64,000 nucleotides of DNA, from the NCBI RefSeq assembly GCF_916858655.1, contig NZ_CAKASL010000001.1, positions 682,001-746,000 of the forward strand, in the 5' to 3' direction. The notes under the pieces were generated by a model that saw only the letters and a program-made list of their open reading frames with translations, searched no databases and was not told where the DNA came from. The position numbers were made by a program, and so were the translations under genes. This stretch comes from Aeromicrobium sp. Leaf350 (GTDB taxonomy: Bacteria; Actinomycetota; Actinomycetes; Propionibacteriales; Nocardioidaceae). Below, piece after piece: positions 1 to 64,000 of this stretch. The stretch's first letter is position 1. Each line of letters starts with the position of its first letter.

Positions 1-851
1 AGCACGTAGTCGAAGTCCTGGGTCACGGCCTCGGACATGCCGCGGGCGAAGCCGCCGGACCCGCCGAGGTTGGACTGGTCGATGATGCGCAGGCGGCCAC
101 CGAGCTGCTCGGCGACCTCCGCGAAGTCGGTCTGGTCGGCCACCTTGTCGGTGCCCTGGTCGACGATGAGGATCTGCTGCACGTGGTCCAGCACGTCGCT
201 GTCCTGCCCCAGACGGCGCAGGTTGTCGATGCAGAAGTCCGGCTTGTTCATCGTGGTCATCTGGATCATCGCGCGCCCCGTGAGCGGCGCGGCGGTCTGG
301 GCGACCCACTCGGCCCCCTCGAGCACGAGGTCCTGCTCACCCGCGACGAGGTCGAACCAGAGCCAGCCTCCGTCACCGAACGACTCGAGCGTGAGGTCGA
401 TGGACGTCTCGGTCTCGCCGGTCACCCGGTGCGAGTCGAGCTGCTGCAGCGCGCCGCGGGCGTTCGACTTCATGACGACGACGGTTCCTGCGCCGCTCGT
501 GCGCACCCGCAGCGTGACCTGCTCGACGGTGGTCCAGCGCCGCCAGTAGCCGGCCGGGAAGCCGTTGAAGTACGTGCCCAGGGACAGCCGCTCGTTGGCG
601 CGCACCCGCAGCGACCGGCGCGACAGGAAGTCCTCGAGGTGCACGGGAGCACCGGTCTCGGTGACCGACACCGCCACGTCCTTGCTGGTGCTGCGCACGG
701 ACGGGTCGCGCGGAGGCGTCACCATCGAGACGGCGGACGCGGTGTCGACGTACAGCCCGGCCGCGTCGAGGGCCGACATCGGCGGGAAGACCACCTTCTG
801 GAGGACGGTCGTGACCGTCTCGGCGGGTGTGGACTTCTTCGATCCGGCCAT
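1..851 (-). CDS. glfT2: Galactofuranosyltransferase GlfT2, N-terminal part (cut by left edge)
   Basis: About 283 N-terminal codons are visible and the frame runs off the left edge. The family polymerises the cell-wall galactan from UDP-galactofuranose at the cytoplasmic membrane face. The visible part matches the mycobacterial enzyme in order: the N-terminal beta-barrel region with FNGFPAGYWRRWTTVEQV (mycobacterial NAFPASYWRRWTT), the GDGGWLWFDL stretch, then the start of the GT2 domain with TTMNKP, IVDQGTDKV and SNLGGSGGFARGM. The catalytic DXD would lie beyond the edge. The ATG at 851 is used; an in-frame GTG at 913 is an alternative. It lies 94 bp after the GT-C gene on the same strand and is probably cotranscribed. 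Confidence 0.9.
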   Translation of the reverse strand, partial: MAGSKKSTPAETVTTVLQKVVFPPMSALDAAGLYVDTASAVSMVTPPRDPSVRSTSKDVAVSVTETGAPVHLEDFLSRRSLRVRANERLSLGTYFNGFPAGYWRRWTTVEQVTLRVRTSGAGTVVVMKSNARGALQQLDSHRVTGETETSIDLTLESFGDGGWLWFDLVAGEQDLVLEGAEWVAQTAAPLTGRAMIQMTTMNKPDFCIDNLRRLGQDSDVLDHVQQILIVDQGTDKVADQTDFAEVAEQLGGRLRIIDQSNLGGSGGFARGMSEAVTQDFDYV

Positions 852-945
852 GCTGTCAGGGGTACCTTCCGCGGGACGTGGGGCTTCCGCCCCGGGACGC
901 TCCATCGTCTCACAGGCCTCGGAGGGGGTTCCCCACCCACCGCGG

Positions 946-3135
946 TCAGGTCGAGGCGGGCTCGTCCGGGCGGGGGGCTCGCCTCGCGCGGCGTCGCACG
1001 AGCGGGTGGGCCACCGACCAGCCGGCGGCGATCAGGAGCGCGACCGCGGCGGACGCAAGCTCCAGCGTCCAGCCCGGCGGGCGGAACTGCACCGTGACGA
1101 CGTCGCCCGGGGCGGCGTCCTCCAGGTCGACCGAGAGCAGGAAGTCCCGGCGCGGGTCGCCGACCGAGGCCGGACCGTCGACCCGGTATCCCGGCCAGGC
1201 GATGCGGCTGAACGCGACCGACGCGTCGTCGGCGGTGACCTCGTCGACCCGGAAGCGGACCTCCGTCGTGGAGGAGGACTCGACCGTGACCTCGGCCCCG
1301 TCGGCGTGGACGACCGAGCCGGCGCGGCCGACGGGCTCGTCACGGCTCACGATCCAGGTGTGCTCGAAGGTCTCGAGGGTCCAGCCGTCGGGCGGCACCG
1401 GGCGATCGTTGACGTCGTCCTTCATGACGACGACCGTGTTGAGCATCATGTCGTCGGCGATCGTGCGGTCGTCGCCGTCGCGCTGGAAGAGGCGCTCGTA
1501 GGCGTCGGGGCAGGTCTCGCCGCGCTCGCCGGAGCACAGGATCTCGGACATGCGCTTGAAGCGGACCACGGTGTAGACGCTCGCGGCGTCCTTGCCGGTC
1601 AGGTACCAGGAGTTGGCCAGCAGCGTCTCGCTGTAGCCGTCGGGGTTGGCCGACAGCATGAAGACGTTGCCGACGGTGAAGATGCCGTGCTCGCTGCCCG
1701 CCTCCGTGGCGGCCGACTCGGCGATCGACTCCGGGACGTGGAAGTCGGGCAGCGGTCCGCGCGGGTTCTGCCAGGTCGCGAGCGCCGAGAACGCCAGCGC
1801 ACCCACGGCGACCGTGGCCGCGGCCAGCCGCACGCCCCGGGCCGGTGTCAGGTCGGGGCGCCGCATGATCCACTCCAGCAGGGCGGCCTGCACGAGGCCG
1901 CCCAGGACCACCCACTCGATGTTCGCGGGAACCGCGACCGCGCCGGACCAGACGGCCAGCAGCAGCAGGCCGCGAGCCCACCAGCGGTCGCGCTGGGTGA
2001 AGGTGCGCGGCCAGTTCTTGGTGGCCAGGACGGCGAACGCCACGCAGAACGCCATCACGACGTACGGCATCATCCGGATCTGGAAGCGCAGCGGACCGAC
2101 GTCGCTGGGGCCCATCACCAGGAGCAGGCCCGCGAGCCCGACCAGGCCCACGACCGCGAGCTCCGGACGCCGGCCGCGCAGCAGCAGCGCCGGCAGCAGG
2201 GGGATGAACCAGGCGATGAAGGCCACCGGGACGAACGGCAGGCCGCCGCCGAACCAGGTGACGGTCGGCCAGCCGGTGGCCAGCGGACCGATCGCCAGGT
2301 CACCGAGGTCCATGTTGAGGGCCTGGGTGTTGAAGATGCCGTCCGCGGTGCGCACCGTCGCCGACGACGTGAGCACGCTCGGCAGGAACACGAAGACGAC
2401 AAGGAGGCCGCTGTAGACGCCGAGGCCCAGGGTGCGTCGGACGTCCGACCAGCTCTTCTGCAGTCCCTGGGCGATGAGCATCGCCACGAACAGGGCGATG
2501 AGCATCAGCACGGGCGCGACGTACCCGACCGTCACGAGCAGGTACGACAGGACGAAGAACGGCCACGGATGGCGGCCGTGGCGCAGGTAGCGGTCCATCG
2601 CCCACCAGGTCCAGGCGAACAGGCCCGACCCCATCAGGCCCGTCACCCACGAGGGTGAGTCGAGGTAGGCGGTCTGCCCGCCCAGCGTGACGGCGAAGCC
2701 CGCGACGGCGGCCCAGGGCGCCGAGGCCCCGTAGGTGCGCGCGAGCAGGAAGACGCCGCTCGTCAGCACGAGCAGGAAGACGACCTTGACGAACGTCGCG
2801 TACAGCGCCGCGTCGTCCTGGGCGTGGCTGCCGATCGCGACGAGCCAGGAGAGCGGGTTCCACAACCCCCACTGACCCTCGACGAGCAGGTTGCCGCCCT
2901 GCCAGGCGCCGGGGTCCAGGATCGTCCAGTCGCCGTCGAGCAGTCGCTGCCCGAGGGCGTACCACTGGCCCACGGCGCCGGTCTGGGTGTCGTCCAGGAA
3001 GTAGTAGGTCGGGTTGCGCACCAGGCGCAGCACGACCGTCACGAGCGTGGCGACGCACGCCAGGGCCCACCACCCCAGCGACGCGCGCCGGTCGGACCGT
3101 GCCGTCGCCGGACGTTCGTCGACGGCAGAAGTCAT
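946..3135 (-). CDS. GT-C-type polytopic membrane protein (YfhO-like)
   Basis: Predicted product 729 aa. One hydrophobic helix follows a short basic N-terminus. A 'FLDDTQTG' segment in the first presumed outer loop has the paired Asp (about residues 48-49) typical of GT-C glycosyltransferases. About ten more transmembrane helices come next, then a beta-rich extracytoplasmic domain (about 480-690) and a final helix before a basic tail. The family uses polyprenyl-phosphate sugars at the outer membrane face; the substrate here is unknown. Position before glfT2 suggests a role in cell-wall glycan or glycolipid decoration. The ATG at 3135 is chosen because a TAACCT -10 lies 7 nt upstream; a longer start at 3153 is possible. 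Confidence 0.7.
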   Translation of the reverse strand: MTSAVDERPATARSDRRASLGWWALACVATLVTVVLRLVRNPTYYFLDDTQTGAVGQWYALGQRLLDGDWTILDPGAWQGGNLLVEGQWGLWNPLSWLVAIGSHAQDDAALYATFVKVVFLLVLTSGVFLLARTYGASAPWAAVAGFAVTLGGQTAYLDSPSWVTGLMGSGLFAWTWWAMDRYLRHGRHPWPFFVLSYLLVTVGYVAPVLMLIALFVAMLIAQGLQKSWSDVRRTLGLGVYSGLLVVFVFLPSVLTSSATVRTADGIFNTQALNMDLGDLAIGPLATGWPTVTWFGGGLPFVPVAFIAWFIPLLPALLLRGRRPELAVVGLVGLAGLLLVMGPSDVGPLRFQIRMMPYVVMAFCVAFAVLATKNWPRTFTQRDRWWARGLLLLAVWSGAVAVPANIEWVVLGGLVQAALLEWIMRRPDLTPARGVRLAAATVAVGALAFSALATWQNPRGPLPDFHVPESIAESAATEAGSEHGIFTVGNVFMLSANPDGYSETLLANSWYLTGKDAASVYTVVRFKRMSEILCSGERGETCPDAYERLFQRDGDDRTIADDMMLNTVVVMKDDVNDRPVPPDGWTLETFEHTWIVSRDEPVGRAGSVVHADGAEVTVESSSTTEVRFRVDEVTADDASVAFSRIAWPGYRVDGPASVGDPRRDFLLSVDLEDAAPGDVVTVQFRPPGWTLELASAAVALLIAAGWSVAHPLVRRRARRAPRPDEPAST

Positions 3136-3142
3136 GCGCCCT

Positions 3143-3148
3143 AGGTTA
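3143..3148 (-). promoter_or_regulatory. -10 element (TAACCT) for leaderless GT-C gene
   Basis: TAACCT on the minus strand ends 7 nt before the ATG at 3135, which suits a transcript beginning at the start codon. No good -35 is visible. Confidence 0.45.
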
Positions 3149-3162
3149 GACATGGTTCAGCG

Positions 3163-5514
3163 TCAGCTGACGGCTGCCCCGCGGGGCAGGCCGGAGGCCA
3201 CGCCCGGGTCCACCGTCAGCACGACCGGCGTGCCGCCGCCGTTCAGGCGCACGAGCGCGTCCCAGCTCGTCACGGGTCGGTACGTGCCGCCCTCGGCCGC
3301 CAGGACCGTGGCGTCGTTCGAGGCCTTCACGAACAGGCGGGGAACGGTGGGGCCCGTGCGGTCGAAGGTCGCGCACGCCTCGGTCGTCCACTCCTGCACC
3401 GCGAATCCCTGCGCCGCGTCGGCGCCGGTGACGCGGGAGACCTTGCCGCTCGCGGCGGCCACCAGGTCGGTGCCGCACCGGCCCCAGAGGCTCAGGTCGG
3501 CGACGCGGGTGCGGGTGCCGAGGTCGGCCGTCGAGACGGTCGCGAACGAGGACGGGATGCCCCACTGGGCGGCCATCGCGAACGACGGGATGCGGGCGAG
3601 CTTGTCGCCGGAGACCACGAGGACCTCGGGCGAGCTGCTCGGCTTCACGAGCGACGCGTCGCGCAGGCGGGCTCCCCCGGCGGGGATGCGGGCCAGGCCG
3701 TCGGCCGTCATCGTGACGATGGTCGGGTCGCCCTCGCCTCCGATGCGCTGGGCGTCGGACCACGACAGGACCGCTCGACGGACGCCCTGCTCGACGGAGT
3801 AGACCGTGGCGTCGCCGGCCTTCTTGACCAGGAGGCCGGACGCGACCGCTCGCCCGCCGAGGGCGAGCTGGGCACACGTCTGCGGCTGGAGCGCCACCGT
3901 GGGGAGCCCGGCAGCGGCCGGGTTCGCGAGGCGGTGCAGCGTGCCGGTCCCGGCGACGTAGGTCGATCCACCACAGGTGACCGCGGTCTCGACCTTGGTC
4001 CCCGCCGGGCGGTAGCCGGTCAGGTCGGCGGCGGTGACGGTCTGGAGCGTGCTGGACGCCCGGCCCAGCTCCGTGGTCGCCGCGAAGTCCGCGACGGGCA
4101 GCAGGGTGTTCGTGCCGTCGGTCAAGTACACCTGCGGCGAGGCGGCGTCGCGCACCAGCGTCGCCGGGGCGAACAGCGTCGGCGCCTTGGTGAAGGCGGC
4201 GTAGCGGGCGTCGCCCATGCGAGCGGTCCACCCGAGCGGCGACCCGGTCAGGGCCCGGACCGCCTCGGCGTCCCAGTACGGCTGGGCCGCGCCGGACGAG
4301 GACAGCAGGACGGGTCGGGCACCAGCGCCGACCCGGGCCCAGCTCGACATCTCGGGGCCCGCGGTCGTGCCGGCGAACATCGCCGGGTGGGCGCTCGTGA
4401 GGCTCGCGCACGACCCGCCCCAGATCGCCACCTGGTCACAGCTCGCGAACCGGTGCAGCGTGCCGTCCTGCACGAGGCTGATGGCACCGCTGCCCGTGTC
4501 GTGCAGGATCGTCGACGTGGCTCCGGCGGCGGCGTAGCGGTTGACGAAGCTCGCGCTGACCGTGTTGAGCGGGCCGAACACCTGGATCAGCTCGTTGTAG
4601 TCGTCGAGGGACGCGACGCTCCAGCGACGCAGTCCGTCGATCAGGTAGACCGTGGGGTCGGCGGCGGTGCGGATGAGTCGCACCGCTCCGCCCTGGGTCG
4701 AGCCGAACCAGTCGCTGAAGTAGCGGTAGAAGTTGCGGTTGCCGTACGAGGAGCAGCTGTCCCCGGTGCCCGCGCCGGCCGCGATCGACGCCGCGTTCGG
4801 CTGGTACGGCGTGTAGTAGTAGAGGTTGGCCGTCGCCTGGTTCTCGATGTAGACCGGCGTGCCGCCGCACGCGGCGTTGGGGTGGTACCGGATCGTCGGC
4901 GAGGTGCCGGGGTTGTTCCAGGTGTACCGACCGCTGAGCTCGTAGACGCGCATCTGGCGGATGCCGGCGTACACCTGGTTGCCGAACCCGTAGTACTGGG
5001 CGTCGCACGCCGAGGTGTCGGGGCACCCCATGCCCATCGCCGCGCGGTACTTCCCGTCGGTCGGGGCGGTGGTCGTGACGAGGCCCTGCTCCTTCTGGAG
5101 CATGACCAGGATGACCTGGGGGTTGACGCCGCACGACTGGGCGACCTTCCAGATGATCGTGGCGGCCTTCTCGTACCCCGGGGAGGCGTAGCCGTTGCAG
5201 TACGCGTCGGCCGCCTTGTTCACCGAGATGAGGTTGATGTGCTTGAGGCAGTAGGCGTCGGTGCAGCGGGAGCCCTGGGCGTCCAGGAACGACTGGATCT
5301 GGGCGACGCTCATCGTCCCGGTGTCGAAGAACACCGCGTCGCTGATGATGTTGCCGGGCCGGAACTGGGACATGTCGACGGCCTCGGAGTCCGGGGCGCG
5401 CGACACGTTCAGGACGCCGACCAAGCCGACGGCGACGAGCACCCCGACCAGGACGAGGCGCAGCGACCGGAAGGCCGGCGACGTCCTGTGACGCGTGGGG
5501 GTGCTGTGACGCAT
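3163..5514 (-). CDS. Secreted lytic-transglycosylase-like protein with surface repeats
   Basis: Predicted product 783 aa. The basic N-terminus is followed by a hydrophobic segment (about 18-37) that could be a signal peptide or anchor. The mature start reads 'VDMSQFRPGNIISDAVFFD'. A lysozyme/transglycosylase-like domain follows, with 'CGVNPQVILVMLQKEQGLV' as the likely catalytic Glu helix and 'AMGMGCPD..AQYYGFGNQVYAGIRQM' after it. The C-terminal two thirds contain several degenerate units like 'PTVYLIDGLRRWSVAS' and 'PQVYLTDGTNTLLPV', suggesting a repeated beta fold. Such proteins are often labelled hemagglutinin-like in actinobacteria; the activity is inferred. The start at 5514 has a CATACT -10-like hexamer 7 nt upstream; a GTG at 5538 is the longer alternative. 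Confidence 0.65.
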   Translation of the reverse strand: MRHSTPTRHRTSPAFRSLRLVLVGVLVAVGLVGVLNVSRAPDSEAVDMSQFRPGNIISDAVFFDTGTMSVAQIQSFLDAQGSRCTDAYCLKHINLISVNKAADAYCNGYASPGYEKAATIIWKVAQSCGVNPQVILVMLQKEQGLVTTTAPTDGKYRAAMGMGCPDTSACDAQYYGFGNQVYAGIRQMRVYELSGRYTWNNPGTSPTIRYHPNAACGGTPVYIENQATANLYYYTPYQPNAASIAAGAGTGDSCSSYGNRNFYRYFSDWFGSTQGGAVRLIRTAADPTVYLIDGLRRWSVASLDDYNELIQVFGPLNTVSASFVNRYAAAGATSTILHDTGSGAISLVQDGTLHRFASCDQVAIWGGSCASLTSAHPAMFAGTTAGPEMSSWARVGAGARPVLLSSSGAAQPYWDAEAVRALTGSPLGWTARMGDARYAAFTKAPTLFAPATLVRDAASPQVYLTDGTNTLLPVADFAATTELGRASSTLQTVTAADLTGYRPAGTKVETAVTCGGSTYVAGTGTLHRLANPAAAGLPTVALQPQTCAQLALGGRAVASGLLVKKAGDATVYSVEQGVRRAVLSWSDAQRIGGEGDPTIVTMTADGLARIPAGGARLRDASLVKPSSSPEVLVVSGDKLARIPSFAMAAQWGIPSSFATVSTADLGTRTRVADLSLWGRCGTDLVAAASGKVSRVTGADAAQGFAVQEWTTEACATFDRTGPTVPRLFVKASNDATVLAAEGGTYRPVTSWDALVRLNGGGTPVVLTVDPGVASGLPRGAAVS

Positions 5515-5583
5515 GGGAGTCAGTATGCGGTACGGCACGGGTTCTGTCCCGGGTCCTCGGGAGACAGCAGTCCGGTCGGACGG

Positions 5584-6042
5584 TCAGACGCGCCGGCGAG
5601 AGCTGCCGACCGCCACGAGCACCACGCCCAGGAGCACCGCGATCACGACCCCGACCAGGACGGGGTGGGAGCCGGTCTGGCGCAGGAGCGAGAACACACC
5701 GGCGCCGATCGTGGTCCAGATCGTCGCCCAGAGCGCGGCGCCCGGCACGAGCCCGAGCAGGTAGCGCGGCGTCGTCATCCGGCAGAGGCCCGCCGCCAGG
5801 TTGATGACGGTCTGCGCCCCGACCGTCAGGAAGCTCAGCGTCACCGCGGGCGGACCCCAGCGGTCGACCCGCTCCATCGCGAACCTGAGCCGCTCGCTCG
5901 GCTCGCGGCCGCGGGCAGCGCCGGCGGCGATGAGCCGGCCGATGCCGTACGTCGCGCCGGCCCGCAGCACGACGATCGCGAACAGGGTCAGCCAGGCCCA
6001 GAACCAGGGCCAGGAGCGGATGTCGTCGAGCACGCCGTTCAC
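5584..6042 (-). CDS. Small VTT/DedA-like membrane protein
   Basis: Predicted product 152 aa starting at a GTG that overlaps the rimI stop in a GTGA junction. Four hydrophobic segments are visible. The middle part 'RWGPPAVTLSFLTVGAQTVINLAAGLCRMTTPRYLLGLVPGAALW' resembles the VTT (SNARE-associated) core of DedA proteins, which are implicated in lipid scrambling or membrane homeostasis. It occupies the place after rimI where many actinobacteria keep tsaD. The function is not known and the family call is moderate. Confidence 0.65.
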   Translation of the reverse strand: MNGVLDDIRSWPWFWAWLTLFAIVVLRAGATYGIGRLIAAGAARGREPSERLRFAMERVDRWGPPAVTLSFLTVGAQTVINLAAGLCRMTTPRYLLGLVPGAALWATIWTTIGAGVFSLLRQTGSHPVLVGVVIAVLLGVVLVAVGSSRRRV

Positions 6043-6485
6043 GGCAGCGCCCGTTCCATGACGAGGGCGTCGCCGCCGTCGGCGTAGTACGCCCGGCGCC
6101 GGTGGATCTCGCGGAAGCCCAGCCCGCCGTAGAGCGCCTGCGCGCCGGTGTTGTCCGCCGCGACCTCCAGCAGGATGCGCTCGGCGCCGGCGTCCGCGGC
6201 GGTGCGCAGCAGCTCCTCCACCAGCACCCGTGCCACGCCTCGGCGACGGGACGCGGGACGGACGGCGACCCGCAGCAGGTCGGCGGTCTCGGCGACGACG
6301 AGCGTCGACGACCAGCCCACGGCCGTCTCCCCCTCCACGGCCAGGCGCACGTGCCGCTCGACCGAGGCCACCTCGCTCGCGACCGACGACGCGCTCCACG
6401 GGTCGTCGAAGCAGGCGCGCTCCAGCTCGGCGAGGACGGGGACGTCGTCCTGGGTCGCGGCGCGGACGACCACCGTGGCGGTCAT
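6039..6485 (-). CDS. rimI: Ribosomal-protein-S18-alanine N-acetyltransferase RimI
   Basis: 148 aa GNAT enzyme, the normal length for RimI, which acetylates the N-terminal alanine of ribosomal protein S18. Visible marks are the acetyl-CoA loop 'RVAVRPASRRRGVARVLVEELL', 'LEVAADNTGAQALYGGLGFREI' and a C-terminal 'YYADGGDALVMER'. The start codon overlaps the tsaB stop by 4 bp and the stop overlaps the VTT gene, so the three are translationally coupled. The tsaB-rimI pairing is the family's standard neighbourhood. Confidence 0.9.
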   Translation of the reverse strand: MTATVVVRAATQDDVPVLAELERACFDDPWSASSVASEVASVERHVRLAVEGETAVGWSSTLVVAETADLLRVAVRPASRRRGVARVLVEELLRTAADAGAERILLEVAADNTGAQALYGGLGFREIHRRRAYYADGGDALVMERALP

Positions 6486-7114
6486 CGCTGGTCGAGCGGC
6501 ACGGCGTCGGGCCGGCGCAGGTACAACGGCTCGAGCGGGAGGACCTCGACGAGCCGGTCGACCACGGCGCGCGCGAGGGCGGCTCCCGTCGGGTCGAGCG
6601 GGCCCCGCGATCCCCCGAGCACGGCGGCGTGGACCTCGGCTCCGCGGCCGACCACCGGCAGGTCGCCGAAGCGCTCGACCACGGCCGCCGGGGTGTCGAC
6701 CGCTGGACCGTCGAGCCGGCGCGCGTCAGGTCCGTACCGCGCCCAGTAGACCTCGCGGCGGCGGGCGTCGGTCGCGACGAGGAACTCGCCGTCGAAGGCC
6801 TCGGCGGCGTCGACCGCGAGGACGTCGAGCGTGCAGACACCGTGGGTGCGCAGGCCGAGGGTGGCTCCGAGGGTCAGCGCCGTCACGACGCCGACCCGGA
6901 GGCCCGTGTAGGGGCCCGGACCGACACCCACCGCGACGTCCGTGAGGTCGGCCGGGACGGCACCCGCCTGGCGAAGTGCGGCCGTGATGGCCGGGGCCAG
7001 CTGCTCGCCGTGCGCCGTGGCGCCCTCGCCGCCCGCCTCGCCGACCACGGAACTGCCGTCGTGGACCGCGACCGTGATGGCCGGGGTCGCGGTGTCGAAG
7101 GCGAGCAGGAGCAC
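6482..7114 (-). CDS. tsaB: tRNA t6A biosynthesis protein TsaB
   Basis: 210 aa. TsaB is the ASKHA-fold partner of TsaD and TsaE in making N6-threonylcarbamoyladenosine at tRNA position 37. The N-terminus 'LLLAFDTATPAITVAVHDG', 'HGEQLAPAI' and 'VAVGVGPGPYTGLRVGV' are characteristic, and the shortened C-terminal lobe is as expected for TsaB rather than TsaD. The GTG start lies 6 nt after a TAGGCT -10, suggesting a leaderless promoter inside the string. tsaE is fused upstream; tsaD is not in this window. Confidence 0.93.
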   Translation of the reverse strand: MLLLAFDTATPAITVAVHDGSSVVGEAGGEGATAHGEQLAPAITAALRQAGAVPADLTDVAVGVGPGPYTGLRVGVVTALTLGATLGLRTHGVCTLDVLAVDAAEAFDGEFLVATDARRREVYWARYGPDARRLDGPAVDTPAAVVERFGDLPVVGRGAEVHAAVLGGSRGPLDPTGAALARAVVDRLVEVLPLEPLYLRRPDAVPLDQR

Positions 7115-7120
7115 GGGCCG

Positions 7121-7126
7121 AGCCTA
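7121..7126 (-). promoter_or_regulatory. -10 element (TAGGCT) for leaderless tsaB
   Basis: TAGGCT on the minus strand is followed by 6 nt and then the tsaB GTG. It sits in the 24-bp gap after the GNAT-TsaE stop, so tsaB-rimI-VTT may be transcribed separately from the upstream genes. Confidence 0.45.
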
Positions 7127-7138
7127 GCCAGCGCCGAC

Positions 7139-8149
7139 TCAGGCGCCCAGGAGGGTCGAGCGCAGCGGCACGCCGAGCCAGCGCGACCCGTAGGAGCGGA
7201 TCGTCAGGACGCGGGCCTCCGCGAGGTCGTCGGCCTCACCGGCGGCGACGCCCATCGGGTCGCGCGTGCCGAGCGGGTCGCCGGGGCGGGCGTGCCGGCG
7301 CTCCAGGTGCACGTGGAGCCGGTTGGATGCCAGCTGCTCGGCGATGCCCTGGCCCCACTCCACGACCGTCACCGAGCTGTCGACGGAGGCGTCGAGGTCG
7401 AGGTCGTCGAGCTCCGCTGCCGAGCCGAGCCGATAGGCGTCGACGTGCACCAGACCGGGCCCGTCGGTCAGGGACGGGTGGGTGCGGGCGATGACGAACG
7501 TCGGCGACGTCACGGGACCCCGCACGCCCAGCCCCTCGGCCAGGCCCTGGGTGAACGTGGTCTTGCCGGCTCCGAGGTCGCCCGAGAGCACCAGCAGATC
7601 CCCCGCCCGCAGGAGCGTCGCGAGCCGGCCCGCCAGCGCCTGGGTGTCGTCCGGCGTGTGGGTCTCACGGGCGAGCCAGAGGGTCTTCCCGAACTCCAGC
7701 AAGGTGCTGCCACCGTCGTCCTCGGTGTCACCCGTGCGCACGTACTTGCGCCGCTCCCAGAACCGCACCGTGTCGGGCAGCTCGGAACGGACGTGCAGCC
7801 AGATGCCGTCCTTGCCCCGCTCCTCCGCCGTGTCCTCGGCGACGCCGACCATCGCCGACGCGACGCCGCGCGACTGGATCTCGGGGTCGACCGCGACGCG
7901 GCGCAGGCCCAGCAGGCCCGGACGCGACTCGTCGAACAGCAGCGCACCCATGGGGCGTCCGCGCCGCTCGACCAGCAGCCCGCCGGACGCGGCGAGCGCC
8001 TCGGCGACCGACTCGGTGGTCTCGTCGGTCGCGGTGCTCGGCGGGTCCAGCACCGGCCGCGCCGCGAACGACCGGCGGATGATGTCGGCCACGACCTCCG
8101 CGTGCTCGGGGCCCGCCTCGATGACGTCGAGCGCGTGCAGGGAGCTCAT
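7139..8149 (-). CDS. tsaE: GNAT acetyltransferase-TsaE fusion protein
   Basis: 336 aa, about twice a normal TsaE. Residues 1-150 form a GNAT domain with the acetyl-CoA motif 'RRVAVDPEIQSRGVASAM' and a late 'FWERRKYVRTGD'. Residues 155-336 form a complete TsaE P-loop ATPase: 'GDLGAGKTT' (190-198), 'TSPTFVI', 'VDAYRL' (236-241) and 'VVEWG' (262-266). TsaE powers the TsaB-TsaD complex in t6A synthesis. The frame is uninterrupted through the junction, so this looks like a genuine fusion. The GNAT substrate is unknown. It lies 24 bp before tsaB. Confidence 0.9.
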   Translation of the reverse strand: MSSLHALDVIEAGPEHAEVVADIIRRSFAARPVLDPPSTATDETTESVAEALAASGGLLVERRGRPMGALLFDESRPGLLGLRRVAVDPEIQSRGVASAMVGVAEDTAEERGKDGIWLHVRSELPDTVRFWERRKYVRTGDTEDDGGSTLLEFGKTLWLARETHTPDDTQALAGRLATLLRAGDLLVLSGDLGAGKTTFTQGLAEGLGVRGPVTSPTFVIARTHPSLTDGPGLVHVDAYRLGSAAELDDLDLDASVDSSVTVVEWGQGIAEQLASNRLHVHLERRHARPGDPLGTRDPMGVAAGEADDLAEARVLTIRSYGSRWLGVPLRSTLLGA

Positions 8150-8162
8150 CGCGTCACCTCGT

Positions 8163-9146
8163 TCACCGGACCCGCTCGACGAGCGCGTCGATCGCGTCCG
8201 AGACGTCGTCCGGGTCCTCGAGCATGACCATGTGGCCGGCCCCCTCGACGAGCACGAGCCGCGCGCCGTCGATGGCCTCGGCCAGGCGCCGGCTGTGCTT
8301 GGGCGGCGTCAGGAGGTCGGACGTGCCGCACACGACGGTCACGGGCACGTCGGCCAGCGTCGAGAGGGCGTCGAACAGGTCGAGCGACGGGAAGTTCGGG
8401 TAGAAGTCGGCGATGACGCGCGACGGGGCCCGCGAGATCATCTCGTCGGCCATCGCCGCTCGCTGCGGGTCGGCGTCGGGGCCGACGGCCCAGCGCCGGA
8501 TGACGGTCTCGCTGTTGAACGCGCGACCCCAGTCGAGCACGGGGCCGGAGCGGCGCACGAACCAGGCGAGACGCTCGAGCGCAGGCGTGCCGCGGACGAG
8601 CTTGCCGGCACTCGTGCCGACCAGCGCGACGCCGACCACCGTGCCACCGAACAGCTCGGGGAAGTCGGCGGCGAGCTGCATCGTCGCCATGCCGCCCATC
8701 GAGTGGCCCACGACCACCACGCGACCCTTGCCGTGCGCCGCGATGACCCGCGCGAGGTCGTCGGCCAGGTGGCTGAGGTCGGAGTTGGCACCCGACGTCG
8801 GGCCCGAGGCGCCGTGCCCCCGCTGGTCGACGAACACGAGCCGGGCACTGCCGCGCAGGTGCAGGCGCTGGAAGTGCCAGGTGTCCTGGTCGCACATCCA
8901 GCCGTGGACGAAGACGATCGTGAGGCCGTCGTCGCCGTCGGCGTCGGGCTCGTCGACCTCGACGTTCAGCTCGGTGCCGTCCTGCGCGACGACCGTGTGC
9001 CGCTCGCCGCGCACCGAGCCGAACGGCACGTCGCCGCCGAGGTGGCGACGGCGCTCGACGATGCGCTGGCGCCGCAGCAGCGAGGCCGCGACACCGGCTC
9101 CGGCGAAGGCGGCCGCCGTGACGGCAGCCGTCGTGATGCGCTTCAT
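8163..9146 (-). CDS. Alpha/beta-fold hydrolase
   Basis: 327 aa. A short hydrophobic N-terminus (1-22) could anchor the protein or act as a weak export signal. The catalytic layout is complete: 'FVHGWMCDQDTW' for the oxyanion side, nucleophile 'VGHSMGG', acid in 'VCGTSDLLTPP' and 'EGAGHMVMLE' for the His. The substrate cannot be told; esterase, lipase or haloperoxidase-like activities all fit. Its ATG overlaps the alr stop by 4 bp (ATGA), placing it in the alr-tsaE operon, a position where actinobacteria often keep such a hydrolase. Confidence 0.85.
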   Translation of the reverse strand: MKRITTAAVTAAAFAGAGVAASLLRRQRIVERRRHLGGDVPFGSVRGERHTVVAQDGTELNVEVDEPDADGDDGLTIVFVHGWMCDQDTWHFQRLHLRGSARLVFVDQRGHGASGPTSGANSDLSHLADDLARVIAAHGKGRVVVVGHSMGGMATMQLAADFPELFGGTVVGVALVGTSAGKLVRGTPALERLAWFVRRSGPVLDWGRAFNSETVIRRWAVGPDADPQRAAMADEMISRAPSRVIADFYPNFPSLDLFDALSTLADVPVTVVCGTSDLLTPPKHSRRLAEAIDGARLVLVEGAGHMVMLEDPDDVSDAIDALVERVR

Positions 9147-10321
9147 CGGGTTCCCCCTGGATCGTGGTCGTGGGTGTGGACGAGCTGGATGCGGCCCCCG
9201 AGCCCCGTGACGACCTCGTACGCGATCGTGCCAGAGGCCACCGCCCAGTCGACCGCGGTGGGCTCCCCCGCGGTGCCGGGCCCGAACAGGGTCACGACGT
9301 CACCGCGCCGGGCCGGCAGGTCGCCGAGGTCGACGACCATCTGGTCCATGCAGATCGTGCCGACGACCGGGACACGCCGGCCCGCGAAGAAGGCGGAGGC
9401 GCGGCCCGTGGCGGCGCGGTGCACCCCTTCGCCGTAGCCGATCGGCACCAGGCCGAGGGTCGTCTCGCGCTGGGTCACGTGGCGGTATCCGTAGGAGACA
9501 CCCTGCCCGGCCGGCACCCGCTTGACCGCGGCGAGGCGCGCGCGCAGCGACATCACGGGCGTCAGGGGGACGTCGTGGGGCATGGTCGGGTCGGGCGGCA
9601 GCCCGTACGTGGCGATGCCCGCACGGACGAGGTCGAAGTGGGCGCTGGGCCGGGTCATCAGCGCGGCCGAGTTGGCGAGGTGGCGCAACCCGGGATCGAC
9701 GCCGGCGGCCTCGAGCTCGGCGACGGCCTCGCGGAACCGGGCCTCCTGGGCGTCGTTCGCGGGGTGGCTCGGCTCGTCGGCGCAGGCGAGGTGCGACCAG
9801 ACGCCGGTGATGCGCGCGCCGCCCTCGACCGCGCGGGCCGCCGCGGCGACGAGGTCGGTCCACTGGTCGCCGAAGGCGCCGTTGCGGCCGAGGCCCGTGT
9901 CGACCTTGAGCTGGGTGCTCGGCACGTCCGCGGCCGCCAGGACCTCCGCAAGCTGCTCGGCGGAGGACGCGGTGACCTCGACGTCGGCGCGGGCGGCCGC
10001 GGCGAAGTCGGCCCCTGGGGCCGCGAGCCAGCACAGCAGCGGACCCTCGTCGCCGGCCGCTCGCAGGGCGAGGGCCTCGTCGAGCGTCGCCACGCCGATC
10101 CAGTCGGCTCCGGCCTCGCGCGCGGCGCGGGCCACCGGCAGGAGTCCGTGCCCGTAGGCGTCGGCCTTCACGACCGTCATGAGCTGCGCGGTGGGAGCGA
10201 GCGCCGCGAGCGTGCGCACGTTCTGCCGGTAGGCGTCCAGGTCCACCTCGGCCCACGCCTGTGGCGTCGACGGCAGAGCCTGTGGCGTCGACGGCAGAGC
10301 CTGTGGCGTCGGCGGCGTCAC
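9143..10321 (-). CDS. alr: Alanine racemase
   Basis: 392 aa PLP enzyme that makes D-alanine for peptidoglycan. The PLP lysine is in 'TVVKADAYGHGLLPVARAA' (K52). The second-base tyrosine region is 'GVSYGYRHVTQRETTLGLVPIGYGEGV', and 'ICMDQMVVDLG' is present near the C-terminus. The GTG start overlaps the nnrD stop in a GTGA junction. The first 22 residues are odd: two and a half copies of TPQALPS encoded by a 21-bp direct repeat precede the normal 'AWAEVDLDAYRQN' start of the barrel. Confidence 0.93.
   Translation of the reverse strand: MTPPTPQALPSTPQALPSTPQAWAEVDLDAYRQNVRTLAALAPTAQLMTVVKADAYGHGLLPVARAAREAGADWIGVATLDEALALRAAGDEGPLLCWLAAPGADFAAAARADVEVTASSAEQLAEVLAAADVPSTQLKVDTGLGRNGAFGDQWTDLVAAAARAVEGGARITGVWSHLACADEPSHPANDAQEARFREAVAELEAAGVDPGLRHLANSAALMTRPSAHFDLVRAGIATYGLPPDPTMPHDVPLTPVMSLRARLAAVKRVPAGQGVSYGYRHVTQRETTLGLVPIGYGEGVHRAATGRASAFFAGRRVPVVGTICMDQMVVDLGDLPARRGDVVTLFGPGTAGEPTAVDWAVASGTIAYEVVTGLGGRIQLVHTHDHDPGGTR
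10258..10311. repeat. 21-bp tandem repeat at the alr 5' end
   Basis: Two perfect 21-bp units (10258-10278 and 10279-10299) and a 12-nt third copy (10300-10311) lie inside the alr reading frame. The unit length is a multiple of three, so copy changes add or remove seven residues without a frameshift. Confidence 0.9.
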
Positions 10322-11733
10322 CAGTCCCGCTCCCCCGTGAGGCGGCCGGCGAGGAAGTCGGCCACGACGCCGGGGATGCGGGCCGCGACCCCCGTGGCCG
10401 TCACGGGGCCACCGGGATTCGCCCGCACAGCGGCGGCGCCGTGCACGAAGGCGGCGACCGAGGCCGCGTCGCGGGGCGACAGGCCCGAGGCGAGCAACGA
10501 GCCGAGCAGGCCGGAGAGCACGTCCCCGGATCCGGCCGTGCCCAGCCAGGCGGTGCCCGAGAGGTTGACCCGCACCGGCTCCCCGGGCGCCTCGACGAGG
10601 GTGCGGCGTCCCTTCAGCAGGACGGTGGCGCCCCAGCGCTCGGACGCGGCGCGGGCGTGGCTCCACGGGTCGGCCTCGACGTCCGCGCGGTCGACCTCGA
10701 GCAGCGTCGCGAGCTCGCCCGCGTGCGGAGTGATGACGACGCCCGGGCGCAGGGCGGCGGGCAGGTGCTGCAGCGCCGTCGCGTCGACCACGACGGGCAC
10801 CGCGTCTGCGAGTGCGGCCTGGAGGTGCTCGGCGACGTCGTCGCCACCTCCGGGTCCGACGACCCAGGCCTGCACGCGCCCGGTGGCGGGCACCACCTCG
10901 GGCGCACGGAGCACGACCTGGCGCGCGACCTCGTCGTCGCCGACGAAGCGCACGTATCCCGCCGTGCCGGACTGGGCGCCCGCCACCGCGAGGTGAGCGG
11001 CACCGGGGAAGTCGGCGGAACCGGCCCGGACGCCCACGACACCGCGCGAGTACTTGTGGGCGTGGCCGTGCGGCACGGCGGGCGCGAGCACGGCTGCGTC
11101 GGCGGTCGTGAGCGCCTCGACGGAGGGGTCGCCCAGGTGCGGGTCGAGCCCGATGGGCGCGAGCGTCAGCGCGCCGGCGGCGTCCGCGGCCGGACCGAGG
11201 AGCAACCCGGTCTTGTACGAGCCGAACGTGACGGTGTGGTCGGCCACGAGGTGAGGGCCGGGCGTCGTGCCGTCGTCGACCCCGACGCCTGACGGCACGT
11301 CGACCGCCACCGTGAACGGTCGCGTCTCGGCCTGCCAGCGTGCCCACTCGGCCGCTCGTCCGGTGAGTCCCGCTCGGGCCCCGATGCCCAGCAGCCCGTC
11401 GACCACGACGGTGTGACCGTGCGGCTCGGTCACCTCGCCGACGCCCACCGCGCGGGCCGCCGCGAGGCCGGCCTCGTGCGCGTGGTCGGGGTCGAGCAGG
11501 CAGACGTTGACCGGCCGCCCCCGCTCCCGCAGCCGCGCCGCGGCGAACAGCGCGTCACCGCCGTTGTTGCCGGGTCCGACGAGGACGACGGGGGTGCGTC
11601 CCGGGGGGAGCACCTCCAGCAGCACGTCAGCAAGCGCGTCGGCGGCCTGCTGCATCAGGGCGTCCCAGCCCACCGCGCGGGCGGCCGCCTCCTCGGCGGC
11701 ACGGACCGCCGCGACGTCGTGCGCGCGCAGCAT
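10318..11733 (-). CDS. nnrD: Bifunctional NAD(P)H-hydrate epimerase/dehydratase
   Basis: 471 aa. The N-terminal NnrE-like epimerase domain has 'VLVGPGNNGGDALFAAARL' and 'VAVDVPSGVGVDDG'. The C-terminal NnrD-like ADP-dependent dehydratase domain has 'VITPHAGELATLL', 'VLLKGRRTLVEAPG' and 'TAGSGDVLSGLLGSLLA'. Together they repair hydrated NADH and NADPH. The ATG at 11733 is used because it lies 2 bp after the acpS stop and begins 'MLRAHDVAAVRAAE', the normal family start. It overlaps alr by 4 bp. Confidence 0.93.
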   Translation of the reverse strand: MLRAHDVAAVRAAEEAAARAVGWDALMQQAADALADVLLEVLPPGRTPVVLVGPGNNGGDALFAAARLRERGRPVNVCLLDPDHAHEAGLAAARAVGVGEVTEPHGHTVVVDGLLGIGARAGLTGRAAEWARWQAETRPFTVAVDVPSGVGVDDGTTPGPHLVADHTVTFGSYKTGLLLGPAADAAGALTLAPIGLDPHLGDPSVEALTTADAAVLAPAVPHGHAHKYSRGVVGVRAGSADFPGAAHLAVAGAQSGTAGYVRFVGDDEVARQVVLRAPEVVPATGRVQAWVVGPGGGDDVAEHLQAALADAVPVVVDATALQHLPAALRPGVVITPHAGELATLLEVDRADVEADPWSHARAASERWGATVLLKGRRTLVEAPGEPVRVNLSGTAWLGTAGSGDVLSGLLGSLLASGLSPRDAASVAAFVHGAAAVRANPGGPVTATGVAARIPGVVADFLAGRLTGERDW

Positions 11734-11735
11734 CG

Positions 11736-12098
11736 TCAGGCCACCTCGGCGACCACGAACGCGGTCGCGACCGGGCCGTCGTGCGCGATCGACAGGTGCA
11801 GCGACGTGATGCCGAGCTCGTGCACGCGCGCCTCGGCCAGGCCCGACAGGACGAACGAAGGAGCACCGCGGTCGTCGACGACGACCTCGATGTCGGTCCA
11901 CGACATGCCGGCGGGGGCTCGCAGGGCCTTGACGAAGGCCTCCTTCGCCGCGAAACGACCGGCGAGCGACTCCAGCCTCAGGCCGGCCTCGACCTCGCCC
12001 GGCGTGAACAGCCGCTGTCGCAGCGTGGGGGTGCGCTCGAGCGACTCCGCGAAGCGCGCCAGGTCCACGACGTCGACGCCGACACCGCTGACACCCAT
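11736..12098 (-). CDS. acpS: Holo-[acyl-carrier-protein] synthase
   Basis: 120 aa, normal for AcpS, which moves 4'-phosphopantetheine from CoA to ACP. The motifs 'GVGVDVVDLARF', 'AGRFAAKEAFVKAL' (metal and CoA binding) and 'LSIAHDGPVATAFVV' are present. The ATG at 12098 (MGVSG) is preferred over the GTG at 12107 because a TAGGGT -10 lies 7 nt upstream and overlaps the GTG. The order acpS-nnrD-alr is conserved in actinobacteria. Confidence 0.93.
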   Translation of the reverse strand: MGVSGVGVDVVDLARFAESLERTPTLRQRLFTPGEVEAGLRLESLAGRFAAKEAFVKALRAPAGMSWTDIEVVVDDRGAPSFVLSGLAEARVHELGITSLHLSIAHDGPVATAFVVAEVA

Positions 12099-12105
12099 GC
12101 GCTCC

Positions 12106-12111
12106 ACCCTA
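12106..12111 (-). promoter_or_regulatory. -10 element (TAGGGT) for leaderless acpS
   Basis: TAGGGT on the minus strand is followed by GGAGCGC and then ATG at 12098. It would drive the acpS-nnrD-alr-hydrolase-tsaE string. Confidence 0.5.
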
Positions 12112-12167
12112 GCGCCGCTCAGCCGCCTCAGGCTCGATGCACGACGTCACCGCCGGCGGCGGCCGGG

Positions 12168-14012
12168 TCACTCGACCGTGACGCTCTTGGCGAGGTTGCG
12201 CGGCTGGTCGACGTCGTGACCCAGCTGGGCGGCGAACTCGCACGCGAAGATCTGCAGCGGCACCGTGGCGACGAGCGGCTGGAGCAGCGTCGGCACCTTC
12301 GGCAGTCGGATGACGTGGTCGGCGAACGGCACGACGTCGTCGTCGCCGTCCTCGACCAGCACGATCGTGCGCGCACCGCGCGCCCGGATCTCCTGGATGT
12401 TGCTGACGATCTTCTCCTGCAGCTGGTCGCGCCCCTTGGGCGGCACGACCACGAACACGGGCACGCCCTCCTCGAGCAGCGCGATGGGTCCGTGCTTGAG
12501 CTCGCCGGCCGCGAAGCCCTCCGCGTGGAGGTACGCCAGCTCCTTGAGCTTCAGCGCCCCCTCGAGCGCCACGGGGTAGCCGACGTGACGGCCCAGGAAC
12601 AGGATCGAGCGCGTGCCGGCGAGGTCGTGGGCGATCTTGCGGACGTGCTCGCCGTCGTCGAGGACCCGCTGGATGGCAGCGGGCATCGCCTCGAGGTCGT
12701 CGACGATGCGGGCGATCTCGTCGCCGTACTTCACGCCCTTGACCTGCGCGAGGTACAGCCCGAGCACGTAGCAGGCGACGACCTGCGCGAGGAAGCCCTT
12801 GGTCGAGGCGACCGCGACCTCGGGTCCGGCGTGCGTGTAGAGCACCGCGTCGGACTCACGCGGGATGGTCGAGCCGTTGGTGTTGCAGATGCTGAGCACC
12901 CGCGCCTTCTGCTGGCGGGCGTACCGGATCGCCATCAGGGTGTCCATCGTCTCGCCGGACTGGCTGATCGTGACGACCAGCGTGGACTGGTCGAGGATCG
13001 GGTCGCGGTAGCGGAACTCGCTCGCGAGCTCGACCTCGACGGGGATGCGCGTCCAGTGCTCGATCGCGTACTTCGCGACCATCGCGGCGTAGTACGACGT
13101 GCCGCAGGCGATCGCGACGATCTTGTCGACGTTGCGGAGCTCGTCGTCGGACAGCCGCATCTCGTCGAGCTGCAGGCGGCCGTCCGGGTCGTGACGGCCC
13201 AGCAGGGTGTCGGCGACCGCCTTGGGCTGCTCGGCGATCTCCTTGAGCATGTACCACTCGTAGCCGTCCTTCTGGGCGGCCGAGAGGTCCCAGTCGACCG
13301 TGAAGGTCGTGGTCTCGGCGGGCGCGCCGTCGAAGTCGGTGACGGTGATGTCGTCGGGCGTGATGACGACGACCTGGTCCTGACCCAGCTCGACGGCCTC
13401 CCGCGTGTACTCGATGAACGCGGCGACGTCGGAGCCGAGGAAGTTCTCGCCCTCGCCCCGGCCGACCACGAGCGGGGAGTTGCGGCGCGCGCCGACGACG
13501 ACGTCGGGGGTCAGGGCGTCGCAGATCACGAGGGTGAAGGCGCCCTGCAGACGACGCGCCACCGCGCGCACCGCGTCGGGCAGGTCGTCACCGGCCGCGA
13601 GGCGGTCGGCGACGAGGAACGCGACGACCTCGGAGTCGGTCTCGCTGGCGAGCTCGCGACCCGAGCGCTCGATCTCGTCGCGCAGCTCGGCGAAGTTCTC
13701 GATGATGCCGTTGTGGACGATCGCGACCCGGGACGTGTCGTCCAGGTGCGGGTGCGCGTTGCGGTCGGTGGGGCCGCCGTGCGTGGCCCAGCGCGTGTGG
13801 CCGATGCCGGTCGTGGCCGGCGGCAGCGGGCTCTCGGCGAGGGCGGCGTCCAGGTTGGCGAGCTTGCCCGCCTTCTTCGCCGACGCGATCGTGCCGTCGG
13901 CGACGAGCGCGACGCCGCCGGAGTCGTAGCCGCGGTACTCGAGGCGTCGCAGGCCGCCCATCACGACGTCGACCGCAGAGCGCTGGCCGACGTATCCGAC
14001 GATTCCACACAT
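12168..14012 (-). CDS. glmS: Glutamine-fructose-6-phosphate transaminase (isomerizing)
   Basis: 614 aa. GlmS makes glucosamine-6-phosphate, the first step to UDP-GlcNAc. The protein begins MCGIVGYVG, so Cys2 is the nucleophile of the class II glutaminase domain. 'GIGHTRWATHGGPTDRNAHPH' and 'NGIIENFAELR' follow. Two SIS domains bind the sugar phosphate ('ACGTSYYAAMVAKY', 'ISQSGETMDTLMAIR', 'LGRHVGYPVALEGALKLKE'), and the end 'DQPRNLAKSVTVE' is canonical. The ATG at 14012 must be the start because the catalytic Cys has to follow it. glmM, the next pathway step, is in this window at 40583. Confidence 0.97.
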   Translation of the reverse strand: MCGIVGYVGQRSAVDVVMGGLRRLEYRGYDSGGVALVADGTIASAKKAGKLANLDAALAESPLPPATTGIGHTRWATHGGPTDRNAHPHLDDTSRVAIVHNGIIENFAELRDEIERSGRELASETDSEVVAFLVADRLAAGDDLPDAVRAVARRLQGAFTLVICDALTPDVVVGARRNSPLVVGRGEGENFLGSDVAAFIEYTREAVELGQDQVVVITPDDITVTDFDGAPAETTTFTVDWDLSAAQKDGYEWYMLKEIAEQPKAVADTLLGRHDPDGRLQLDEMRLSDDELRNVDKIVAIACGTSYYAAMVAKYAIEHWTRIPVEVELASEFRYRDPILDQSTLVVTISQSGETMDTLMAIRYARQQKARVLSICNTNGSTIPRESDAVLYTHAGPEVAVASTKGFLAQVVACYVLGLYLAQVKGVKYGDEIARIVDDLEAMPAAIQRVLDDGEHVRKIAHDLAGTRSILFLGRHVGYPVALEGALKLKELAYLHAEGFAAGELKHGPIALLEEGVPVFVVVPPKGRDQLQEKIVSNIQEIRARGARTIVLVEDGDDDVVPFADHVIRLPKVPTLLQPLVATVPLQIFACEFAAQLGHDVDQPRNLAKSVTVE

Positions 14013-14019
14013 GCCGATC

Positions 14020-14025
14020 AGGGTA
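14020..14025 (-). promoter_or_regulatory. -10 element (TACCCT) for leaderless glmS
   Basis: TACCCT on the minus strand ends 7 nt before the glmS ATG, in the 55-bp divergent gap shared with coaA. Confidence 0.45.
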
Positions 14026-14067
14026 CCGACTGCTGCCCTCCGGTCGGCCATCGTGACAATGGACACC

Positions 14068-15009
14068 ATGTCCCGGGAGCTGTCGCCGTACGTCGAGCTC
14101 GAGCGCGACGCCTGGGCCATGCTGGCCGGCGACGCGCCGCTGCCGCTCACCGCCGACGAGATCGAGCGCGTGCGGGGCCTCGGTGAGGAGCTCGACCTCG
14201 AGGAGGTGCGGCAGGTCTACCTGCCGCTGACCGAGCTCATGGTGCTGCGCATCCGCGCCGCGTCCGGCCTGTACCGGGCCACGGAGAAGTTCCTTGGCAA
14301 CCCGCAGCCGCAGCGCACGCCGTACGTCATCGGCATCGGCGGCTCAGTCGCCGTCGGCAAGTCCACGACGGCGCGTCTCATCCGCGAGCTGCTGGCCCAC
14401 GCGCCCGAGAACCCGACCGTGGAGCTCGTCACGACCGATGGGTTCCTGCTGCCGAACGAGGAGCTCGAGCGCCGCGGCATCCTCGACCGCAAGGGGTTCC
14501 CGGAGTCGTACGACCGCAAGCGGCTCCTGCGCTTCATCATGAGCGTCAAGTCGGGCGCGGAGCACGTCGAGGCGCCCGTGTACTCCCACCTCACGTATAA
14601 CGTGACCGACGAGGTCGTCACCCTCCAGCGGCCCGACGTGGTGATCGTCGAGGGGCTCAACGTGCTCGCGCCGGCCCGCGCGCGGGGCGACGGCAGCCCG
14701 GGCCTGGCGATCAGCGACTTCTTCGACTTCTCGGTCTACGTCGACGCCGCCAACCGCGACATCAAGCGGTGGTACATCGACCGATTCCTGACCCTGCGCC
14801 GCACGGCGTTCGCGGACCCCGAGTCGTACTTCCACCGCTACAGCTCGCTCAGCGACGAGGAGGCCGACGCCCGCGCCCGCCACCTCTGGGACACGATCAA
14901 CTGGCCCAACCTGCGCGAGAACATCCTCACGACCCGCGGCCGCGCCGACCTCGTCCTCCGCAAGGACGCCGACCACAACGTCAAGTGGGTCCGCCTCCGC
15001 AAGATGTGA
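14068..15009 (+). CDS. coaA: Type I pantothenate kinase
   Basis: 313 aa, close to the mycobacterial CoaA. It phosphorylates pantothenate in the committed step of CoA synthesis. The Walker A is 'GIGGSVAVGKSTTARL', followed by 'TTDGFLLPNEELERRGILDRKGFPESYD', 'SVKSGAEHVEAPVYSHLTYN', 'VIVEGLNVL' and 'DPESYFHRY'. The ATG at 14068 (MSRELSPYVEL) aligns with the usual start and has a GACAAT -10-like hexamer 7 nt upstream. ATGs at 14059 and 14011 are less likely. It is divergent from glmS. Confidence 0.95.
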   Translation: MSRELSPYVELERDAWAMLAGDAPLPLTADEIERVRGLGEELDLEEVRQVYLPLTELMVLRIRAASGLYRATEKFLGNPQPQRTPYVIGIGGSVAVGKSTTARLIRELLAHAPENPTVELVTTDGFLLPNEELERRGILDRKGFPESYDRKRLLRFIMSVKSGAEHVEAPVYSHLTYNVTDEVVTLQRPDVVIVEGLNVLAPARARGDGSPGLAISDFFDFSVYVDAANRDIKRWYIDRFLTLRRTAFADPESYFHRYSSLSDEEADARARHLWDTINWPNLRENILTTRGRADLVLRKDADHNVKWVRLRKM

Positions 15010-15024
15010 CCCCGGCTGCCCTGC

Positions 15025-15092
15025 CCCCAGATTTGTGCGCTTACCGACCTTTGTCCCGTCGATTCAGGTCGGTTGGTGCACAAATCTTGGGG
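15025..15092. repeat. REP-like imperfect hairpin, upstream copy
   Basis: The 26-nt left arm (15025-15050) pairs with 15066-15092 across a 15-nt loop. I count 23 Watson-Crick pairs, 2 wobbles, 1 mismatch and a one-base bulge. The arm core is CAGATTTGTGC...TTACCGACCT. It lies between the coaA stop and the predicted nuclease gene, and could also end coaA transcription. A second copy of the right arm sits just after that gene. Confidence 0.85.
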
Positions 15093-15189
15093 CCTTCCTC
15101 ACGTGGGGCGACGGATCCACAGGGCAGGGCCGTCCACAGTCGCCCGATTCCTCGTGGCCGCGCGGCAGAGGCGGGATCACGGTCGTTGG

Positions 15190-16092
15190 ATGGACACCTC
15201 ACGACCGTTCACGACGGCCCAGGCCCGCGCCTCCGGAATCACCGAGCGAGTCCTGGGTGGCCGTCGCTACCGCCGGTTGTTCCGCGGCGTCCACATCTCG
15301 GCTGACAGCACGATCGACCTGTTCACCTGGATCGCGGCTGCGATGCTGCTCCTCCCGCCGGACGCCGCTGTCAGCCACACGACCGCGATGCGTCTGTACG
15401 GACTCGACCCAGGCGGACGACACGGCCTCGAGTTCTCGACCAACCACCCCTCGCCGCGTCGGATACCGGGGCTCACGCTTCATCGACGCCTCGGCACGCT
15501 CCACCCGCGGGCCATCGGCGGATTCCCGACGCTGGGGCCCGACCGCACGTTCGTCGACGTGGCACTGCGACTGCGGCTGCCCGAGCTCGTCGCCTTCGGA
15601 GACCACCTCGTGCACCGCGGACTGACGACGATCGAGGACCTCCGCTGGTACGCCGACTCACGTCATCTCGACGGCGTCAGGCGGGCGCGCCGCATCGCGC
15701 CGCTGGTGCGAGCCGGGGTCGAGTCACCGCGGGAGACGCTGATCCGTCTGATGCTGCGCTTCGGGCGACTCCCCGAGCCGGAGGTCAACGGAGCGATCCA
15801 CGACCGTGACGGCGCCTTCCTCGCTCGCGGCGATCTCGTCTACCGAGCCTGGAAGGTCGTGGTCGAGTACGACGGGCTCCACCACCTCCGCGATCCGCGC
15901 ACCTGGCAGCACGACCTCCGGCGTCGCGAGCTGCTCGAGGCCGCCGGCTGGATCGTCATCGTGATCACGACAGCCGACCTCGACCGCCCGGCATCGATCC
16001 CGGCCCGCGTCCACGAGGCACTGGCCCGCCACGGGTACCAGGGTCCCCGGCCTGCGACGAGCGTCCAGTGGAGCTCTTGGTTCGGCGCCTAG
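15190..16092 (+). CDS. AbiEi-like/DUF559 predicted endonuclease-fold protein
   Basis: 300 aa. The N-terminus 'FTTAQARASGITERVLGGRRYRRLFRGVHI' looks like the winged helix of type IV toxin-antitoxin AbiEi antitoxins. The C-terminus resembles the DUF559/very-short-patch-repair nuclease fold: a Glu in 'ESPRETLI', then 'RGDLVYRAWKVVVEYDGLHH', 'WQHDLRRRELLEAAGW' and 'VIVITTADL', placing D, E-Y-D and H as in PD-(D/E)XK-like enzymes. The ATG at 15190 is chosen at the start of the winged helix; in-frame sequence extends to 15073. No cognate toxin gene is adjacent. Activity is untested. REP-like hairpins lie on both sides. Confidence 0.7.
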   Translation: MDTSRPFTTAQARASGITERVLGGRRYRRLFRGVHISADSTIDLFTWIAAAMLLLPPDAAVSHTTAMRLYGLDPGGRHGLEFSTNHPSPRRIPGLTLHRRLGTLHPRAIGGFPTLGPDRTFVDVALRLRLPELVAFGDHLVHRGLTTIEDLRWYADSRHLDGVRRARRIAPLVRAGVESPRETLIRLMLRFGRLPEPEVNGAIHDRDGAFLARGDLVYRAWKVVVEYDGLHHLRDPRTWQHDLRRRELLEAAGWIVIVITTADLDRPASIPARVHEALARHGYQGPRPATSVQWSSWFGA

Positions 16093-16094
16093 GG

Positions 16095-16160
16095 CACATG
16101 TTGTGCGCGAACCTACCGCCGGCAACCCGACTCAGGTCGGTAAGTGCACAAATCTGGGGG
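16095..16160. repeat. REP-like hairpin, downstream copy with decayed left arm
   Basis: The right arm 16134-16155 matches the upstream copy's right arm (15066-15087) at 20 of 22 positions and continues into GGGGG. The left arm (about 16095-16120) keeps TTGTGC and TACCG blocks but is interrupted, so only part still pairs. It begins 3 nt after the predicted nuclease stop. Confidence 0.75.
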
Positions 16161-16195
16161 CCCTGGCTGGGGGCCGCTCGGGGGCTGGGGTGGGG

Positions 16196-16477
16196 TCAGC
16201 CGATGACGGACTGGACGAGGTCGTCGGCGGACTCGGGGGCGAGGCAGTGGTAGTTGGCGGCGGTGACGGTCAGGTCGACGGTGCCCTGGGTCGGCGTCTC
16301 GCCGGTCTCGTCCTCCAGGAGCTTCTCGACGACGTCGCTCCGCTCCCCGTCCGACATCAGGGCGAACTCCGCGCACCGGGTCTGGCCGCCGTCGTTGCTG
16401 CCACACGCGGCGAGCGCGGTGCTCAGCAGCACGACGAGAACGGCCGCCGCCGCGCCGCCGGACGATCGAGGCGTCAT
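16196..16477 (-). CDS. Small secreted lipoprotein with Cys pair
   Basis: 93 aa. The signal peptide ends in the lipobox ALAAC (Cys25), predicting lipidation and surface anchoring. The mature part has two cysteines in 'TRCAEFALMSDGERSDVVEKL' and 'TAANYHCLAPESADDLV'. This spacing resembles small HdeA-like or actinobacterial secreted helical proteins that carry one disulfide. No enzymatic motif is seen. It lies 50 bp after the putative type VII substrate gene on the same strand and could be the last gene of that unit. Confidence 0.75.
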   Translation of the reverse strand: MTPRSSGGAAAAVLVVLLSTALAACGSNDGGQTRCAEFALMSDGERSDVVEKLLEDETGETPTQGTVDLTVTAANYHCLAPESADDLVQSVIG

Positions 16478-16527
16478 GCCCTGATCATCCCGGAGGCGCA
16501 GCCGCGGCCGCTCTCGTGGGTGTCCAC

Positions 16528-17769
16528 TCAGGCCGGCTGGCCCGTGTTGACGTTGACCTGCTGGATGTTGTCGCGAGCGTCGGACTGCGCGACACCGGTC
16601 TGCACCGGACCGTCGCTCAGCACGATGTCGATCTCCTCGATGTCCTCGCGGGCCGTCGAGTCGGCCGGACCGGTCTCGATCGGGTCGTCGGCCAGGTCGA
16701 CCTGGGTCTGGCCCTGGCCGTCGCTGGCATCGGACTGGCCCACGCCGGTCTGCACCGGACCGTCGGACAGCTCGATGTTCGTCGCCGCCGGCGGCGGCTC
16801 CCGGTCGATGAGGAACGGATGCGTGATCGGCGGGAACTCGATGCCCGCGAGCACCTCGGATCCCGTCTGCGCCAGGCTCTCGTCCGCCTCGACGTACTTC
16901 TCGTAGACGATCGTGATGCCCGAGGCGAGCTTCTCGACGACGCGCTGGCCCATGAGGCCCATCTCCTCGGAGACGGTGGCGAGCATGTCGTCGAGCAGCG
17001 CCTTGAACATCCCCGACGTGGCGAGGTCCGGGATGGACGTCGGCGTCAGGTAGTCGCACTGCATGTGCCAGTCGAGCAGCGTGTTGAACGCCGTCTCGAA
17101 GTCACCGTAGGCGTCCTGGATGTCGGTGACGGCGGACTCGATGTCGAGCACGTCGCACACCAGCGTCGGGACGACGACCGAACCGCTGACCGCCGGCGTG
17201 AGCGAGACGACCACGTCGGCCACCGGGCGCGTGACGGCCTGGATGGCCTGCTCGGTGAAGCTGTTGATCGGATCGATGACCTGCGACTGGATCTGGTCGT
17301 TGATGGCGCCGATGACCTGCGACATGAGCTCGGCCACCGCGATGTCGATGATCGACTTGATGGCCTCCTTCGCGACGAGGCGCACGGCGCCGGCCAGGGG
17401 GCCGGCCGCCACGAGAGCGGCCGCCTGGACCGTGCCGACGGCGAGGACCGAGATCTTGTAGCCCCGGATGCCGTCCGCCACCGCGGAGCAGATCGGCTGC
17501 GTCGCACCGACCGCCTCGTTGAGCGGCGTGAAGATGTTCGACCGCGTCTCCTGGAAGACGTCGGCGTAGGAGTTCAGCGCCGACGAGTCCGAGACATCAG
17601 CGACCGTGCTGACCGCATTGCCCACCGACTCGACGAAGGCGTCGAGCGACGTGGTGAAGTCCAGCAGCTGGCCGCCGAGCTCCTCGACCGCGTCCTCGTT
17701 GATGTTGATCCACTTCAGACCGAAGAGGTCCAGCGCCCACTCGACGGGCTCGGGAATCATGATGGGCAT
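16528..17769 (-). CDS. Putative type VII substrate with CpnT-N-like domain and repeated tail
   Basis: 413 aa, no signal peptide. The start 'IPEPVEWALDLFGLKWININEDAVEELGGQL' resembles the N-terminal helical domain of CpnT-type and LXG-type ESX substrates ('IPDWVKWLVG...WPEGDEDAL'). Long alpha-helical and hydrophobic stretches follow (about 105-140, 'SVLAVGTVQAAALVAAGPL'). Residues 331-405 are three 25-residue acidic repeats (NIELSDGPVQTG, QVDLADDPIETG, DIVLSDGPVQTG). No recognised toxin or enzyme domain is seen. The ATG at 17769 has a GGAAGGGA Shine-Dalgarno. It follows the WXG100 gene by 64 bp with a strong hairpin between. The substrate role is inferred from fold and position. Confidence 0.6.
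   Translation of the reverse strand: MPIMIPEPVEWALDLFGLKWININEDAVEELGGQLLDFTTSLDAFVESVGNAVSTVADVSDSSALNSYADVFQETRSNIFTPLNEAVGATQPICSAVADGIRGYKISVLAVGTVQAAALVAAGPLAGAVRLVAKEAIKSIIDIAVAELMSQVIGAINDQIQSQVIDPINSFTEQAIQAVTRPVADVVVSLTPAVSGSVVVPTLVCDVLDIESAVTDIQDAYGDFETAFNTLLDWHMQCDYLTPTSIPDLATSGMFKALLDDMLATVSEEMGLMGQRVVEKLASGITIVYEKYVEADESLAQTGSEVLAGIEFPPITHPFLIDREPPPAATNIELSDGPVQTGVGQSDASDGQGQTQVDLADDPIETGPADSTAREDIEEIDIVLSDGPVQTGVAQSDARDNIQQVNVNTGQPA
16555..16779 (-). repeat. Three 25-residue coding repeats in the substrate tail
   Basis: Residues 331-355, 356-380 and 381-405 align. Units 1 and 3 are close (LSDGPVQTGVGQSDA and LSDGPVQTGVAQSDA); unit 2 (LADDPIETGPADSTA) is diverged. Confidence 0.85.
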
Positions 17770-17794
17770 GGCGTGTGTCCCTTCCGAGGGTCAC

Positions 17795-17824
17795 GGTCGC
17801 TCCGGCACCCCCGCCGGAGCGACC
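17795..17824 (-). terminator. Perfect 12-bp stem-loop between WXG100 and substrate genes
   Basis: GGTCGCTCCGGC at 17795-17806 pairs perfectly with 17813-17824 around a 6-nt loop. There is no T-run, so complete termination is doubtful. It may attenuate read-through or stabilise the WXG100 mRNA 3' end, giving more WXG100 than downstream product. Confidence 0.7.
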
Positions 17825-17833
17825 ACGGTCAGG

Positions 17834-18133
17834 TCAGGAGGCGTTGATCGCGCTCGACAGGTCGGCGTCGGTCGCGGACAGCGTGTCGGCGGCCTGCTCG
17901 AGGTACGCGGCGAGCTGCTCGAGGGCGTCGACGGCCGAGCGCGTGCTGGTCGTGAACTGCTCGTACTGGTCGTTGTAGGTGACCGACGCCTGGTCGGTGA
18001 CGAACCCGCTCTGCACGAGGTTCTGGATGAAGCTGCTCAGCTCGGTGAGCGTCGTGTTCATGTTCTCCTGGCCGGTGCGCAGCTGGCTGGCCGCGGAGCG
18101 CATCTCGTCGTAAGTGACCGAAACGTTCGACAT
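17834..18133 (-). CDS. WXG100-family type VII secretion target
   Basis: 99 aa helical-hairpin protein, normal WXG100 length, without a signal peptide. The turn reads 'SGFVTDQASVTYNDQYEQF', so the Trp of WXG is replaced by FVTDQAS, a variant common in actinobacteria. The C-terminus 'AYLEQAADTL' holds the helix where YxxxD/E signals normally lie, but the motif is not exact. The Shine-Dalgarno AAAGGGA precedes the ATG. It has its own promoter region, with the same bipartite element as the main operon. EccC/EssC-type motors export such dimers. Confidence 0.9.
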   Translation of the reverse strand: MSNVSVTYDEMRSAASQLRTGQENMNTTLTELSSFIQNLVQSGFVTDQASVTYNDQYEQFTTSTRSAVDALEQLAAYLEQAADTLSATDADLSSAINAS

Positions 18134-18179
18134 GGTGTTCCCTTTCGCTGACCCGCCCCGTTGGCGGCTTGTGAGGAAA

Positions 18180-18223
18180 ACATTAGGAGCGGATCGTCAT
18201 CCCCGCGATGGGGAGCACTCCCC
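18180..18223 (-). promoter_or_regulatory. Promoter and GGGGA-N4-TCCCC operator of the WXG100 unit
   Basis: On the minus strand a palindrome GGGGA-GTGC-TCCCC followed by ATCGC (18205-18223) leads after 8 nt to CGATCCGCTCCTA and a -10 TAATGT (18180-18185). Transcription would start near 18172, about 38 nt before the ATG. The same arrangement precedes the phosphatase gene at 40049-40093. No standard -35 is present, so an activator or alternative sigma factor is likely. Confidence 0.65.
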
Positions 18224-18267
18224 CGGGTCGGCGGGAACATTCACCAACCCGAAAAAACCCTGCAGTA

Positions 18268-21200
18268 TCAGGACTTTTCGCCGGTCCACGGCACCTGGAC
18301 GCGCACCGGCTTCCCCTTCATCACGGCCATCGCACGGCCCGGCGGGAACTCCCGCTTCGCGAAGCGCGGGAACGGGGTGCGCAGGATCGTCTCGCCCTCG
18401 ATCGACTCCGGCTGCATCAGCATGCCGCGCCGGCCGTTGCGGATCTCGCTCAGCAGCGGGTACATCGAGCCCCACGAGCCGGTCTCGGACTCCGCCACCA
18501 GGAAGTGGTCGGTGCGCCGGATGGCCCGGATGAGCTCGACGATGCCGGCGTCGGCGGGGGTCGACAGGAAGTCGGCGATCGACTCCACGAACACCGCGAT
18601 GTGCCCGTCGTCCTCCGCGGCGACCCGAGCGGCGAGCTCCTTCGCGAGCGCGGCGACCTCGGCCAGGTCGGTCACGGCGGCGGTCCACGGCGCCATGCGG
18701 GGCACGACGGACCTGCGGTGCCCGAGGTAGATCAGCTCGCCGTCGGGCTTCCAGCGGTGCAGCGACCGGGCGAGCGCGACGAGGGTCGTCGTGCGTCCGC
18801 TCGAGGGTCCGCCGCCGATCAGGAACGTGCCGGCGGCCTCGAAGCCGATCGGCTGGAGCGTCTCCTCGCCGATGCCCAGCACCGGTCGGCCGTCGACCTC
18901 GTTCGGCAGGTCCGACTCCGGGACCTCGGACGGCATCGAACCGATGGGCGGAGCCGGCGCCACCTGCTGCCGCTCCATCGCCCTGGCGAGCTTGCCGATG
19001 GCCTGCGACTGGTCGGCCACGTTGCCCGATCCACCGAGCACGGCCACCTGGGTCTCGACGCCGTCGATGATGCCGCGTCCGGGCGGAGAGGCGGCCGACA
19101 GGACGTCGGTCGGCATGCCCATCACGAGGTACGCGGTCTCGTCGGCCAGCCGCAGCACGACGCGGCGCGGCACGCTGGAGGAGATCGAGCCGGGCACGCT
19201 GGCCGGACGGTCCGCGGTGAAGACGACGTGGATGCCGAGCTGGCGGCCCTCCGAGAGCAGCTGCTGCAGCACGCCGTACCACTGGGCGCGCGATCCCCCG
19301 GAGTCGTAGGCCTCGCGGAACGCGGGGAAGTTGTCGAGCAGCAGCAGGATGCGCGGCTCGTCGGGTCGGTTGGTGGCCTGCCGGTACTCCGTGATGGAGC
19401 CGGCGTTGACCTCCGGGAAGTCGCGGGCGCGCTGCTCGGCGATGCCGCGCAGGGTGCGCAGGAGCCGCACGATGCGCTCGTCGTCGTCGCCGGAGACGAT
19501 CGACCCGACGTGCGGCAGCGCCTCGAGCATGCGCAGACCGCCGGCGGCGAAGTCGAGGCCGTAGACGTGCACCGGTCCGCCGCGCGGCGTGACGCCGGCG
19601 CCGGCCGCGAGCGAGCGCAGCAGCACCGACTTGCCGGATCCACCCGTGCCGTAGATGGCCATGTTGCCGTCGACGTCGGGCTTGAAGGCGACGACGTGCT
19701 GGGCCTGGTGCTCGGGGAAGTCGGCGACACCCATCAGCAGCTCGGTGTCGGTGCGCGGGCCGAGCAGGGCCAGGTCGTAGACCTCGCTCAGCTCGTCGAG
19801 CCAGGGGCGACGCGGCTCGGGCAGCTCGGCGAGCAGCGACGCCCGGCCGATCGTGTCGACGAGCCGCACCTGGTCGGTCGGGCCGGGATCGGTGATCTCG
19901 GGCTCGACGTCCGGGGTGGGACGGCGCCAGCGCTCCTCGGCACCGAACTTGAGCGGGTGCAGGTGCACCGTGGCGGGCACGACCTCGTCGGTCGTGTGGC
20001 CTCCGGCGTAGGCGGACTGGAACGGGATGAGGCGGCCCGGACCCATCTTGGCCACGGCGCGGCCGGGCAGCGACGGGTCGAAGTGCGCGGCCTCCTTGGA
20101 GTCGATGACGTCCGAGCTGTCGGACTCGTCGGCCATGCGCAGGGCGATGCGCAGGTTGGTGTTGGCTCGCAGGTTGTCCTTGATGACGCCTGCAGGGCGC
20201 TGCGTGGCCATGATCAGGTGGATGCCGAGCGAGCGGCCGCGCTGGGCGATGTCGACGACGCCGTCGACGAACTCCGGCACCTCGCTGACGAGGGCGGCGA
20301 ACTCGTCGATCACGAGGATCAGGGCCGGCGGCGAGTCCGGGTCGCCGCGCTTCTCGAGCTCGAGCAGGTCCTTCGCGCGCTTGCGCTGCAGGACGAGCTC
20401 GCGGTGGTGCAGCTCGGCGCGCAGGCTCGTCAGCGCACGTCGCACGAGGTGCGGGCTGAGGTCGGTCACGAGACCGACGCAGTGCGGCAGCTTGACGCAG
20501 TCGGCGAAGGCGGCGCCGCCCTTGTAGTCGACGAACAGGAACGTGACGCGGTCCGGGCTGTACTCGGCGGCCATGCCGAGGACCCACGACTGCAGGAACT
20601 CGCTCTTGCCCGAGCCGGTCGTGCCGCCGACGAGGGCGTGCGGCCCCTGGGTGCGCAGGTCGAGATGCATCGCGTCGGTGGCACCCTGCCCCACGAGGGC
20701 GCGGAGCGTGCCGGTGCGCGGCAGCGGCTTCGGCGGCTTGTCGCGCTCGTGGACGGAGAAGTTCTGACGCCAGCGGTCGAGGACGGCCTCACCGGACGAG
20801 CGCAGCTCGGTGCCGACGAGCGTGACCATCGAGACCTGCCGGGGCAGGTCGCTGGAGTCGTCGGTGACGGCGCCCTCGTCGGCCAGCGGCGCGATCGCCA
20901 TCGCGAAGCGGTGGGCGTGCTCGACGCTGACGCCCTCGACCCGGACGTCGGTCACGACCTGGCCGTGACGCACGAAGTGCGCCTGGGCGGCTCCGAGGCC
21001 ACCCGTGACGTCGAGGAACGTGCGGCACATCGCCGGCAGCCGGTTGCGGGTGGACCCCACCCAGATCGGGAACACCCCGACCTTGTGCGCCCGCTCGAAG
21101 AGCTGCACGACGCGGGCCCGGTCGATGGGGGCGTCCTCGGTCACGAGGACGACGACCATCGGCAGCGGCACCTCGTCGTCGTCGCTCTTGTCCTCGACGA

Positions 21201-22761
21201 CACCCACGGTGCCACCACGAGCGGTCGACTCCAGGTCGCTCGAGAGCGGTCCGAGGCGCTCCGGGGCCTCGCTGGCCCGGCGGCCCAGACGCTCGTCGAC
21301 GAGCTGCTCGAGCGCCGACACCAGGGCGGTCGCCGTGGTCTGCGTGTCGACCAGGTGCGAGCCCGACAGCGGTGACTGCGGCGAGCTCGTGTGCGGGAGC
21401 CAGCGCATCCAGTCGATGGCCGGGGTCTCGTCGGGACTGGCGATCGCCGCCAGCACGACCTCGGCCGGCGAGTGCAGACCGCTGATCTGGAGCAGCGTCC
21501 CGCGCACCGCGTCGGCGGCGTGCTGAGCCGGCCCGACGATGCCCATGGCGCCGGCGGTGTAGAGCGACTCCACGACCGGGACGTCCGGGACGTCGCGGTA
21601 GCGCTCCTCGACCTCCTCGAGCATGCGCGCGTACTTGGGCATGCCCTCGTCCATGTCGTGCGCCTCGGCGATCGTGTGCCGCGAGGGCAGGACGGCCGTC
21701 CCGAGCCGCAGGTTCAGCATCGTCCAGTGCTCCGGACGACGGGTCCAGAGCATGTCGTTGCGCTCGAGCCCAGCCTGGTACACGAGCGCCACGGCAGGCG
21801 TCTCGGCCTGGCGCACGCGGTGCTCCTCGGGCATCGCCGAGCGGAGACGCTCCTCGACCACGCGCAGCTGCTCGGTGAACTTCTCGGAGTCCATCGCCAG
21901 CTGACGGTTGTTGCGCAGCTTCCGGTTGACGAAGTTGCTCGTCATCATGAGCGGCGCCATCGCCACGAACAGCAGCGACATCGGGTTGCCCGTGATCGTG
22001 AACATCGCGGTGCCCATGACGATCGGCGCGACCATCATGAGGAACGGGAACGGCTGGGGGGTCGGCTCGATCGGGACGGCGGGACGCGGGTGCTGGAACT
22101 CGGGGTACCGCTCCTCGACGCGCGGCGAGCGGTTGAACGGGATCGCGCCACCGCGGATCTCCGAGCTCGTCACGGCCGGCGTGCCGGCGACCATCGCGAA
22201 CGACAGACGGGTGTCACCCAGCTGGACGGTCTGCCCGGGCAGCATCGTCACGCGCGAGACGACGACGCCGTCGACCGCGATGCCGTTGGCCGAGTTCAGG
22301 TCGACGACCTCGATCGCTGCGCCGACCTCGACACGGGCGTGCCGCTTGGAGACGAACTGGTCCCCCAGCACGACGTCGGCGCTGGTGTCGCGGCCGATCA
22401 CCGAGGAGCCGGGCGGCAGGTTGACCTGACGGCCGGCGTCCGGGCCCGACTCGACGCGCATCGTGGCCGCGACGACGGTCGAGCGGGATCCACCGACGGC
22501 CTCGACGACGGACACGACGCTGCCCGACGCGACGGGCGACTCACCCAGGATGCGATCGGGCGACAGCACCGTCGGGCGTCCGCCGCCGGGCGGCGTGACG
22601 GCGAGCGTGACCTCCTCGGCCGAGCGCGCGGCGGCCTCGGCCAGCGGATCCTGCTCGAGCAGCTCGCGGGCGACGTCACCGACGTGGGCGGTCGGTTCGG
22701 TCACGAGCACGACGTCCGTCGTGGGCCCTGTCACCCGCTGGAGCGACAGCTTGAGCTTCAT
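18268..22761 (-). CDS. eccC: FHA-containing EccC/EssC-type FtsK/SpoIIIE secretion ATPase
   Basis: 1497 aa. Residues 1-90 are ubiquitin-like or degenerate FHA. Residues 97-190 are an FHA domain (GRDTSADVVL 123-132, SKRHARVEV 138-146, NSANGIAVDG 156-165). Two transmembrane helices lie at about 237-277. ATPase 1 is intact (Walker A GGTTGSGKS 712-720, Walker B ILVIDEFAAL 815-824). ATPase 2 has GTGGSGKS (1038-1045) but LLLLDNF in Walker B. ATPase 3 is degenerate (GGGPSSGRTT, no P-loop Lys). This is the motor of type VII secretion; FHA fusion is typical of EssC rather than mycobacterial EccC. The ATG overlaps the RDD-FHA stop. The WXG100 gene follows after a 134-bp gap. Confidence 0.9.
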   Translation of the reverse strand: MKLKLSLQRVTGPTTDVVLVTEPTAHVGDVARELLEQDPLAEAAARSAEEVTLAVTPPGGGRPTVLSPDRILGESPVASGSVVSVVEAVGGSRSTVVAATMRVESGPDAGRQVNLPPGSSVIGRDTSADVVLGDQFVSKRHARVEVGAAIEVVDLNSANGIAVDGVVVSRVTMLPGQTVQLGDTRLSFAMVAGTPAVTSSEIRGGAIPFNRSPRVEERYPEFQHPRPAVPIEPTPQPFPFLMMVAPIVMGTAMFTITGNPMSLLFVAMAPLMMTSNFVNRKLRNNRQLAMDSEKFTEQLRVVEERLRSAMPEEHRVRQAETPAVALVYQAGLERNDMLWTRRPEHWTMLNLRLGTAVLPSRHTIAEAHDMDEGMPKYARMLEEVEERYRDVPDVPVVESLYTAGAMGIVGPAQHAADAVRGTLLQISGLHSPAEVVLAAIASPDETPAIDWMRWLPHTSSPQSPLSGSHLVDTQTTATALVSALEQLVDERLGRRASEAPERLGPLSSDLESTARGGTVGVVEDKSDDDEVPLPMVVVLVTEDAPIDRARVVQLFERAHKVGVFPIWVGSTRNRLPAMCRTFLDVTGGLGAAQAHFVRHGQVVTDVRVEGVSVEHAHRFAMAIAPLADEGAVTDDSSDLPRQVSMVTLVGTELRSSGEAVLDRWRQNFSVHERDKPPKPLPRTGTLRALVGQGATDAMHLDLRTQGPHALVGGTTGSGKSEFLQSWVLGMAAEYSPDRVTFLFVDYKGGAAFADCVKLPHCVGLVTDLSPHLVRRALTSLRAELHHRELVLQRKRAKDLLELEKRGDPDSPPALILVIDEFAALVSEVPEFVDGVVDIAQRGRSLGIHLIMATQRPAGVIKDNLRANTNLRIALRMADESDSSDVIDSKEAAHFDPSLPGRAVAKMGPGRLIPFQSAYAGGHTTDEVVPATVHLHPLKFGAEERWRRPTPDVEPEITDPGPTDQVRLVDTIGRASLLAELPEPRRPWLDELSEVYDLALLGPRTDTELLMGVADFPEHQAQHVVAFKPDVDGNMAIYGTGGSGKSVLLRSLAAGAGVTPRGGPVHVYGLDFAAGGLRMLEALPHVGSIVSGDDDERIVRLLRTLRGIAEQRARDFPEVNAGSITEYRQATNRPDEPRILLLLDNFPAFREAYDSGGSRAQWYGVLQQLLSEGRQLGIHVVFTADRPASVPGSISSSVPRRVVLRLADETAYLVMGMPTDVLSAASPPGRGIIDGVETQVAVLGGSGNVADQSQAIGKLARAMERQQVAPAPPIGSMPSEVPESDLPNEVDGRPVLGIGEETLQPIGFEAAGTFLIGGGPSSGRTTTLVALARSLHRWKPDGELIYLGHRRSVVPRMAPWTAAVTDLAEVAALAKELAARVAAEDDGHIAVFVESIADFLSTPADAGIVELIRAIRRTDHFLVAESETGSWGSMYPLLSEIRNGRRGMLMQPESIEGETILRTPFPRFAKREFPPGRAMAVMKGKPVRVQVPWTGEKS

Positions 22762-24464
22762 CCGTGCTCCGCCACGAAGGCGCGGTCGCCGAACCAGACC
22801 GTGTCACCGGGCTGGATCTCGAGCGGGGTGCCCGGCTGGACGGCCGACTCCACCCCGTGGCTCAGGACGTGGGTGCCGTTGGTCGAGTGCAGGTCGTCGA
22901 CGCGCAGGGCTCCGCCCGAGACGGTCAGGACGGCGTGGGTCTTCGACACGCTGCGCTCCGGGTCGGGGATGGCGGCCGGCAGGGCTCCGGTGTGGTCACC
23001 CGTGTCGGGGTCGCGACCGACCACGACGGTCGACGTCACGGCGATGCGCCGGCCGTCCTCGCTGACCAGGACCCACGTGGGTCGGGCCGAGCGGCGCTGG
23101 CCGATCTGGGTCTTCGCGTCGATCGCGTCGGACTCGGGCGCGGCAGCGGCGGGCTCCGGGGTGGCCGCGGGCTCGTCGACCGCCTTCTCGTCCTCAGCCT
23201 CCTCGCGAGCGGGACCGGCATGGCGGGGTCCGACCACGGGCGCAGGGCGATCGACGTCGGCCGGCGCGTCGGCACCCGTCGCCGGCTCGGGTGCCGACTC
23301 GGGGGTCGGCTCCGGCTCGGGCTGCGGCGCTCCGGAGGCCGGGAAGCCCGGCACCGAGGTGATCAGACGGCCACCACCGGACGGCGGGCCCGACGGCGGG
23401 GCCGGAGGGCTGACCGACGGGGTCGCCGGCCGGGGCGGCGGCGGAGTCGGCTCGGGCTGCGGCTCAGGAGCAGGCGCGGGGATCGGCTCCGGCTCAGGGA
23501 TCGGCGTCGGCCCGGGGGTCGGCTCCGGCTCAGGGATCGGCGTCGGCTCGGCACCCGGGGGCGGCGGCAGCGGGGGCAGCGAGGACGAGTCGGAGGACAC
23601 CGGCGCGGCCGGCGGTGCCGGGGCCGGAGGACGCGGTGCGGCGGGAGGCGCCGTCGGAGGCGTGGAGGGCGGGCTCGTCGGCGGCCCGGACGGCGGGGCC
23701 GCAGCCGCGGCCGGGTTGGGCGAGGTGTCGAACGACGGGAACGCGGACGGCGGGGCCACCTGCCCCGGCCCCTGCTCGGGCAGGTCGTTCGGCGGGCCGG
23801 CGTACTGGACCGGCGCCGCCCAGGGCGCGGGCGACGCAGGCGGGGCGTCGGACGTGGCCAGACCCGCGGGCGGGGCCGAGCTGTCGAGCATGACGTGCGG
23901 TCCCCCGATCGGGATCGGGGCCTGGCGCGCCCGGCGATCGGCCTCCTCGGCGATCGATCCCACCGTGCCCTTGACCACGACGGCACCCACCGCCTTGTCG
24001 TGCCAGGCCTGACGCTTCTCGTCGCGACGGCTGAGAAACATCGAGACGAGCACGAGGATCGCGATCGACTGGGTCAGCGCCAGCACGATGGTGCGCAGGA
24101 GGGCCTTGCCGAACCCGAGCGGCGTGCCGCCCTCGGCCCGCAGGACCGAGATGCCCACCACGCGGCCACCGACGGTGAAGCCGTTGCGCGACAGGTTGAT
24201 CCACTGCACGAGCAGGAAGATCAAGGTCAACAACGTGGGGACGCCGGCGAAGAACAGCTGCCGGAACCCGGGGTCGCCGTTCTCGAACGCGACGTAGAAC
24301 AGCGCGGCGGCCGGGGTGACCAGCGCCGAGAGGATCACGCGGTCGATCAGGTACCCGCCGAAGCGGGCGCCGAGCGACGCGAACGGACCCGTCACGGTGC
24401 CGACGCGCCCGTGGGAGCTGGGAGCGTCGTCGCGGCGTGCTCCGCCGTCGAGAGGCGTGGTCAT
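22758..24464 (-). CDS. RDD-family membrane protein with Pro-rich linker and FHA domain
   Basis: 568 aa. Residues 28-175 form an RDD domain ('GARFGGYLIDRVILSALV', 'NGFTVGGRVVGISVLR', 'KRQAWHDKAVGAVVV') with three to four helices. Residues 180-450 are a low-complexity Pro/Ala/Glu linker with P-E-P repeats. The C-terminal 100 residues are an FHA domain (VVGRDP, VSKTHAVL, HSTNGTHV), expected to read phosphothreonine. The start is the ATG at 24464, overlapping the previous stop by 4 bp; the stop overlaps eccC. It may link kinase signalling to the secretion membrane complex (inference). Confidence 0.85.
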   Translation of the reverse strand: MTTPLDGGARRDDAPSSHGRVGTVTGPFASLGARFGGYLIDRVILSALVTPAAALFYVAFENGDPGFRQLFFAGVPTLLTLIFLLVQWINLSRNGFTVGGRVVGISVLRAEGGTPLGFGKALLRTIVLALTQSIAILVLVSMFLSRRDEKRQAWHDKAVGAVVVKGTVGSIAEEADRRARQAPIPIGGPHVMLDSSAPPAGLATSDAPPASPAPWAAPVQYAGPPNDLPEQGPGQVAPPSAFPSFDTSPNPAAAAAPPSGPPTSPPSTPPTAPPAAPRPPAPAPPAAPVSSDSSSLPPLPPPPGAEPTPIPEPEPTPGPTPIPEPEPIPAPAPEPQPEPTPPPPRPATPSVSPPAPPSGPPSGGGRLITSVPGFPASGAPQPEPEPTPESAPEPATGADAPADVDRPAPVVGPRHAGPAREEAEDEKAVDEPAATPEPAAAAPESDAIDAKTQIGQRRSARPTWVLVSEDGRRIAVTSTVVVGRDPDTGDHTGALPAAIPDPERSVSKTHAVLTVSGGALRVDDLHSTNGTHVLSHGVESAVQPGTPLEIQPGDTVWFGDRAFVAEHG

Positions 24465-26887
24465 GAGGTCCCCTTCTTCTGGTGCTGACGGCGTCGCCGC
24501 GCCGCTGAGCGTTCCGCCACCCACCGGGCAGGCGCGGACCGACGTGCTGATGCTCCCAGACGCCGGGCGCGCGAGCTGGCGCCGCGGCCGAGCTGACGCC
24601 ACGGGATGCTGGCCGGCGAGAGAACCGCGACCCAGCGGCGCCACCACGGCACCGACTTCCGCATGCGCGACAGCGCCGTGCGGACGTCGCGCCAGTAATC
24701 GTCGACCTCCGACGGCGTCGGCTCGCCGGGCGCGAACACGTGCCGGTCGGCCACGGCTGCCAGCGTCGGCGCCTCCGCCTCGGGGAACCGGCCGTCGAGC
24801 ACCAGACCGTTCTGGTGCCGCGTGTTGCTGACGGGCAGTCGCACACCGAGGTCGCGAGCCCGGTCGGTGACCTCGCGCCACCCACCGCTGAGGCGCGTCA
24901 CCGGGTCGCGAGCGCCACGGCGTCGGCGACGGCGCCACCACTTCACGAGCAGCAGCCCCCAGATCGGGGTGAGCAGCAGCAGGATCTTGACGATCGTCCA
25001 GAGCACGCCCAGGATCGCGAGGATCAGCCCCCACAGGTCGAAGCCGGTGTTCTCACCGGCACCCTGCGGCGGGGCCTGGTCGGCCTGGCCCGGCTCGTCC
25101 GGCACCTGGGGCGGCTGTGGCAGGTAGGGCTGCGGCACCGGGTCGGGCTCCTCCTGCTCCTCCTTCAGGATCTGGTCGTCCGGAGGCGTGGGGGTCAGCG
25201 GCACCCATCCGAGCCCGTCGAGCGCGACCTCGACCCAGGCGTGCATGTCGTCGCCCGTGACCGAGCCGCTCGCCGGCACCTCGGCACCGATCACGACGCG
25301 CGCCGGGACCTGCAGGTTCTGCAGCGCGACCCCGAGGGCCGACGCGTACTGCTCGTCGTTGCCGACCATCTGGCGCGGACGCTCGACGAGGTCGGAGATG
25401 CGCTTGACGCCGTGCCCGGCGGTCGACGGGTACCCGCTCGGCTTGCCGTCGCTGTAGAAGCCGTCGTCCTTGAAGCGCTGCGCGATGGTCTGCACGGTGG
25501 CGCCGTCGCCACCGGCGCCGCCCGCGTCACCGATCCACGTCTCGACGAGCTTCGTGAGGTTCTCGGGCACTCCGACCGGAGCCTCCAGCGAGACCCCCTG
25601 CTGACGGGCCGCGTCGGTGATCTGCTCCTCCGAGGGGAGGTCGGGGATGACGGTCTCGAACTCGTACGAGACGCCCGGTCCGACCCCGCCGACCTGGGCG
25701 ACGGTGCCCGTCGCGTCGTTGTGGAGGACGTCGACCGAGCGCTCCGCGTCGACGTCGCCGTCGACGTCGCGCACCGTGACGGCCTGACTGTCGCCCACGG
25801 ACGGCACCCACACGCCCGTGTACTGGTCGATCGTGATCGTGACGTCGGTCGTGTCGCCGGAGGCCGTGTCGTCGCGGAAGCGCACGAAGGTGCCGGAGGC
25901 GTCGCCGGAACCGGCGCCACCCGTGACGTTCCAGACGATGCCATCGAAGTAGTCCATCGTCGCGACGCGCACCAGGGTGCCGCCGTCGACGCCCTCGACC
26001 TGGAACATCGGGGTGTTCTTGAGGTTGAGCTGGTCGGTGTAGGCGCGGAACTTCGACAGCGGGCTGGGGTAGTCGCGCGGGTCGAAGGGCGGGTCGACGT
26101 GGTCGCGCAGCACCTCGCGACGATCGGTGTCGAGCAGGCTCGTGGCACCGACGGCGGCTCCGCCGACGATCGCGAGCGTCACGGCAGCCAGCAGGCCGCG
26201 GCGCAGCCAGGCCGCGCGCGACCCGCTCATCGAGCGCCACCGGATCCACAGGAGCAGCAGCATCGCGAGGGCGACGCCGCGCACGGTGGTGTGCTCGGCC
26301 GTGGAGGTGCCGAACGCGACCGAGACGGCGAGGATGCCGAGCACGACGAGGGCGGCCGAGCCGGGCCAGCGGCTCCGCCAGACGAGCACGCCCGAGACCA
26401 CGCCACCGAGCAGGCCGATGACCCACGGCACGATCAGCACGTTGCCCGTGCTGCCGAGCGGTGCGATCAGCGTCAACGAGTCACGCCACGCGTCGATCAC
26501 GCCGCTGAGCAGCGTGCGCACCGCGTCGGGGCTCGGGGCCACGCCGCCGGCCGCGAGGTCGGGGGTCGCCAGGGCCGGACCGACGACGAGGTAGACGAGG
26601 ACCAGGGTGCCCGCCGTGAGCCAGGGCCCGAGGTGGGCGGTGCGCGACACGAGGGCGACCAGCAGGCCGAGGGCGAGTCCGCCGCCGACCGCCGCGGCCC
26701 AGCGCCAGCCGCCGTAGGCGTCGGCCAGGGGGCTCGCCGCGACGAGGCCGAGCGCGAGCAGGGCCACGAGGTCGAGCGCGACGGTCGGTGCCGTGAGCGG
26801 GCGCGAGCGGTGCTCGGTCGTGTCGAGCGTGCGTGCCGTGCGGCCCGTGGCGCGGCCGACGGTGCGCCCGGTGGTCGAGGCGCTCAC
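24461..26887 (-). CDS. TgpA-like transglutaminase-fold membrane protein, catalytically degenerate
   Basis: 808 aa. About six N-terminal helices (35-250), an extracytoplasmic region with the transglutaminase-like core (about 440-570), one more helix near 625-650 ('FDLWGLILAILGVLW') and a basic cytosolic tail. The core keeps 'PARVVIGAEVP' and 'DDMHAWVEVALDGLGWVPL' (H549). The catalytic Cys is Asp511 (VGNDEQYASAL where G-x-C-E is usual), and the Asp of the DPT motif is Thr565 (LTPTP). It should therefore be inactive as a transamidase and may bind rather than cut. Genes with DUF58 and MoxR partners commonly carry this family. Confidence 0.85.
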   Translation of the reverse strand: MSASTTGRTVGRATGRTARTLDTTEHRSRPLTAPTVALDLVALLALGLVAASPLADAYGGWRWAAAVGGGLALGLLVALVSRTAHLGPWLTAGTLVLVYLVVGPALATPDLAAGGVAPSPDAVRTLLSGVIDAWRDSLTLIAPLGSTGNVLIVPWVIGLLGGVVSGVLVWRSRWPGSAALVVLGILAVSVAFGTSTAEHTTVRGVALAMLLLLWIRWRSMSGSRAAWLRRGLLAAVTLAIVGGAAVGATSLLDTDRREVLRDHVDPPFDPRDYPSPLSKFRAYTDQLNLKNTPMFQVEGVDGGTLVRVATMDYFDGIVWNVTGGAGSGDASGTFVRFRDDTASGDTTDVTITIDQYTGVWVPSVGDSQAVTVRDVDGDVDAERSVDVLHNDATGTVAQVGGVGPGVSYEFETVIPDLPSEEQITDAARQQGVSLEAPVGVPENLTKLVETWIGDAGGAGGDGATVQTIAQRFKDDGFYSDGKPSGYPSTAGHGVKRISDLVERPRQMVGNDEQYASALGVALQNLQVPARVVIGAEVPASGSVTGDDMHAWVEVALDGLGWVPLTPTPPDDQILKEEQEEPDPVPQPYLPQPPQVPDEPGQADQAPPQGAGENTGFDLWGLILAILGVLWTIVKILLLLTPIWGLLLVKWWRRRRRRGARDPVTRLSGGWREVTDRARDLGVRLPVSNTRHQNGLVLDGRFPEAEAPTLAAVADRHVFAPGEPTPSEVDDYWRDVRTALSRMRKSVPWWRRWVAVLSPASIPWRQLGRGASSRARRLGASARRSAPARWVAERSAARRRRQHQKKGTS

Positions 26888-28155
26888 GAGGCGAGCCGCC
26901 GCATCGTCGGGGCGAGGTCGTCGAGATCACCCAGGACCGCGATGTCGAGGTCGCCGACGGGGTGCACCGACGTCTCGCCGCCGGGACGGGCCTGCACGAC
27001 GATCGTGCGGACGTCGACCGGCAGGAAGCGCCGGGCACGACGGAGCTCGGTGGGATCGACCAGCGAGCCGCACACGAGCACGGCGACGCTGGCACCGGAG
27101 ACCTCGCGCACCAGGCGGCGCACGAGCTCGGAGAGCCGCGGCGACGTGGGCTCGTACTCGACGCCCGAGAGCTGGTCGAGCCACTGCTGCACCGTCGGCG
27201 TGCGCAGGCGCCGGGTCGAGGTGGAGCCGCTCAGCGTCTGCCCCTCCCCGAGGCACTGCACGCCCAGCGAGCCGGCGACCGACACCGCGACCTCGAACTC
27301 CTCGTCGCTGCCGTAGTCGTCCAGGCGGGTGCTGAGCGCGACGAGCAGGTGGGAGCGCCGCGTCTCCTCGAACTGACGCACCATGAGCGTGCCGGTGCGG
27401 GCGGTGGACTTCCAGTGGATGTAGCGACGGTCGTCGCCCGGCACGTACGGACGCAGCGCGTGGAACGCGACGTCGCTGTTGGAGAGCTTGCGGACGGTCT
27501 GGCCCTCGAGGTCGCGGATCAGGCCGGTCGCCGAGCTCTCGATCCGCACGGTGCGCGGGTGCACGTACAGCAGGTGGTCCTCGGTCAGCGGCTGCTCGCG
27601 GCGGAACAGGGCGAAGGGGTCGGACCGGACCGACAGCACCGGGCCGACCGGGATGATCGCGCGGCGCTGCGTCGGGATCGCGAAGAGCTCCTCGCGCTCG
27701 TCACCGACCTTGAGGGACGGCACGTGGAACGCCGCGCTGCCGCGGCCGACAGGCAGCTCGATCGTGACCGGCAGGCTGCGTCGGCGGCTGCCGTTGCTGA
27801 CGAAGATGGCGCCGTTGGCCCGCTCCCCCACCACGACGCGGTCGCGGCCCAGGTCGAAGCGCGCCGAGAGCTGGTGGCGACCGAGCACGAACAGGGCACA
27901 CACGGCGAGCAGCGCCAGCCCCAGCCAGAAGCCGAGCAGGAGCTCGAGCCAGCCGAAGCGCCAGCCGACCAGGCCTCCGACGAGCGTGACCAGGGCGACC
28001 GCCACGGCAGCGCCGCTCGTGACCTCGGTGACCGGGCTCAGCCAGCGTCGTGGGGTCGCGGTCGAGCGCACGATCCAGTCGCGGGTGCGGAGCACCAGAT
28101 GGAGGGTGCGACGTCGCACCCCCCTGATCTGACGATCGACCGCGTTCCCGCTCAT
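26884..28155 (-). CDS. DUF58-domain membrane protein
   Basis: 423 aa. Two helices near 45-95 are followed by a beta-rich region and the DUF58 signature 'LRPYVPGDDRRYIHWKSTARTGTLMVRQFEET', then a von Willebrand-like fold 'SHLLVALSTRLDDYGSDEEFEVAVSVAGSL'. DUF58 proteins work with MoxR ATPases and TgpA-like proteins, as in this order. The ATG at 28155 overlaps the moxR stop by 4 bp, and its stop overlaps the next gene. The molecular role is unknown; scaffold or chaperone-client functions have been proposed for the family. Confidence 0.88.
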   Translation of the reverse strand: MSGNAVDRQIRGVRRRTLHLVLRTRDWIVRSTATPRRWLSPVTEVTSGAAVAVALVTLVGGLVGWRFGWLELLLGFWLGLALLAVCALFVLGRHQLSARFDLGRDRVVVGERANGAIFVSNGSRRRSLPVTIELPVGRGSAAFHVPSLKVGDEREELFAIPTQRRAIIPVGPVLSVRSDPFALFRREQPLTEDHLLYVHPRTVRIESSATGLIRDLEGQTVRKLSNSDVAFHALRPYVPGDDRRYIHWKSTARTGTLMVRQFEETRRSHLLVALSTRLDDYGSDEEFEVAVSVAGSLGVQCLGEGQTLSGSTSTRRLRTPTVQQWLDQLSGVEYEPTSPRLSELVRRLVREVSGASVAVLVCGSLVDPTELRRARRFLPVDVRTIVVQARPGGETSVHPVGDLDIAVLGDLDDLAPTMRRLAS

Positions 28156-29141
28156 CCGGCAGCGCGCTCCTGCGGAGCGGGGATGGTGTCGAGCAGGCGC
28201 TGCACGACCGCCTCGGAGGTGAGGCCCCGGAACTCCTCCTCGGGGTCGAGGATCATGCGGTGCGCGAACGTCGGGATCGCGAGCACCTTGATGTCGTCCG
28301 GGAGCACGAAGTGGCGTCCGGAGGCCGCGGCCCAGACCTTCGCGACGCGCACGAGCGCGAGCCCCGCGCGGACGCTGCAGCCGAGCTGCACCTCGGGCGC
28401 GCTGCGCGTCTCGGCGAGCAGGTTCGTGACGTACTCCAGCACGACGTCGTCGACGTGCACCAGGGCGGCCAGGTCGATCATCGAGGCGACCGCGTCGGTC
28501 GTGATGAGCGGTTCGAGGCCCGTGGCGGAGGCCTTCGTGGCCGTCGCCGCGAGGATCTTGAGCGTGCTGGCGTGGTCCGGGTAGCCCAGCGTCGTCTTCA
28601 TGAGGAAGCGGTCGAGCTGCGCCTCGGGCAGCTTGTAGGTGCCGGCCTGCTCGATGGGGTTCATCGTCGCGATGACCATGAACGGGCGGCCGACACGGTG
28701 CGTGTTGCCGTCGACCGTGACCTGCCCCTCCTCCATGACCTCCAGCAGCGCCGACTGCGTCTTGGGCGACGCACGGTTGATCTCGTCGGCCAGCACGATG
28801 TCGGCGAAGATCGGGCCCGGGTGGAACTCGAACTTCTGCGTCTTCTGGTCGAAGATCGTGACGCCCGTGACGTCGCTGGGCAGCAGGTCGGGCGTGAACT
28901 GGATGCGGCTCTGGCGCCCCTTGAGCGTCTGCGCGATCGCCCGGGCCAGCGAGGTCTTGCCCGTGCCGGGGAAGTCCTCGAGCAGCAGGTGACCCTCCGA
29001 GAGCAGGCACGCCATCGCGAGCTGGATCTGGTGGGTCTTGCCGACGACGGCCTGCTCGACGTTGCCGACGAGCTGGCCGAACGTCGTGGCGAACCACTGT
29101 GTCTGGTCAGGCGTCAGGGTCGGGGTCGTGGTGGTGGTCAT
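28152..29141 (-). CDS. MoxR-family AAA+ ATPase
   Basis: 329 aa, full length for the family. Walker A is 'EDFPGTGKTSLARA' (K62), Walker B is 'IVLADEINRASPKTQSALLEVMEE' (D119, E120), sensor 1 is 'VIATMNPIEQAGTYKLPEAQLDRFLMK'. MoxR ATPases act as chaperones for assembly of DUF58/VWA partner complexes. The ATG has a GAGGAAA Shine-Dalgarno 8 nt upstream. It starts 31 bp after the giant surface protein gene and overlaps the DUF58 gene. Confidence 0.93.
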   Translation of the reverse strand: MTTTTTPTLTPDQTQWFATTFGQLVGNVEQAVVGKTHQIQLAMACLLSEGHLLLEDFPGTGKTSLARAIAQTLKGRQSRIQFTPDLLPSDVTGVTIFDQKTQKFEFHPGPIFADIVLADEINRASPKTQSALLEVMEEGQVTVDGNTHRVGRPFMVIATMNPIEQAGTYKLPEAQLDRFLMKTTLGYPDHASTLKILAATATKASATGLEPLITTDAVASMIDLAALVHVDDVVLEYVTNLLAETRSAPEVQLGCSVRAGLALVRVAKVWAAASGRHFVLPDDIKVLAIPTFAHRMILDPEEEFRGLTSEAVVQRLLDTIPAPQERAAG

Positions 29142-29172
29142 GCAGAGTTTCCTCGCTGAGGTGGGTGGGAGG

Positions 29173-32100
29173 TCAGTTCGGGATCGTCTGGGTGCGAGAC
29201 GGGCCGCCGGGGTTGATCTGGATCGTCATCTGCTGTCCGTTGTAGCCCGTGTAGTAGTAGTCGGTGGTGTACGTGTAGTTGCCGTTGCCGTCGGTCCGGA
29301 AAGAAATCGGGTCGAACGTGTTGGTGCTCGGGTCGTACTTCGCCGTGTAGTTCGTGTTGGGCTCCAGGTCGGTGACCCGGAACTTGATCCACTTGCACTG
29401 GGTCGCCGGCCGGGAGCACTCCCCGATGTTGTAGCCGACGTTCTCGAAGTACAGCTCGACCTGCGGGTTCGGCGCATCGGTGGTCGCGGACGCCGATCTG
29501 GCCTGGGACGCGCCGCCGACGGAGTCGATGGCCCGCACGTCGATCGTGTGCTCGGTCCCCTGTCCGTAACCCGTGCCGCGGTACGACGTCTGGGACGTCG
29601 TCGCCGACCAGCTGCCCCCGTCGACCCGGTACTGGTAGCCCGCGATCGGTCGACCGTTCTCGCTGCTCGGCCTCGACCACGAGTAGTTGATCGCATTGCG
29701 ACCGTCCTTGGTCGCCTGCACGCCCGTCGGTGGGTTCGGCGGACCGTACGGGGCGATGCCGCCCAGGGAGTTCGACCGGGCACCCGCCAACGCCGACCCG
29801 CCGTCCGCCGCGCTGAGCGGGGTCAGCGTGACGGTGTACGGGCCGCGGTTCGCCCCGAAGTTCACGCGGACCTGGGTCGCCGCCCCCTCGGCCTGGGTGG
29901 GCGCGGCGATCGTCTGAGAACCGCCGTTCCACTCGGCGCGGTACTGGGTGACCGGCCGACCCCCGTTGTCGGACGGGGTCGTGAAGGCGATGTTGACGCA
30001 CGAGCACCCGCCGTTGCCGGCGTTGTCCTCGGATCCCTTGCCCGTGATCTGCGGCGCCGAGGCCGGGCCGAACGGGTTGACGACGTTCGACCGCGGGCTC
30101 GGGCTGGTGGCCCAGCCGGCGCGGTTCTTCGCCTCGATCGTGAACGTGTAGTCGACACCGTTCTCGACGCCGTCGTACGTGCGGTTGACCGTGCCCGCGG
30201 GCAGCTCCTCGGTGCGCAGCACCGAGCCGTTGGCGTAGGTCACGAGCCGGTAGCCGGCGATGGGGTCGCCGTTGTCGTTCGGCGGCTCCCACAGGGCGCG
30301 GACCGTCCGTCCGCCGCCGGCGCCGTTGTTGCGGGCCTCGGCCACCGGGGCCTTCATGACCGCGGGCACGCCGAACGGTGCGACGGCCGCCGACGACGGC
30401 GAGAACTGCTGCTGCGTCGGCGTCTTGTTGATGGCGCGGATCTGGAACTGGTAGGTCGTGCCGTTGACCAGCCCGCCCCACGTGTAGCTCGTGGCCGTGC
30501 CGCCGACGGTCTGGGACTGGCCGGAGCCGACCATCTTGATCTCGTACGACGTGATCTCCGAGCCCTCGTTGCCGGGTCGGGCCCACGAGAGCTGCAGCTG
30601 GCCGTCCATCGCGGTCGGCTGGATCGCGATCTGCGGCGGTGCCATGACGTCCGGCATCTTGTCGGGCGTGACCGGCGCGGACGCCGGGCTCGGGTCGCTG
30701 TCGCCGATGCGGTTCACCGCCACGACCGTGAACGCGTAGGAGTCACCCGGGTTCAGGCCCGTGATGGTGCACGTCGTCGAGGCGCACTCCTGGTTGACGC
30801 CGTTGCCGGTGACCTTGTAGCCCGTGATGGGCGCGCCGCGGTCGTTCGGGGCCGACCAGGTCAGCACGACGGAGCGGGCCTCGGTGGTCGTGACCTGCGG
30901 ACGCCCCGGTGCCTCCGGGCGGCCCGCGACCGTCACGGTCGCGCGGCCCACGACGTCGCGCAGCGAGTCGCCGGACGCGTCGGAGACGGTGAACCGGACG
31001 GTGACGGTGCCGAACGAGTCGGCCTTGGGCGTCACGGTGAACTCGGTGCCCTGGGTGCCGGAGACGGAGCCGTCGCCGTTCTCGACCTCGACGTTCGAGA
31101 GCTTCAGCGGCTCGTCGTCGTCGGCGTAGGGGTTGGTCGCGTAGTCCGCGACGTCGATCGTGACGGGCTCCCCGGCGTTGGCGTCGACCCGGATGGGCGC
31201 GACGGTGATGGGGGGCCGGGTCGAGCTGGAGATCTCGACCAGCACCTGGCCAGGCACCTGCACCGTGCCGTCGTCGACCACGACGTCGATCGTCGCGGTG
31301 TCGCCCGGCTTCGCACCGTCCTGGGCGGACACCTCGATCACGGTGTCGCCGTCCATGTCGGCCTCGACCGGACCCTCGACGCTCGTGACCTCGAAGCTCA
31401 GCTCGTCGTCCTCGTTGGCGTCCTTGGCGGCGTTGACCAGGTCGAGCCGGGCGGCCTCGCCCGTGTCGGACACCAGCATGCGCACGGTGCGCATCGACGG
31501 CGGGACGTTGCCGTCCGGCGTCACGTCGATCGGGATGGTGAGCAGCGAGCGCTTGCCCTCGGGATCGTTGAGGCCGTCGCCGTCGGTGACCTCGACCGTC
31601 ACGGAGGCGGGGCCCACGTAGTCGGCCTGCGGCGTGAAGACGACGCGGTCGTCCTCGCCCTCCTTGACGAGCGGCGAGCCGTCGGAGCGCTGCGCCGTGA
31701 TGACGTCCTCCGTGGTCAGCACCGGCACCCGGCCGTCGCGCACGAGGATGACGTCGGCCAGCTCGATCTCGATCGGCGTGTTCATGGCGGTCTCGAGCGG
31801 CACGGCCTCGGGGTTGACCGTCGGGGGCGCACTGTCGGTGCCGGAGACGAACACGAAGCCGTAGGCGATCTGGTCGTCGTCGTCGACGACCTTGTAGGCG
31901 ACGACCTGGTCCTCGGCGGCGAGCGTGACCTCGAGCTGACGCCCCGCGACCCGGCTGACGTCCTCGTCGACGATCTCGATGTCGAGGTCCTCCAGACGAC
32001 CGTCGAGGTCGCCGTCGTTCTCGAGCACGTCGACGAGGGCGGTGTCGCCGGCCTTCTTGCCGGTCACCTCGGCCAGGTCGGCGGAGTCGTCGCGCACGAT

Positions 32101-35100
32101 CGGGGCGTGGAACGGGGCGTCCTCGCTGGCGCTGAGCACGAAGAACGCGTTGCCGGTGCCGCCCAGGCCGTCGGTGATCGTGTAGCCGACCGAGGTGGAG
32201 GTCGTCTCGCCCCCGGAGGCCTCGGGAGCCGTGACCTCGATGAAGGTGCCCGAGACGCGGGCGTCCGAGGCGGCCGGGACCGAGAGCTCGGCCAGCAGGT
32301 CGATCGGGTCGCCGTCGGGATCGGCGTCGTTGAGGCGGGGATCGAACTGGATCTTCTTGCCCGGCTTGACCAGCAGCTCGTCGTTGAGGGCCACGGGCGC
32401 CTGGTTGACGGGGGCCTGCGGGATCACGCCGACGCGCACCTCGGCCGGGGCGGAGGCGCCGTACTTGTCGGCCACCGTGACGCTGAAGACGTCGGTGCCC
32501 GACTCGCCCTCGAACGGCTCGTACTCGACCCAGTCGGCGCCGGTCGCGACGATGCGACCCTTCTGCGGCGCCTGCACGACGCTCTTGAAGCCCACGGCGT
32601 CGCCGTCGGGGTCGGCGCCCTGCACGTTGAGCGGCACGCGCACCGTGCTGCCCACGATCGCCCGGTCGACGATCGGGTTCGGTCGGGGGGCGCTGTTGCC
32701 CTCGGGGGTGTCGGGCTTGACCGTCAGCCACACCGTGGACGCGACCCGCACGCCTCGGGCGTCGCGGACGCCGTACGTGAACGAGTACTGCCCCGGCTCC
32801 TGCGGCGCGCGGACCTTGAGGTCGTCGCCGGACACGAAGACGAGCAGGCCGGCCTCCGTCGTGGCCTCGTCGACGACGAGGTCCTCCTGCACGAGGTTCA
32901 GCTCGTCGCCGTCGGGGTCGGAGTCGTTGTCGAGCACCGAGACCGTGGCGACGGAGCCCGCCCGCAGGGTCTGGTAGTCCTCGTTGACGACGGGGGCGCG
33001 ATTCTCGCCGAGGGGCCCGGGGCTGATCACGACGGCTCCGGTCGCGGTCTCCTCGCCGTCGGAGACGATGTACTCGATCTGGGCGGGCTCGGTCAGGTCA
33101 CCCGTGGCCTCGACCCGGAGCATGCTGTTCTCCAGCAGCACGGCCTTGAGCGGGACCCCGTCGGCGACCTCGGCGCCCTGGACGACGAGCACGTCCTCGT
33201 CCGGGTCGTAGTCGTTCGCGAGGACGTCCACCAGCACCGAGCCACCGGCGGGCAGGACGCCCTGGTCCTTCACCGCGACCGGAGCGGAGTTCGCCTCGCT
33301 GGGGGCCTTGACGTCCAGCCGGACGACCGAGTTCGCCGAGCGGTCGACGTTCGCCGTCGTGTAGGGCAGGTAGTACGTGCCGGGACGCTGGGCGGTGGCG
33401 GTGAAGGTGCCGGCGATCGCGTCGACCACGACCTCGACGCCCTCGACCCGACCGACGTCGGTCAGCGTGAGGGGCACCCCGGTGGGGTTGCTGTCGTTGA
33501 GGAGCGGCTCGACGAGGGCCTTGGTGCCGGCGATGCCCACGGCCCGGTCGGCGACCGGCTCGGGAACGGCGGAGGTGGCCGCGACGACGTTGACCGGCAC
33601 GACCGCCGTCACGTCTCCCCCGCGGCCGTCGGACACCGTGATCTCGACGCCGTTCTGGCCCACCTGGCCCAGCGTGTCGATGAACTCGACGGTCCCGTCG
33701 GGGCGGAACTCGACCTGACCCTCGCCCGTCGGCACCGCCGCGGTGATCGTGACGTCGTCGCCGTCGGGGTCGAGCCAGTCGGCCAGCACGAAGGCGGCGT
33801 TCCGCTGGCCCTGCGCGACCGTCAGCGACGTGTTGCGGTCGGGCAGCTTGACCGGCACGAGGTTCTCGCTGGCGCCTCGCATCGTGATGGTGGCCTCGGT
33901 CGAGGCCGTGCCGCCACGGCCGTCGGCGATGTCGTAGCGGAAGACGGCGTCGCCCACGGCGTCGGCGGCGAAGCTGGCCTGCACCTGGGTGTCGTTGCCC
34001 ACGACCGCGTAGCCGCTGGTCGGTTCGGGTCCGCTGACGTGGGTGACCTTCGTGATGGTGATGAGGTCGCGGTCGGGATCGGTGTCGTTCAGCACGACCG
34101 GCAGGATCGTCGCCTGGCCCGGGCGGGCGCCGAGGTTGTCGGGGTTCGCGACCGGGGGCCGGTTCTCCGGCTGCTCGTCGGGGTCCTCGACCTCCTGCTT
34201 CTCGAGCTCCTGGCGCTGCGTGTTCGGGTCGACGTCGTCCCAGTTGTTGACCCGGTCGAGGGAGTCCTTCTGCACCATCCAGGAGTCGCCCGAGACGGTG
34301 TCGTTCAGGACCACGACGTCGCGGTTGACCCGGAAGACGAGGTTCGCGGACGCCGTGACGCCGGGGATGGCCTTGTGGAACGCGCGCTCGCCCTCGCACA
34401 GGCGGGTGTAGGACTCGGCGTCGCCGTCGTCGGCCCAGGCGGCGTGCACGCAGCCGTCGAGCACGACGGGCGCTGCGGGGTCGCCCGCCACGGCGGGCTG
34501 CTTGAGCTGCTCGAGGTCGCCCCCGGTCGGCGAGCCCGAGAGCAGGCCCTCGTGCGTGCCGACGTAGAGCGTCGACCCGGCCGCGCTGGGGGCCTGGAGC
34601 CGCACGGCGTCGGGCTTCTCGGTGTCGACGACCAGGGAGTCGCTGCCCGAGCGGTACAGGCGGCCCTGCTCGGGGTCGTAGGCGACGGGGGTCGAGCCGA
34701 CGACGGTGAGCTGGGCGTCGGCTCCGATCGAGCCGCCCATCTCCCACGTGTTCTGCTGCTCGGGGGTGCCGTCCTCGGCCAGGGCGAAGCTCGTGACGAC
34801 GCCCGACGTGCGGTCGAGCACGTACGCGACGCCGCTGGTGCTGACCGCGACCGCGCCGTCGGTGCCGACCTTGAGCACCTCGGGCTCGGTCTTGGCGGCG
34901 AAGCTGGTCAGGTTCTGGCTCGACCGCACCCAGAACTGGCCCGACTCGGCGTCGAGCAGCGCGATGGTGTGGCCACCGAACGCCGCGTCGACCGACTCGG
35001 GCAGCTCGACGGGATCGGACGCGACCGCCCGGGCGACGTCGACCTGCCGCAGCGTGCGGGTGTCGCCCTGGTTGTCGATGAAGACCGTCGACCCGTTCTG

Positions 35101-35391
35101 GAAGATGTCGACGTCGGCGGAGTCGGTCGAGACACCCAGGTCGAGCTGCTTGATCTGCGGGTTGAGGCGGCCGATCAGCAGACGCTGGCTGTTGGAGACC
35201 CAGACGCTGCCGTCGTGCAGCTCGACGTCGGTGACGGGTGTGCCGTCAGCGCGGAACGCCAGCACGACGAGCAGCGAGGAGACCAGGGCCAGGGAGGCGC
35301 CGGAGGCGACCTTGCGCCACCGGCGGACCCGAGGGCTGCGCGCCGCGGCCGGCACGGGGGCAGCGCGCCGCGCGCCGGAGCGCGGACTCAC
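29173..35391 (-). CDS. Giant membrane-anchored Ig-like/FN3 surface protein
   Basis: 2072 aa. One transmembrane or signal-anchor segment (31-47) follows a basic N-terminus. Residues about 52-385 are beta-propeller-like ('VWVSNSQRLLIGRLN', 'AVSTSGVAYVLDRTSG'). From about 411 I count eleven Ig/cadherin-like units starting with motifs such as 'NRPPVANPDNL', 'NSAPVAVKD' and 'NQAPVALND', most with an NDxDPDGD acidic turn that suggests calcium binding. Five FN3 domains come next (about 1495-1980, 'VVLTWSAPNDRGAPITGYKV'), then a Cys-containing C-terminal beta domain. It probably forms an extended adhesin or envelope scaffold. No LPXTG is seen. The ATG overlaps the FHA-HTH stop. Confidence 0.85.
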   Translation of the reverse strand: MSPRSGARRAAPVPAAARSPRVRRWRKVASGASLALVSSLLVVLAFRADGTPVTDVELHDGSVWVSNSQRLLIGRLNPQIKQLDLGVSTDSADVDIFQNGSTVFIDNQGDTRTLRQVDVARAVASDPVELPESVDAAFGGHTIALLDAESGQFWVRSSQNLTSFAAKTEPEVLKVGTDGAVAVSTSGVAYVLDRTSGVVTSFALAEDGTPEQQNTWEMGGSIGADAQLTVVGSTPVAYDPEQGRLYRSGSDSLVVDTEKPDAVRLQAPSAAGSTLYVGTHEGLLSGSPTGGDLEQLKQPAVAGDPAAPVVLDGCVHAAWADDGDAESYTRLCEGERAFHKAIPGVTASANLVFRVNRDVVVLNDTVSGDSWMVQKDSLDRVNNWDDVDPNTQRQELEKQEVEDPDEQPENRPPVANPDNLGARPGQATILPVVLNDTDPDRDLITITKVTHVSGPEPTSGYAVVGNDTQVQASFAADAVGDAVFRYDIADGRGGTASTEATITMRGASENLVPVKLPDRNTSLTVAQGQRNAAFVLADWLDPDGDDVTITAAVPTGEGQVEFRPDGTVEFIDTLGQVGQNGVEITVSDGRGGDVTAVVPVNVVAATSAVPEPVADRAVGIAGTKALVEPLLNDSNPTGVPLTLTDVGRVEGVEVVVDAIAGTFTATAQRPGTYYLPYTTANVDRSANSVVRLDVKAPSEANSAPVAVKDQGVLPAGGSVLVDVLANDYDPDEDVLVVQGAEVADGVPLKAVLLENSMLRVEATGDLTEPAQIEYIVSDGEETATGAVVISPGPLGENRAPVVNEDYQTLRAGSVATVSVLDNDSDPDGDELNLVQEDLVVDEATTEAGLLVFVSGDDLKVRAPQEPGQYSFTYGVRDARGVRVASTVWLTVKPDTPEGNSAPRPNPIVDRAIVGSTVRVPLNVQGADPDGDAVGFKSVVQAPQKGRIVATGADWVEYEPFEGESGTDVFSVTVADKYGASAPAEVRVGVIPQAPVNQAPVALNDELLVKPGKKIQFDPRLNDADPDGDPIDLLAELSVPAASDARVSGTFIEVTAPEASGGETTSTSVGYTITDGLGGTGNAFFVLSASEDAPFHAPIVRDDSADLAEVTGKKAGDTALVDVLENDGDLDGRLEDLDIEIVDEDVSRVAGRQLEVTLAAEDQVVAYKVVDDDDQIAYGFVFVSGTDSAPPTVNPEAVPLETAMNTPIEIELADVILVRDGRVPVLTTEDVITAQRSDGSPLVKEGEDDRVVFTPQADYVGPASVTVEVTDGDGLNDPEGKRSLLTIPIDVTPDGNVPPSMRTVRMLVSDTGEAARLDLVNAAKDANEDDELSFEVTSVEGPVEADMDGDTVIEVSAQDGAKPGDTATIDVVVDDGTVQVPGQVLVEISSSTRPPITVAPIRVDANAGEPVTIDVADYATNPYADDDEPLKLSNVEVENGDGSVSGTQGTEFTVTPKADSFGTVTVRFTVSDASGDSLRDVVGRATVTVAGRPEAPGRPQVTTTEARSVVLTWSAPNDRGAPITGYKVTGNGVNQECASTTCTITGLNPGDSYAFTVVAVNRIGDSDPSPASAPVTPDKMPDVMAPPQIAIQPTAMDGQLQLSWARPGNEGSEITSYEIKMVGSGQSQTVGGTATSYTWGGLVNGTTYQFQIRAINKTPTQQQFSPSSAAVAPFGVPAVMKAPVAEARNNGAGGGRTVRALWEPPNDNGDPIAGYRLVTYANGSVLRTEELPAGTVNRTYDGVENGVDYTFTIEAKNRAGWATSPSPRSNVVNPFGPASAPQITGKGSEDNAGNGGCSCVNIAFTTPSDNGGRPVTQYRAEWNGGSQTIAAPTQAEGAATQVRVNFGANRGPYTVTLTPLSAADGGSALAGARSNSLGGIAPYGPPNPPTGVQATKDGRNAINYSWSRPSSENGRPIAGYQYRVDGGSWSATTSQTSYRGTGYGQGTEHTIDVRAIDSVGGASQARSASATTDAPNPQVELYFENVGYNIGECSRPATQCKWIKFRVTDLEPNTNYTAKYDPSTNTFDPISFRTDGNGNYTYTTDYYYTGYNGQQMTIQINPGGPSRTQTIPN

Positions 35392-36182
35392 GTCTCACCG
35401 TCCGGCTCGTCGAGGATCTCCAGGTGCTCCGGGCGCACGATCCGTGCGGCCACCGCGTACTCGACGAGGCGGGCGCGTCGGTTCGTGGCCAGGCGGCCCG
35501 CACCGCCGCGCAGGCCCTTGACACCGGCGGCCGAGAACTTGTCGCACACGTTGTCGAGCTTGCGGTTGAAGGTCGTGATCGGCCAGCCGAGACGCTCGGC
35601 GGCCTTGGCGTTGCTGGGCAGCTCGCTGATGCCCGTGCCGGCGCGACGCAGCGATCCCTCGGCGAGCGCGAGGATCAGGCGGAACTGGGTCGGCGTGAGC
35701 TCGACGGCACCCAGGGTGCGGTCGCCGGCCGGCTGGTCGACGTCCTGGTGGGGGCTCACGACGAAGGTCGGCGCCTCGCTGTGCACGTTGACCTCATAGG
35801 TCGTCTCGCCCGCCGTGAACAGCACGGCGAGCTCCGGGAGCACGACCGGCACCTGCGAGCCCGGACCGACGACCGACTGCAGGGTCCCGGCCTCGCCGGT
35901 CACCGTGAGCGACAGGCGCGAGCCGACGTTCGTGATCCACCACAGGCCGCGCTCGTGGCGCAGGTCGACGAGCTGGCGGTGCAGGTACGGGTTGTCCTCG
36001 TCGACGACCAGGTCGGCCTCGCGGCCGATCGTGAAGGTCTCGCCGACCTCGAGGTCGTACTCCTCGCCGCAGAACTCCACGGTCAGGCGCGACACCTCGT
36101 CCTGGGCGTCGTCGGACGTCAGCTCGTCGTCGACCTCGTCGACGAGGTCCCGTGCGTCGGTCCCCTGCTCGTGCTCGCTCAT
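35388..36182 (-). CDS. FHA-HTH regulator-like protein
   Basis: 264 aa. An N-terminal acidic segment is followed by an FHA-like domain (about 35-125, 'FTIGREADLVVDEDNPYLHRQLVDL' with an altered S-x-x-H: YLHRQ). The C-terminal half is a winged-helix-like module ('ELTPTQFRLILALAEGSLRR', 'AKAAERLGWPITTFNRKLDNVCDKF', 'RRARLVEYAV') as in sigma-70 region 4 or LuxR-type helices. It could read a phosphorylated partner and bind DNA, so it is a candidate regulator for the operators at 18205 and 40075 (inference). It starts 24 bp after the kinase gene. Confidence 0.75.
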   Translation of the reverse strand: MSEHEQGTDARDLVDEVDDELTSDDAQDEVSRLTVEFCGEEYDLEVGETFTIGREADLVVDEDNPYLHRQLVDLRHERGLWWITNVGSRLSLTVTGEAGTLQSVVGPGSQVPVVLPELAVLFTAGETTYEVNVHSEAPTFVVSPHQDVDQPAGDRTLGAVELTPTQFRLILALAEGSLRRAGTGISELPSNAKAAERLGWPITTFNRKLDNVCDKFSAAGVKGLRGGAGRLATNRRARLVEYAVAARIVRPEHLEILDEPDGET

Positions 36183-36206
36183 CCCCCGTGCCCCCGTCTG
36201 TCCTGC

Positions 36207-37853
36207 TCAGTCCGCGCACACCGGTGCGGAGTCCTCGTCGGGCGAGGTCCGCCCGTCCGCTCGCTTGACCATGACGACGATGCACGTCGTCACGCCCTCG
36301 GTCGTGCGGATGCTGACCGTGGGCTCGGCGACCTCGTTGGCCGTGTTCAGCTGCCCGGCACCGGCCCGCATCCAGACGTAAGTGTCGCCCTCCTGAGGGT
36401 CAGGATTGACCCACGTGAACGTGGCGAGCGCGCCGTCGAGCGTGCCGTCCAAATCGACCGGCGCCTGCGGAGCGTCGCCGATGTCGGTCGGGTCCTGTCG
36501 CTGCGGGTCGTCGAGGTCGTCGGACTGGTCGCGGTCCGACGAGGCGCCGCTGAGCAGCGCCGTGGCGACGAGGCCGGCGATCACGAGCAGCACCACCAGG
36601 CCCGAGACCCACACCCAGGGCGAGCGGCGACGCCGCTCGGGCTGCGCCGGGGCGGTGGTCGTGGCGGGCGCGGGAGCCGCGGGGCCGAAGCCCACGGCAG
36701 GCAGTGGGGCAGGAGCGGGCGGTGCCGTGTGCCGCGGGGCCGGTGCCAGAGGCGTGGGCGCCGGGGCCGGGCGGACGGCCTGGCCGGGCGGGGCGGGTGC
36801 CGGTGTCGCGGGCGGGCTCGCCGGCACGGGCGGCCCCGCCGGGACGGGTCGGACGTGGGTGCGGTCGTCGATGCCCTCGATGACGACGGGACGCAGGCGC
36901 GTGCCGTCGGCACGGTCCTGCGGGTCGATGACCGAGACGGGTCGCACGCGGGTGCGGTCCTCGCTCTCGGGCGGCGTGGCCGCCACCGCCGCATCGAGCA
37001 CCTCGATGCGGGTGGGCGGGAGGCCGAGCTCCAGCTGCACGTCGTACAGCGCCGAGGCCAGCGCGAGCGCCGACGGCTGCCGGGAGTCGACGTCCTTGCT
37101 CATCGCCATCGCCAGGATCGACATCAGCGAGTCCGGCACGTCGCCGCGGTTGATGCGCGCCGGCTGCTGCCGCTCGATGCGGGTCATGAGCGTCGCGTTG
37201 TCGTTCGCGCCACCGGGCACCTCGAAGGGCGAACGGCCCGCGAGGAGCGTGTAGAGCGTGGCGCCGAGCGACCACACGTCGCTGCGGACGTCGGCCGGCG
37301 GCTGGTCCCAGAAGGCCTCCGGGGGCGACCACGGGACGGAGACGCCGGTGGCGCCCGAGCCGATGTCGTGGGTCGTGGCCGCGATGCCGAAGTCGGTCAG
37401 CATCGGCGCGCCGTAGGCGCTGGTCAGGATGTTGTGAGGCTTGATGTCGCGGTGCAGGATGCCCGCCCGGTGGGCCGTCTCGACCGCACTGCCGAGCCGC
37501 ACGCCGATCTCGAGGGTGTCGGGCACCGAGAAGCGCTCGGCCCGGTAGCGCGCCGCCAGGTTGGGCGCCGGGCAGTACTCCATCACGAGGTACGGACGGC
37601 CGTCGTTGCTGACGCCCGCCTGGAAGATCGAGACGATCGACGGGTGGTCGGAGAGCTGGGCCATCAGGTTGGCCTCGGCGTGGAAGACGTCGCGCTCGGC
37701 GGCCTGCACGGCCGACTCGAGCAGGACCTTGACGGCGACCTGGCGGTTCAGCGCGTCGCGGTACAGGAAGACGTCGGCGAAGCCGCCCTCGCCGATGTGG
37801 TCGACAAAGGTGAAGCCGTTCAGGACGGGCGGGTTGCTGCGGAGCCGGGTCAC
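36207..37853 (-). CDS. Transmembrane Ser/Thr protein kinase
   Basis: 548 aa. The kinase domain is complete: G-loop GEGGFADVF (21-29), Lys42 in VAVKVL, Glu60, HRDIKPHN (134-141), DFG (154-156) and an APE-like PPEAF. A Pro-rich linker precedes a single helix ('WVWVSGLVVLLVIAGLVATALL', about 425-447). The outer part is an FN3-like domain of about 85 residues ending in a Cys pair region ('CIVVMVKRADGRTSPDEDSAPVC'). It is Hanks-type but without PASTA repeats. The GTG start overlaps the FHA gene stop. Likely targets are the FHA proteins of this operon. Confidence 0.93.
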   Translation of the reverse strand: MTRLRSNPPVLNGFTFVDHIGEGGFADVFLYRDALNRQVAVKVLLESAVQAAERDVFHAEANLMAQLSDHPSIVSIFQAGVSNDGRPYLVMEYCPAPNLAARYRAERFSVPDTLEIGVRLGSAVETAHRAGILHRDIKPHNILTSAYGAPMLTDFGIAATTHDIGSGATGVSVPWSPPEAFWDQPPADVRSDVWSLGATLYTLLAGRSPFEVPGGANDNATLMTRIERQQPARINRGDVPDSLMSILAMAMSKDVDSRQPSALALASALYDVQLELGLPPTRIEVLDAAVAATPPESEDRTRVRPVSVIDPQDRADGTRLRPVVIEGIDDRTHVRPVPAGPPVPASPPATPAPAPPGQAVRPAPAPTPLAPAPRHTAPPAPAPLPAVGFGPAAPAPATTTAPAQPERRRRSPWVWVSGLVVLLVIAGLVATALLSGASSDRDQSDDLDDPQRQDPTDIGDAPQAPVDLDGTLDGALATFTWVNPDPQEGDTYVWMRAGAGQLNTANEVAEPTVSIRTTEGVTTCIVVMVKRADGRTSPDEDSAPVCAD

Positions 37854-39118
37854 GAGGCCTCACCTGCTGCGGGAGCCTCGATCGACAGGGCGATCGTCAG
37901 GGCGTCGGACAGGCGCAGCACGGCTCCGTCACCCACGTCCGTGGGCACATCCTTCACCAGTACCACTTCCGAGCCCCCGAGCGGTGTGAGCGTCGTCCCG
38001 TTCGTCGACACGTCCGTCACGCGAACGGTAGTCGGGCCGACCACGATCTCCAAGTGCGTGCTGGACACGTAGGGGTCGTCCACGACCACCATCTGCGGCA
38101 GCGCCGTGCCGGCCAGCGTCGTCGAGCGCGGGCTGCGGCCGACCAGGGCCCGCAGGCCGACCTCGTAGGCCTCGCCCGAGCTCAGCGTCAGCGTCACGAG
38201 CGGCCCCGGGCGCCGGGCGGTCGGCGTCGGGACGACGGGCGCGCGTCGAGGCAGCTTCCCGCGGGCGACGGTGTGTCCGTCGTGGTCGCCCGAGTGCGGA
38301 TCGACCTCGTCCGACGGCGGCGCCGACGGGACGCTGCCCGCCACGCTCGGCACGTCGTCCAGGTCGGCCTCCGGGTCGTCCTCGACGGGTCGCACGGCGG
38401 CGTCCTCGGGGCGACGGCCCGGCACGGTGACGCCGAACATCGCGTCGAACTCGAGCTCGTCGGTCTCGATGATCGTGGCCGAGGAGTCGGCGGCCGCGAC
38501 CACCGGCTTCGGCTGCGGCTGCGGGTTCGGCGTCGGCTCGGGAGTCGGGGCCGGTGTCGGCTCGGGGGTCGGCGTCGGCGTCGGCGTCGGCTCAGGAGTC
38601 GGGTCCGGGTTCGGCTGCGGCTCCGGCGTGGGCTCCGGGGTCGGCGCAGCGGCGACGACGTCGGGGTGCCAGGCGAGCTGCGAGACCGCCACGACGCCCG
38701 AGCCGATCGGCAGACGCTGCCCCTTGCGGGAGGCGTCGTCCTCGCGCAGCTCGACCCGCTCGACGTCCGCCAGCGGCCAGGCGCGCTCGGTCCAGGTCGT
38801 CACGCCGTGGCCCTCGAGCTCGTCGTCGGCGACAGCCACCTGGAAGCGACCACGCACGAGGACGCGCACCTGGTCGCCCTCGGCGACGGCGCAGGCGAAG
38901 TCCGGCACCGACGGCCAGCCCGAGGCCGTCAGCAGCTCGACGACGCGCGCCACCGTGATCGGCTCGGCCGCGAGCCTGACGAGCGTGCGCTCGTGCCCGG
39001 GATCGATCACGACAACGCCCACGCCCGTGACCAGGGCGAGGGCGGTTCCGGGGCGGTACCAGCGGTGCGTCACCAAGTGGGCCTCCGCAGGACGGTCCAG
39101 GACGCTCGCGTCATGCAT
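37850..39118 (-). CDS. FHA-domain protein with Pro-rich linker
   Basis: 422 aa, no signal peptide. Residues 1-155 form a beta-rich domain of unknown type ('FQVAVADDELEGHGVTTWTERAWPLADVERVEL'). Residues 155-205 are a P-T-P-E-P repeat linker. The C-terminal FHA domain (about 318-412) has 'VGRSPRS', 'VSSTHLEIVV' and 'VSTNGTTL', the phosphothreonine-binding residues. It lies between the phosphatase (8-bp overlap) and kinase genes (4-bp overlap), the classic kinase-phosphatase-FHA signalling arrangement of actinobacteria. The start codon is close to a GGAG. Confidence 0.85.
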   Translation of the reverse strand: MHDASVLDRPAEAHLVTHRWYRPGTALALVTGVGVVVIDPGHERTLVRLAAEPITVARVVELLTASGWPSVPDFACAVAEGDQVRVLVRGRFQVAVADDELEGHGVTTWTERAWPLADVERVELREDDASRKGQRLPIGSGVVAVSQLAWHPDVVAAAPTPEPTPEPQPNPDPTPEPTPTPTPTPEPTPAPTPEPTPNPQPQPKPVVAAADSSATIIETDELEFDAMFGVTVPGRRPEDAAVRPVEDDPEADLDDVPSVAGSVPSAPPSDEVDPHSGDHDGHTVARGKLPRRAPVVPTPTARRPGPLVTLTLSSGEAYEVGLRALVGRSPRSTTLAGTALPQMVVVDDPYVSSTHLEIVVGPTTVRVTDVSTNGTTLTPLGGSEVVLVKDVPTDVGDGAVLRLSDALTIALSIEAPAAGEAS

Positions 39119-39971
39119 GGCTCCTCGCCTGCGGGACGGTGTCGACCTCCGGGTCGCTGCGTCCGCTGCCGAGCGTGTCGGCGTGCGAGACGACGTCGCT
39201 GCCGATGACGTCGATCACGATCGCCGTGACGTTGTCGTGGCCCCCGGCCTCGACCGCGGCGGCGACCAGGCGGGCAGCCGTGACTCCGGCGGAGGCTCCC
39301 CCGCGGAGAACCCGCTCGATGCGCTCGTCGTCGAGCTCGCCCGTCAGGCCGTCGGAGCAGAGCAGCAGGCGGGTGCCACCGCGGGCCGGCATCAGCGTGA
39401 AGTCGGCGGCGGCGTCGTCGACGGCGCCGATGGCACGCGTGATGACGTGGCGGTCCGGGTGCACCCGGGCCTCCCGCTCGTCGATCTCGCCGGCGTCGAT
39501 CATCTCCTGCACGAGGGAGTGGTCGTGGCTGACCTGCTCGAGGCGCTCAGGCGTCAGCAGGTAGGCCCGCGAGTCGCCGATGTTGACGAGCAGCCAGTAG
39601 CCCCGACCCCGCTCCACGACGTAGACGGCGGCGATCACGGTCGAGCCCGGTGCCGTCACGGGCGACGTCGCGAGCGCGGAGACCGCGGCGCGGGACGACT
39701 CGAGCACGCGCTCGATGTCGGGTGCCGTGACGTCGTCACGACCGGCCAGCTCGGCGAACGCCTCGATGACCAGTCGGCTCGCGACGTCTCCGGCGGCATG
39801 CCCTCCCATGCCGTCGGCCACGACGTACACCGGCGGGCTGACGAGCCACGCGTCCTCGTTGTGGCGGCGGACCGCCCCCTCGTGGGTGGCTCCCGCCGCG
39901 ACCAGCGTGACGCCCGCCGACATGATGTCGGGCGTCCACGTCACCGCCGCTGTCTGCGTCACCCGATCCAT
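39111..39971 (-). CDS. PP2C-family Ser/Thr protein phosphatase
   Basis: 286 aa. Metal-binding motifs are all present: 'RRHNEDAWLV' (N38-E-D), 'VVADGMGGHAAGD' (53-61), 'NIGDSRAYLL' (132-138), 'LLCSDGLTGEL' (206-209) and 'AGGHDNVTAIV' (243-247). It should reverse phosphorylation by the kinase encoded two genes downstream. It is the first gene of the long operon. The ATG at 39971 abuts GGGAGG; a GTG at 39962 has better spacing to that site and may be the real start. Confidence 0.93.
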   Translation of the reverse strand: MDRVTQTAAVTWTPDIMSAGVTLVAAGATHEGAVRRHNEDAWLVSPPVYVVADGMGGHAAGDVASRLVIEAFAELAGRDDVTAPDIERVLESSRAAVSALATSPVTAPGSTVIAAVYVVERGRGYWLLVNIGDSRAYLLTPERLEQVSHDHSLVQEMIDAGEIDEREARVHPDRHVITRAIGAVDDAAADFTLMPARGGTRLLLCSDGLTGELDDERIERVLRGGASAGVTAARLVAAAVEAGGHDNVTAIVIDVIGSDVVSHADTLGSGRSDPEVDTVPQARSHA

Positions 39972-40048
39972 CCTCCCGGTCGCCCGCTCCGGCCGCCCCT
40001 GGAGGCGGAACGAGCGTTCGCCCGTGCGCCGCAGGATACGACGCCCTC

Positions 40049-40093
40049 AGGCTAGGAGCGAATCGAACGGTGCGGCGATGGGGACCGCTCCCC
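40049..40093 (-). promoter_or_regulatory. Promoter and GGGGA-N4-TCCCC operator of the PP2C-to-eccC operon
   Basis: On the minus strand GGGGA-GCGG-TCCCC followed by ATCGC (40075-40093) leads after 9 nt to CGATTCGCTCCTA and a -10 TAGCCT (40049-40054). The start site would be near 40042, giving a leader of about 70 nt. It matches the WXG100 promoter at 17 of 19 positions in the palindrome block and 12 of 13 in the second block. Confidence 0.65.
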
Positions 40094-40112
40094 TGCCCCG
40101 CCCGGGCCGTCG

Positions 40113-40586
40113 TCAGAGCTCGAGTGCGTAGAAGATGCTGCTCGGATCGAGCCGGTACTCGCCGAACGGGCCCACCTCGACGAAGCCGTGGCGTTCGTAG
40201 AGCCGGCGCGCCGGGGCGAAGTGGTCCTGGGTGCCCGTCTCGAGGCTCACCCGCGCGAATCCGCGGCGCCGTGCCTCGCCGAGGAGGTGTCGCACCATCG
40301 CCTGCCCGATGCCGCGGCCCCGGGCAGTGCCGGAGGTGCGCATCGACTTGATCTCGGCGTGCTGGTGACCGAGGTCCTTCAGGGCTCCGCACCCCAGCAG
40401 CCGGTCTCCCTCGCGGACGGTCCAGAACGCGACCTCGGGAGCCGACAGCGCCTCCAGCGGCAGGGCGTGGACGCTCTCGGCCGGGCTCGTGGCGCGCATC
40501 TCGGCGAGGTGCTCGGCCAGCAGCGCGACGACGTCGTCGCGGTCGAGACCACCCGGCGCGAACCGGAGGGGATCGCCGACCGTCAC
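40113..40586 (-). CDS. GNAT-family N-acetyltransferase
   Basis: 157 aa. The acetyl-CoA site is '[35 protein letters not shown]' and the late strand is '[23 protein letters not shown]'. The form is close to the YjaB/PaiA-like single-domain acetyltransferases. The GTG start overlaps the glmM stop (GTGA), so the two are coupled; the substrate is unknown. Its 3' end is 20 bp from the operator of the secretion operon on the same strand, and no terminator is visible between them. Confidence 0.85.
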
Positions 40587-41929
40587 AGGGCGAGCTGGGT
40601 GCGGACGACGCCGGCGAGCTGGTCGGCGACCTCTTGGGCCTCGACGGCCGACGGCGCCTCGACCATGACGCGCACCAGCGGCTCGGTGCCCGAGGGGCGC
40701 AGCAGCACGCGACCACGGCCGGCGAGGGCGGCGGACGCCGCGGTGACGGCGCCCTGCACGACCGGGTCGGAGTCGCTGCGGGAGCGGTCGACGTCGGGGA
40801 CGTTGACCAGCACCTGCGGCAGGCGGGTCATGACCGCCGCGAGGTCGGCGATCGAGCGGCCCGTCTGCTTCATGCGCGCCGAGAGCTGCACCGCCGTGAG
40901 CACGCCGTCGCCGGTCGTGGCGTGCGCGGCGAGGATCACGTGGCCGGACTGCTCGCCGCCCAGCGAGAACCCGCCGGCGCGCATCGCCTCGAGCACGTAG
41001 CGGTCACCGACCGCCGTCTGCACGGTGCGGAGCCCGGCTCGGTCCATCGCCTGCACGAAGCCGAGGTTGCTCATCTGGGTCACGACGACCGTGTCGTCGC
41101 GGAGCGTGCCTGCCTCCTGCTCGGCGACGGCGAGCACGGCGAGGATCTGGTCGCCGTCGACGACGGAGCCGTCGGCGTCGACCGCCAGGCACCGGTCGGC
41201 GTCACCGTCGAAGGCGAAGCCCGCGTCGGCGCCGTGGCGCAGGACCGCGGCCTGCAGGCCCTCGAGGTGGGTCGAGCCGCAGTTCAGGTTGATGTTAGTG
41301 CCGTCGGGCGACGCGTTGATCGTGACGACGTCAGCACCGAGCGCCTCGAACGTCTGGGGCCCGACCTCGTGGGCGGCGCCGTTGGCGCAGTCGAGCACGA
41401 TCGTGAGCCCGTCCAGGCGCGTCGGCGAGGAGGCGACCAGGTGCCTGACGTACTCACCGAGACCGGCGTGGCTCTCGCCGACGCGGCCGACGTCGGCGCC
41501 CGTGGGACGCGCCCAGGGCTCCTCGAGCCGGTCCTCGATCTGTCGCTCGATCAGGTCGTCGAGCTTGTGACCACCGCGACCGAGGAACTTGATGCCGTTG
41601 TCGGGCATCGGGTTGTGGCTGGCCGAGATCATGACGCCCATGTCGGCCGCCAGGTGCTCGGTCAGGAAGGCGCAGCCGGGGGTCGGGACGACACCCAGAC
41701 GGTGCACGTCGACCCCGGCCGAGGCCAGGCCGGCCACGACCGCGGCCTCCAGGAACTGTCCGGAGACACGCGTGTCGCGGGCGACCACCGCTGTGGGTCG
41801 GCTGTCGGCGAACGCACCGCGCTCGCCCAGGACGTGAGCGGCGGCCACGGCCAGGTCGACCGCGAGCTCGGCCGTCAGGTCGCGGTTCGCGAGCCCCCGG
41901 ACGCCGTCGGTTCCGAAGATCCGACCCAC
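40583..41929 (-). CDS. glmM: Phosphoglucosamine mutase
   Basis: 448 aa. GlmM converts glucosamine-6-phosphate to glucosamine-1-phosphate on the way to UDP-GlcNAc. The family marks are '[11 protein letters not shown]', the phosphoserine loop '[20 protein letters not shown]', metal loop '[15 protein letters not shown]', sugar loop 'GGEQSGHVI' and phosphate loop '[15 protein letters not shown]'. It starts at a GTG 7 nt after rpsI. The rplM-rpsI-glmM order is common in actinobacteria. Confidence 0.97.
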
Positions 41930-41936
41930 GAGCGGA

Positions 41937-42455
41937 TCAGCGCTTGCTGTACTGCGGAGCCTTGCGGGCCTTCTTGAGACCGGCCTTCTTGCGCTCCTTG
42001 ATGCGCGAGTCGCGCGTGAGGAGTCCGGCCTTCTTCAGGACGGGGCGGTTGGCCTCCTCGTCGATGCCGTTGAGCGAGCGGGCGACGCCGAGGCGCAGCG
42101 CGCCGGCCTGGCCCGTCATGCCACCACCGGTGACGCGGGCGACGACGTCGAAGCTGTTCTCCAGACCGATGGCCGCGAGGGCCTCCTTGGCGATCTGCTG
42201 GTGCAGCTTGTTCGGGAGGTACTCCTCGAGCGGCTTGCCGTTGACCGTCCACACGCCCGTGCCGGGCACGATGCGCACGCGGGCGACGGCCTCCTTACGA
42301 CGGCCGGTGGCCGCGCCGGGCGCGACCACGGCGGGACGGTCGGTGGCCGAGGCGGCGAGGCCGCTCGACTCGGAGGTGTACACGCCGGAGGCGGGCGCCT
42401 CGAGCTCGGTGTCGGTGGTGGTGTCAGCCACGGTGCTCTCGTTCCTCGTGCTCAC
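41937..42455 (-). CDS. rpsI: 30S ribosomal protein S9
   Basis: 172 aa. The core '[18 protein letters not shown]', '[20 protein letters not shown]' and the C-terminal '[29 protein letters not shown]' are canonical, the last reaching the tRNA anticodon region at the P site. About 48 extra acidic, Thr/Ser-rich N-terminal residues precede the core, as in other actinobacterial S9 proteins. The start overlaps the rplM stop by 4 bp. Confidence 0.97.
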
Positions 42456-42895
42456 TGGGAGATCTGCGTGATCTCGAACGGCTGGGGCTTCTGGGCGGCG
42501 TGCGGGTGGTTCGGGCCGGAGTAGACCTTCAGCTTGCTCAGCTGCGCACTGCCCAGACGGTTCTTCGGCAGCATGCCGCGAACCGACTTCTCGATCGCCT
42601 TGCGGGCGTCCTTGACGAGCAGGTCGCCGTAGGAGATCTGCTTCAGGCCGCCCGGGTAGCCGCTGTGGCGGTAGACCTGCTTGTCGGTGCGCTTGGCACC
42701 GGACAGGGCGACCTTCTCGGCGTTGATGATGATGACGAAGTCACCACCGTCCATGTGGGGAGCGAAGGTCGGCTTGTGCTTGCCCCGCAGCAGCGTGGCC
42801 GTCTCGACGGCCAGGCGGCCGAGGACGACGTCCTGGGCATCGATGACGTGCCACTGACGGGTGATGTCAGCAGGCTTCGGGCTGAACGTGCGCAC
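42452..42895 (-). CDS. rplM: 50S ribosomal protein L13
   Basis: 147 aa, normal length. Recognised by '[30 protein letters not shown]', '[26 protein letters not shown]' and '[33 protein letters not shown]'. It starts at a GTG. It is the first gene of the rplM-rpsI-glmM-GNAT unit, with a leader of about 100 nt from the promoter at 42998-43027. Confidence 0.97.
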
Positions 42896-42997
42896 GGCGT
42901 GACCTTCTCGTTCTGGAGCTGGTGGAAATCAGGGCGGAACCCCGAAAGAATCGATGGTCGTCACCGGCAGGTGAAGTGCACGGCACGACGACGTCCA

Positions 42998-43027
42998 AGA
43001 CTAACCGCCTGGGCACGCCCGGGTCAA
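42998..43027 (-). promoter_or_regulatory. Promoter of rplM-rpsI
   Basis: On the minus strand TTGACC (43022-43027), an 18-bp spacer and TAGTCT (42998-43003) form a good vegetative promoter in the 242-bp divergent gap between rplM and gltA. A TAAGTT at 43079-43084 is a possible -10 for gltA, without a clear -35. Confidence 0.65.
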
Positions 43028-43137
43028 AACGACCGCCTCCAGGTCGGCCCCGGGGACGCGGACCTGTGCAGGCGGGGCTAAGTTGAAGTCGCAAGCGTCA
43101 CACCCCGGCGCACGTCGTACGTCACAGGAGACCCATC

Positions 43138-44433
<1,296 letters not shown>

Positions 44434-44451
44434 CCCTCCCCGGTTCCGTCT

Positions 44452-44597
44452 CCGGTTTCCCACGAGTCCCCCTACGACTTCGTCGTGGGAGGTGCCCCCA
44501 CGCTCGAATCCCGCATCGAGCGCACGAAACTTCGTGCGCTCGATGCGGGATTCCTGGGTTATCCCAGGAAGTTTCCGACGGTCTCGTGGGAAACCGG
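44452..44597. repeat. Nested-palindrome (cloverleaf-like) element between convergent genes
   Basis: A 15-bp perfect outer stem (44452-44466 with 44583-44597) encloses three hairpins. The first is 44471-44478 with 44482-44489, 8 pairs including one T-G. The second is a perfect 23-bp arm pair 44506-44528 with 44531-44553. The third is 44551-44558 with 44563-44570, 8 pairs, loop TTAT, sharing 3 nt with the second. It fills nearly the whole gap between the gltA stop and the lipoprotein stop. It could act as a two-way terminator, but its size and nesting resemble a MITE or structured repeat. Confidence 0.85.
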
Positions 44598-44598
44598 G

Positions 44599-44985
44599 TC
44601 AGGGGGTGCGGGTGAGGCGGAACGGCTCGCCGCCGTCGGCGGCGGGCAGCACCAGCGCGTCGTCCTCGAGGCGGAGCGGCGTCGTCACCCCGACGTCGGC
44701 CACGAGCGAGGGGTCCAGGCAGCCGCGGAGGGTCGAGATCCACTCCGACAGCACGACCTCCCCCTCCCGGACGGCCCACTCCCCCGAGCCGCTGTTGCAG
44801 CCGTCGTAGGCCTCGCCCCTCCCGCCGCCGTGCAGCACGACGTACGGCGTGCCCGCCGCGACGGCGTCCTCCAGCGGCACCCCGTCGACCGTCCACGTCC
44901 CGACCACCGGGTCGTCACCGCCGTCGTCGCGTCCGCAGGCGGCCAGCACCAGCAGCATCGTCCCGATCATGAGGATCCGCATCAT
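44599..44985 (-). CDS. META-domain lipoprotein
   Basis: 128 aa. The signal peptide 'MMRILMIGTMLLVLAAC' ends in a lipobox. The mature protein resembles the META/HslJ domain: 'VVGTWTVDGVPLEDAV', 'GEAYDGCNSGSGEWAVREGEVVLSEW' and 'STLRGCLDP', with conserved Gly-Cys-Asn and later Cys. These small beta proteins are secreted and of unclear function. The ATG at 44985 is chosen to begin the signal peptide. It is divergent from truA and converges on gltA at the palindrome element. Confidence 0.8.
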   Translation of the reverse strand: MMRILMIGTMLLVLAACGRDDGGDDPVVGTWTVDGVPLEDAVAAGTPYVVLHGGGRGEAYDGCNSGSGEWAVREGEVVLSEWISTLRGCLDPSLVADVGVTTPLRLEDDALVLPAADGGEPFRLTRTP

Positions 44986-45005
44986 CCGATGATGCACCCA
45001 CGGAC

Positions 45006-45011
45006 TAGCGT
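45006..45011 (+). promoter_or_regulatory. -10 element (TAGCGT) for leaderless truA
   Basis: TAGCGT is followed by 6 nt and the truA GTG at 45018, inside the 32-bp divergent gap. Confidence 0.45.
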
Positions 45012-45017
45012 GGACCC

Positions 45018-45806
45018 GTGAGAATGCGGATCGACCTGGCATACGACGGCAGCGGCTTCTCCGGTTGGGCCGTCCAGCCGGGACTCCGCACCGTGCAGGG
45101 TGAGCTCGAGGCGGCGCTGGGCATGATCCTGCGGCTGCCGGAGCCGCCGAGCGTGGTCTGCGCCGGGCGCACCGACGCCGGCGTCCACGCCCGCGGCCAG
45201 GTGGCGCACGTGGACCTCGACACGCATCCCGGGGTGCTGGAGCGACGCCTGCGCCGCTACCTCCCCGACGACATCCGCATCAAGGGCATCCGCGAGGCGC
45301 ACCCCGACTTCGAGGCCCGCTTCGCCGCGACGGAGCGCCGCTACGTGTACCGGATGACCGACCACCCGGCCGGCCCCGACCCGCTGGCCCGCGGCATGAT
45401 CGTCGCCCACCCGCGCCCGCTGACGGTCGACCTGATGAACGAGGCTGCCGAGCACCTCCTGGGCGAGCACGACTTCGCCGCCTTCTGCCGCAAGCGCGAG
45501 GGGGCCACGACGATCCGCACCCTCCTGGCCCTGCGGACCGTGCGGGGCGGCGAGACGATCGCCACGACGGTCCGCGCGGACGCGTTCTGCCACTCGATGG
45601 TGCGCTCGCTCATGGGCTGCCTCGTCGCTGTGGGCGAGCGACGCTTCCCCCCGGAGTTCGCGGCCGAGGTGTTGTCCGGCAAGGTCCGCGACGGACGGGT
45701 CAAGGTCATGGAGCCGCACGGCCTGGTGCTGGAGGAGGTCGTCTACCCCGACGACGACGCGCTGGCGGCCCGCGTCCACGAGTCACGACGGCGCCGGGAC
45801 GAGTGA
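45018..45806 (+). CDS. truA: tRNA pseudouridine(38-40) synthase
   Basis: 262 aa. The catalytic Asp is in '[23 protein letters not shown]'. '[28 protein letters not shown]' and '[20 protein letters not shown]' are further TruA marks. It modifies the anticodon stem-loop of many tRNAs. It begins at GTG and opens a five-gene plus-strand run. It does not follow rplQ as it does in many bacteria; rplQ lies about 2.3 kb away on the other strand. Confidence 0.96.
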
Positions 45807-45807
45807 C

Positions 45808-46269
45808 GTGCCGCGGCTCCTGAGCGCCGGCCTCCTCCTGCACCGCGAGCGCGGCGGGCGGACCGAGGTGCTGCTCGGCCACCTCGGCGGCCCGTTCTGG
45901 GCCCGCAAGCACGAGCGCGCCTGGTCGATCCCCAAGGGTGTCGTGGAGCCGGGCGAGGAGCCGCTGGAGGCAGCACGCCGCGAGTTCACCGAGGAGCTCG
46001 GCCTCCCGGTCCCCGAGGGTGAGCTGCTCGACCTCGGCTCGGTCCGGCAGTCGCGCAAGGACGTGCAGGTGTGGGCGCTCGCCGCCGACCTCGACCCCGC
46101 CACGGTCGTGCCCGGCACGTTCGAGATGGAGTGGCCCCCGCGGTCCGGCCAGGTCCAGCAGGTCCCCGAGCTCGACCGCGTGGAGTGGTTCGCGCCGGAG
46201 GACGCCGAGGTGGCCCTCGTCGCCGCCCAGGTCGAGTTCCTGCACCGACTGCGTTCGCTGCCAGACTGA
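45808..46269 (+). CDS. NUDIX hydrolase
   Basis: 153 aa. The Nudix box is 'GVVEPGEEPLEAARREFTEELGL' (G-x5-E-x7-REUxEE pattern), preceded by 'AWSIPKG'. These enzymes cleave nucleoside diphosphate linked compounds; the substrate is not evident. The form with 'GPFWARKHERAWSIPKGV' resembles the small stand-alone NUDIX proteins of actinobacteria. The GTG start lies 1 bp after the truA stop. Confidence 0.88.
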   Translation: MPRLLSAGLLLHRERGGRTEVLLGHLGGPFWARKHERAWSIPKGVVEPGEEPLEAARREFTEELGLPVPEGELLDLGSVRQSRKDVQVWALAADLDPATVVPGTFEMEWPPRSGQVQQVPELDRVEWFAPEDAEVALVAAQVEFLHRLRSLPD

Positions 46270-46273
46270 ACCC

Positions 46274-46633
46274 ATGGACTGGGACGACATCGCGGGTCAC
46301 CTCACCGCACTCCCCGACACCGAGCTCACCACCACCTGGGACAACCCGGCGGTCAAGACCGGCGGCAAGCTGGTGGCCTGGTGGCGGGACGCGAGCGACT
46401 CCCCCGGCTCGGTGGCCATCAAGGTCTCGCCCGACGAGCTCGAGGCCCTCGTCGCCGACCCCGACAGCCCCTTCTACACGATCGAGCACTTCCGGAAGTT
46501 CGGCACCAAGGCGGTGCTCGTCCGCCCGGAGGACGTGGACCCGGACGAGCTTCGCGACCTCCTGACCGAGGCGTGGCGCCTGATGGCGAAGGTCCGGGTC
46601 CGCAAGGCCTGGGAGGCGGAGCAGTCCTCGTGA
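46274..46633 (+). CDS. MmcQ/YjbR-family protein
   Basis: 119 aa, the normal size for this single-domain CyaY-like fold family. Recognised by 'LPDTELTTTWDNPAVKTGGKLVAWW', 'SVAIKVSPDELEALV', 'FYTIEHFRKFGTKAVLVRPEDVDPDELRDLLTEAWRLM'. DNA-binding or small-molecule roles have been suggested, but function is not established. The ATG has a CAGACT hexamer 6 nt upstream. The next gene overlaps it by 4 bp. Confidence 0.85.
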   Translation: MDWDDIAGHLTALPDTELTTTWDNPAVKTGGKLVAWWRDASDSPGSVAIKVSPDELEALVADPDSPFYTIEHFRKFGTKAVLVRPEDVDPDELRDLLTEAWRLMAKVRVRKAWEAEQSS

Positions 46634-47427
46634 GGTGGTTGCTGCCCGTGCTGCTGCTGGCCCTGACCGCCTGCGGCGCGGGGTCCGACGACGCCGGGCT
46701 CACGCTCCCGCCCGTCGGAGCGGTCGTCGACTACCAGCTCGGCGGGCGGTACGAGCCCGCCGACGACGTCGACGTCGTGACCCGCGACAAGTCCTCGGTG
46801 CCGGACCCCGACCGGTACTCGATCTGCTACGTCAACGGCTTCCAGACCCAGCCCGGCGGCGCCCGCGACGTGTTCGTCGTGCAGCACGGCGTCGACCTGC
46901 TGCTGCAGGACGCAGCAGGAGACGACGTGATCGACCCGGGCTGGCCCGAGGAGACCCTCTTCGACATCGGGACCCCTGAGAAGCGCACCGAGCTGGCCGA
47001 GGTCGTGGGCGACTGGATTCGCACCTGCGCGAACGACGGCTTCGACGCTGTCGAGGTCGACAACCTCGACAGCTGGACCCGGTCGCAGGGGCTCCTCGAC
47101 CAGGGTGACGCCGAGGCCTTCGCCGCGCTCCTGGTGGAGGCCGCCCACGACGCCGGCGTCCCGATCGGCCAGAAGAACGCCGCCGAGCTCGACGGAGCAG
47201 CGCTGGGCTTCGACTTCGCGGTCACCGAGGAGTGCGCGGTCTACGACGAGTGTGACGTCTACACCGACATGTACGGCGGCCACGTCATCGAGATCGAGTA
47301 CACCGACAACGGTCTCGAGGCCTTCGAGGAGGCCTGCGCCGACGCCGCGGGTGATCGGTCGATCCTGCTGCGCGATCGTGACGTCGTGCCCGACGACGAC
47401 CCCGCGTACGTCTACGAGCACTGCTGA
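46630..47427 (+). CDS. Endo-alpha-1,4-polygalactosaminidase-like (GH114) lipoprotein
   Basis: 265 aa from a GTG that overlaps the previous stop (GTGA). The signal peptide ends 'LALTACG', a lipobox, so a surface lipoprotein is predicted. The GH114 barrel shows 'VVDYQLGGRY', 'YSICYVNGFQTQPG', 'DPGWPEETLFDI', 'GFDAVEVDNLDSW' (the acidic catalytic region) and 'IGQKNAAEL'. The family cuts galactosamine-containing polysaccharides, as in Pel biosynthetic hydrolases. No exopolysaccharide genes are nearby, so the target may be an external or self glycan. Confidence 0.82.
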   Translation: MRWLLPVLLLALTACGAGSDDAGLTLPPVGAVVDYQLGGRYEPADDVDVVTRDKSSVPDPDRYSICYVNGFQTQPGGARDVFVVQHGVDLLLQDAAGDDVIDPGWPEETLFDIGTPEKRTELAEVVGDWIRTCANDGFDAVEVDNLDSWTRSQGLLDQGDAEAFAALLVEAAHDAGVPIGQKNAAELDGAALGFDFAVTEECAVYDECDVYTDMYGGHVIEIEYTDNGLEAFEEACADAAGDRSILLRDRDVVPDDDPAYVYEHC

Positions 47428-47441
47428 GAAAGACTGGGGCG

Positions 47442-48038
47442 ATGGCCGACCACTACTTCTCCGCCTCCCCCGGAGGCGCTGAGCGCCTGCGCGAGGTCGA
47501 GGTGGACCTGGGCGGCCGCACGATCGCGATGCGCACGTCCTCCGGGGTGTTCTCCGGCGACGGCCTCGACCACGCCACCCGACACCTGCTGCGCAGCCTC
47601 GAGCTCGACGAGTCCGCCCCGGACCGGGTGCTGGACCTCGGCTGCGGCTGGGGCCCCATCGCCCTGGCCCTGGCCGACCACTGGCCCGAGGCCGAGGTGT
47701 GGGCCGTCGACGTCAACGAGCGCGCGCTCGCGCTCACGGCCCGCAACGCGGAGCGGCACGACCTCACGGTCACCACCGCGGCGCCCGAGGACGTCCCCGA
47801 CGACCTGACCTTCGACGCGATCTGGTCGAACCCGCCGATCCGCATCGGCAAGGAGGCCCTGCACGAGCTCCTGCTGCACTGGCTCGCGCGCCTGAGCCCG
47901 GACGGCGCCATGACCATGGTCGTGGGTCGCAACCTCGGCGCGGACTCGCTGCAGCGCTGGCTGGTCGACGAGGGCTGGCCCACGGAGCGGCTCGCCTCCG
48001 CGAAGGGCTTCCGCATCCTGCGCACGACCCGCGCCTGA
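47442..48038 (+). CDS. RsmC-like class I SAM methyltransferase
   Basis: 198 aa. The SAM site is 'DRVLDLGCGWGPIALALAD' and the 'SNPPIRIGKEALHELL' motif is the NPP-type active site of small-domain rRNA guanine N2 methyltransferases (RsmC/RlmG). Only the catalytic domain is present, half of E. coli RsmC, as in Gram-positive homologues. It is 14 bp after the GH114 gene and ends at a strong two-way hairpin. Confidence 0.85.
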   Translation: MADHYFSASPGGAERLREVEVDLGGRTIAMRTSSGVFSGDGLDHATRHLLRSLELDESAPDRVLDLGCGWGPIALALADHWPEAEVWAVDVNERALALTARNAERHDLTVTTAAPEDVPDDLTFDAIWSNPPIRIGKEALHELLLHWLARLSPDGAMTMVVGRNLGADSLQRWLVDEGWPTERLASAKGFRILRTTRA

Positions 48039-48047
48039 CGCCCGCAC

Positions 48048-48091
48048 GCACGAGGGCCCCGCGCCGCCGAAGCGGTGCGGGGCCCTCGTGC
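48048..48091. terminator. Bidirectional terminator between methyltransferase gene and rplQ
   Basis: A perfect 15-bp GC-rich stem (48048-48062 with 48077-48091) extends through an inner CCGC/GCGG stem to a CGAA loop. It lies between two convergent genes and serves both strands. It has no T-run, as is common in high-GC actinobacteria. Confidence 0.85.
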
Positions 48092-48103
48092 GGACGAGCA
48101 GGG

Positions 48104-48685
48104 TCACTCCTTGTCGGAGGACTCCTCCGTCGTCTCGTCGGTGGTCGTCTCGTCGGACGCCTCGACCTCGGTGGTCTCCGCCTCGGCCGGAGCCTCGGTG
48201 GTGGTCTCCTCGGCGGCCTCGTCGGTCACGGTCTCGTCGGTCACGGGGGTCTCCTCGGCGGGAGCCTCCTCGACCGGCGCGGCCGTGGCGGCCTTCTTCT
48301 TCGGCGCCTGGTTCTGCGCACCGAACTCCTGGGCCTCGACGATCTCGATCACGGCCATGGGGGCGTTGTCGCCCTTGCGCGGACCGATCTTCGTGATGCG
48401 GGTGTAGCCGCCGGGACGGGTGGCCATGGCCGGACCGATCTCGGTGAACAGGTGGTGCAGGACGCTCTTGTCACGGATGACCTTGACGACCAGGCGGCGG
48501 TTGGCCACCGTGTCGATCTTGGCCTTGGTGATGAGCTGCTCGGCATAGGGACGCAGACGGCGGGCCTTGGCCTCGGTCGTCGTGATCTTGCCGTGCTCGA
48601 ACAGCGACTGCGCCAGGTTGGCCAGGATCAGCCGCTGGTGCGCGGGGCTGCCGCCGAGGCGGGGACCCTTGGTGGGGGTAGGCAT
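48104..48685 (-). CDS. rplQ: 50S ribosomal protein L17 with acidic tail
   Basis: 193 aa. The L17 core (1-120) is clear: '[50 protein letters not shown]' and '[16 protein letters not shown]'. A tail of about 65 residues rich in Glu and Thr follows, unlike the 127-residue E. coli protein. It is the last gene of the alpha operon, 47 bp after rpoA. Confidence 0.97.
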
Positions 48686-48732
48686 GCGTTACTCCAGGTG
48701 GGATGCGGCGGGCCGACGGCTCGCCGGGTGGC

Positions 48733-49740
48733 TCAGTACTGCTCGTCCTCGGCGAACGACGTGTCGTCGTCCTCGAAGGACACGGCGGACGGGTCGAACC
48801 CGGCGGGGCTGTCCTTCAGGCCCAGACCCATCTCGACCAGCTTCTCCTTGACCTCGTCGATCGACTTCTGCCCGAAGTTGCGGATGTCGAGGAGATCCTG
48901 CTCCGAACGGGTGATCAGCTCACCGACGGTGTGGATGCCCTCACGCTTGAGGCAGTTGTACGACCGGACGCTGAAGTCGAGGTCCTCGATCGGCAGGGCC
49001 AGGTCGGCAGCGAGCTGCTCGTCGACCGGCGACGGACCGATGTCGATGCCCTCGGCCTCGACGTTGAGCTCACGGGCCAGGCCGAAGAGCTCGACGAGCG
49101 TCGAACCGGCCGACGCGATGGCGTCGCGGGGCTCGATCGACCGCTTGGTCTCGACGTCGATGACCAGGCGGTCGAAGTCGGTGCGCTGCTCGACTCGCGT
49201 CGCCTCGACCTTGTAGGTGACCTTCAGCACGGGGCTGTAGATCGAGTCGATCGGCATGCGGCCGATCTCCTCGTCGCCGGTCTTGTTCTGCACGGCCGAG
49301 ACGTAGCCGCGGCCACGCTCGACGACGAGCTCGACGTCCAGGCGGGCCTTGTCGTTGAGCGTCGCGATGTGCAGGTCCGCGTTGTGGACCTCCACGCCCG
49401 CGGGCACCTCGATGTCGGCGGCGGTGGCCGCGCCGGCACCGGAGGCCCGCAGGTACATCACGACGGGCTCGTCGATGGTCGAGGAGACCACGAGACCCTT
49501 GAGGTTGAGGATGATCTCGGTGACGTCCTCGGTGACACCGGGGACCGTCGAGAACTCGTGCAGGACGCCGTCGATCTTGATGGACGTGACGGCGGCACCC
49601 GGGATCGAGCTCAGGAGGGTGCGACGCAGCGAGTTGCCGAGGGTGTAGCCGAACCCGGGCTCGAGGGGCTCGATGACGAACCGCGAGCGGAAGTCGTCGA
49701 CGATCTCTTCGGACAGGGTGGGGCGCTGGGCGATCAGCAT
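48733..49740 (-). CDS. rpoA: RNA polymerase subunit alpha
   Basis: 335 aa. The N-terminal dimerisation domain has '[34 protein letters not shown]'. The C-terminal domain contacts UP elements and activators: '[48 protein letters not shown]'. The ATG at 49740 ([11 protein letters not shown]) is chosen for its GGAAAGGA site and family match; an upstream in-frame codon at 49761 overlaps that site. It follows rpsD by 55 bp. Confidence 0.98.
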
Positions 49741-49795
49741 GGTGATTCCTTTCCGGGACAACCGTTATATGAGGCCCGGGTGGGTGGGGAAAGAA

Positions 49796-50404
49796 CTACT
49801 TCTTCGAGTAGAACTCGACGATCAGCTGCTCCTGGATCGGAACGGTGATCTGTTCGCGGACCGGGTTCTGGTGGACCAGGATCCGGCCGCGGGTGGGCGA
49901 CACGTCGAGCCACGCGGGCACGGTGTCGGAGTCGTGGGTCTCACGCGCGACGATGAACGGCGTCGTGTTCAGGCTCTTGGCCTTGACGTCGATGATGTCG
50001 AACTTGCTGACCTGGAACGACGGGATGTTCGTCTTGACGCCGTTGACCAGGAAGTGACCGTGGTTGACGAGCTGACGGGCGTGACGACGCGTGCGGGCCA
50101 GTCCCGCGCGGTAGATCACGTTGTCGAGACGCGACTCGAGCAGCGTCAGCAGGTTGTCACCGGTCTTGCCGGGACGACGCGAGGCGAGCTCGTAGTAGTT
50201 CGCGAACTGCTTCTCGAGGATGCCGTAGGTGTAGCGCGCCTTCTGCTTCTCCTGCAGCTGGGTGCGGTACTCGGACTCCTTGATGCGGGCGCGGCCGTGC
50301 TGGCCGGGCGGGTAGGGACGACGCTCGAAGGCGGCGTCACCACCGACGAGGTCGACGCCGAGGCGGCGCGACTTCTTGGTGAGAGGACCGGTGTAACGGG
50401 CCAT
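49796..50404 (-). CDS. rpsD: 30S ribosomal protein S4
   Basis: 202 aa. Typical 'MARYTGPLTKKSRRLGVDLVG', 'RRPYPPGQHGRARIKESEYRTQLQEKQKARYTYGILEKQF' and the S4 domain 'SRLDNVIYRAGLARTRRHARQLVNHGHFLVNG'. This is the version without zinc cysteines. S4 starts 16S rRNA assembly and in many bacteria represses its own operon. It lies 47 bp after rpsK. Confidence 0.98.
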   Translation of the reverse strand: MARYTGPLTKKSRRLGVDLVGGDAAFERRPYPPGQHGRARIKESEYRTQLQEKQKARYTYGILEKQFANYYELASRRPGKTGDNLLTLLESRLDNVIYRAGLARTRRHARQLVNHGHFLVNGVKTNIPSFQVSKFDIIDVKAKSLNTTPFIVARETHDSDTVPAWLDVSPTRGRILVHQNPVREQITVPIQEQLIVEFYSKK

Positions 50405-50451
50405 GGTTCAGTGCTCCTGAAATTCGTGGGTCGAGCTGGGACGCGGAGGTC

Positions 50452-50850
50452 TCAGAGACGACGGTGCTTGGGCGGGCGGCAGCCGTTGTGGGGGCTGGGG
50501 GTGACGTCGGAGATCGTGCCGACCTCCAGGCCGACACCGCTCAGCGAGCGGATCGCGGTCTCGCGACCCGAACCCGGGCCCTTGACGAAGACGTCGACCT
50601 TCTTCATGCCGTGCTCCTGGGCCTGACGCCCAGCAGCCTCGGCCGCCATGCCGGCCGCGAACGGCGTCGACTTGCGGGAGCCCTTGAAGCCCACGGTTCC
50701 ACCGGACGCCCAGGCGATGACCGCGCCGGACGGGTCGGTGATGGTGACGTGCGTGTTGTTGAACGTGCTCTTGATGTGGGCGTGGCCCTGAACGACGTTC
50801 TTCTTCTCCTTGCGGCGCACCTTCTTGGCGCCGGCGCTCTTGGGAGGCAT
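50452..50850 (-). CDS. rpsK: 30S ribosomal protein S11
   Basis: 132 aa. Clear S11 sequence: '[50 protein letters not shown]' and the end '[18 protein letters not shown]'. The ATG at 50850 (MPPKSAG) is 7 bp after the rpsM stop and gives the normal length. Confidence 0.98.
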
Positions 50851-50857
50851 CAGGCGA

Positions 50858-51226
50858 TCACTTCTTCTTTCCGGCGACGGTGCGCTTCGGGCCCTTGCGG
50901 GTGCGCGCGTTGGTCTTGGTCCGCTGTCCGCGGACCGGCAGGTGCGCACGGTGGCGACGGCCCTGGTAGCTGCCGATCTCCATCTTGCGACGGATGTCGG
51001 CGGTGACCTCGCGACGCAGGTCGCCCTCGGTCTGGTAGTTCGCCTCGATGTGGTCACGGAGCGCGACGAGCTGGTCGTCGTTGAGCTCGTGCACCCGAAG
51101 GTCGCCCGAGATGCCGGTGGCGGCAAGGGTCTCGGCGGCGCGAGTGCGCCCGATGCCGAAGATGTAGGTGAGTGCGATCTCGAGGCGCTTCTCGCGCGGG
51201 AGATCGACTCCGATGAGGCGTGCCAT
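50858..51226 (-). CDS. rpsM: 30S ribosomal protein S13
   Basis: 122 aa with '[34 protein letters not shown]', '[45 protein letters not shown]' and a basic tail. S13 contacts the P-site tRNA and the large subunit. It is preceded by a 195-bp leader that contains GC-rich hairpins. Confidence 0.98.
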
Positions 51227-51360
51227 GTGCTGGCAGTTCCTTTCGGTACGGCAGAGGTGTGGGCATCCGCGGCGCCCCAGCTGCCTCCCGGAGGCCGCTC
51301 CGTCGCAGGTGCGGGGAGTGGGGATCCGGAGCCGGGCCCCGGCCTCTGCGCCGGGGGTGG

Positions 51361-51382
51361 CGCCCGGGAGTGGTCCCGGGCG
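51361..51382. repeat. Perfect 9-bp hairpin in the rpmJ-rpsM leader
   Basis: CGCCCGGGA (51361-51369) pairs perfectly with 51374-51382 around GTGG, 40 bp after the rpmJ stop. Further GC-rich inverted blocks lie to about 51330. The 195-bp gap (51227-51421) is unusually long for this operon and could hold a ribosomal-protein-binding or attenuation structure. Confidence 0.65.
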
Positions 51383-51421
51383 AGCCGTCAGATGTTCAGT
51401 GGTGCTGGCGAAGAAGTCTGG

Positions 51422-51535
51422 TCAGCCCTGGCGCTGCTTGTGCCGGGGGTTCTCGCAGATGACCATGACGCGGCCGTGGCGACGGATCACCTTGCACTTG
51501 TCACAGATCTTCTTCACGCTCGGGTTGACCTTCAT
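51422..51535 (-). CDS. rpmJ: 50S ribosomal protein L36
   Basis: 37 aa, the full family length: [19 protein letters not shown] then [18 protein letters not shown]. It keeps the zinc-binding C-C-C-H set (Cys11, Cys14, Cys27 and His32), so it is the zinc form. It sits between infA and rpsM as in other actinobacteria, 89 bp after infA. Confidence 0.97.
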
Positions 51536-51624
51536 CGAGAAGCTCTTTCCTGATTCTGAACGTGAGTGTCGGTTATGAAGTTGTGGTGGGGCGGGTGCCC
51601 CGGTGCCGCGTCAGGATCGACGCG

Positions 51625-51846
51625 TCACTTGTAGCGGTAGACGATGCGACCACGGCTGAGGTCGTACGGCGAGAGCTCCACCACGACCCGGTCCTCGGGG
51701 AGGATCCGGATGTAGTGCTGGCGCATCTTGCCGCTGATGTGGGCGAGCACCTTGTGCCCGTTGGTCAGCTCGACGCGGAACATCGCGTTGGGGAGAGCCT
51801 CCACCACCGCGCCTTCCATCTCGATGACGCCTTCTTTTTTCGCCAT
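51625..51846 (-). CDS. infA: Translation initiation factor IF-1
   Basis: 73 aa, one OB-fold: '[73 protein letters not shown]' is the standard IF-1 pattern read in pieces. It occupies the ribosomal A site during initiation. It is the first gene of the alpha operon, preceded by a clear promoter. Confidence 0.98.
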
Positions 51847-51918
51847 AACCTCAGCTTCTCGGTTGCTTCGTCGGGTGGCCCGGACATGCGGAATTCCGCC
51901 TGGACAGGCCGACGTGCA

Positions 51919-51948
51919 AGTCTACGCCTCTCCAGGGGTTCCAACCAA
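51919..51948 (-). promoter_or_regulatory. Promoter of the infA-rpmJ-rpsM-rpoA operon
   Basis: On the minus strand TTGGTT (51943-51948), an 18-bp spacer and TAGACT (51919-51924) lie about 70 nt before infA, in the gap after the M20 peptidase stop. Confidence 0.65.
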
Positions 51949-51961
51949 ATCGGGCCCGTGG

Positions 51962-53293
51962 TCACCTCTTCCCCGTGATCAGCGCGCGGTGGAACGCGAC
52001 GCCGCGTTCCAGCCAGGCGGCCTCGACCCACTCGTTCGGGGCGTGGATCGAGTCGCGCTGCGACCGACTCATCTTGAGCGGGCTGAAGCGGTAGACCGAG
52101 TCGCTGATGCGGGTGAAGTGGCGGCTGTCGGTGGCGCCGGTCTGCACGTAGGGCACGACCCGGATCGGCTCGCCCGGCACCTCGAGCGCGGCGATCGCGC
52201 GCCCCAGGTGGGCCCAGGCGGCGTTGTCGGTGCGGGAGACGGGCGGCGGGTCGTTGCCCTCGATCGCCTCGATCTCGACGTCCAGGCCCTTCAGCAGCCG
52301 GGTGAGCCGGGCCCGCAGCTGCTCGCGGTCGTCGCCCACGGCCAACCGCACGTTGACCACGGCGCGGGCCTCGGTCGCGAGCACGTTGTCGGCGGGACTG
52401 CCGTTCAGACGCGTGACGGCCATGGTCGTGCGGACCATCGAGCTGGTCTCCTTGCTGACCCGGGCGAGCACCTCCGCCACGGGGCGCCGGGCGCGACGCG
52501 CCTGGCCGAGCGCCAGCCGGACCGGGAGCGGCATGCTCTCCCCCACCACCCCGAGCATCTGCAGCACGGGCTCGGACAGGCCGGGCGGCGCCGGGTTCTC
52601 CTCGAGCCGCACGATCGCGCGGGCGAGACGCGCCGTCGCGCCGTCCGGCGACGGGGTCGACGCGTGCCCGCCACCGCCGCGGGCGAGGAGGTGCACGTTG
52701 GTGATGCCCTTCTCGACCGTCGCGACCATCGCGCTGTCGCCGATCAGCCCGGGGAGGGCGTCGTCGACGACCGCACCGCCCTCGTCCGAGACGAGCCACG
52801 GTCGGACGCCGAGCTCGTCCAGGTGCGCCACGACGCCTCGGCACTCGTGACCCTCGACCTCCTCGTCGGCGCCGAAGGACAGCCACACGTCGTGCTCCGG
52901 GGTGACCCCCTCGGCGAGCAGCTGCTCCACCGCCTCGGCGACACACACGAGGGAGCCCTTGTCGTCGAGCGTCCCGCGCCCGTGCACCACGACACCGTAC
53001 GGTCCGTCGACGACCTCGCCCGAGAACGGGTCACGGTCCCACTGCTCGGCCGGCGCCGGCACGACGTCGTAGTGCGCCATCAGCACGATGGGGTCCGTCT
53101 CGCTGCGGCCCGGCCAGCGGAACAGCAGCGAGCCGCCGGGAAAGGTGGTGAGCTCCAGCTCCGCGTGGAGGCGGGGGTAGAGCCGGGCGAAGGTCTCGCG
53201 GAACCGGACGAACTCCCCCTCGTCGCGCTCGTCCGGGGCCGACACCGTGCGGCATCGGACGAGCTCGGACAGCTCCTCGGCCGGCGTGCTCAC
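51962..53293 (-). CDS. M20-family metallopeptidase
   Basis: 443 aa. Two-zinc ligands are visible: 'LMAHYDVVP' (His), 'HGRGTLDDKGS' (bridging Asp), 'FGADEEVEGHECRG' (catalytic Glu pair), 'VSDEGG' and 'TGATDSRHFTRI' (C-terminal His). The lid domain is in the middle ('GGGGHASTPSPDGAT'). This resembles carboxypeptidase S/YgeY-like dipeptidases. The GTG at 53293 overlaps the MFS stop (GTGA), so transporter and peptidase are coupled. Confidence 0.9.
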   Translation of the reverse strand: MSTPAEELSELVRCRTVSAPDERDEGEFVRFRETFARLYPRLHAELELTTFPGGSLLFRWPGRSETDPIVLMAHYDVVPAPAEQWDRDPFSGEVVDGPYGVVVHGRGTLDDKGSLVCVAEAVEQLLAEGVTPEHDVWLSFGADEEVEGHECRGVVAHLDELGVRPWLVSDEGGAVVDDALPGLIGDSAMVATVEKGITNVHLLARGGGGHASTPSPDGATARLARAIVRLEENPAPPGLSEPVLQMLGVVGESMPLPVRLALGQARRARRPVAEVLARVSKETSSMVRTTMAVTRLNGSPADNVLATEARAVVNVRLAVGDDREQLRARLTRLLKGLDVEIEAIEGNDPPPVSRTDNAAWAHLGRAIAALEVPGEPIRVVPYVQTGATDSRHFTRISDSVYRFSPLKMSRSQRDSIHAPNEWVEAAWLERGVAFHRALITGKR

Positions 53294-54729
53294 GGCACGA
53301 CCTCCGGCAGGGGCTCGGGGTCGGCGAAGGCCAGGCGCGGCACGAACGTCAGGAGCACGGCGGCGACGACGGCCGTGGCCGAGCACACGACCCAGACCGT
53401 GTAGTACCCACTCATCGAGGCCGCCGTGGAGTGGGTCGCACCCTGCGCGAGCGCGACGCCGAAGACGCAGGACGCGAAGGCGCCACCGATCGTCTTGGTC
53501 GTGTTGGTCAGACCCGTGGCGACCGCCGTGCGTCCCTCCGGTGCGGCAGCGGCCGCGGCGGCGGGCAGCGCCGCGACGAGCGCGCCCGAACCGAGGCCTG
53601 CGACCACCATGCAGGCGGCGACGGTCGGGATCGTTCCGTGCGCGACGACCAGCAGCCCGTAGCCGAGCGCGATCAGGCCGGCGGCGCCGATCAGGCAGCT
53701 GCGGGGGCTGTACCTCTGGCTGACCCGCGCGAAGACGAGGGCGCCGACCAGCAGCGACAGCACGTAGGCGCCGATGAGGGGTGCGACGGTCGAGGAGTCC
53801 AGGCCCAGGCCGTAGCCGTGCTCGTCGGGATCGGTCTGGGCGAAGGTCGACAGCGGCACCTGCGCCCCGAGGACGCTGACCCCGAAGAGCAGGGCGGTGA
53901 GCTGTACGGGCCACATCGACGGCTGACGCATGACCCGCAGGTCCACGAGCGGGTCGGGGGCCCTGAGCTCCCAGCGACCGAACGGCAGGAGGAACGCTGC
54001 TCCGACCGCCATCGCGAGCCACGGCCAGGGCGACCCCACGCCCTCGGTGCGCACGAGCGAGAGCCCACCCGTCACGAGCACGAGGCTCGCGCTGATGAGC
54101 GCCAGCCCGCGTCCGTCGAGGCTCCCCGCTTGCACGACGTGGTCGCGGTCGACCGCGAGGTGGATCACCAGCACGACGCCGGTGGTCAGGAGGGCGGGCA
54201 CCGCGAGCACGATCCAGATCGGGTCGAACGCCGCCGTCGTGGCACCGGCCGAGAGCGCACCCGCGATCGCGCCCGCCTGCAGCGCCGCGACGATGACACC
54301 CGTGGCGCGCCGGGTCGCCGCTGCACGGTCGGCCAGCCCGAGGCTGCGGCGGTAGATCAGGGCGACCTCGAGCGGGAGCCACACGGTGAACACGCCCTGC
54401 AGCGCCCAGAAGACGAGGTAGGTCTCGAACGACGACGAGAAGGCGATGCCCCACGTGGCCACCGCCGTGAGCACAGCCGACCACCACAGCACCCGCTGGT
54501 GCCCCACCAGGTCACCGAGCTTGGACAGCGCCGGGACGCACAGGGCCGAGAGGAGCAGCTGGGCGGCCTCGAACCAGTTGACGTCGGCGTCGTTGATCGA
54601 CAGGTGCCGGGCGATGTCGGAGGCGAGCGGCGTGTAGTAGCCCTGCAGGAAGCCGCTGACGAACTCGACGAAGACCAGCGCTCCGACGAGTCCGGCGCCG
54701 ATCGAGGTCGCTCGCGAGGTCGGTCCCAC
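53290..54729 (-). CDS. MFS transporter, 14-helix drug/H+ antiporter type
   Basis: 479 aa with about 14 hydrophobic segments. 'LGDLVGHQRVLWWSA' between helices 2 and 3 is the MFS motif A region, and 'SDIARHLSINDADVNWFEAAQLL' resembles EmrB/QacA-type exporters. The substrate is unknown. The GTG start is 6 nt after a TAGGGT -10. Coupling with the downstream M20 peptidase suggests export or uptake of a peptide-like compound (inference). Confidence 0.88.
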   Translation of the reverse strand: MGPTSRATSIGAGLVGALVFVEFVSGFLQGYYTPLASDIARHLSINDADVNWFEAAQLLLSALCVPALSKLGDLVGHQRVLWWSAVLTAVATWGIAFSSSFETYLVFWALQGVFTVWLPLEVALIYRRSLGLADRAAATRRATGVIVAALQAGAIAGALSAGATTAAFDPIWIVLAVPALLTTGVVLVIHLAVDRDHVVQAGSLDGRGLALISASLVLVTGGLSLVRTEGVGSPWPWLAMAVGAAFLLPFGRWELRAPDPLVDLRVMRQPSMWPVQLTALLFGVSVLGAQVPLSTFAQTDPDEHGYGLGLDSSTVAPLIGAYVLSLLVGALVFARVSQRYSPRSCLIGAAGLIALGYGLLVVAHGTIPTVAACMVVAGLGSGALVAALPAAAAAAAPEGRTAVATGLTNTTKTIGGAFASCVFGVALAQGATHSTAASMSGYYTVWVVCSATAVVAAVLLTFVPRLAFADPEPLPEVVP

Positions 54730-54735
54730 GGTCCG

Positions 54736-54741
54736 ACCCTA
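54736..54741 (-). promoter_or_regulatory. -10 element (TAGGGT) for leaderless MFS gene
   Basis: TAGGGT on the minus strand is followed by 6 nt and the GTG at 54729. Confidence 0.45.
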
Positions 54742-54767
54742 CGTCGTCGCAGGGCCAGGCCCGCGGC

Positions 54768-55916
54768 TCAGCCGCAGGCGCGCAGGGTGATCGCGGTGAT
54801 CCTGTCGGACCCGTCGAGGTCGAGAGCGAAGCAGGTGGCTCCGGTGCCGTCGGCCACGACCGAAACCACCCCGTCCCCGCTCGCGTTGGTCGGGCCGTAG
54901 AGCCGCTCGGCATCGGCGCGGGAGTCCCCGACCGCGAGCCCGTCGATCGTGCGGACGTCCGACGTCGCGATCGTGATCGCCGAGACGAGCCCGTCGGTGA
55001 GCTCGACGACCGCTTCGCCGACCTCGAGCTCGACGACACCGCGAGAGCGGACCGTCGGCAGCTCCTCGTCCGCCGCCGACCGCACGTCGTCGACGGTCGC
55101 CCCGAGGTCGATGCCGCGGAACGAGGTCGACGTGAGCGCCTGCGCGGACCAGTCCTGGTTCAGGGTCGCCGACAGCCTGGTGGCCAGGAGCGTCGCCGTG
55201 GCGGCACTCAGGTTCTGGCCACCACCGGCCTCCGCGATGCAGTCCAGCTGAGCGGACGCGGCCGGGTCGGCGTCGGTCCGGAAGCCCACCGTGCTGACCG
55301 TCAGGTCCTGGTCCGTCCCGTGCAGGTCTCCGGCGACGGCGCACGGGTCGGGACCGAGGCCGTCCGGGGCGCAGGTGTCGAGGCCGTCGGAGACGATCAC
55401 GACCTGCCGCGGCCCGCTCGCGGGCAGGAGGTCGACCGCCGTCTGCAGGCTCAGCCCGACCGGCGTGTAGCCACGGGGCTCGAGCCCGGCCAGCACCCCC
55501 GCGATGTCGCGCTGGGCCATGGGGCCGACCTCACGGGCCACGACGACGTCCTGGCACCCCGCCTGCTGCTCCGCGTCGCTCGACCCCGTCGAGGTCCCGT
55601 AGACCACGAGGCCGAGCTCGTGTCCCGGCCGCAGCGCGGCCATGACGTCGCCGACGGCCGCCTTGGCCGCCTCCAGCCGCTGTCCCGGGGCGTCCTGGAC
55701 GGCCATGGAGCCCGAGGCGTCGATGACGATCACGGTCGGCACCGGGGCGACCTCCTCGAGTGCCGAGACGGGCATCGGGGCGCCGATCTCGCGGTCAGTC
55801 GCGGCAGCGGTCTCGTCCGCGCCCTCCGGACCGCTCGACCCGCCGCAGGCCGCCAGCAGCAGCACGGCTGCCATGACCACGGCCGATGCGCGCCTCGTCC
55901 CGGACTGCCCCCACAT
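54768..55916 (-). CDS. VWA-domain lipoprotein
   Basis: 382 aa. The signal peptide 'ASAVVMAAVLLLAACGG' ends in a lipobox. The von Willebrand factor A domain carries a full MIDAS: 'VIVIDASGSMAV' (DxSxS), 'YTPVGLSLQ' (Thr) and 'VIVSDGLDTC' (Asp). A C-terminal domain contains 'LGATVDDVRSAADEEL' and 'LAVGDSRADAERLYG', a pattern of small secreted beta modules. The ATG at 55916 is preferred because TAGTCT lies 7 nt upstream; a GTG at 55922 is the alternative. Ligand unknown. Confidence 0.87.
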   Translation of the reverse strand: MWGQSGTRRASAVVMAAVLLLAACGGSSGPEGADETAAATDREIGAPMPVSALEEVAPVPTVIVIDASGSMAVQDAPGQRLEAAKAAVGDVMAALRPGHELGLVVYGTSTGSSDAEQQAGCQDVVVAREVGPMAQRDIAGVLAGLEPRGYTPVGLSLQTAVDLLPASGPRQVVIVSDGLDTCAPDGLGPDPCAVAGDLHGTDQDLTVSTVGFRTDADPAASAQLDCIAEAGGGQNLSAATATLLATRLSATLNQDWSAQALTSTSFRGIDLGATVDDVRSAADEELPTVRSRGVVELEVGEAVVELTDGLVSAITIATSDVRTIDGLAVGDSRADAERLYGPTNASGDGVVSVVADGTGATCFALDLDGSDRITAITLRACG

Positions 55917-55923
55917 GCGCACG

Positions 55924-55929
55924 AGACTA
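55924..55929 (-). promoter_or_regulatory. -10 element (TAGTCT) for leaderless VWA lipoprotein gene
   Basis: TAGTCT on the minus strand ends 7 nt before ATG 55916, in the 41-bp gap after the lrp stop. Confidence 0.5.
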
Positions 55930-55957
55930 CGTCGGGGAGGACGGGGTCGTCAGGGGA

Positions 55958-56422
55958 CTACTCCCCCGGCAGACCGGCGGCCAGTGAGCCTCCGCGCTCG
56001 ACGAGACGCGACAGGACGATCGCCGTCTCCGTGCGCTCGACGTTGCGGGCCGCGTGCCGCAGCCGCTCGAGGGCGTCCTCGAGGTGCCGCACGTCGCGGG
56101 CCACCAGACGGACGATCGCGTCGGCCTGGCCCGTGACGGTGACGGCGTCCTGCACCTCCGGGATCGACGCGAACGCGGCCTGCAGCTCGTCCGGTCCGAT
56201 CGCGCCGTGGCAGTGCAGCTCGACGTACGCCTCGGTGCTCCAGCCGAGCAGCTGCGGGTCGAGCACCGCGGTGAAGCCGCGCACGACACCGTCGGCCTGG
56301 AGCCGGTCGAGCCGTCGCTTCACGGCCGGGGCCGAGAGTCCGACCCGGTCGCCGATCACCGACAGGCTCGCTCGGCCGTCGTCCAGGAGCACCTCGACGA
56401 TGCGTCGGTCGATCAGGTCCAT
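55958..56422 (-). CDS. Lrp/AsnC-family transcriptional regulator
   Basis: 154 aa, normal for the family. The N-terminal helix-turn-helix is 'DGRASLSVIGDRVGLSAPAVKRRLDRLQADGVV' and the C-terminal RAM domain is 'AYVELHCHGAIGPDELQAAFASIPEVQDAVTVTGQADAIVRLVARD'. The ATG at 56422 (MDLIDRRIVEVLL) is the family start. It is divergent from ddaH, with a perfect inverted repeat between them, so it probably controls ddaH and itself in response to an arginine-related amino acid. Confidence 0.92.
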   Translation of the reverse strand: MDLIDRRIVEVLLDDGRASLSVIGDRVGLSAPAVKRRLDRLQADGVVRGFTAVLDPQLLGWSTEAYVELHCHGAIGPDELQAAFASIPEVQDAVTVTGQADAIVRLVARDVRHLEDALERLRHAARNVERTETAIVLSRLVERGGSLAAGLPGE

Positions 56423-56472
56423 GGCCCCATCGTCGCAGACGCGCAAGAATCAGCCGCCAGCGGCTCGTTCAC

Positions 56473-56548
56473 GCAACGAATCACCACCCCGAACGAGGAT
56501 TGTCGCCTCGTCGCCACAAGGTGCCGCCTTCTACGATTGATTCGTTGC
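56473..56548. promoter_or_regulatory. Inverted repeat, probable Lrp-type operator for lrp/ddaH
   Basis: GCAACGAATCA (56473-56483) and its exact complement TGATTCGTTGC (56538-56548) have centres 65 bp apart, about six helical turns, in the 184-bp divergent gap. TACGAT at 56532-56537 just before the right half-site is a possible ddaH -10. Confidence 0.7.
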
Positions 56549-56606
56549 ACCGGACCACCCACCGCCGGCGCCACGACGTCCCACCGGATCCGACCCCGAG
56601 GTGACC

Positions 56607-57512
56607 ATGACCGTTCTCGACCCGCACCGCTCCGCGACCCCGACCGGTCCACGCCCGGCCGTGCCGCTGGCCGCTCCTCGCCCCGCTGCTCGCCGGAGCG
56701 CGCGCACCCGGAGCTACGCGATGTGCCGCCCCACGGAGTTCCGGGTCACGTACGCGATCAACCCGTGGATGGATCCGACCCGCCCCGTCGACGGCGCCCG
56801 CGCCCTCGCGCAGTGGGAGTCGCTCGTCGCGGCCTACCGGGCTCTCGGCCACGCCGTCGACGTCGTCGAGCCCCTCCCCGGTCAGCCCGACATGGTCTTC
56901 GCGGCCAACGGCGCCCTGGTCGTCGGCGACGTCGCGTACGGGTCGAGCTTCCGCTTCCCCGAGCGGGCGGCCGAGGCCGACGCGTTCGCCGCCTGGCTCC
57001 GCAGCCTCCACGTCGAGGTCGTGCCGGCGACCCACCCCGCCGAGGGCGAGGGCGACTTCCTGGTGCTCGGTCACGTCGTGCTGGCGGGCACCGGCTTCCG
57101 CACCAGCCTGGCGGCCCACGTCGAGGCCGCGACGGTCATCGACCGGCCCTTCGTGACCCTCGAGCTGGTGGACCCGTCGTTCTACCACCTCGACGTCGCG
57201 CTCGGCGTCCTCGACGACGGCCGGGGCGAGGCCCCCGCCGACATCGCGTACTACCCGGGAGCGTTCAGCCTCCACAGCCGGCGGACGCTGCGCGAGCTCT
57301 TCCCCGACGCGCTGCTCGTGACCCGCGACGAGGCCCTGGCATTCGGCCTCAACCTCGTCAGCGACGGGCTCAACGTCGTGCTGCCGCAGGAGGCACGCAC
57401 GCTCGCCGACCGGCTCCACCAGCGTGGGTACCGCCCGATGCCGGTCGAGCTGGACGAGTTCCTGAAGTCCGGCGGCAGCGTGAAGTGCTGCACGATGGAG
57501 CTCCACGCCTGA
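56607..57512 (+). CDS. ddaH: Dimethylarginine dimethylaminohydrolase-like amidinotransferase-fold enzyme
   Basis: 301 aa. The guanidino-group-modifying fold shows 'CRPTEFRVTYAINPWM', 'DMVFAANGALVVG' (substrate Asp region), 'GEGDFLVLGHVVLAGTGFRTS', 'FYHLDVALGVL' (catalytic His) and 'KSGGSVKCCTMELH' (nucleophile Cys). The family hydrolyses methylarginine or arginine-like substrates to citrulline. Residues 1-35 are a variable leader. The ATG at 56607 is preferred to GTG 56601 because GAGG then fits as the ribosome site. The divergent Lrp gene supports an amino-acid catabolic role. Confidence 0.88.
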   Translation: MTVLDPHRSATPTGPRPAVPLAAPRPAARRSARTRSYAMCRPTEFRVTYAINPWMDPTRPVDGARALAQWESLVAAYRALGHAVDVVEPLPGQPDMVFAANGALVVGDVAYGSSFRFPERAAEADAFAAWLRSLHVEVVPATHPAEGEGDFLVLGHVVLAGTGFRTSLAAHVEAATVIDRPFVTLELVDPSFYHLDVALGVLDDGRGEAPADIAYYPGAFSLHSRRTLRELFPDALLVTRDEALAFGLNLVSDGLNVVLPQEARTLADRLHQRGYRPMPVELDEFLKSGGSVKCCTMELHA

Positions 57513-57599
57513 CCTGCGGCGACGGCCCGATCGCGTCTGAGCGAGAGGTCACGGCGCCGATCCCGTGCGTCGCGACCTGCTAGTGGGCCCGAACCGTTC

Positions 57600-57605
57600 T
57601 AGTCT
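57600..57605 (+). promoter_or_regulatory. -10 element (TAGTCT) for leaderless GYF-like gene
   Basis: TAGTCT is followed by 6 nt and ATG 57612. There is no Shine-Dalgarno, so leaderless translation is likely. The remainder of the 57513-57611 gap shows nothing else clear. Confidence 0.55.
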
Positions 57606-57611
57606 TCGGGC

Positions 57612-58460
57612 ATGAGCACGACTGCACCGCCACCTGCCGCGTCCGCGCCCGCCACCGAGGTCGAGACCCCGGAGACCCCGACCCGACGTTTCGGAGTCGC
57701 GCGCGCCCTGGGACTGGCCGTCGCCGCGTTCCTCGGTGGCTACCTGGCCCACCTGGCGCTGGCCGAGACCATCGACGTCTTCCGCGACCGGCTCTTCAGC
57801 CAGTACAACTCGCTCGGGTCCGCCGACGAGCGCTTCCGCCTGCTGAGCCTGCTGGCCGAGGGATTCGGCGCCCTGGCCGGAGTGGTCGCCGTCATCGGGC
57901 TCGCCGCGCGACGATGGGCCGTGGGCGTCCTCGTCCTGACGCTGGTCTCGGCCCTGTGCCACGTCGGCTTCGCCGCCCAGGTCATCGACACCAACTTCCG
58001 CCCGGTCTTCCTCGAGCCCGGCCGCAACTGGGGTGCCTCGTACGGTCTGCCGTTCACGGTCGCCGTGCTGGCCCTGCAGCTCCTGGTCGTCCTGCTGTGC
58101 CTCGTCCGTGGTCCGCGGCCCGAGCCCGTCGTGGTCGCCGCACCGCCGGTCGCGGCCGAGCCCCCGCCGCCGGCCGTCGATCGCGACGACGACCGCATGG
58201 GCGAGGACCGCATGCACACGCCCGACGACCAGCCGCGGCACGCGAGCCCGGTCGCCGTCGCCGATCACGACGAGGCCGATGACGACGTCGAGCCCGACGA
58301 CGACGTGTACCTCGTGATCCACGGCCGCGAGTACGGCCCGTACCCGGCCGACCGGGTGCGCGGATTCATGGTCGAGGGGCGCATCCACCCGGGCACGCTC
58401 GTGCGCATCGGCGACGAGACCAAGCCCGCCTCCGAGGTCCCCGCCATCTTCGGAGGCTGA
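57612..58460 (+). CDS. Four-helix membrane protein with C-terminal GYF-like domain
   Basis: 282 aa. Helices lie at about 31-50, 83-100, 104-122 and 146-165. An acidic, Pro-rich cytosolic linker follows. The last 55 residues, 'VYLVIHGREYGPYPADRVRGFMVEGRIHPGTLVRIGDETKPASEVPAIF', match the GYF_2 pattern (G-x-x-Y-GP, then W/R-x-G-x-I-x-P-x-T-x-V). Such domains bind proline-rich peptides or act as membrane-linked adaptors. No enzymatic motif is present. It is monocistronic and converges on map at a hairpin. Confidence 0.75.
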   Translation: MSTTAPPPAASAPATEVETPETPTRRFGVARALGLAVAAFLGGYLAHLALAETIDVFRDRLFSQYNSLGSADERFRLLSLLAEGFGALAGVVAVIGLAARRWAVGVLVLTLVSALCHVGFAAQVIDTNFRPVFLEPGRNWGASYGLPFTVAVLALQLLVVLLCLVRGPRPEPVVVAAPPVAAEPPPPAVDRDDDRMGEDRMHTPDDQPRHASPVAVADHDEADDDVEPDDDVYLVIHGREYGPYPADRVRGFMVEGRIHPGTLVRIGDETKPASEVPAIFGG

Positions 58461-58466
58461 GCCGGC

Positions 58467-58488
58467 GCGCTCCCGGGATCGGGAGCGC
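58467..58488. terminator. Bidirectional terminator between GYF-like gene and map
   Basis: A perfect 9-bp stem (58467-58475 with 58480-58488) with loop GGAT fills the 30-bp gap between convergent genes. Confidence 0.8.
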
Positions 58489-58490
58489 CG

Positions 58491-59255
58491 TCAGGCGGGG
58501 AGGGTCAGCACGACGGGTCCGTCGGCCGTGATGGCGACGGTGTGCTCCCAGTGCGCGGCGCGGCTTCCGTCGACCGTCACGGCGGTCCAGTCGTCCTCGA
58601 GGATCTGGGTGTAGGGCGAGCCCAGCGAGACCATGGGCTCGATCGCGATAACCAGGCCGGGCTTGAGGCGCATCCCGCTGCCCGCTCGACCGATGTTCGG
58701 CACGTCGGGGTCCTGGTGCATCTCGGTGCCGATGCCGTGCCCCGTGAAGCCCTCCACGATGCCGTAGTCGCCGGCGGCTGCGATGGACGTGGCTATGGCG
58801 TGACCGACGTCGCCGAGCCGGGCTCCCGGCTGCGCGGCCTCGACACCGGCCCAGAGGGCGGCCTCCGTGACGCGCGACAGCTCGGCGGCCGCCGGGCTCA
58901 CCTCGCCGACCGCCACGGTGATCGCGGCGTCGCCGTGCCAGCCCTCGACGATCGCACCGGCGTCGACCGACACCAGGTCGCCCGCCGCGAGGACGCGCTC
59001 GCCCGGGATGCCGTGCACGACCTCGTCGTTGACCGAGGTGCAGATGACCGCAGGGAAGCCGTGGTACCCGAGGAAGTTCGAGGTGGCGCCATGGCGGTCG
59101 ATGACCCCCCGCGCCACGGCGTCGAGGTCGAGCGTCGTGACACCCGGGGCGACGGCCTCCCGCACGGTCGCCAGCACGTCGGCGACGACGATCCCCGCGC
59201 GTCGCATGACGGCGATCTGCTCAGCCGACTTGTACTCGACGCTCCGGCCGAACAT
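58491..59255 (-). CDS. map: Methionine aminopeptidase, type I
   Basis: 254 aa. Metal ligands follow the pita-bread order: 'GDLVSVDAGAIVEGWHGDAAITV' (two Asp), 'GHGIGTEMHQDPDVPN' (His), 'VIAIEPMVS' (Glu) and 'AAHWEHTVAIT' (Glu). It removes the initiator methionine. It has no N-terminal zinc-finger extension. It is 14 bp after adk at the end of the spc operon. Confidence 0.97.
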   Translation of the reverse strand: MFGRSVEYKSAEQIAVMRRAGIVVADVLATVREAVAPGVTTLDLDAVARGVIDRHGATSNFLGYHGFPAVICTSVNDEVVHGIPGERVLAAGDLVSVDAGAIVEGWHGDAAITVAVGEVSPAAAELSRVTEAALWAGVEAAQPGARLGDVGHAIATSIAAAGDYGIVEGFTGHGIGTEMHQDPDVPNIGRAGSGMRLKPGLVIAIEPMVSLGSPYTQILEDDWTAVTVDGSRAAHWEHTVAITADGPVVLTLPA

Positions 59256-59269
59256 CCCGCGAGCCGAGG

Positions 59270-59836
59270 TCAGTGAAGATCGAGGGCAGCGTTGATGCGG
59301 GCCTCGACCTCGTCGATCGAACCGACCCCGTCGACCTCGCGCAGCAGACCGCGGTCGCGGTACACCGGCAGCAACGGGGCGGTCTCGGCGATGTAGACCT
59401 CCTGCCGCTCGCGGATGACCTCTTCGGTGTCGTCGGCGCGGCCGCTCGTCTCGGCGCGCTTCAGCAGTCGGCCGATGAGCTCCTCGTGGTCGACCGTGAG
59501 CACCAGGACCGCGTCGAGCGGTGCCCCGAGCTCGGCCAGGATCTCGTCGAGCGTCTCGACCTGGTCGGGCGTGCGGGGGTAGCCGTCGAGCACGAAGCCG
59601 TCACGGGCGTCGTCCTGCGCCAGCCGGTCCTTGACCATCGCGTTGGTGACCTCGTCCGGCACGTACTTGCCGGCGTCCATGTAGGACTGCGCGAGCTGAC
59701 CCAGCTCGGTGCCCTCGGACACGTTCGCGCGGAAGATGTCGCCGGTCGAGACGTGCGCGCCACCGGTGCGCTTCGCCAGACCCGTCGCCTGGGTGCCCTT
59801 GCCCGCACCCGGCGGGCCCATGATCAGCATTCTCAT
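59270..59836 (-). CDS. adk: Adenylate kinase
   Basis: 188 aa, the short lid form typical of actinobacteria. P-loop '[18 protein letters not shown]', 'ISTGD'-type '[11 protein letters not shown]', '[18 protein letters not shown]' and the lid region '[23 protein letters not shown]'. It balances AMP, ADP and ATP. The ATG overlaps the secY stop by 4 bp. Confidence 0.97.
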
Positions 59837-61161
59837 GAACGGAGGAATCCTTCGTAGTTGCGCTGCTGCAGCTGAGCCTCGATCTGCTTGACCGTGTCGA
59901 GTCCGACGCCGACGATGATGAGGATCGTCGTGCCGCCGAACGGGAAGTTCTGGCTCGCGTTGAGCAACGCGATCGCGAACATGGGGATCAGCGCGATGAG
60001 ACCGAGGTACAGCGCACCCGGAGCGGTGATGCGGCTCAGGACGTACTGGAGGTAGTCCTGCGTCGGACGGCCGGCCCGGATCCCGGGGATGAAGCCGCCG
60101 TACTTCTTCATGTTGTCGGCGACCTCCTCGGGGTTGAAGGTGATCGCGACGTAGAAGTACGTGAAGAACACGATCAGCGTGAAGAACGTGATCATGTAGT
60201 ACGGGTGGTCGCCGCGCACGAAGTGGTCGTTGACCCACGTCGCCCAGCTGGAGCCCTCGTTGAACTGCGCGAGCAGGGCCGGCAGGTACATCAGGCTCGA
60301 GGCGAAGATGACCGGGATGATGCCGGCCTGGTTGACCTTGAGCGGGATGTAGGTCGAGGAGCCACCGAACATCCGGCGGCCGACCATGCGCTTGGCGTAC
60401 TGCACCGGGATGCGGCGCTGCGCCTGCTCGATGAAGATGACGCCGGCCACCACGATCAGACCGACGAGGATCACGAGGGAGAAGGTGACCCAGCCCTCGC
60501 GCTCCGACGCGGCCTGCGCCTTGATCTGCCACAGCGCGCCGGGGAAGGTCGCGATGACCTGCGTGAAGATCAGGATCGACATGCCGTTGCCGACGCCACG
60601 GTCGGTGATGAGCTCGCCGAACCACATGATGATGGCGGTGCCCGCGACCATCACCAGGACGATCAGCAGGAACGCCGGGATGCTGTCGGGGTGGTACAGC
60701 AGGTCCTGCGTGCACGCGCCGCCGAAGAGACGTCCGCTGCGCGCCAGGGCCACGATGCCGGTCGCCTGCAGCACGGCGAGGCCGAGCGTCAGGTACCGGG
60801 TGTACTGGGTGATCTTCGCCTGGCCGGCCTGGCCCTCCTTCTTGAGGGACTCCAGCCGCGGGATCACGACGACGAGCAGCTGCAGGATGATGCTCGCGGT
60901 GATGTAGGGCATGATGCCCAGCGCGAACACGGTCAGCTGCAGCAGCGCGCCGCCGGAGAAGACGTTGATGAGCGCGAACAGGTTGCCGTTCTCGCTGCCG
61001 GACGCGGTCGCCACGTCGATGCACTGCTGCACGTTGGCGACGTCGATACCGGGAGCCGGGGTCATGGACCCCAGCCGGAAGAGCACGACGATGCCCAGGA
61101 CGAAGAGCAACTTGCGTCGCAGGTCAGGCGTGCGGAACGCATTGACGAAGGCGCTGAGCAC
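59833..61161 (-). CDS. secY: Protein translocase subunit SecY
   Basis: 442 aa with ten helices. '[20 protein letters not shown]', '[25 protein letters not shown]' (plug-adjacent), '[11 protein letters not shown]' and '[37 protein letters not shown]'-like C-terminal loops (here FYVAITFN) are canonical. It forms the Sec channel with SecE and SecG. It is separated from rplO by 192 bp holding a strong hairpin. Confidence 0.97.
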
Positions 61162-61287
61162 TTCCGTCCTCCTCAGATTGGGCAGCCGGGCAACCCGGCG
61201 ACTCTAACAGTCGATCGTCCCCGCCTCGCAGTTGCGTCGGGGTTGCGCCATCGGGACGCGAGTGCGACCTCGGCCGCCCTGCACATG

Positions 61288-61328
61288 CACGATGGCGAGG
61301 CCCTCCGCTGGAGTGCCTCGCCATCGTG
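61288..61328 (-). terminator. Strong hairpin between rplO and secY
   Basis: A perfect 13-bp stem (61288-61300 with 61316-61328) with an inner CTCC/GGAG stem lies 25 bp after the rplO stop, inside the normally continuous spc operon. A TAGAGT -10-like hexamer (61203-61208 on the minus strand) lies further on toward secY, in the 192-bp gap. Confidence 0.8.
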
Positions 61329-61353
61329 GCAGGTGCCGACCGGGTCGGACGGG

Positions 61354-61794
61354 TCAGCGCTCGCTGACGCTGCCGCCGGCCGCCTCGATCTTGGTCTTCG
61401 CGCTGGCCGAGAACTTGTCGGCGGTGACCTGGACGGCCACGCCGATCTCGCCGCCGCCGAGCACCTTGACCCGAAGGCCCTTGCGCACGGCGCCCTTCGA
61501 GACGAGCGCGTCGACGTCGACGGAGCCGCCCTCGGGGAACAGGGCCTCGAGGCGGTCCAGGTTCACGACCTGGTACTCCTCGCGGAAGGGGTTCTTGAAG
61601 CCCTTCAGCTTGGGCAGGCGCATGTGGAGCGGGATCTGACCGCCCTCGAAGCCCGCGGGAACCTGGTACCGGGCCTTGGTGCCCTTGGTGCCTCGGCCCG
61701 CGGTCTTGCCCTTGGAGCCCTCACCGCGACCCACGCGGGTCTTGGCAGTCTTGGCGCCCGGTGCCGGGCGCAGGTGATGCAGCTTGAGCGTCAT
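61354..61794 (-). CDS. rplO: 50S ribosomal protein L15
   Basis: 146 aa: '[40 protein letters not shown]', '[32 protein letters not shown]' and a C-terminal '[32 protein letters not shown]'. The ATG at 61794 is one base after the rpmD stop. Confidence 0.97.
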
Positions 61795-61795
61795 G

Positions 61796-61978
61796 TCAAT
61801 CAATCTCCTCGAACGTCACGAGGTGCGGGATGGTCTCGACCATGCCGCGGATCTCGGGACGATCTTCCTTGACGACCGTGTGGCCGATGCGCTTCAGGCC
61901 CAGCGAACGCAGCGTGTGGGCCTGGTTGTCAGGCCGACCGATGGCCGACTTGATCTGGGTGACCTTGAGGTTCGCCAT
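61796..61978 (-). CDS. rpmD: 50S ribosomal protein L30
   Basis: 60 aa: '[36 protein letters not shown]' with the usual '[14 protein letters not shown]' end. The ATG at 61978 sits in a TGATG junction with the rpsE stop; a GTG one codon earlier is possible. Confidence 0.97.
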
Positions 61979-62580
61979 CACACACCTGCCTCTGCGGTCT
62001 CGGGCGTGGCGGCCGGGGCCTCCTTGCCGGCGCGCAGGAGCGCCGCCGGGGCGACGTCCTCGACGCGCAGACCACGACGAGCAGCAACCTGCTCGGGCGA
62101 CTCCAGCATGCGGAGCGCCTCGACCGTGGCGTGGACGATGTTGATGGCGTTCGACGAGCCGAGCGACTTGCTCAGGACGTCGTGGATGCCGGCCGCCTCG
62201 AGCACGGCGCGCACCGGACCACCGGCGATGACGCCGGTACCGGGCGATGCCGGACGCAGGAAGACCACGCCGGCCGCCTTCTCACCCTGCACGGGGTGCG
62301 GGATGGTGCCCTGGATGCGCGGGACGCGGAAGAAGTTCTTCTTCGCCTCCTCGACACCCTTGGAGATCGCCGTGGGGACCTCCTTGGCCTTGCCGTAGCC
62401 GACGCCGACCTGACCCTCGCCGTCACCGACGATCACCAGGGCGGTGAAGCTGAAGCGTCGACCACCCTTGACGACCTTGGCGACACGGTTGATCGTGACG
62501 ACCTTCTCGATGTAGTTGGACTTCTCGCCGCGATCGCCTCGCTGGCCGCGACGATCTCCGCCGCCTCGACGCTGGCTCAT
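61978..62580 (-). CDS. rpsE: 30S ribosomal protein S5
   Basis: 200 aa. A Gly/Arg-rich start precedes '[47 protein letters not shown]' and '[36 protein letters not shown]'. An Ala/Glu tail extends the C-terminus. The ATG at 62580 gives the family start. S5 affects decoding accuracy. Confidence 0.98.
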
Positions 62581-62617
62581 GCCACGCTCCCGATGGTGTT
62601 GGTGTGAATGTGGGTCA

Positions 62618-63001
62618 TCAGAACTCCAGTCCGCCCTCGCGGGCGCCGTCGGCCAGGGCCGCGACGCGACCGGCGTACTTGTTGCCCGCACGGTCGAAGA
62701 CGACCGTCTCGACGCCGGCAGCCTTGGCGCGGTCGGCCACGAGCTCGCCGACCTTCTTGGCCTTGGCGGTCTTGTCGCCGTCGAGCGAGCGCAGGTCGGC
62801 CTCCATGGTGGAGGCCGAGGCCAGCGTGTGCCCCTCCAGGTCGTTGACGACCTGGGCGACGATGTGCTTGCTCGAGCGGGTGATCACCAGGCGCGGACGA
62901 TCGGCCGAACCGGCGATCTTCTTGCGCCCACGGATCTGACGGCGCGCACGCGACGCGGCGCGGGTCGACAGGCTCTTGCGGTGCTTGATCGAGATGGCCA
63001 T
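62618..63001 (-). CDS. rplR: 50S ribosomal protein L18
   Basis: 127 aa: '[35 protein letters not shown]', '[13 protein letters not shown]' and '[28 protein letters not shown]'. L18 binds 5S rRNA. The ATG at 63001 forms a TGATG junction with the rplF stop. Confidence 0.97.
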
Positions 63002-63543
63002 CACTTACCAGCCTTTCCGGCCTTGCGCAGGACGCGCTCGCCGGCGTAGCGCACGCCCTTGCCCTTGTAGGGCTCGGGCTTGCGGATCTTGCGGATGTTG
63101 GCAGCGACCTCACCGACGGCCTGCTTGTCGATGCCGATGACGCTGAACGCGGTCGGCTTCTCGACGGCGAAGGTGATGCCTTCGGGGGCCTTGACGATGA
63201 CGGGGTGGCTGAAGCCGAGCGCGAACTCGAGCTCGGTCGGGCCCTTGGAGATGACGCGGTAACCGACGCCGACGATCTCGAGCTTCTTCTCATAGCCCTC
63301 GGTGACACCGATGACCATGTTGTTGACGAGGGTGCGACTCAGGCCGTGAAGGGCCTTGCTGCGGCTCTCGTCGTTCGGACGCTCGATCGACAGCGTGCCG
63401 TCGTCGGACTTGGAGATCGTGATCGGCTCGGCGACGGTGTGCGTCAGCTCGCCCTTGGGGCCCTTGACGCGGACGTCCTGGCCGTCGATGGACACATCGA
63501 CGCCGTTCGGGACGGCGACGGGAATCTTGCCAATGCGGGACAT
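63001..63543 (-). CDS. rplF: 50S ribosomal protein L6
   Basis: 180 aa: '[33 protein letters not shown]', '[28 protein letters not shown]' and '[28 protein letters not shown]'. The ATG at 63543 is the family start; in-frame sequence to 63585 lacks L6 character. Confidence 0.98.
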
Positions 63544-63556
63544 GGTTCTCCTCCCC

Positions 63557-63964
63557 TCACCAGACGTAGGCGAGGACTTCCCCACCCACGCCCTTGCTGT
63601 TGGCCTGACGGTCGGTCAGCAGACCCTGGCTCGTGGAGATGATCGCCACGCCGAGGCCACCGAGGACCTTGGGCAGGTTGCTGCTCTTGGCGTACACGCG
63701 CAGACCGGGCTTGCTGATGCGGCGGATGCCGGCGATCGAGCGCTCGCGGTGCGGGCCGTACTTCAGCGTGATGGTCAGCGTGCGGCCGACCTCGCCCTCG
63801 GCGGGCTCGGACACGACGAAGTCGGTGATGTAGCCCTCCTGCTTCAGCAGGGCGACGACGCCCTCCTTCAGCTTGCTGTAGGGCGCCGACACGGAGTCGT
63901 GGTACGCCTGGTTGCCGTTGCGGATCCGCGTGAGCAGATCCGCGATCGGGTCAGTCATCGTCAT
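63557..63964 (-). CDS. rpsH: 30S ribosomal protein S8
   Basis: 135 aa: '[43 protein letters not shown]', '[38 protein letters not shown]' and the end 'GGEVLAYVW'. S8 binds 16S rRNA and, in E. coli, represses the spc operon. The start MTMTDP matches mycobacterial S8. The 36 bp beyond it (63965-64000) are upstream leader; rpsN would be expected next but its stop is not in view. Confidence 0.98.
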
Positions 63965-64000
63965 GAGTGGTGTTTCCGTTTCTCGCTGCGGTTTCCGTCT

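Follow-up and report, generated by a model that had tools for sequence, protein, structure and literature searches.

A gene-less palindromic element beside gltA in Aeromicrobium and its putative partner, an AbiEi-Vsr-like nuclease gene

What is the large nested palindrome that fills the space between gltA and the convergent gene of a META-domain lipoprotein in Aeromicrobium sp. Leaf350? The locus lies in the window, meaning the whole stretch of 64,000 nucleotides analysed here, and the original prediction offered a MITE-like insertion, a recombination site or an RNA element. Genomes and loci carry our own G and L numbers; G000 is the window's own genome (3.5 Mb, three contigs).

The palindrome and its dispersed copies

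The features at the locus are the following:

43138 to 44433, + strand: gltA, citrate synthase gene; the element begins 18 bp after the gene end
44453 to 44596, no strand: gene-less palindromic element of 144 bp, a 112-bp unit plus a net insert of 32 bp, recognised by repeats, folds and copies in G000
44452 to 44469, + strand: left arm of the outer stem, the end common to the gene-bearing unit (CGGTTTCCCACGAG)
44467 to 44500, + strand: second, independent palindromic repeat (TCCCCC...GGGAGGTGCCCCCA) within the left arm, present in four of 19 gene-less G000 copies and free-standing in relatives
44506 to 44553, no strand: central hairpin with perfect 23-bp arms and compensatory changes across 22 hairpins
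44551 to 44570, no strand: third hairpin, 90-bp copies of the L072/L074 type lack it and its flank, 22 bp in all
44580 to 44597, - strand: right arm of the outer stem, carrying the left-arm end in inverted orientation
44599 to 45042, - strand: META-domain lipoprotein gene, convergent; the gene end is 1 bp from the element

At the structural level, the nested palindrome beside gltA proved to be real. The outer arms (44452-44469/44580-44597) pair at 94% over 18 nt, with the outer 15 bp perfect, and the 23-bp arms of the central hairpin (44506-44528/44531-44553) match without exception. The three hairpins described inside the outer stem are all present: the third has its arms at 44551-44558/44563-44570, and the first sits in the 34-nt stretch 44467-44500, which is a separate inserted repeat. 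The reading-frame terminus at 44599 agrees with the claim that the element ends 1 bp before the lipoprotein gene. As RNA, the element folds at -110.6 kcal/mol (z -10.32; 0/200 shuffles as good), and the DNA fold of the other strand gives z -10.29. Its neighbours match PF00285 (gltA) and PF03724 (lipoprotein, 27.5 bits with a cut-off of 24), and an Rfam scan of the window at gathering thresholds gave no match.

With E up to 10, a search of G000 with the element returned 106 pieces. At least 20 loci have element-type ends, 19 of them gene-less and one a 1.2-kb gene-bearing unit; this is a lower bound, because 40 of 53 candidates were scored. Eighteen of the 19 gene-less copies could be delimited (L077 excepted). 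Lengths of 112 bp and 90 bp occur seven times each; three further copies have 144 bp and one has 122 bp. The two last lengths are 112 + 32 and 90 + 32, that is, a 32-bp insert in four copies, and the window copy has the form 112 + 32. The 90-bp class has two compositions, one without the third hairpin and the other ending at it. The insert, the second repeat, sits in L060 just where it does in the copy beside gltA, whereas L067 has it in the other arm and L069 in the loop of the third hairpin. L080, a locus of the close relative G030 that shares a flank with L061, has two such inserts, and the matching G000 place has none.

This second repeat also stands free in other species. It is a palindromic repeat of 33-34 nt, TCCCCC-stem-TTCG-stem-GGGAGGTGCCCCCA, whose stem varies and whose ends are kept in several species of the genus (window 44467-44500; L032, L033, L041, L043, L085, L086 and L091-L093). 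In L043 and L041 it lies, by eye, apparently within coding DNA.

The central hairpin is maintained by paired changes. The comparison took in 22 hairpins: one from each of the 19 gene-less G000 copies, two from the ends of the G000 gene unit and one from G036. Changes on the two sides occur in 13 of 22 pairs, and pairing holds in 87.0% of cells. Not one shuffle out of 500 reached any of five pairing measures, a figure that is no probability because the copies are related, and sliding the partner destroys the pairing.

The 12-mer CGGTTTCCCACG is present in 11 of 49 genomes of the genus, with 32 occurrences in G011, 22 in G000, 16 in G029, five each in G030 and G063, three in G015 and one in each of five others. 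Among 14 facing end pairs in G011, ten are spaced by 78 bp (90-bp elements), three by 16 and one by 1.24 kb. The exact spacing of 78 is seen by eye in at least G000, G004, G010, G011, G017, G020, G026, G029 and G059, with end sequences that differ. The exact 20-mer of the right end occurs in five stretches among 84,980 species genomes, a collection that may omit records of the window's own genome: four in the MAG nzgw105 and one in a Bacteroidales-labelled MAG. So the element sequence is narrow, and the wider pattern becomes visible only via the gene described below. The last of these stretches (L103 1047-1066) is on a contig labelled uncultured Bacteroidales, perhaps mis-binned.

Regarding position, a stop codon lies within 15 bp at 17 of the 19 G000 loci with neighbours called. 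The G000 loci are convergent in 7 cases, tandem in 11 and divergent in one, with one uncalled (L070, without a called gene on one side); the gene pairs of the window are 8, 33 and 8. Gene calls for this analysis came from a crude GC-by-position script. The position beside stop codons fits a role as terminators or tolerance in their place. The copies could even be ordinary bidirectional terminators of common sequence, spread by recombination without a dedicated enzyme: they adjoin stop codons, their hairpins are strong, and ordinary hairpins follow gltA, by eye, in several relatives (G032, G002, G011, G009, G019). The set lengths of 90 and 112 bp argue against this reading, as does the gene family described below, which has long inverted ends to its left and right, and we regard it as decidedly unlikely. 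The copies may still have an additional terminator role.

Copies were found in G000 and in G030, which supports the MITE-like reading of the original prediction; the finding that would have told against it, no copies anywhere, did not occur. Loci of gltA lacking the element, which the prediction had proposed to look for, also exist: in the 330 bp downstream of gltA of 14 relatives with this side visible, there was neither a CGGTTTCCCACG-type nor a CGGTTTACCA-type core. Target duplications were likewise sought, and none was found. At the edges of 17 G000 and 14 G011/G029 copies, direct repeats were no longer than in permuted pairs (p 0.14-0.48); offsets of up to 3 were allowed, and the ends could be misplaced by a few bases. 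The earlier interpretation is partly supported. The letters of the window could not reveal the gene-bearing partner and its nuclease to it, and it did not recognise one of the three hairpins as a second repeat inserted into the first. Nor was a palindromic target seen, since the flanks of 20 copies (15 from G000, five from G030; segments L067 and L080 cut at their inner ends) were no more complementary than permuted pairs (p 0.77). For 15 G011/G029 copies the same measure gave p 0.04, too weak to use.

Comparing G011 with G029 covered two G011 sites, one of them rearranged. At L138, the G011 copy is absent from G029, where the flanks are 80% and 87% identical and a different palindromic repeat is present, so sites turn over. 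At L140, G029 has no element and its neighbourhood is rearranged. The other repeat (GTGCCACCGTTTGGG...GGTGGCGGATCCACCGCGCC) is present as two copies in G029:C1:448032-448255 (L233), where G011 has a 90-bp element.

The gene between the palindromic ends

The gene-bearing unit of G000 lies outside the window (G000:C1:975649-976832), and its ends enclose a gene (975794-976735) for a 314-aa protein. The 1.24-kb end pair of G011 encloses the gene as well, and G029 has the same layout with the gene frame-broken; counting G030 too, four genomes (G000, G030, G011, G029) have the gene within ends of this type. At the genus level, a protein search retrieved 48 loci in 36 of 49 genomes with E up to 7.8e-30, the next match being at 1.9e-17. 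All 48 loci have a long inverted repeat between the upstream and downstream 350 bp, with scores from 17 to 65 and a median of 39.5. When these flanks were dinucleotide-shuffled, the score never exceeded 12, and 29 gltA loci (30 of 45 matches, less L117) scored at most 13. Long inverted ends around one gene family, at 48/48 loci and none so long at gltA, argue against terminators spread by recombination.

The end sequences differ between species (GGTTTCCCACGAG, GGTTTACCACGG, GATTCCCAGG, TTTCACACGCTGCC and others), and the dispersed copies mostly match the ends around their own genome's gene. The motif CGGTTTACCANG flanks the fetched gene in 14 of 49 genomes, each with 1 to 34 further such ends. 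At least four further CGGTTTACCANG ends were present in 13 of these 14 genomes versus 7 of the 35 others (G014: 14), which include 13 without the fetched gene; the seven genomes with such ends and no motif around a fetched gene are evidence against the link. For CGGTTTCCCACG, at least four further ends were found in 4/4 genomes with the motif around the gene versus 1/45 others. Protein and end similarity were correlated over 43 loci (Mantel rho 0.43; permutations as high 0/1000), the median end score rising from about 8 for pairs below 45% protein identity to 56.5 for pairs above 80%. Genomes with a common end type are partly close relatives, so the counts are not independent, and because of this relation by descent the tests show co-inheritance and matching rather than independent events. 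Altogether, the link between gene and repeat is strong, and we infer that the nuclease mobilises the copies.

Some gene-bearing copies have broken frames (L136, L158, L159): a frame break in G029 and in-frame stops in G001 and G066. Elsewhere in G000, a pair of complete 90-bp copies, separated by about 1 kb, encloses a gene with a formamidopyrimidine-DNA glycosylase domain (L071 1492-2566); as this gene is unrelated, neighbouring copies alone make no unit.

That pair shows that a gene could come to lie between copies by chance, a point in favour of a more conventional explanation: the palindromes are MITEs of an ordinary insertion sequence whose transposase is elsewhere or lost, with the nuclease gene as a passenger. 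MITEs typically show inverted ends and gene-less copies. However, the nuclease gene is between the ends in all four genomes of the end type, and at 48/48 loci with differing ends. Moreover, the Y1 transposase profile PF01797 found no match in G000, while 10 of the 14 control genomes gave matches, 6 of them above the cut-off. We consider this explanation very unlikely. A true RAYT as partner was rejected too, since the genome has no Y1 transposase (0 matches of PF01797 in G000 up to E 10).

High-confidence prediction makes the partner product a fusion of two parts, a DNA-binding module of the AbiEi type and a PD-(D/E)XK nuclease domain resembling Vsr and I-Bth0305I. On the AbiEi side, Pfam AbiEi_4 matches 38 of 43 members (the G000 member has no match), and the PADLOC AbiEi models cover residues 11-179 of the G000 protein. 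The AbiEi values from PADLOC are 2.8e-12 (P0001) and 5e-16 (P0002). The predicted structure of the G000 protein has a pLDDT of 92.3 and a pTM of 0.88. Foldseek placed AbiEi on top (4.3e-6), then Rv2827c, and returned I-Bth0305I at E 0.085 with a probability of 0.98. The N-terminal part aligned to AbiEi (6y8q) with Z 10.9 and an rmsd of 6.9 over 182 residues, a value that makes the match as a whole a loose one. The middle part resembles nucleotidyltransferases (Z about 8-10), a likeness that may reflect a widespread arrangement. The domain that starts near residue 200 aligned to the I-Bth0305I catalytic domain with Z 12.2 (96 residues, 2.4 A) and to Vsr with Z 10.6. E204, D237, H245, E248, D250 and K254 are invariant in 43 sequences. 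Predicted structure and alignment together give a Vsr-type catalytic fold with conserved acidic residues. Alignment A1 used 43 of the 48 loci. In-frame stops excluded L158 and L159, a broken frame L136 and a short match L198; L165, which has no stop, is missing by oversight. A sequence-profile search of the PDB with the protein returned nothing up to E 1, and a plasmid collection gave no match at 1e-10.

AbiEi and Rv2827c bind inverted repeats in their own promoters (PMC7319586), which suggests how the ends of the unit are recognised. The same observation, together with the matching PADLOC models, favours another reading: the palindromes would be operators of an autoregulated AbiEi-type regulator, the dispersed copies regulatory or decoy sites, and the nuclease domain would have another job such as defence. 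Yet the palindromes are on both sides of the gene, the dispersed copies are mostly beside stop codons (17/19 loci) and not at promoters, and the nuclease-type residues are invariant, which makes autoregulation unlikely. The G000 unit has as neighbours a TetR-type regulator (TetR_N, PF00440) and an aldolase (F_bP_aldolase, PF01116), and no AbiEii nucleotidyltransferase toxin gene was seen beside it.

A second unit in the window and the wider distribution

The window itself contains a second gene-bearing unit, of another subfamily:

15023 to 15093, no strand: left palindromic end, with 28-nt hairpin arms
15190 to 16092, + strand: AbiEi/DUF559-type gene, start codon approximate (PF04480, AbiEi models)
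16101 to 16161, no strand: right palindromic end, an inverted match to the left end

The first 61 nt of the left end match 16101-16161 in inverted orientation at 77%. The gene matches PF04480 (DUF559) with 21.3 bits (cut-off 20.6), its product has a predicted structure with a pLDDT of 94.1, and an alignment of its profile to the profile of the first subfamily spans 277 columns (E 6.8e-34). The unit, 15023-16161, directly follows a gene ending at 15009.

The first subfamily is narrow, found at 1e-25 in 6 of 396 genomes of the phylum when the best five candidates per genome were scored. Five of nine loci from this search outside the genus had flank scores of at least 17, with flanks measured from the match and not from the ORF. 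Among 20 remote paralogs of the genus, chosen from the weaker matches, 14 scored at least 17 and six below, with outer flanks at 13 or less. Relatives of the window gene 15190-16092 were present at 1e-12 or better in 62 of 118 genomes of the class. Flanks could be scored at 28 class-level loci (30 less L250 and L258, which had too little flank), four of them from the window's own genus, including the window gene. At least 17 was reached by 16 loci (13/24 outside the genus), at least 15 by 22, and 12 were below 17; control stretches 550-1000 bp outside scored at most 14.

Two observations concern the ends of these relatives. GATCATG is common to the inverted ends of class-level homologs from several families (L252, L253, L254, L255, L264, L267). 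In remote paralogs (L203, L205, L206, L207, L209, L219), a short motif is repeated both directly and inverted (e.g. GCTGACGAGTCAC), like clustered binding sites.

Comparison with known systems and meaning

Several known systems resemble the one described here. In REP-RAYT units, two inverted REPs always surround the reading frame (PMC2817692), and RAYTs that satisfy the criteria of PMC2817692 were found only in gammaproteobacteria. The likeness to REPIN-RAYT systems (REPtrons; PMC2817692, PMC3733652) includes a gene between inverted palindromic repeats, gene-less copies in intergenic DNA, and a palindrome kept by paired changes. Here too, inverted palindromic flanks were found at 48/48 loci, and the same repeats are dispersed in the genome. 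On the other hand, the ends are longer and multi-hairpin, and the enzyme is predicted to be an AbiEi-Vsr-like nuclease fusion, not an HUH/Y1 tyrosine transposase. With a REP-RAYT layout, an unrelated enzyme and no Y1 transposase in the genome, the system would work like a REPtron without being one.

TIRtrons share the long inverted ends around a gene, but they encode tyrosine transposases (PMC3733652); the CGTC-tagged REPs described there resemble the present repeats as palindromes without a known enzyme. MITEs of insertion sequences also have ends in common with a gene-bearing element, but here the 17 G000 and 14 G011/G029 copies lack target-site duplications, and the partner's predicted fold is an AbiEi-like module plus a Vsr-like domain instead of a DDE/HUH transposase. 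I-Bth0305I, a Vsr-like homing endonuclease, resembles the modelled catalytic domain in fold (Z 12.2 over 96 residues), whereas here that domain is fused with an AbiEi-like module and encoded between palindromic ends. Finally, the AbiEi antitoxin of type IV toxin-antitoxin systems (6y8q) and Rv2827c share the N-terminal fold, and AbiEi models match, but here a C-terminal nuclease domain is added and the neighbours of the G000 unit are not toxin genes.

Taken together, we suggest that the window element is a non-autonomous, REPIN/MITE-like copy of a palindromic mobile element served by an AbiEi-Vsr-like nuclease, with a probability of about 0.64, and that it perhaps doubles as a terminator. The gene-bearing unit would stay at one or few copies. 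The AbiEi part of its product would recognise its own end motifs, and the nuclease domain would cut either the element, perhaps as a hairpin or cruciform, or the target. Short palindromic derivatives would then be copied in trans via repair into sites beside stop codons, similar to what RAYT enzymes are thought to do for REPs. These copies would be tolerated because they stand in for terminators.

At a broader level, we would give somewhat better than even odds to the following reading: AbiEi-Vsr-like nucleases, which occur in many families of the class, each serve as dedicated enzyme to palindromic mobile elements that form a large and so far undescribed group, in which every protein lineage has its own ends and gene-less copies, placed beside stop codons as terminators. 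In our view the kind is new, since no known transposase class includes the putative enzyme. In the open-licence literature, no account of AbiEi-DUF559 genes with palindromic ends was found, and pieces of the repeat sequences gave matches that, by their listing, were on other subjects. Should the enzyme prove inactive on the ends, what is left would be a new REP-like repeat that has a constant neighbour. Enzymes of this kind might also serve other palindromic repeats without a known transposase.

If the nuclease moves or maintains the palindromes, bacteria would have a second, unrelated REP-RAYT-like solution, in which the gene keeps to one or a few copies and its short palindromic dependants spread at gene ends. 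A protein type that is common in actinobacteria, and so far goes by no other name than AbiEi-like or DUF559, would then have a function, and species-specific repeats at gene ends would be explained. DNA-recognising nucleases would also become available, with flanks of their own that may tell their preference.
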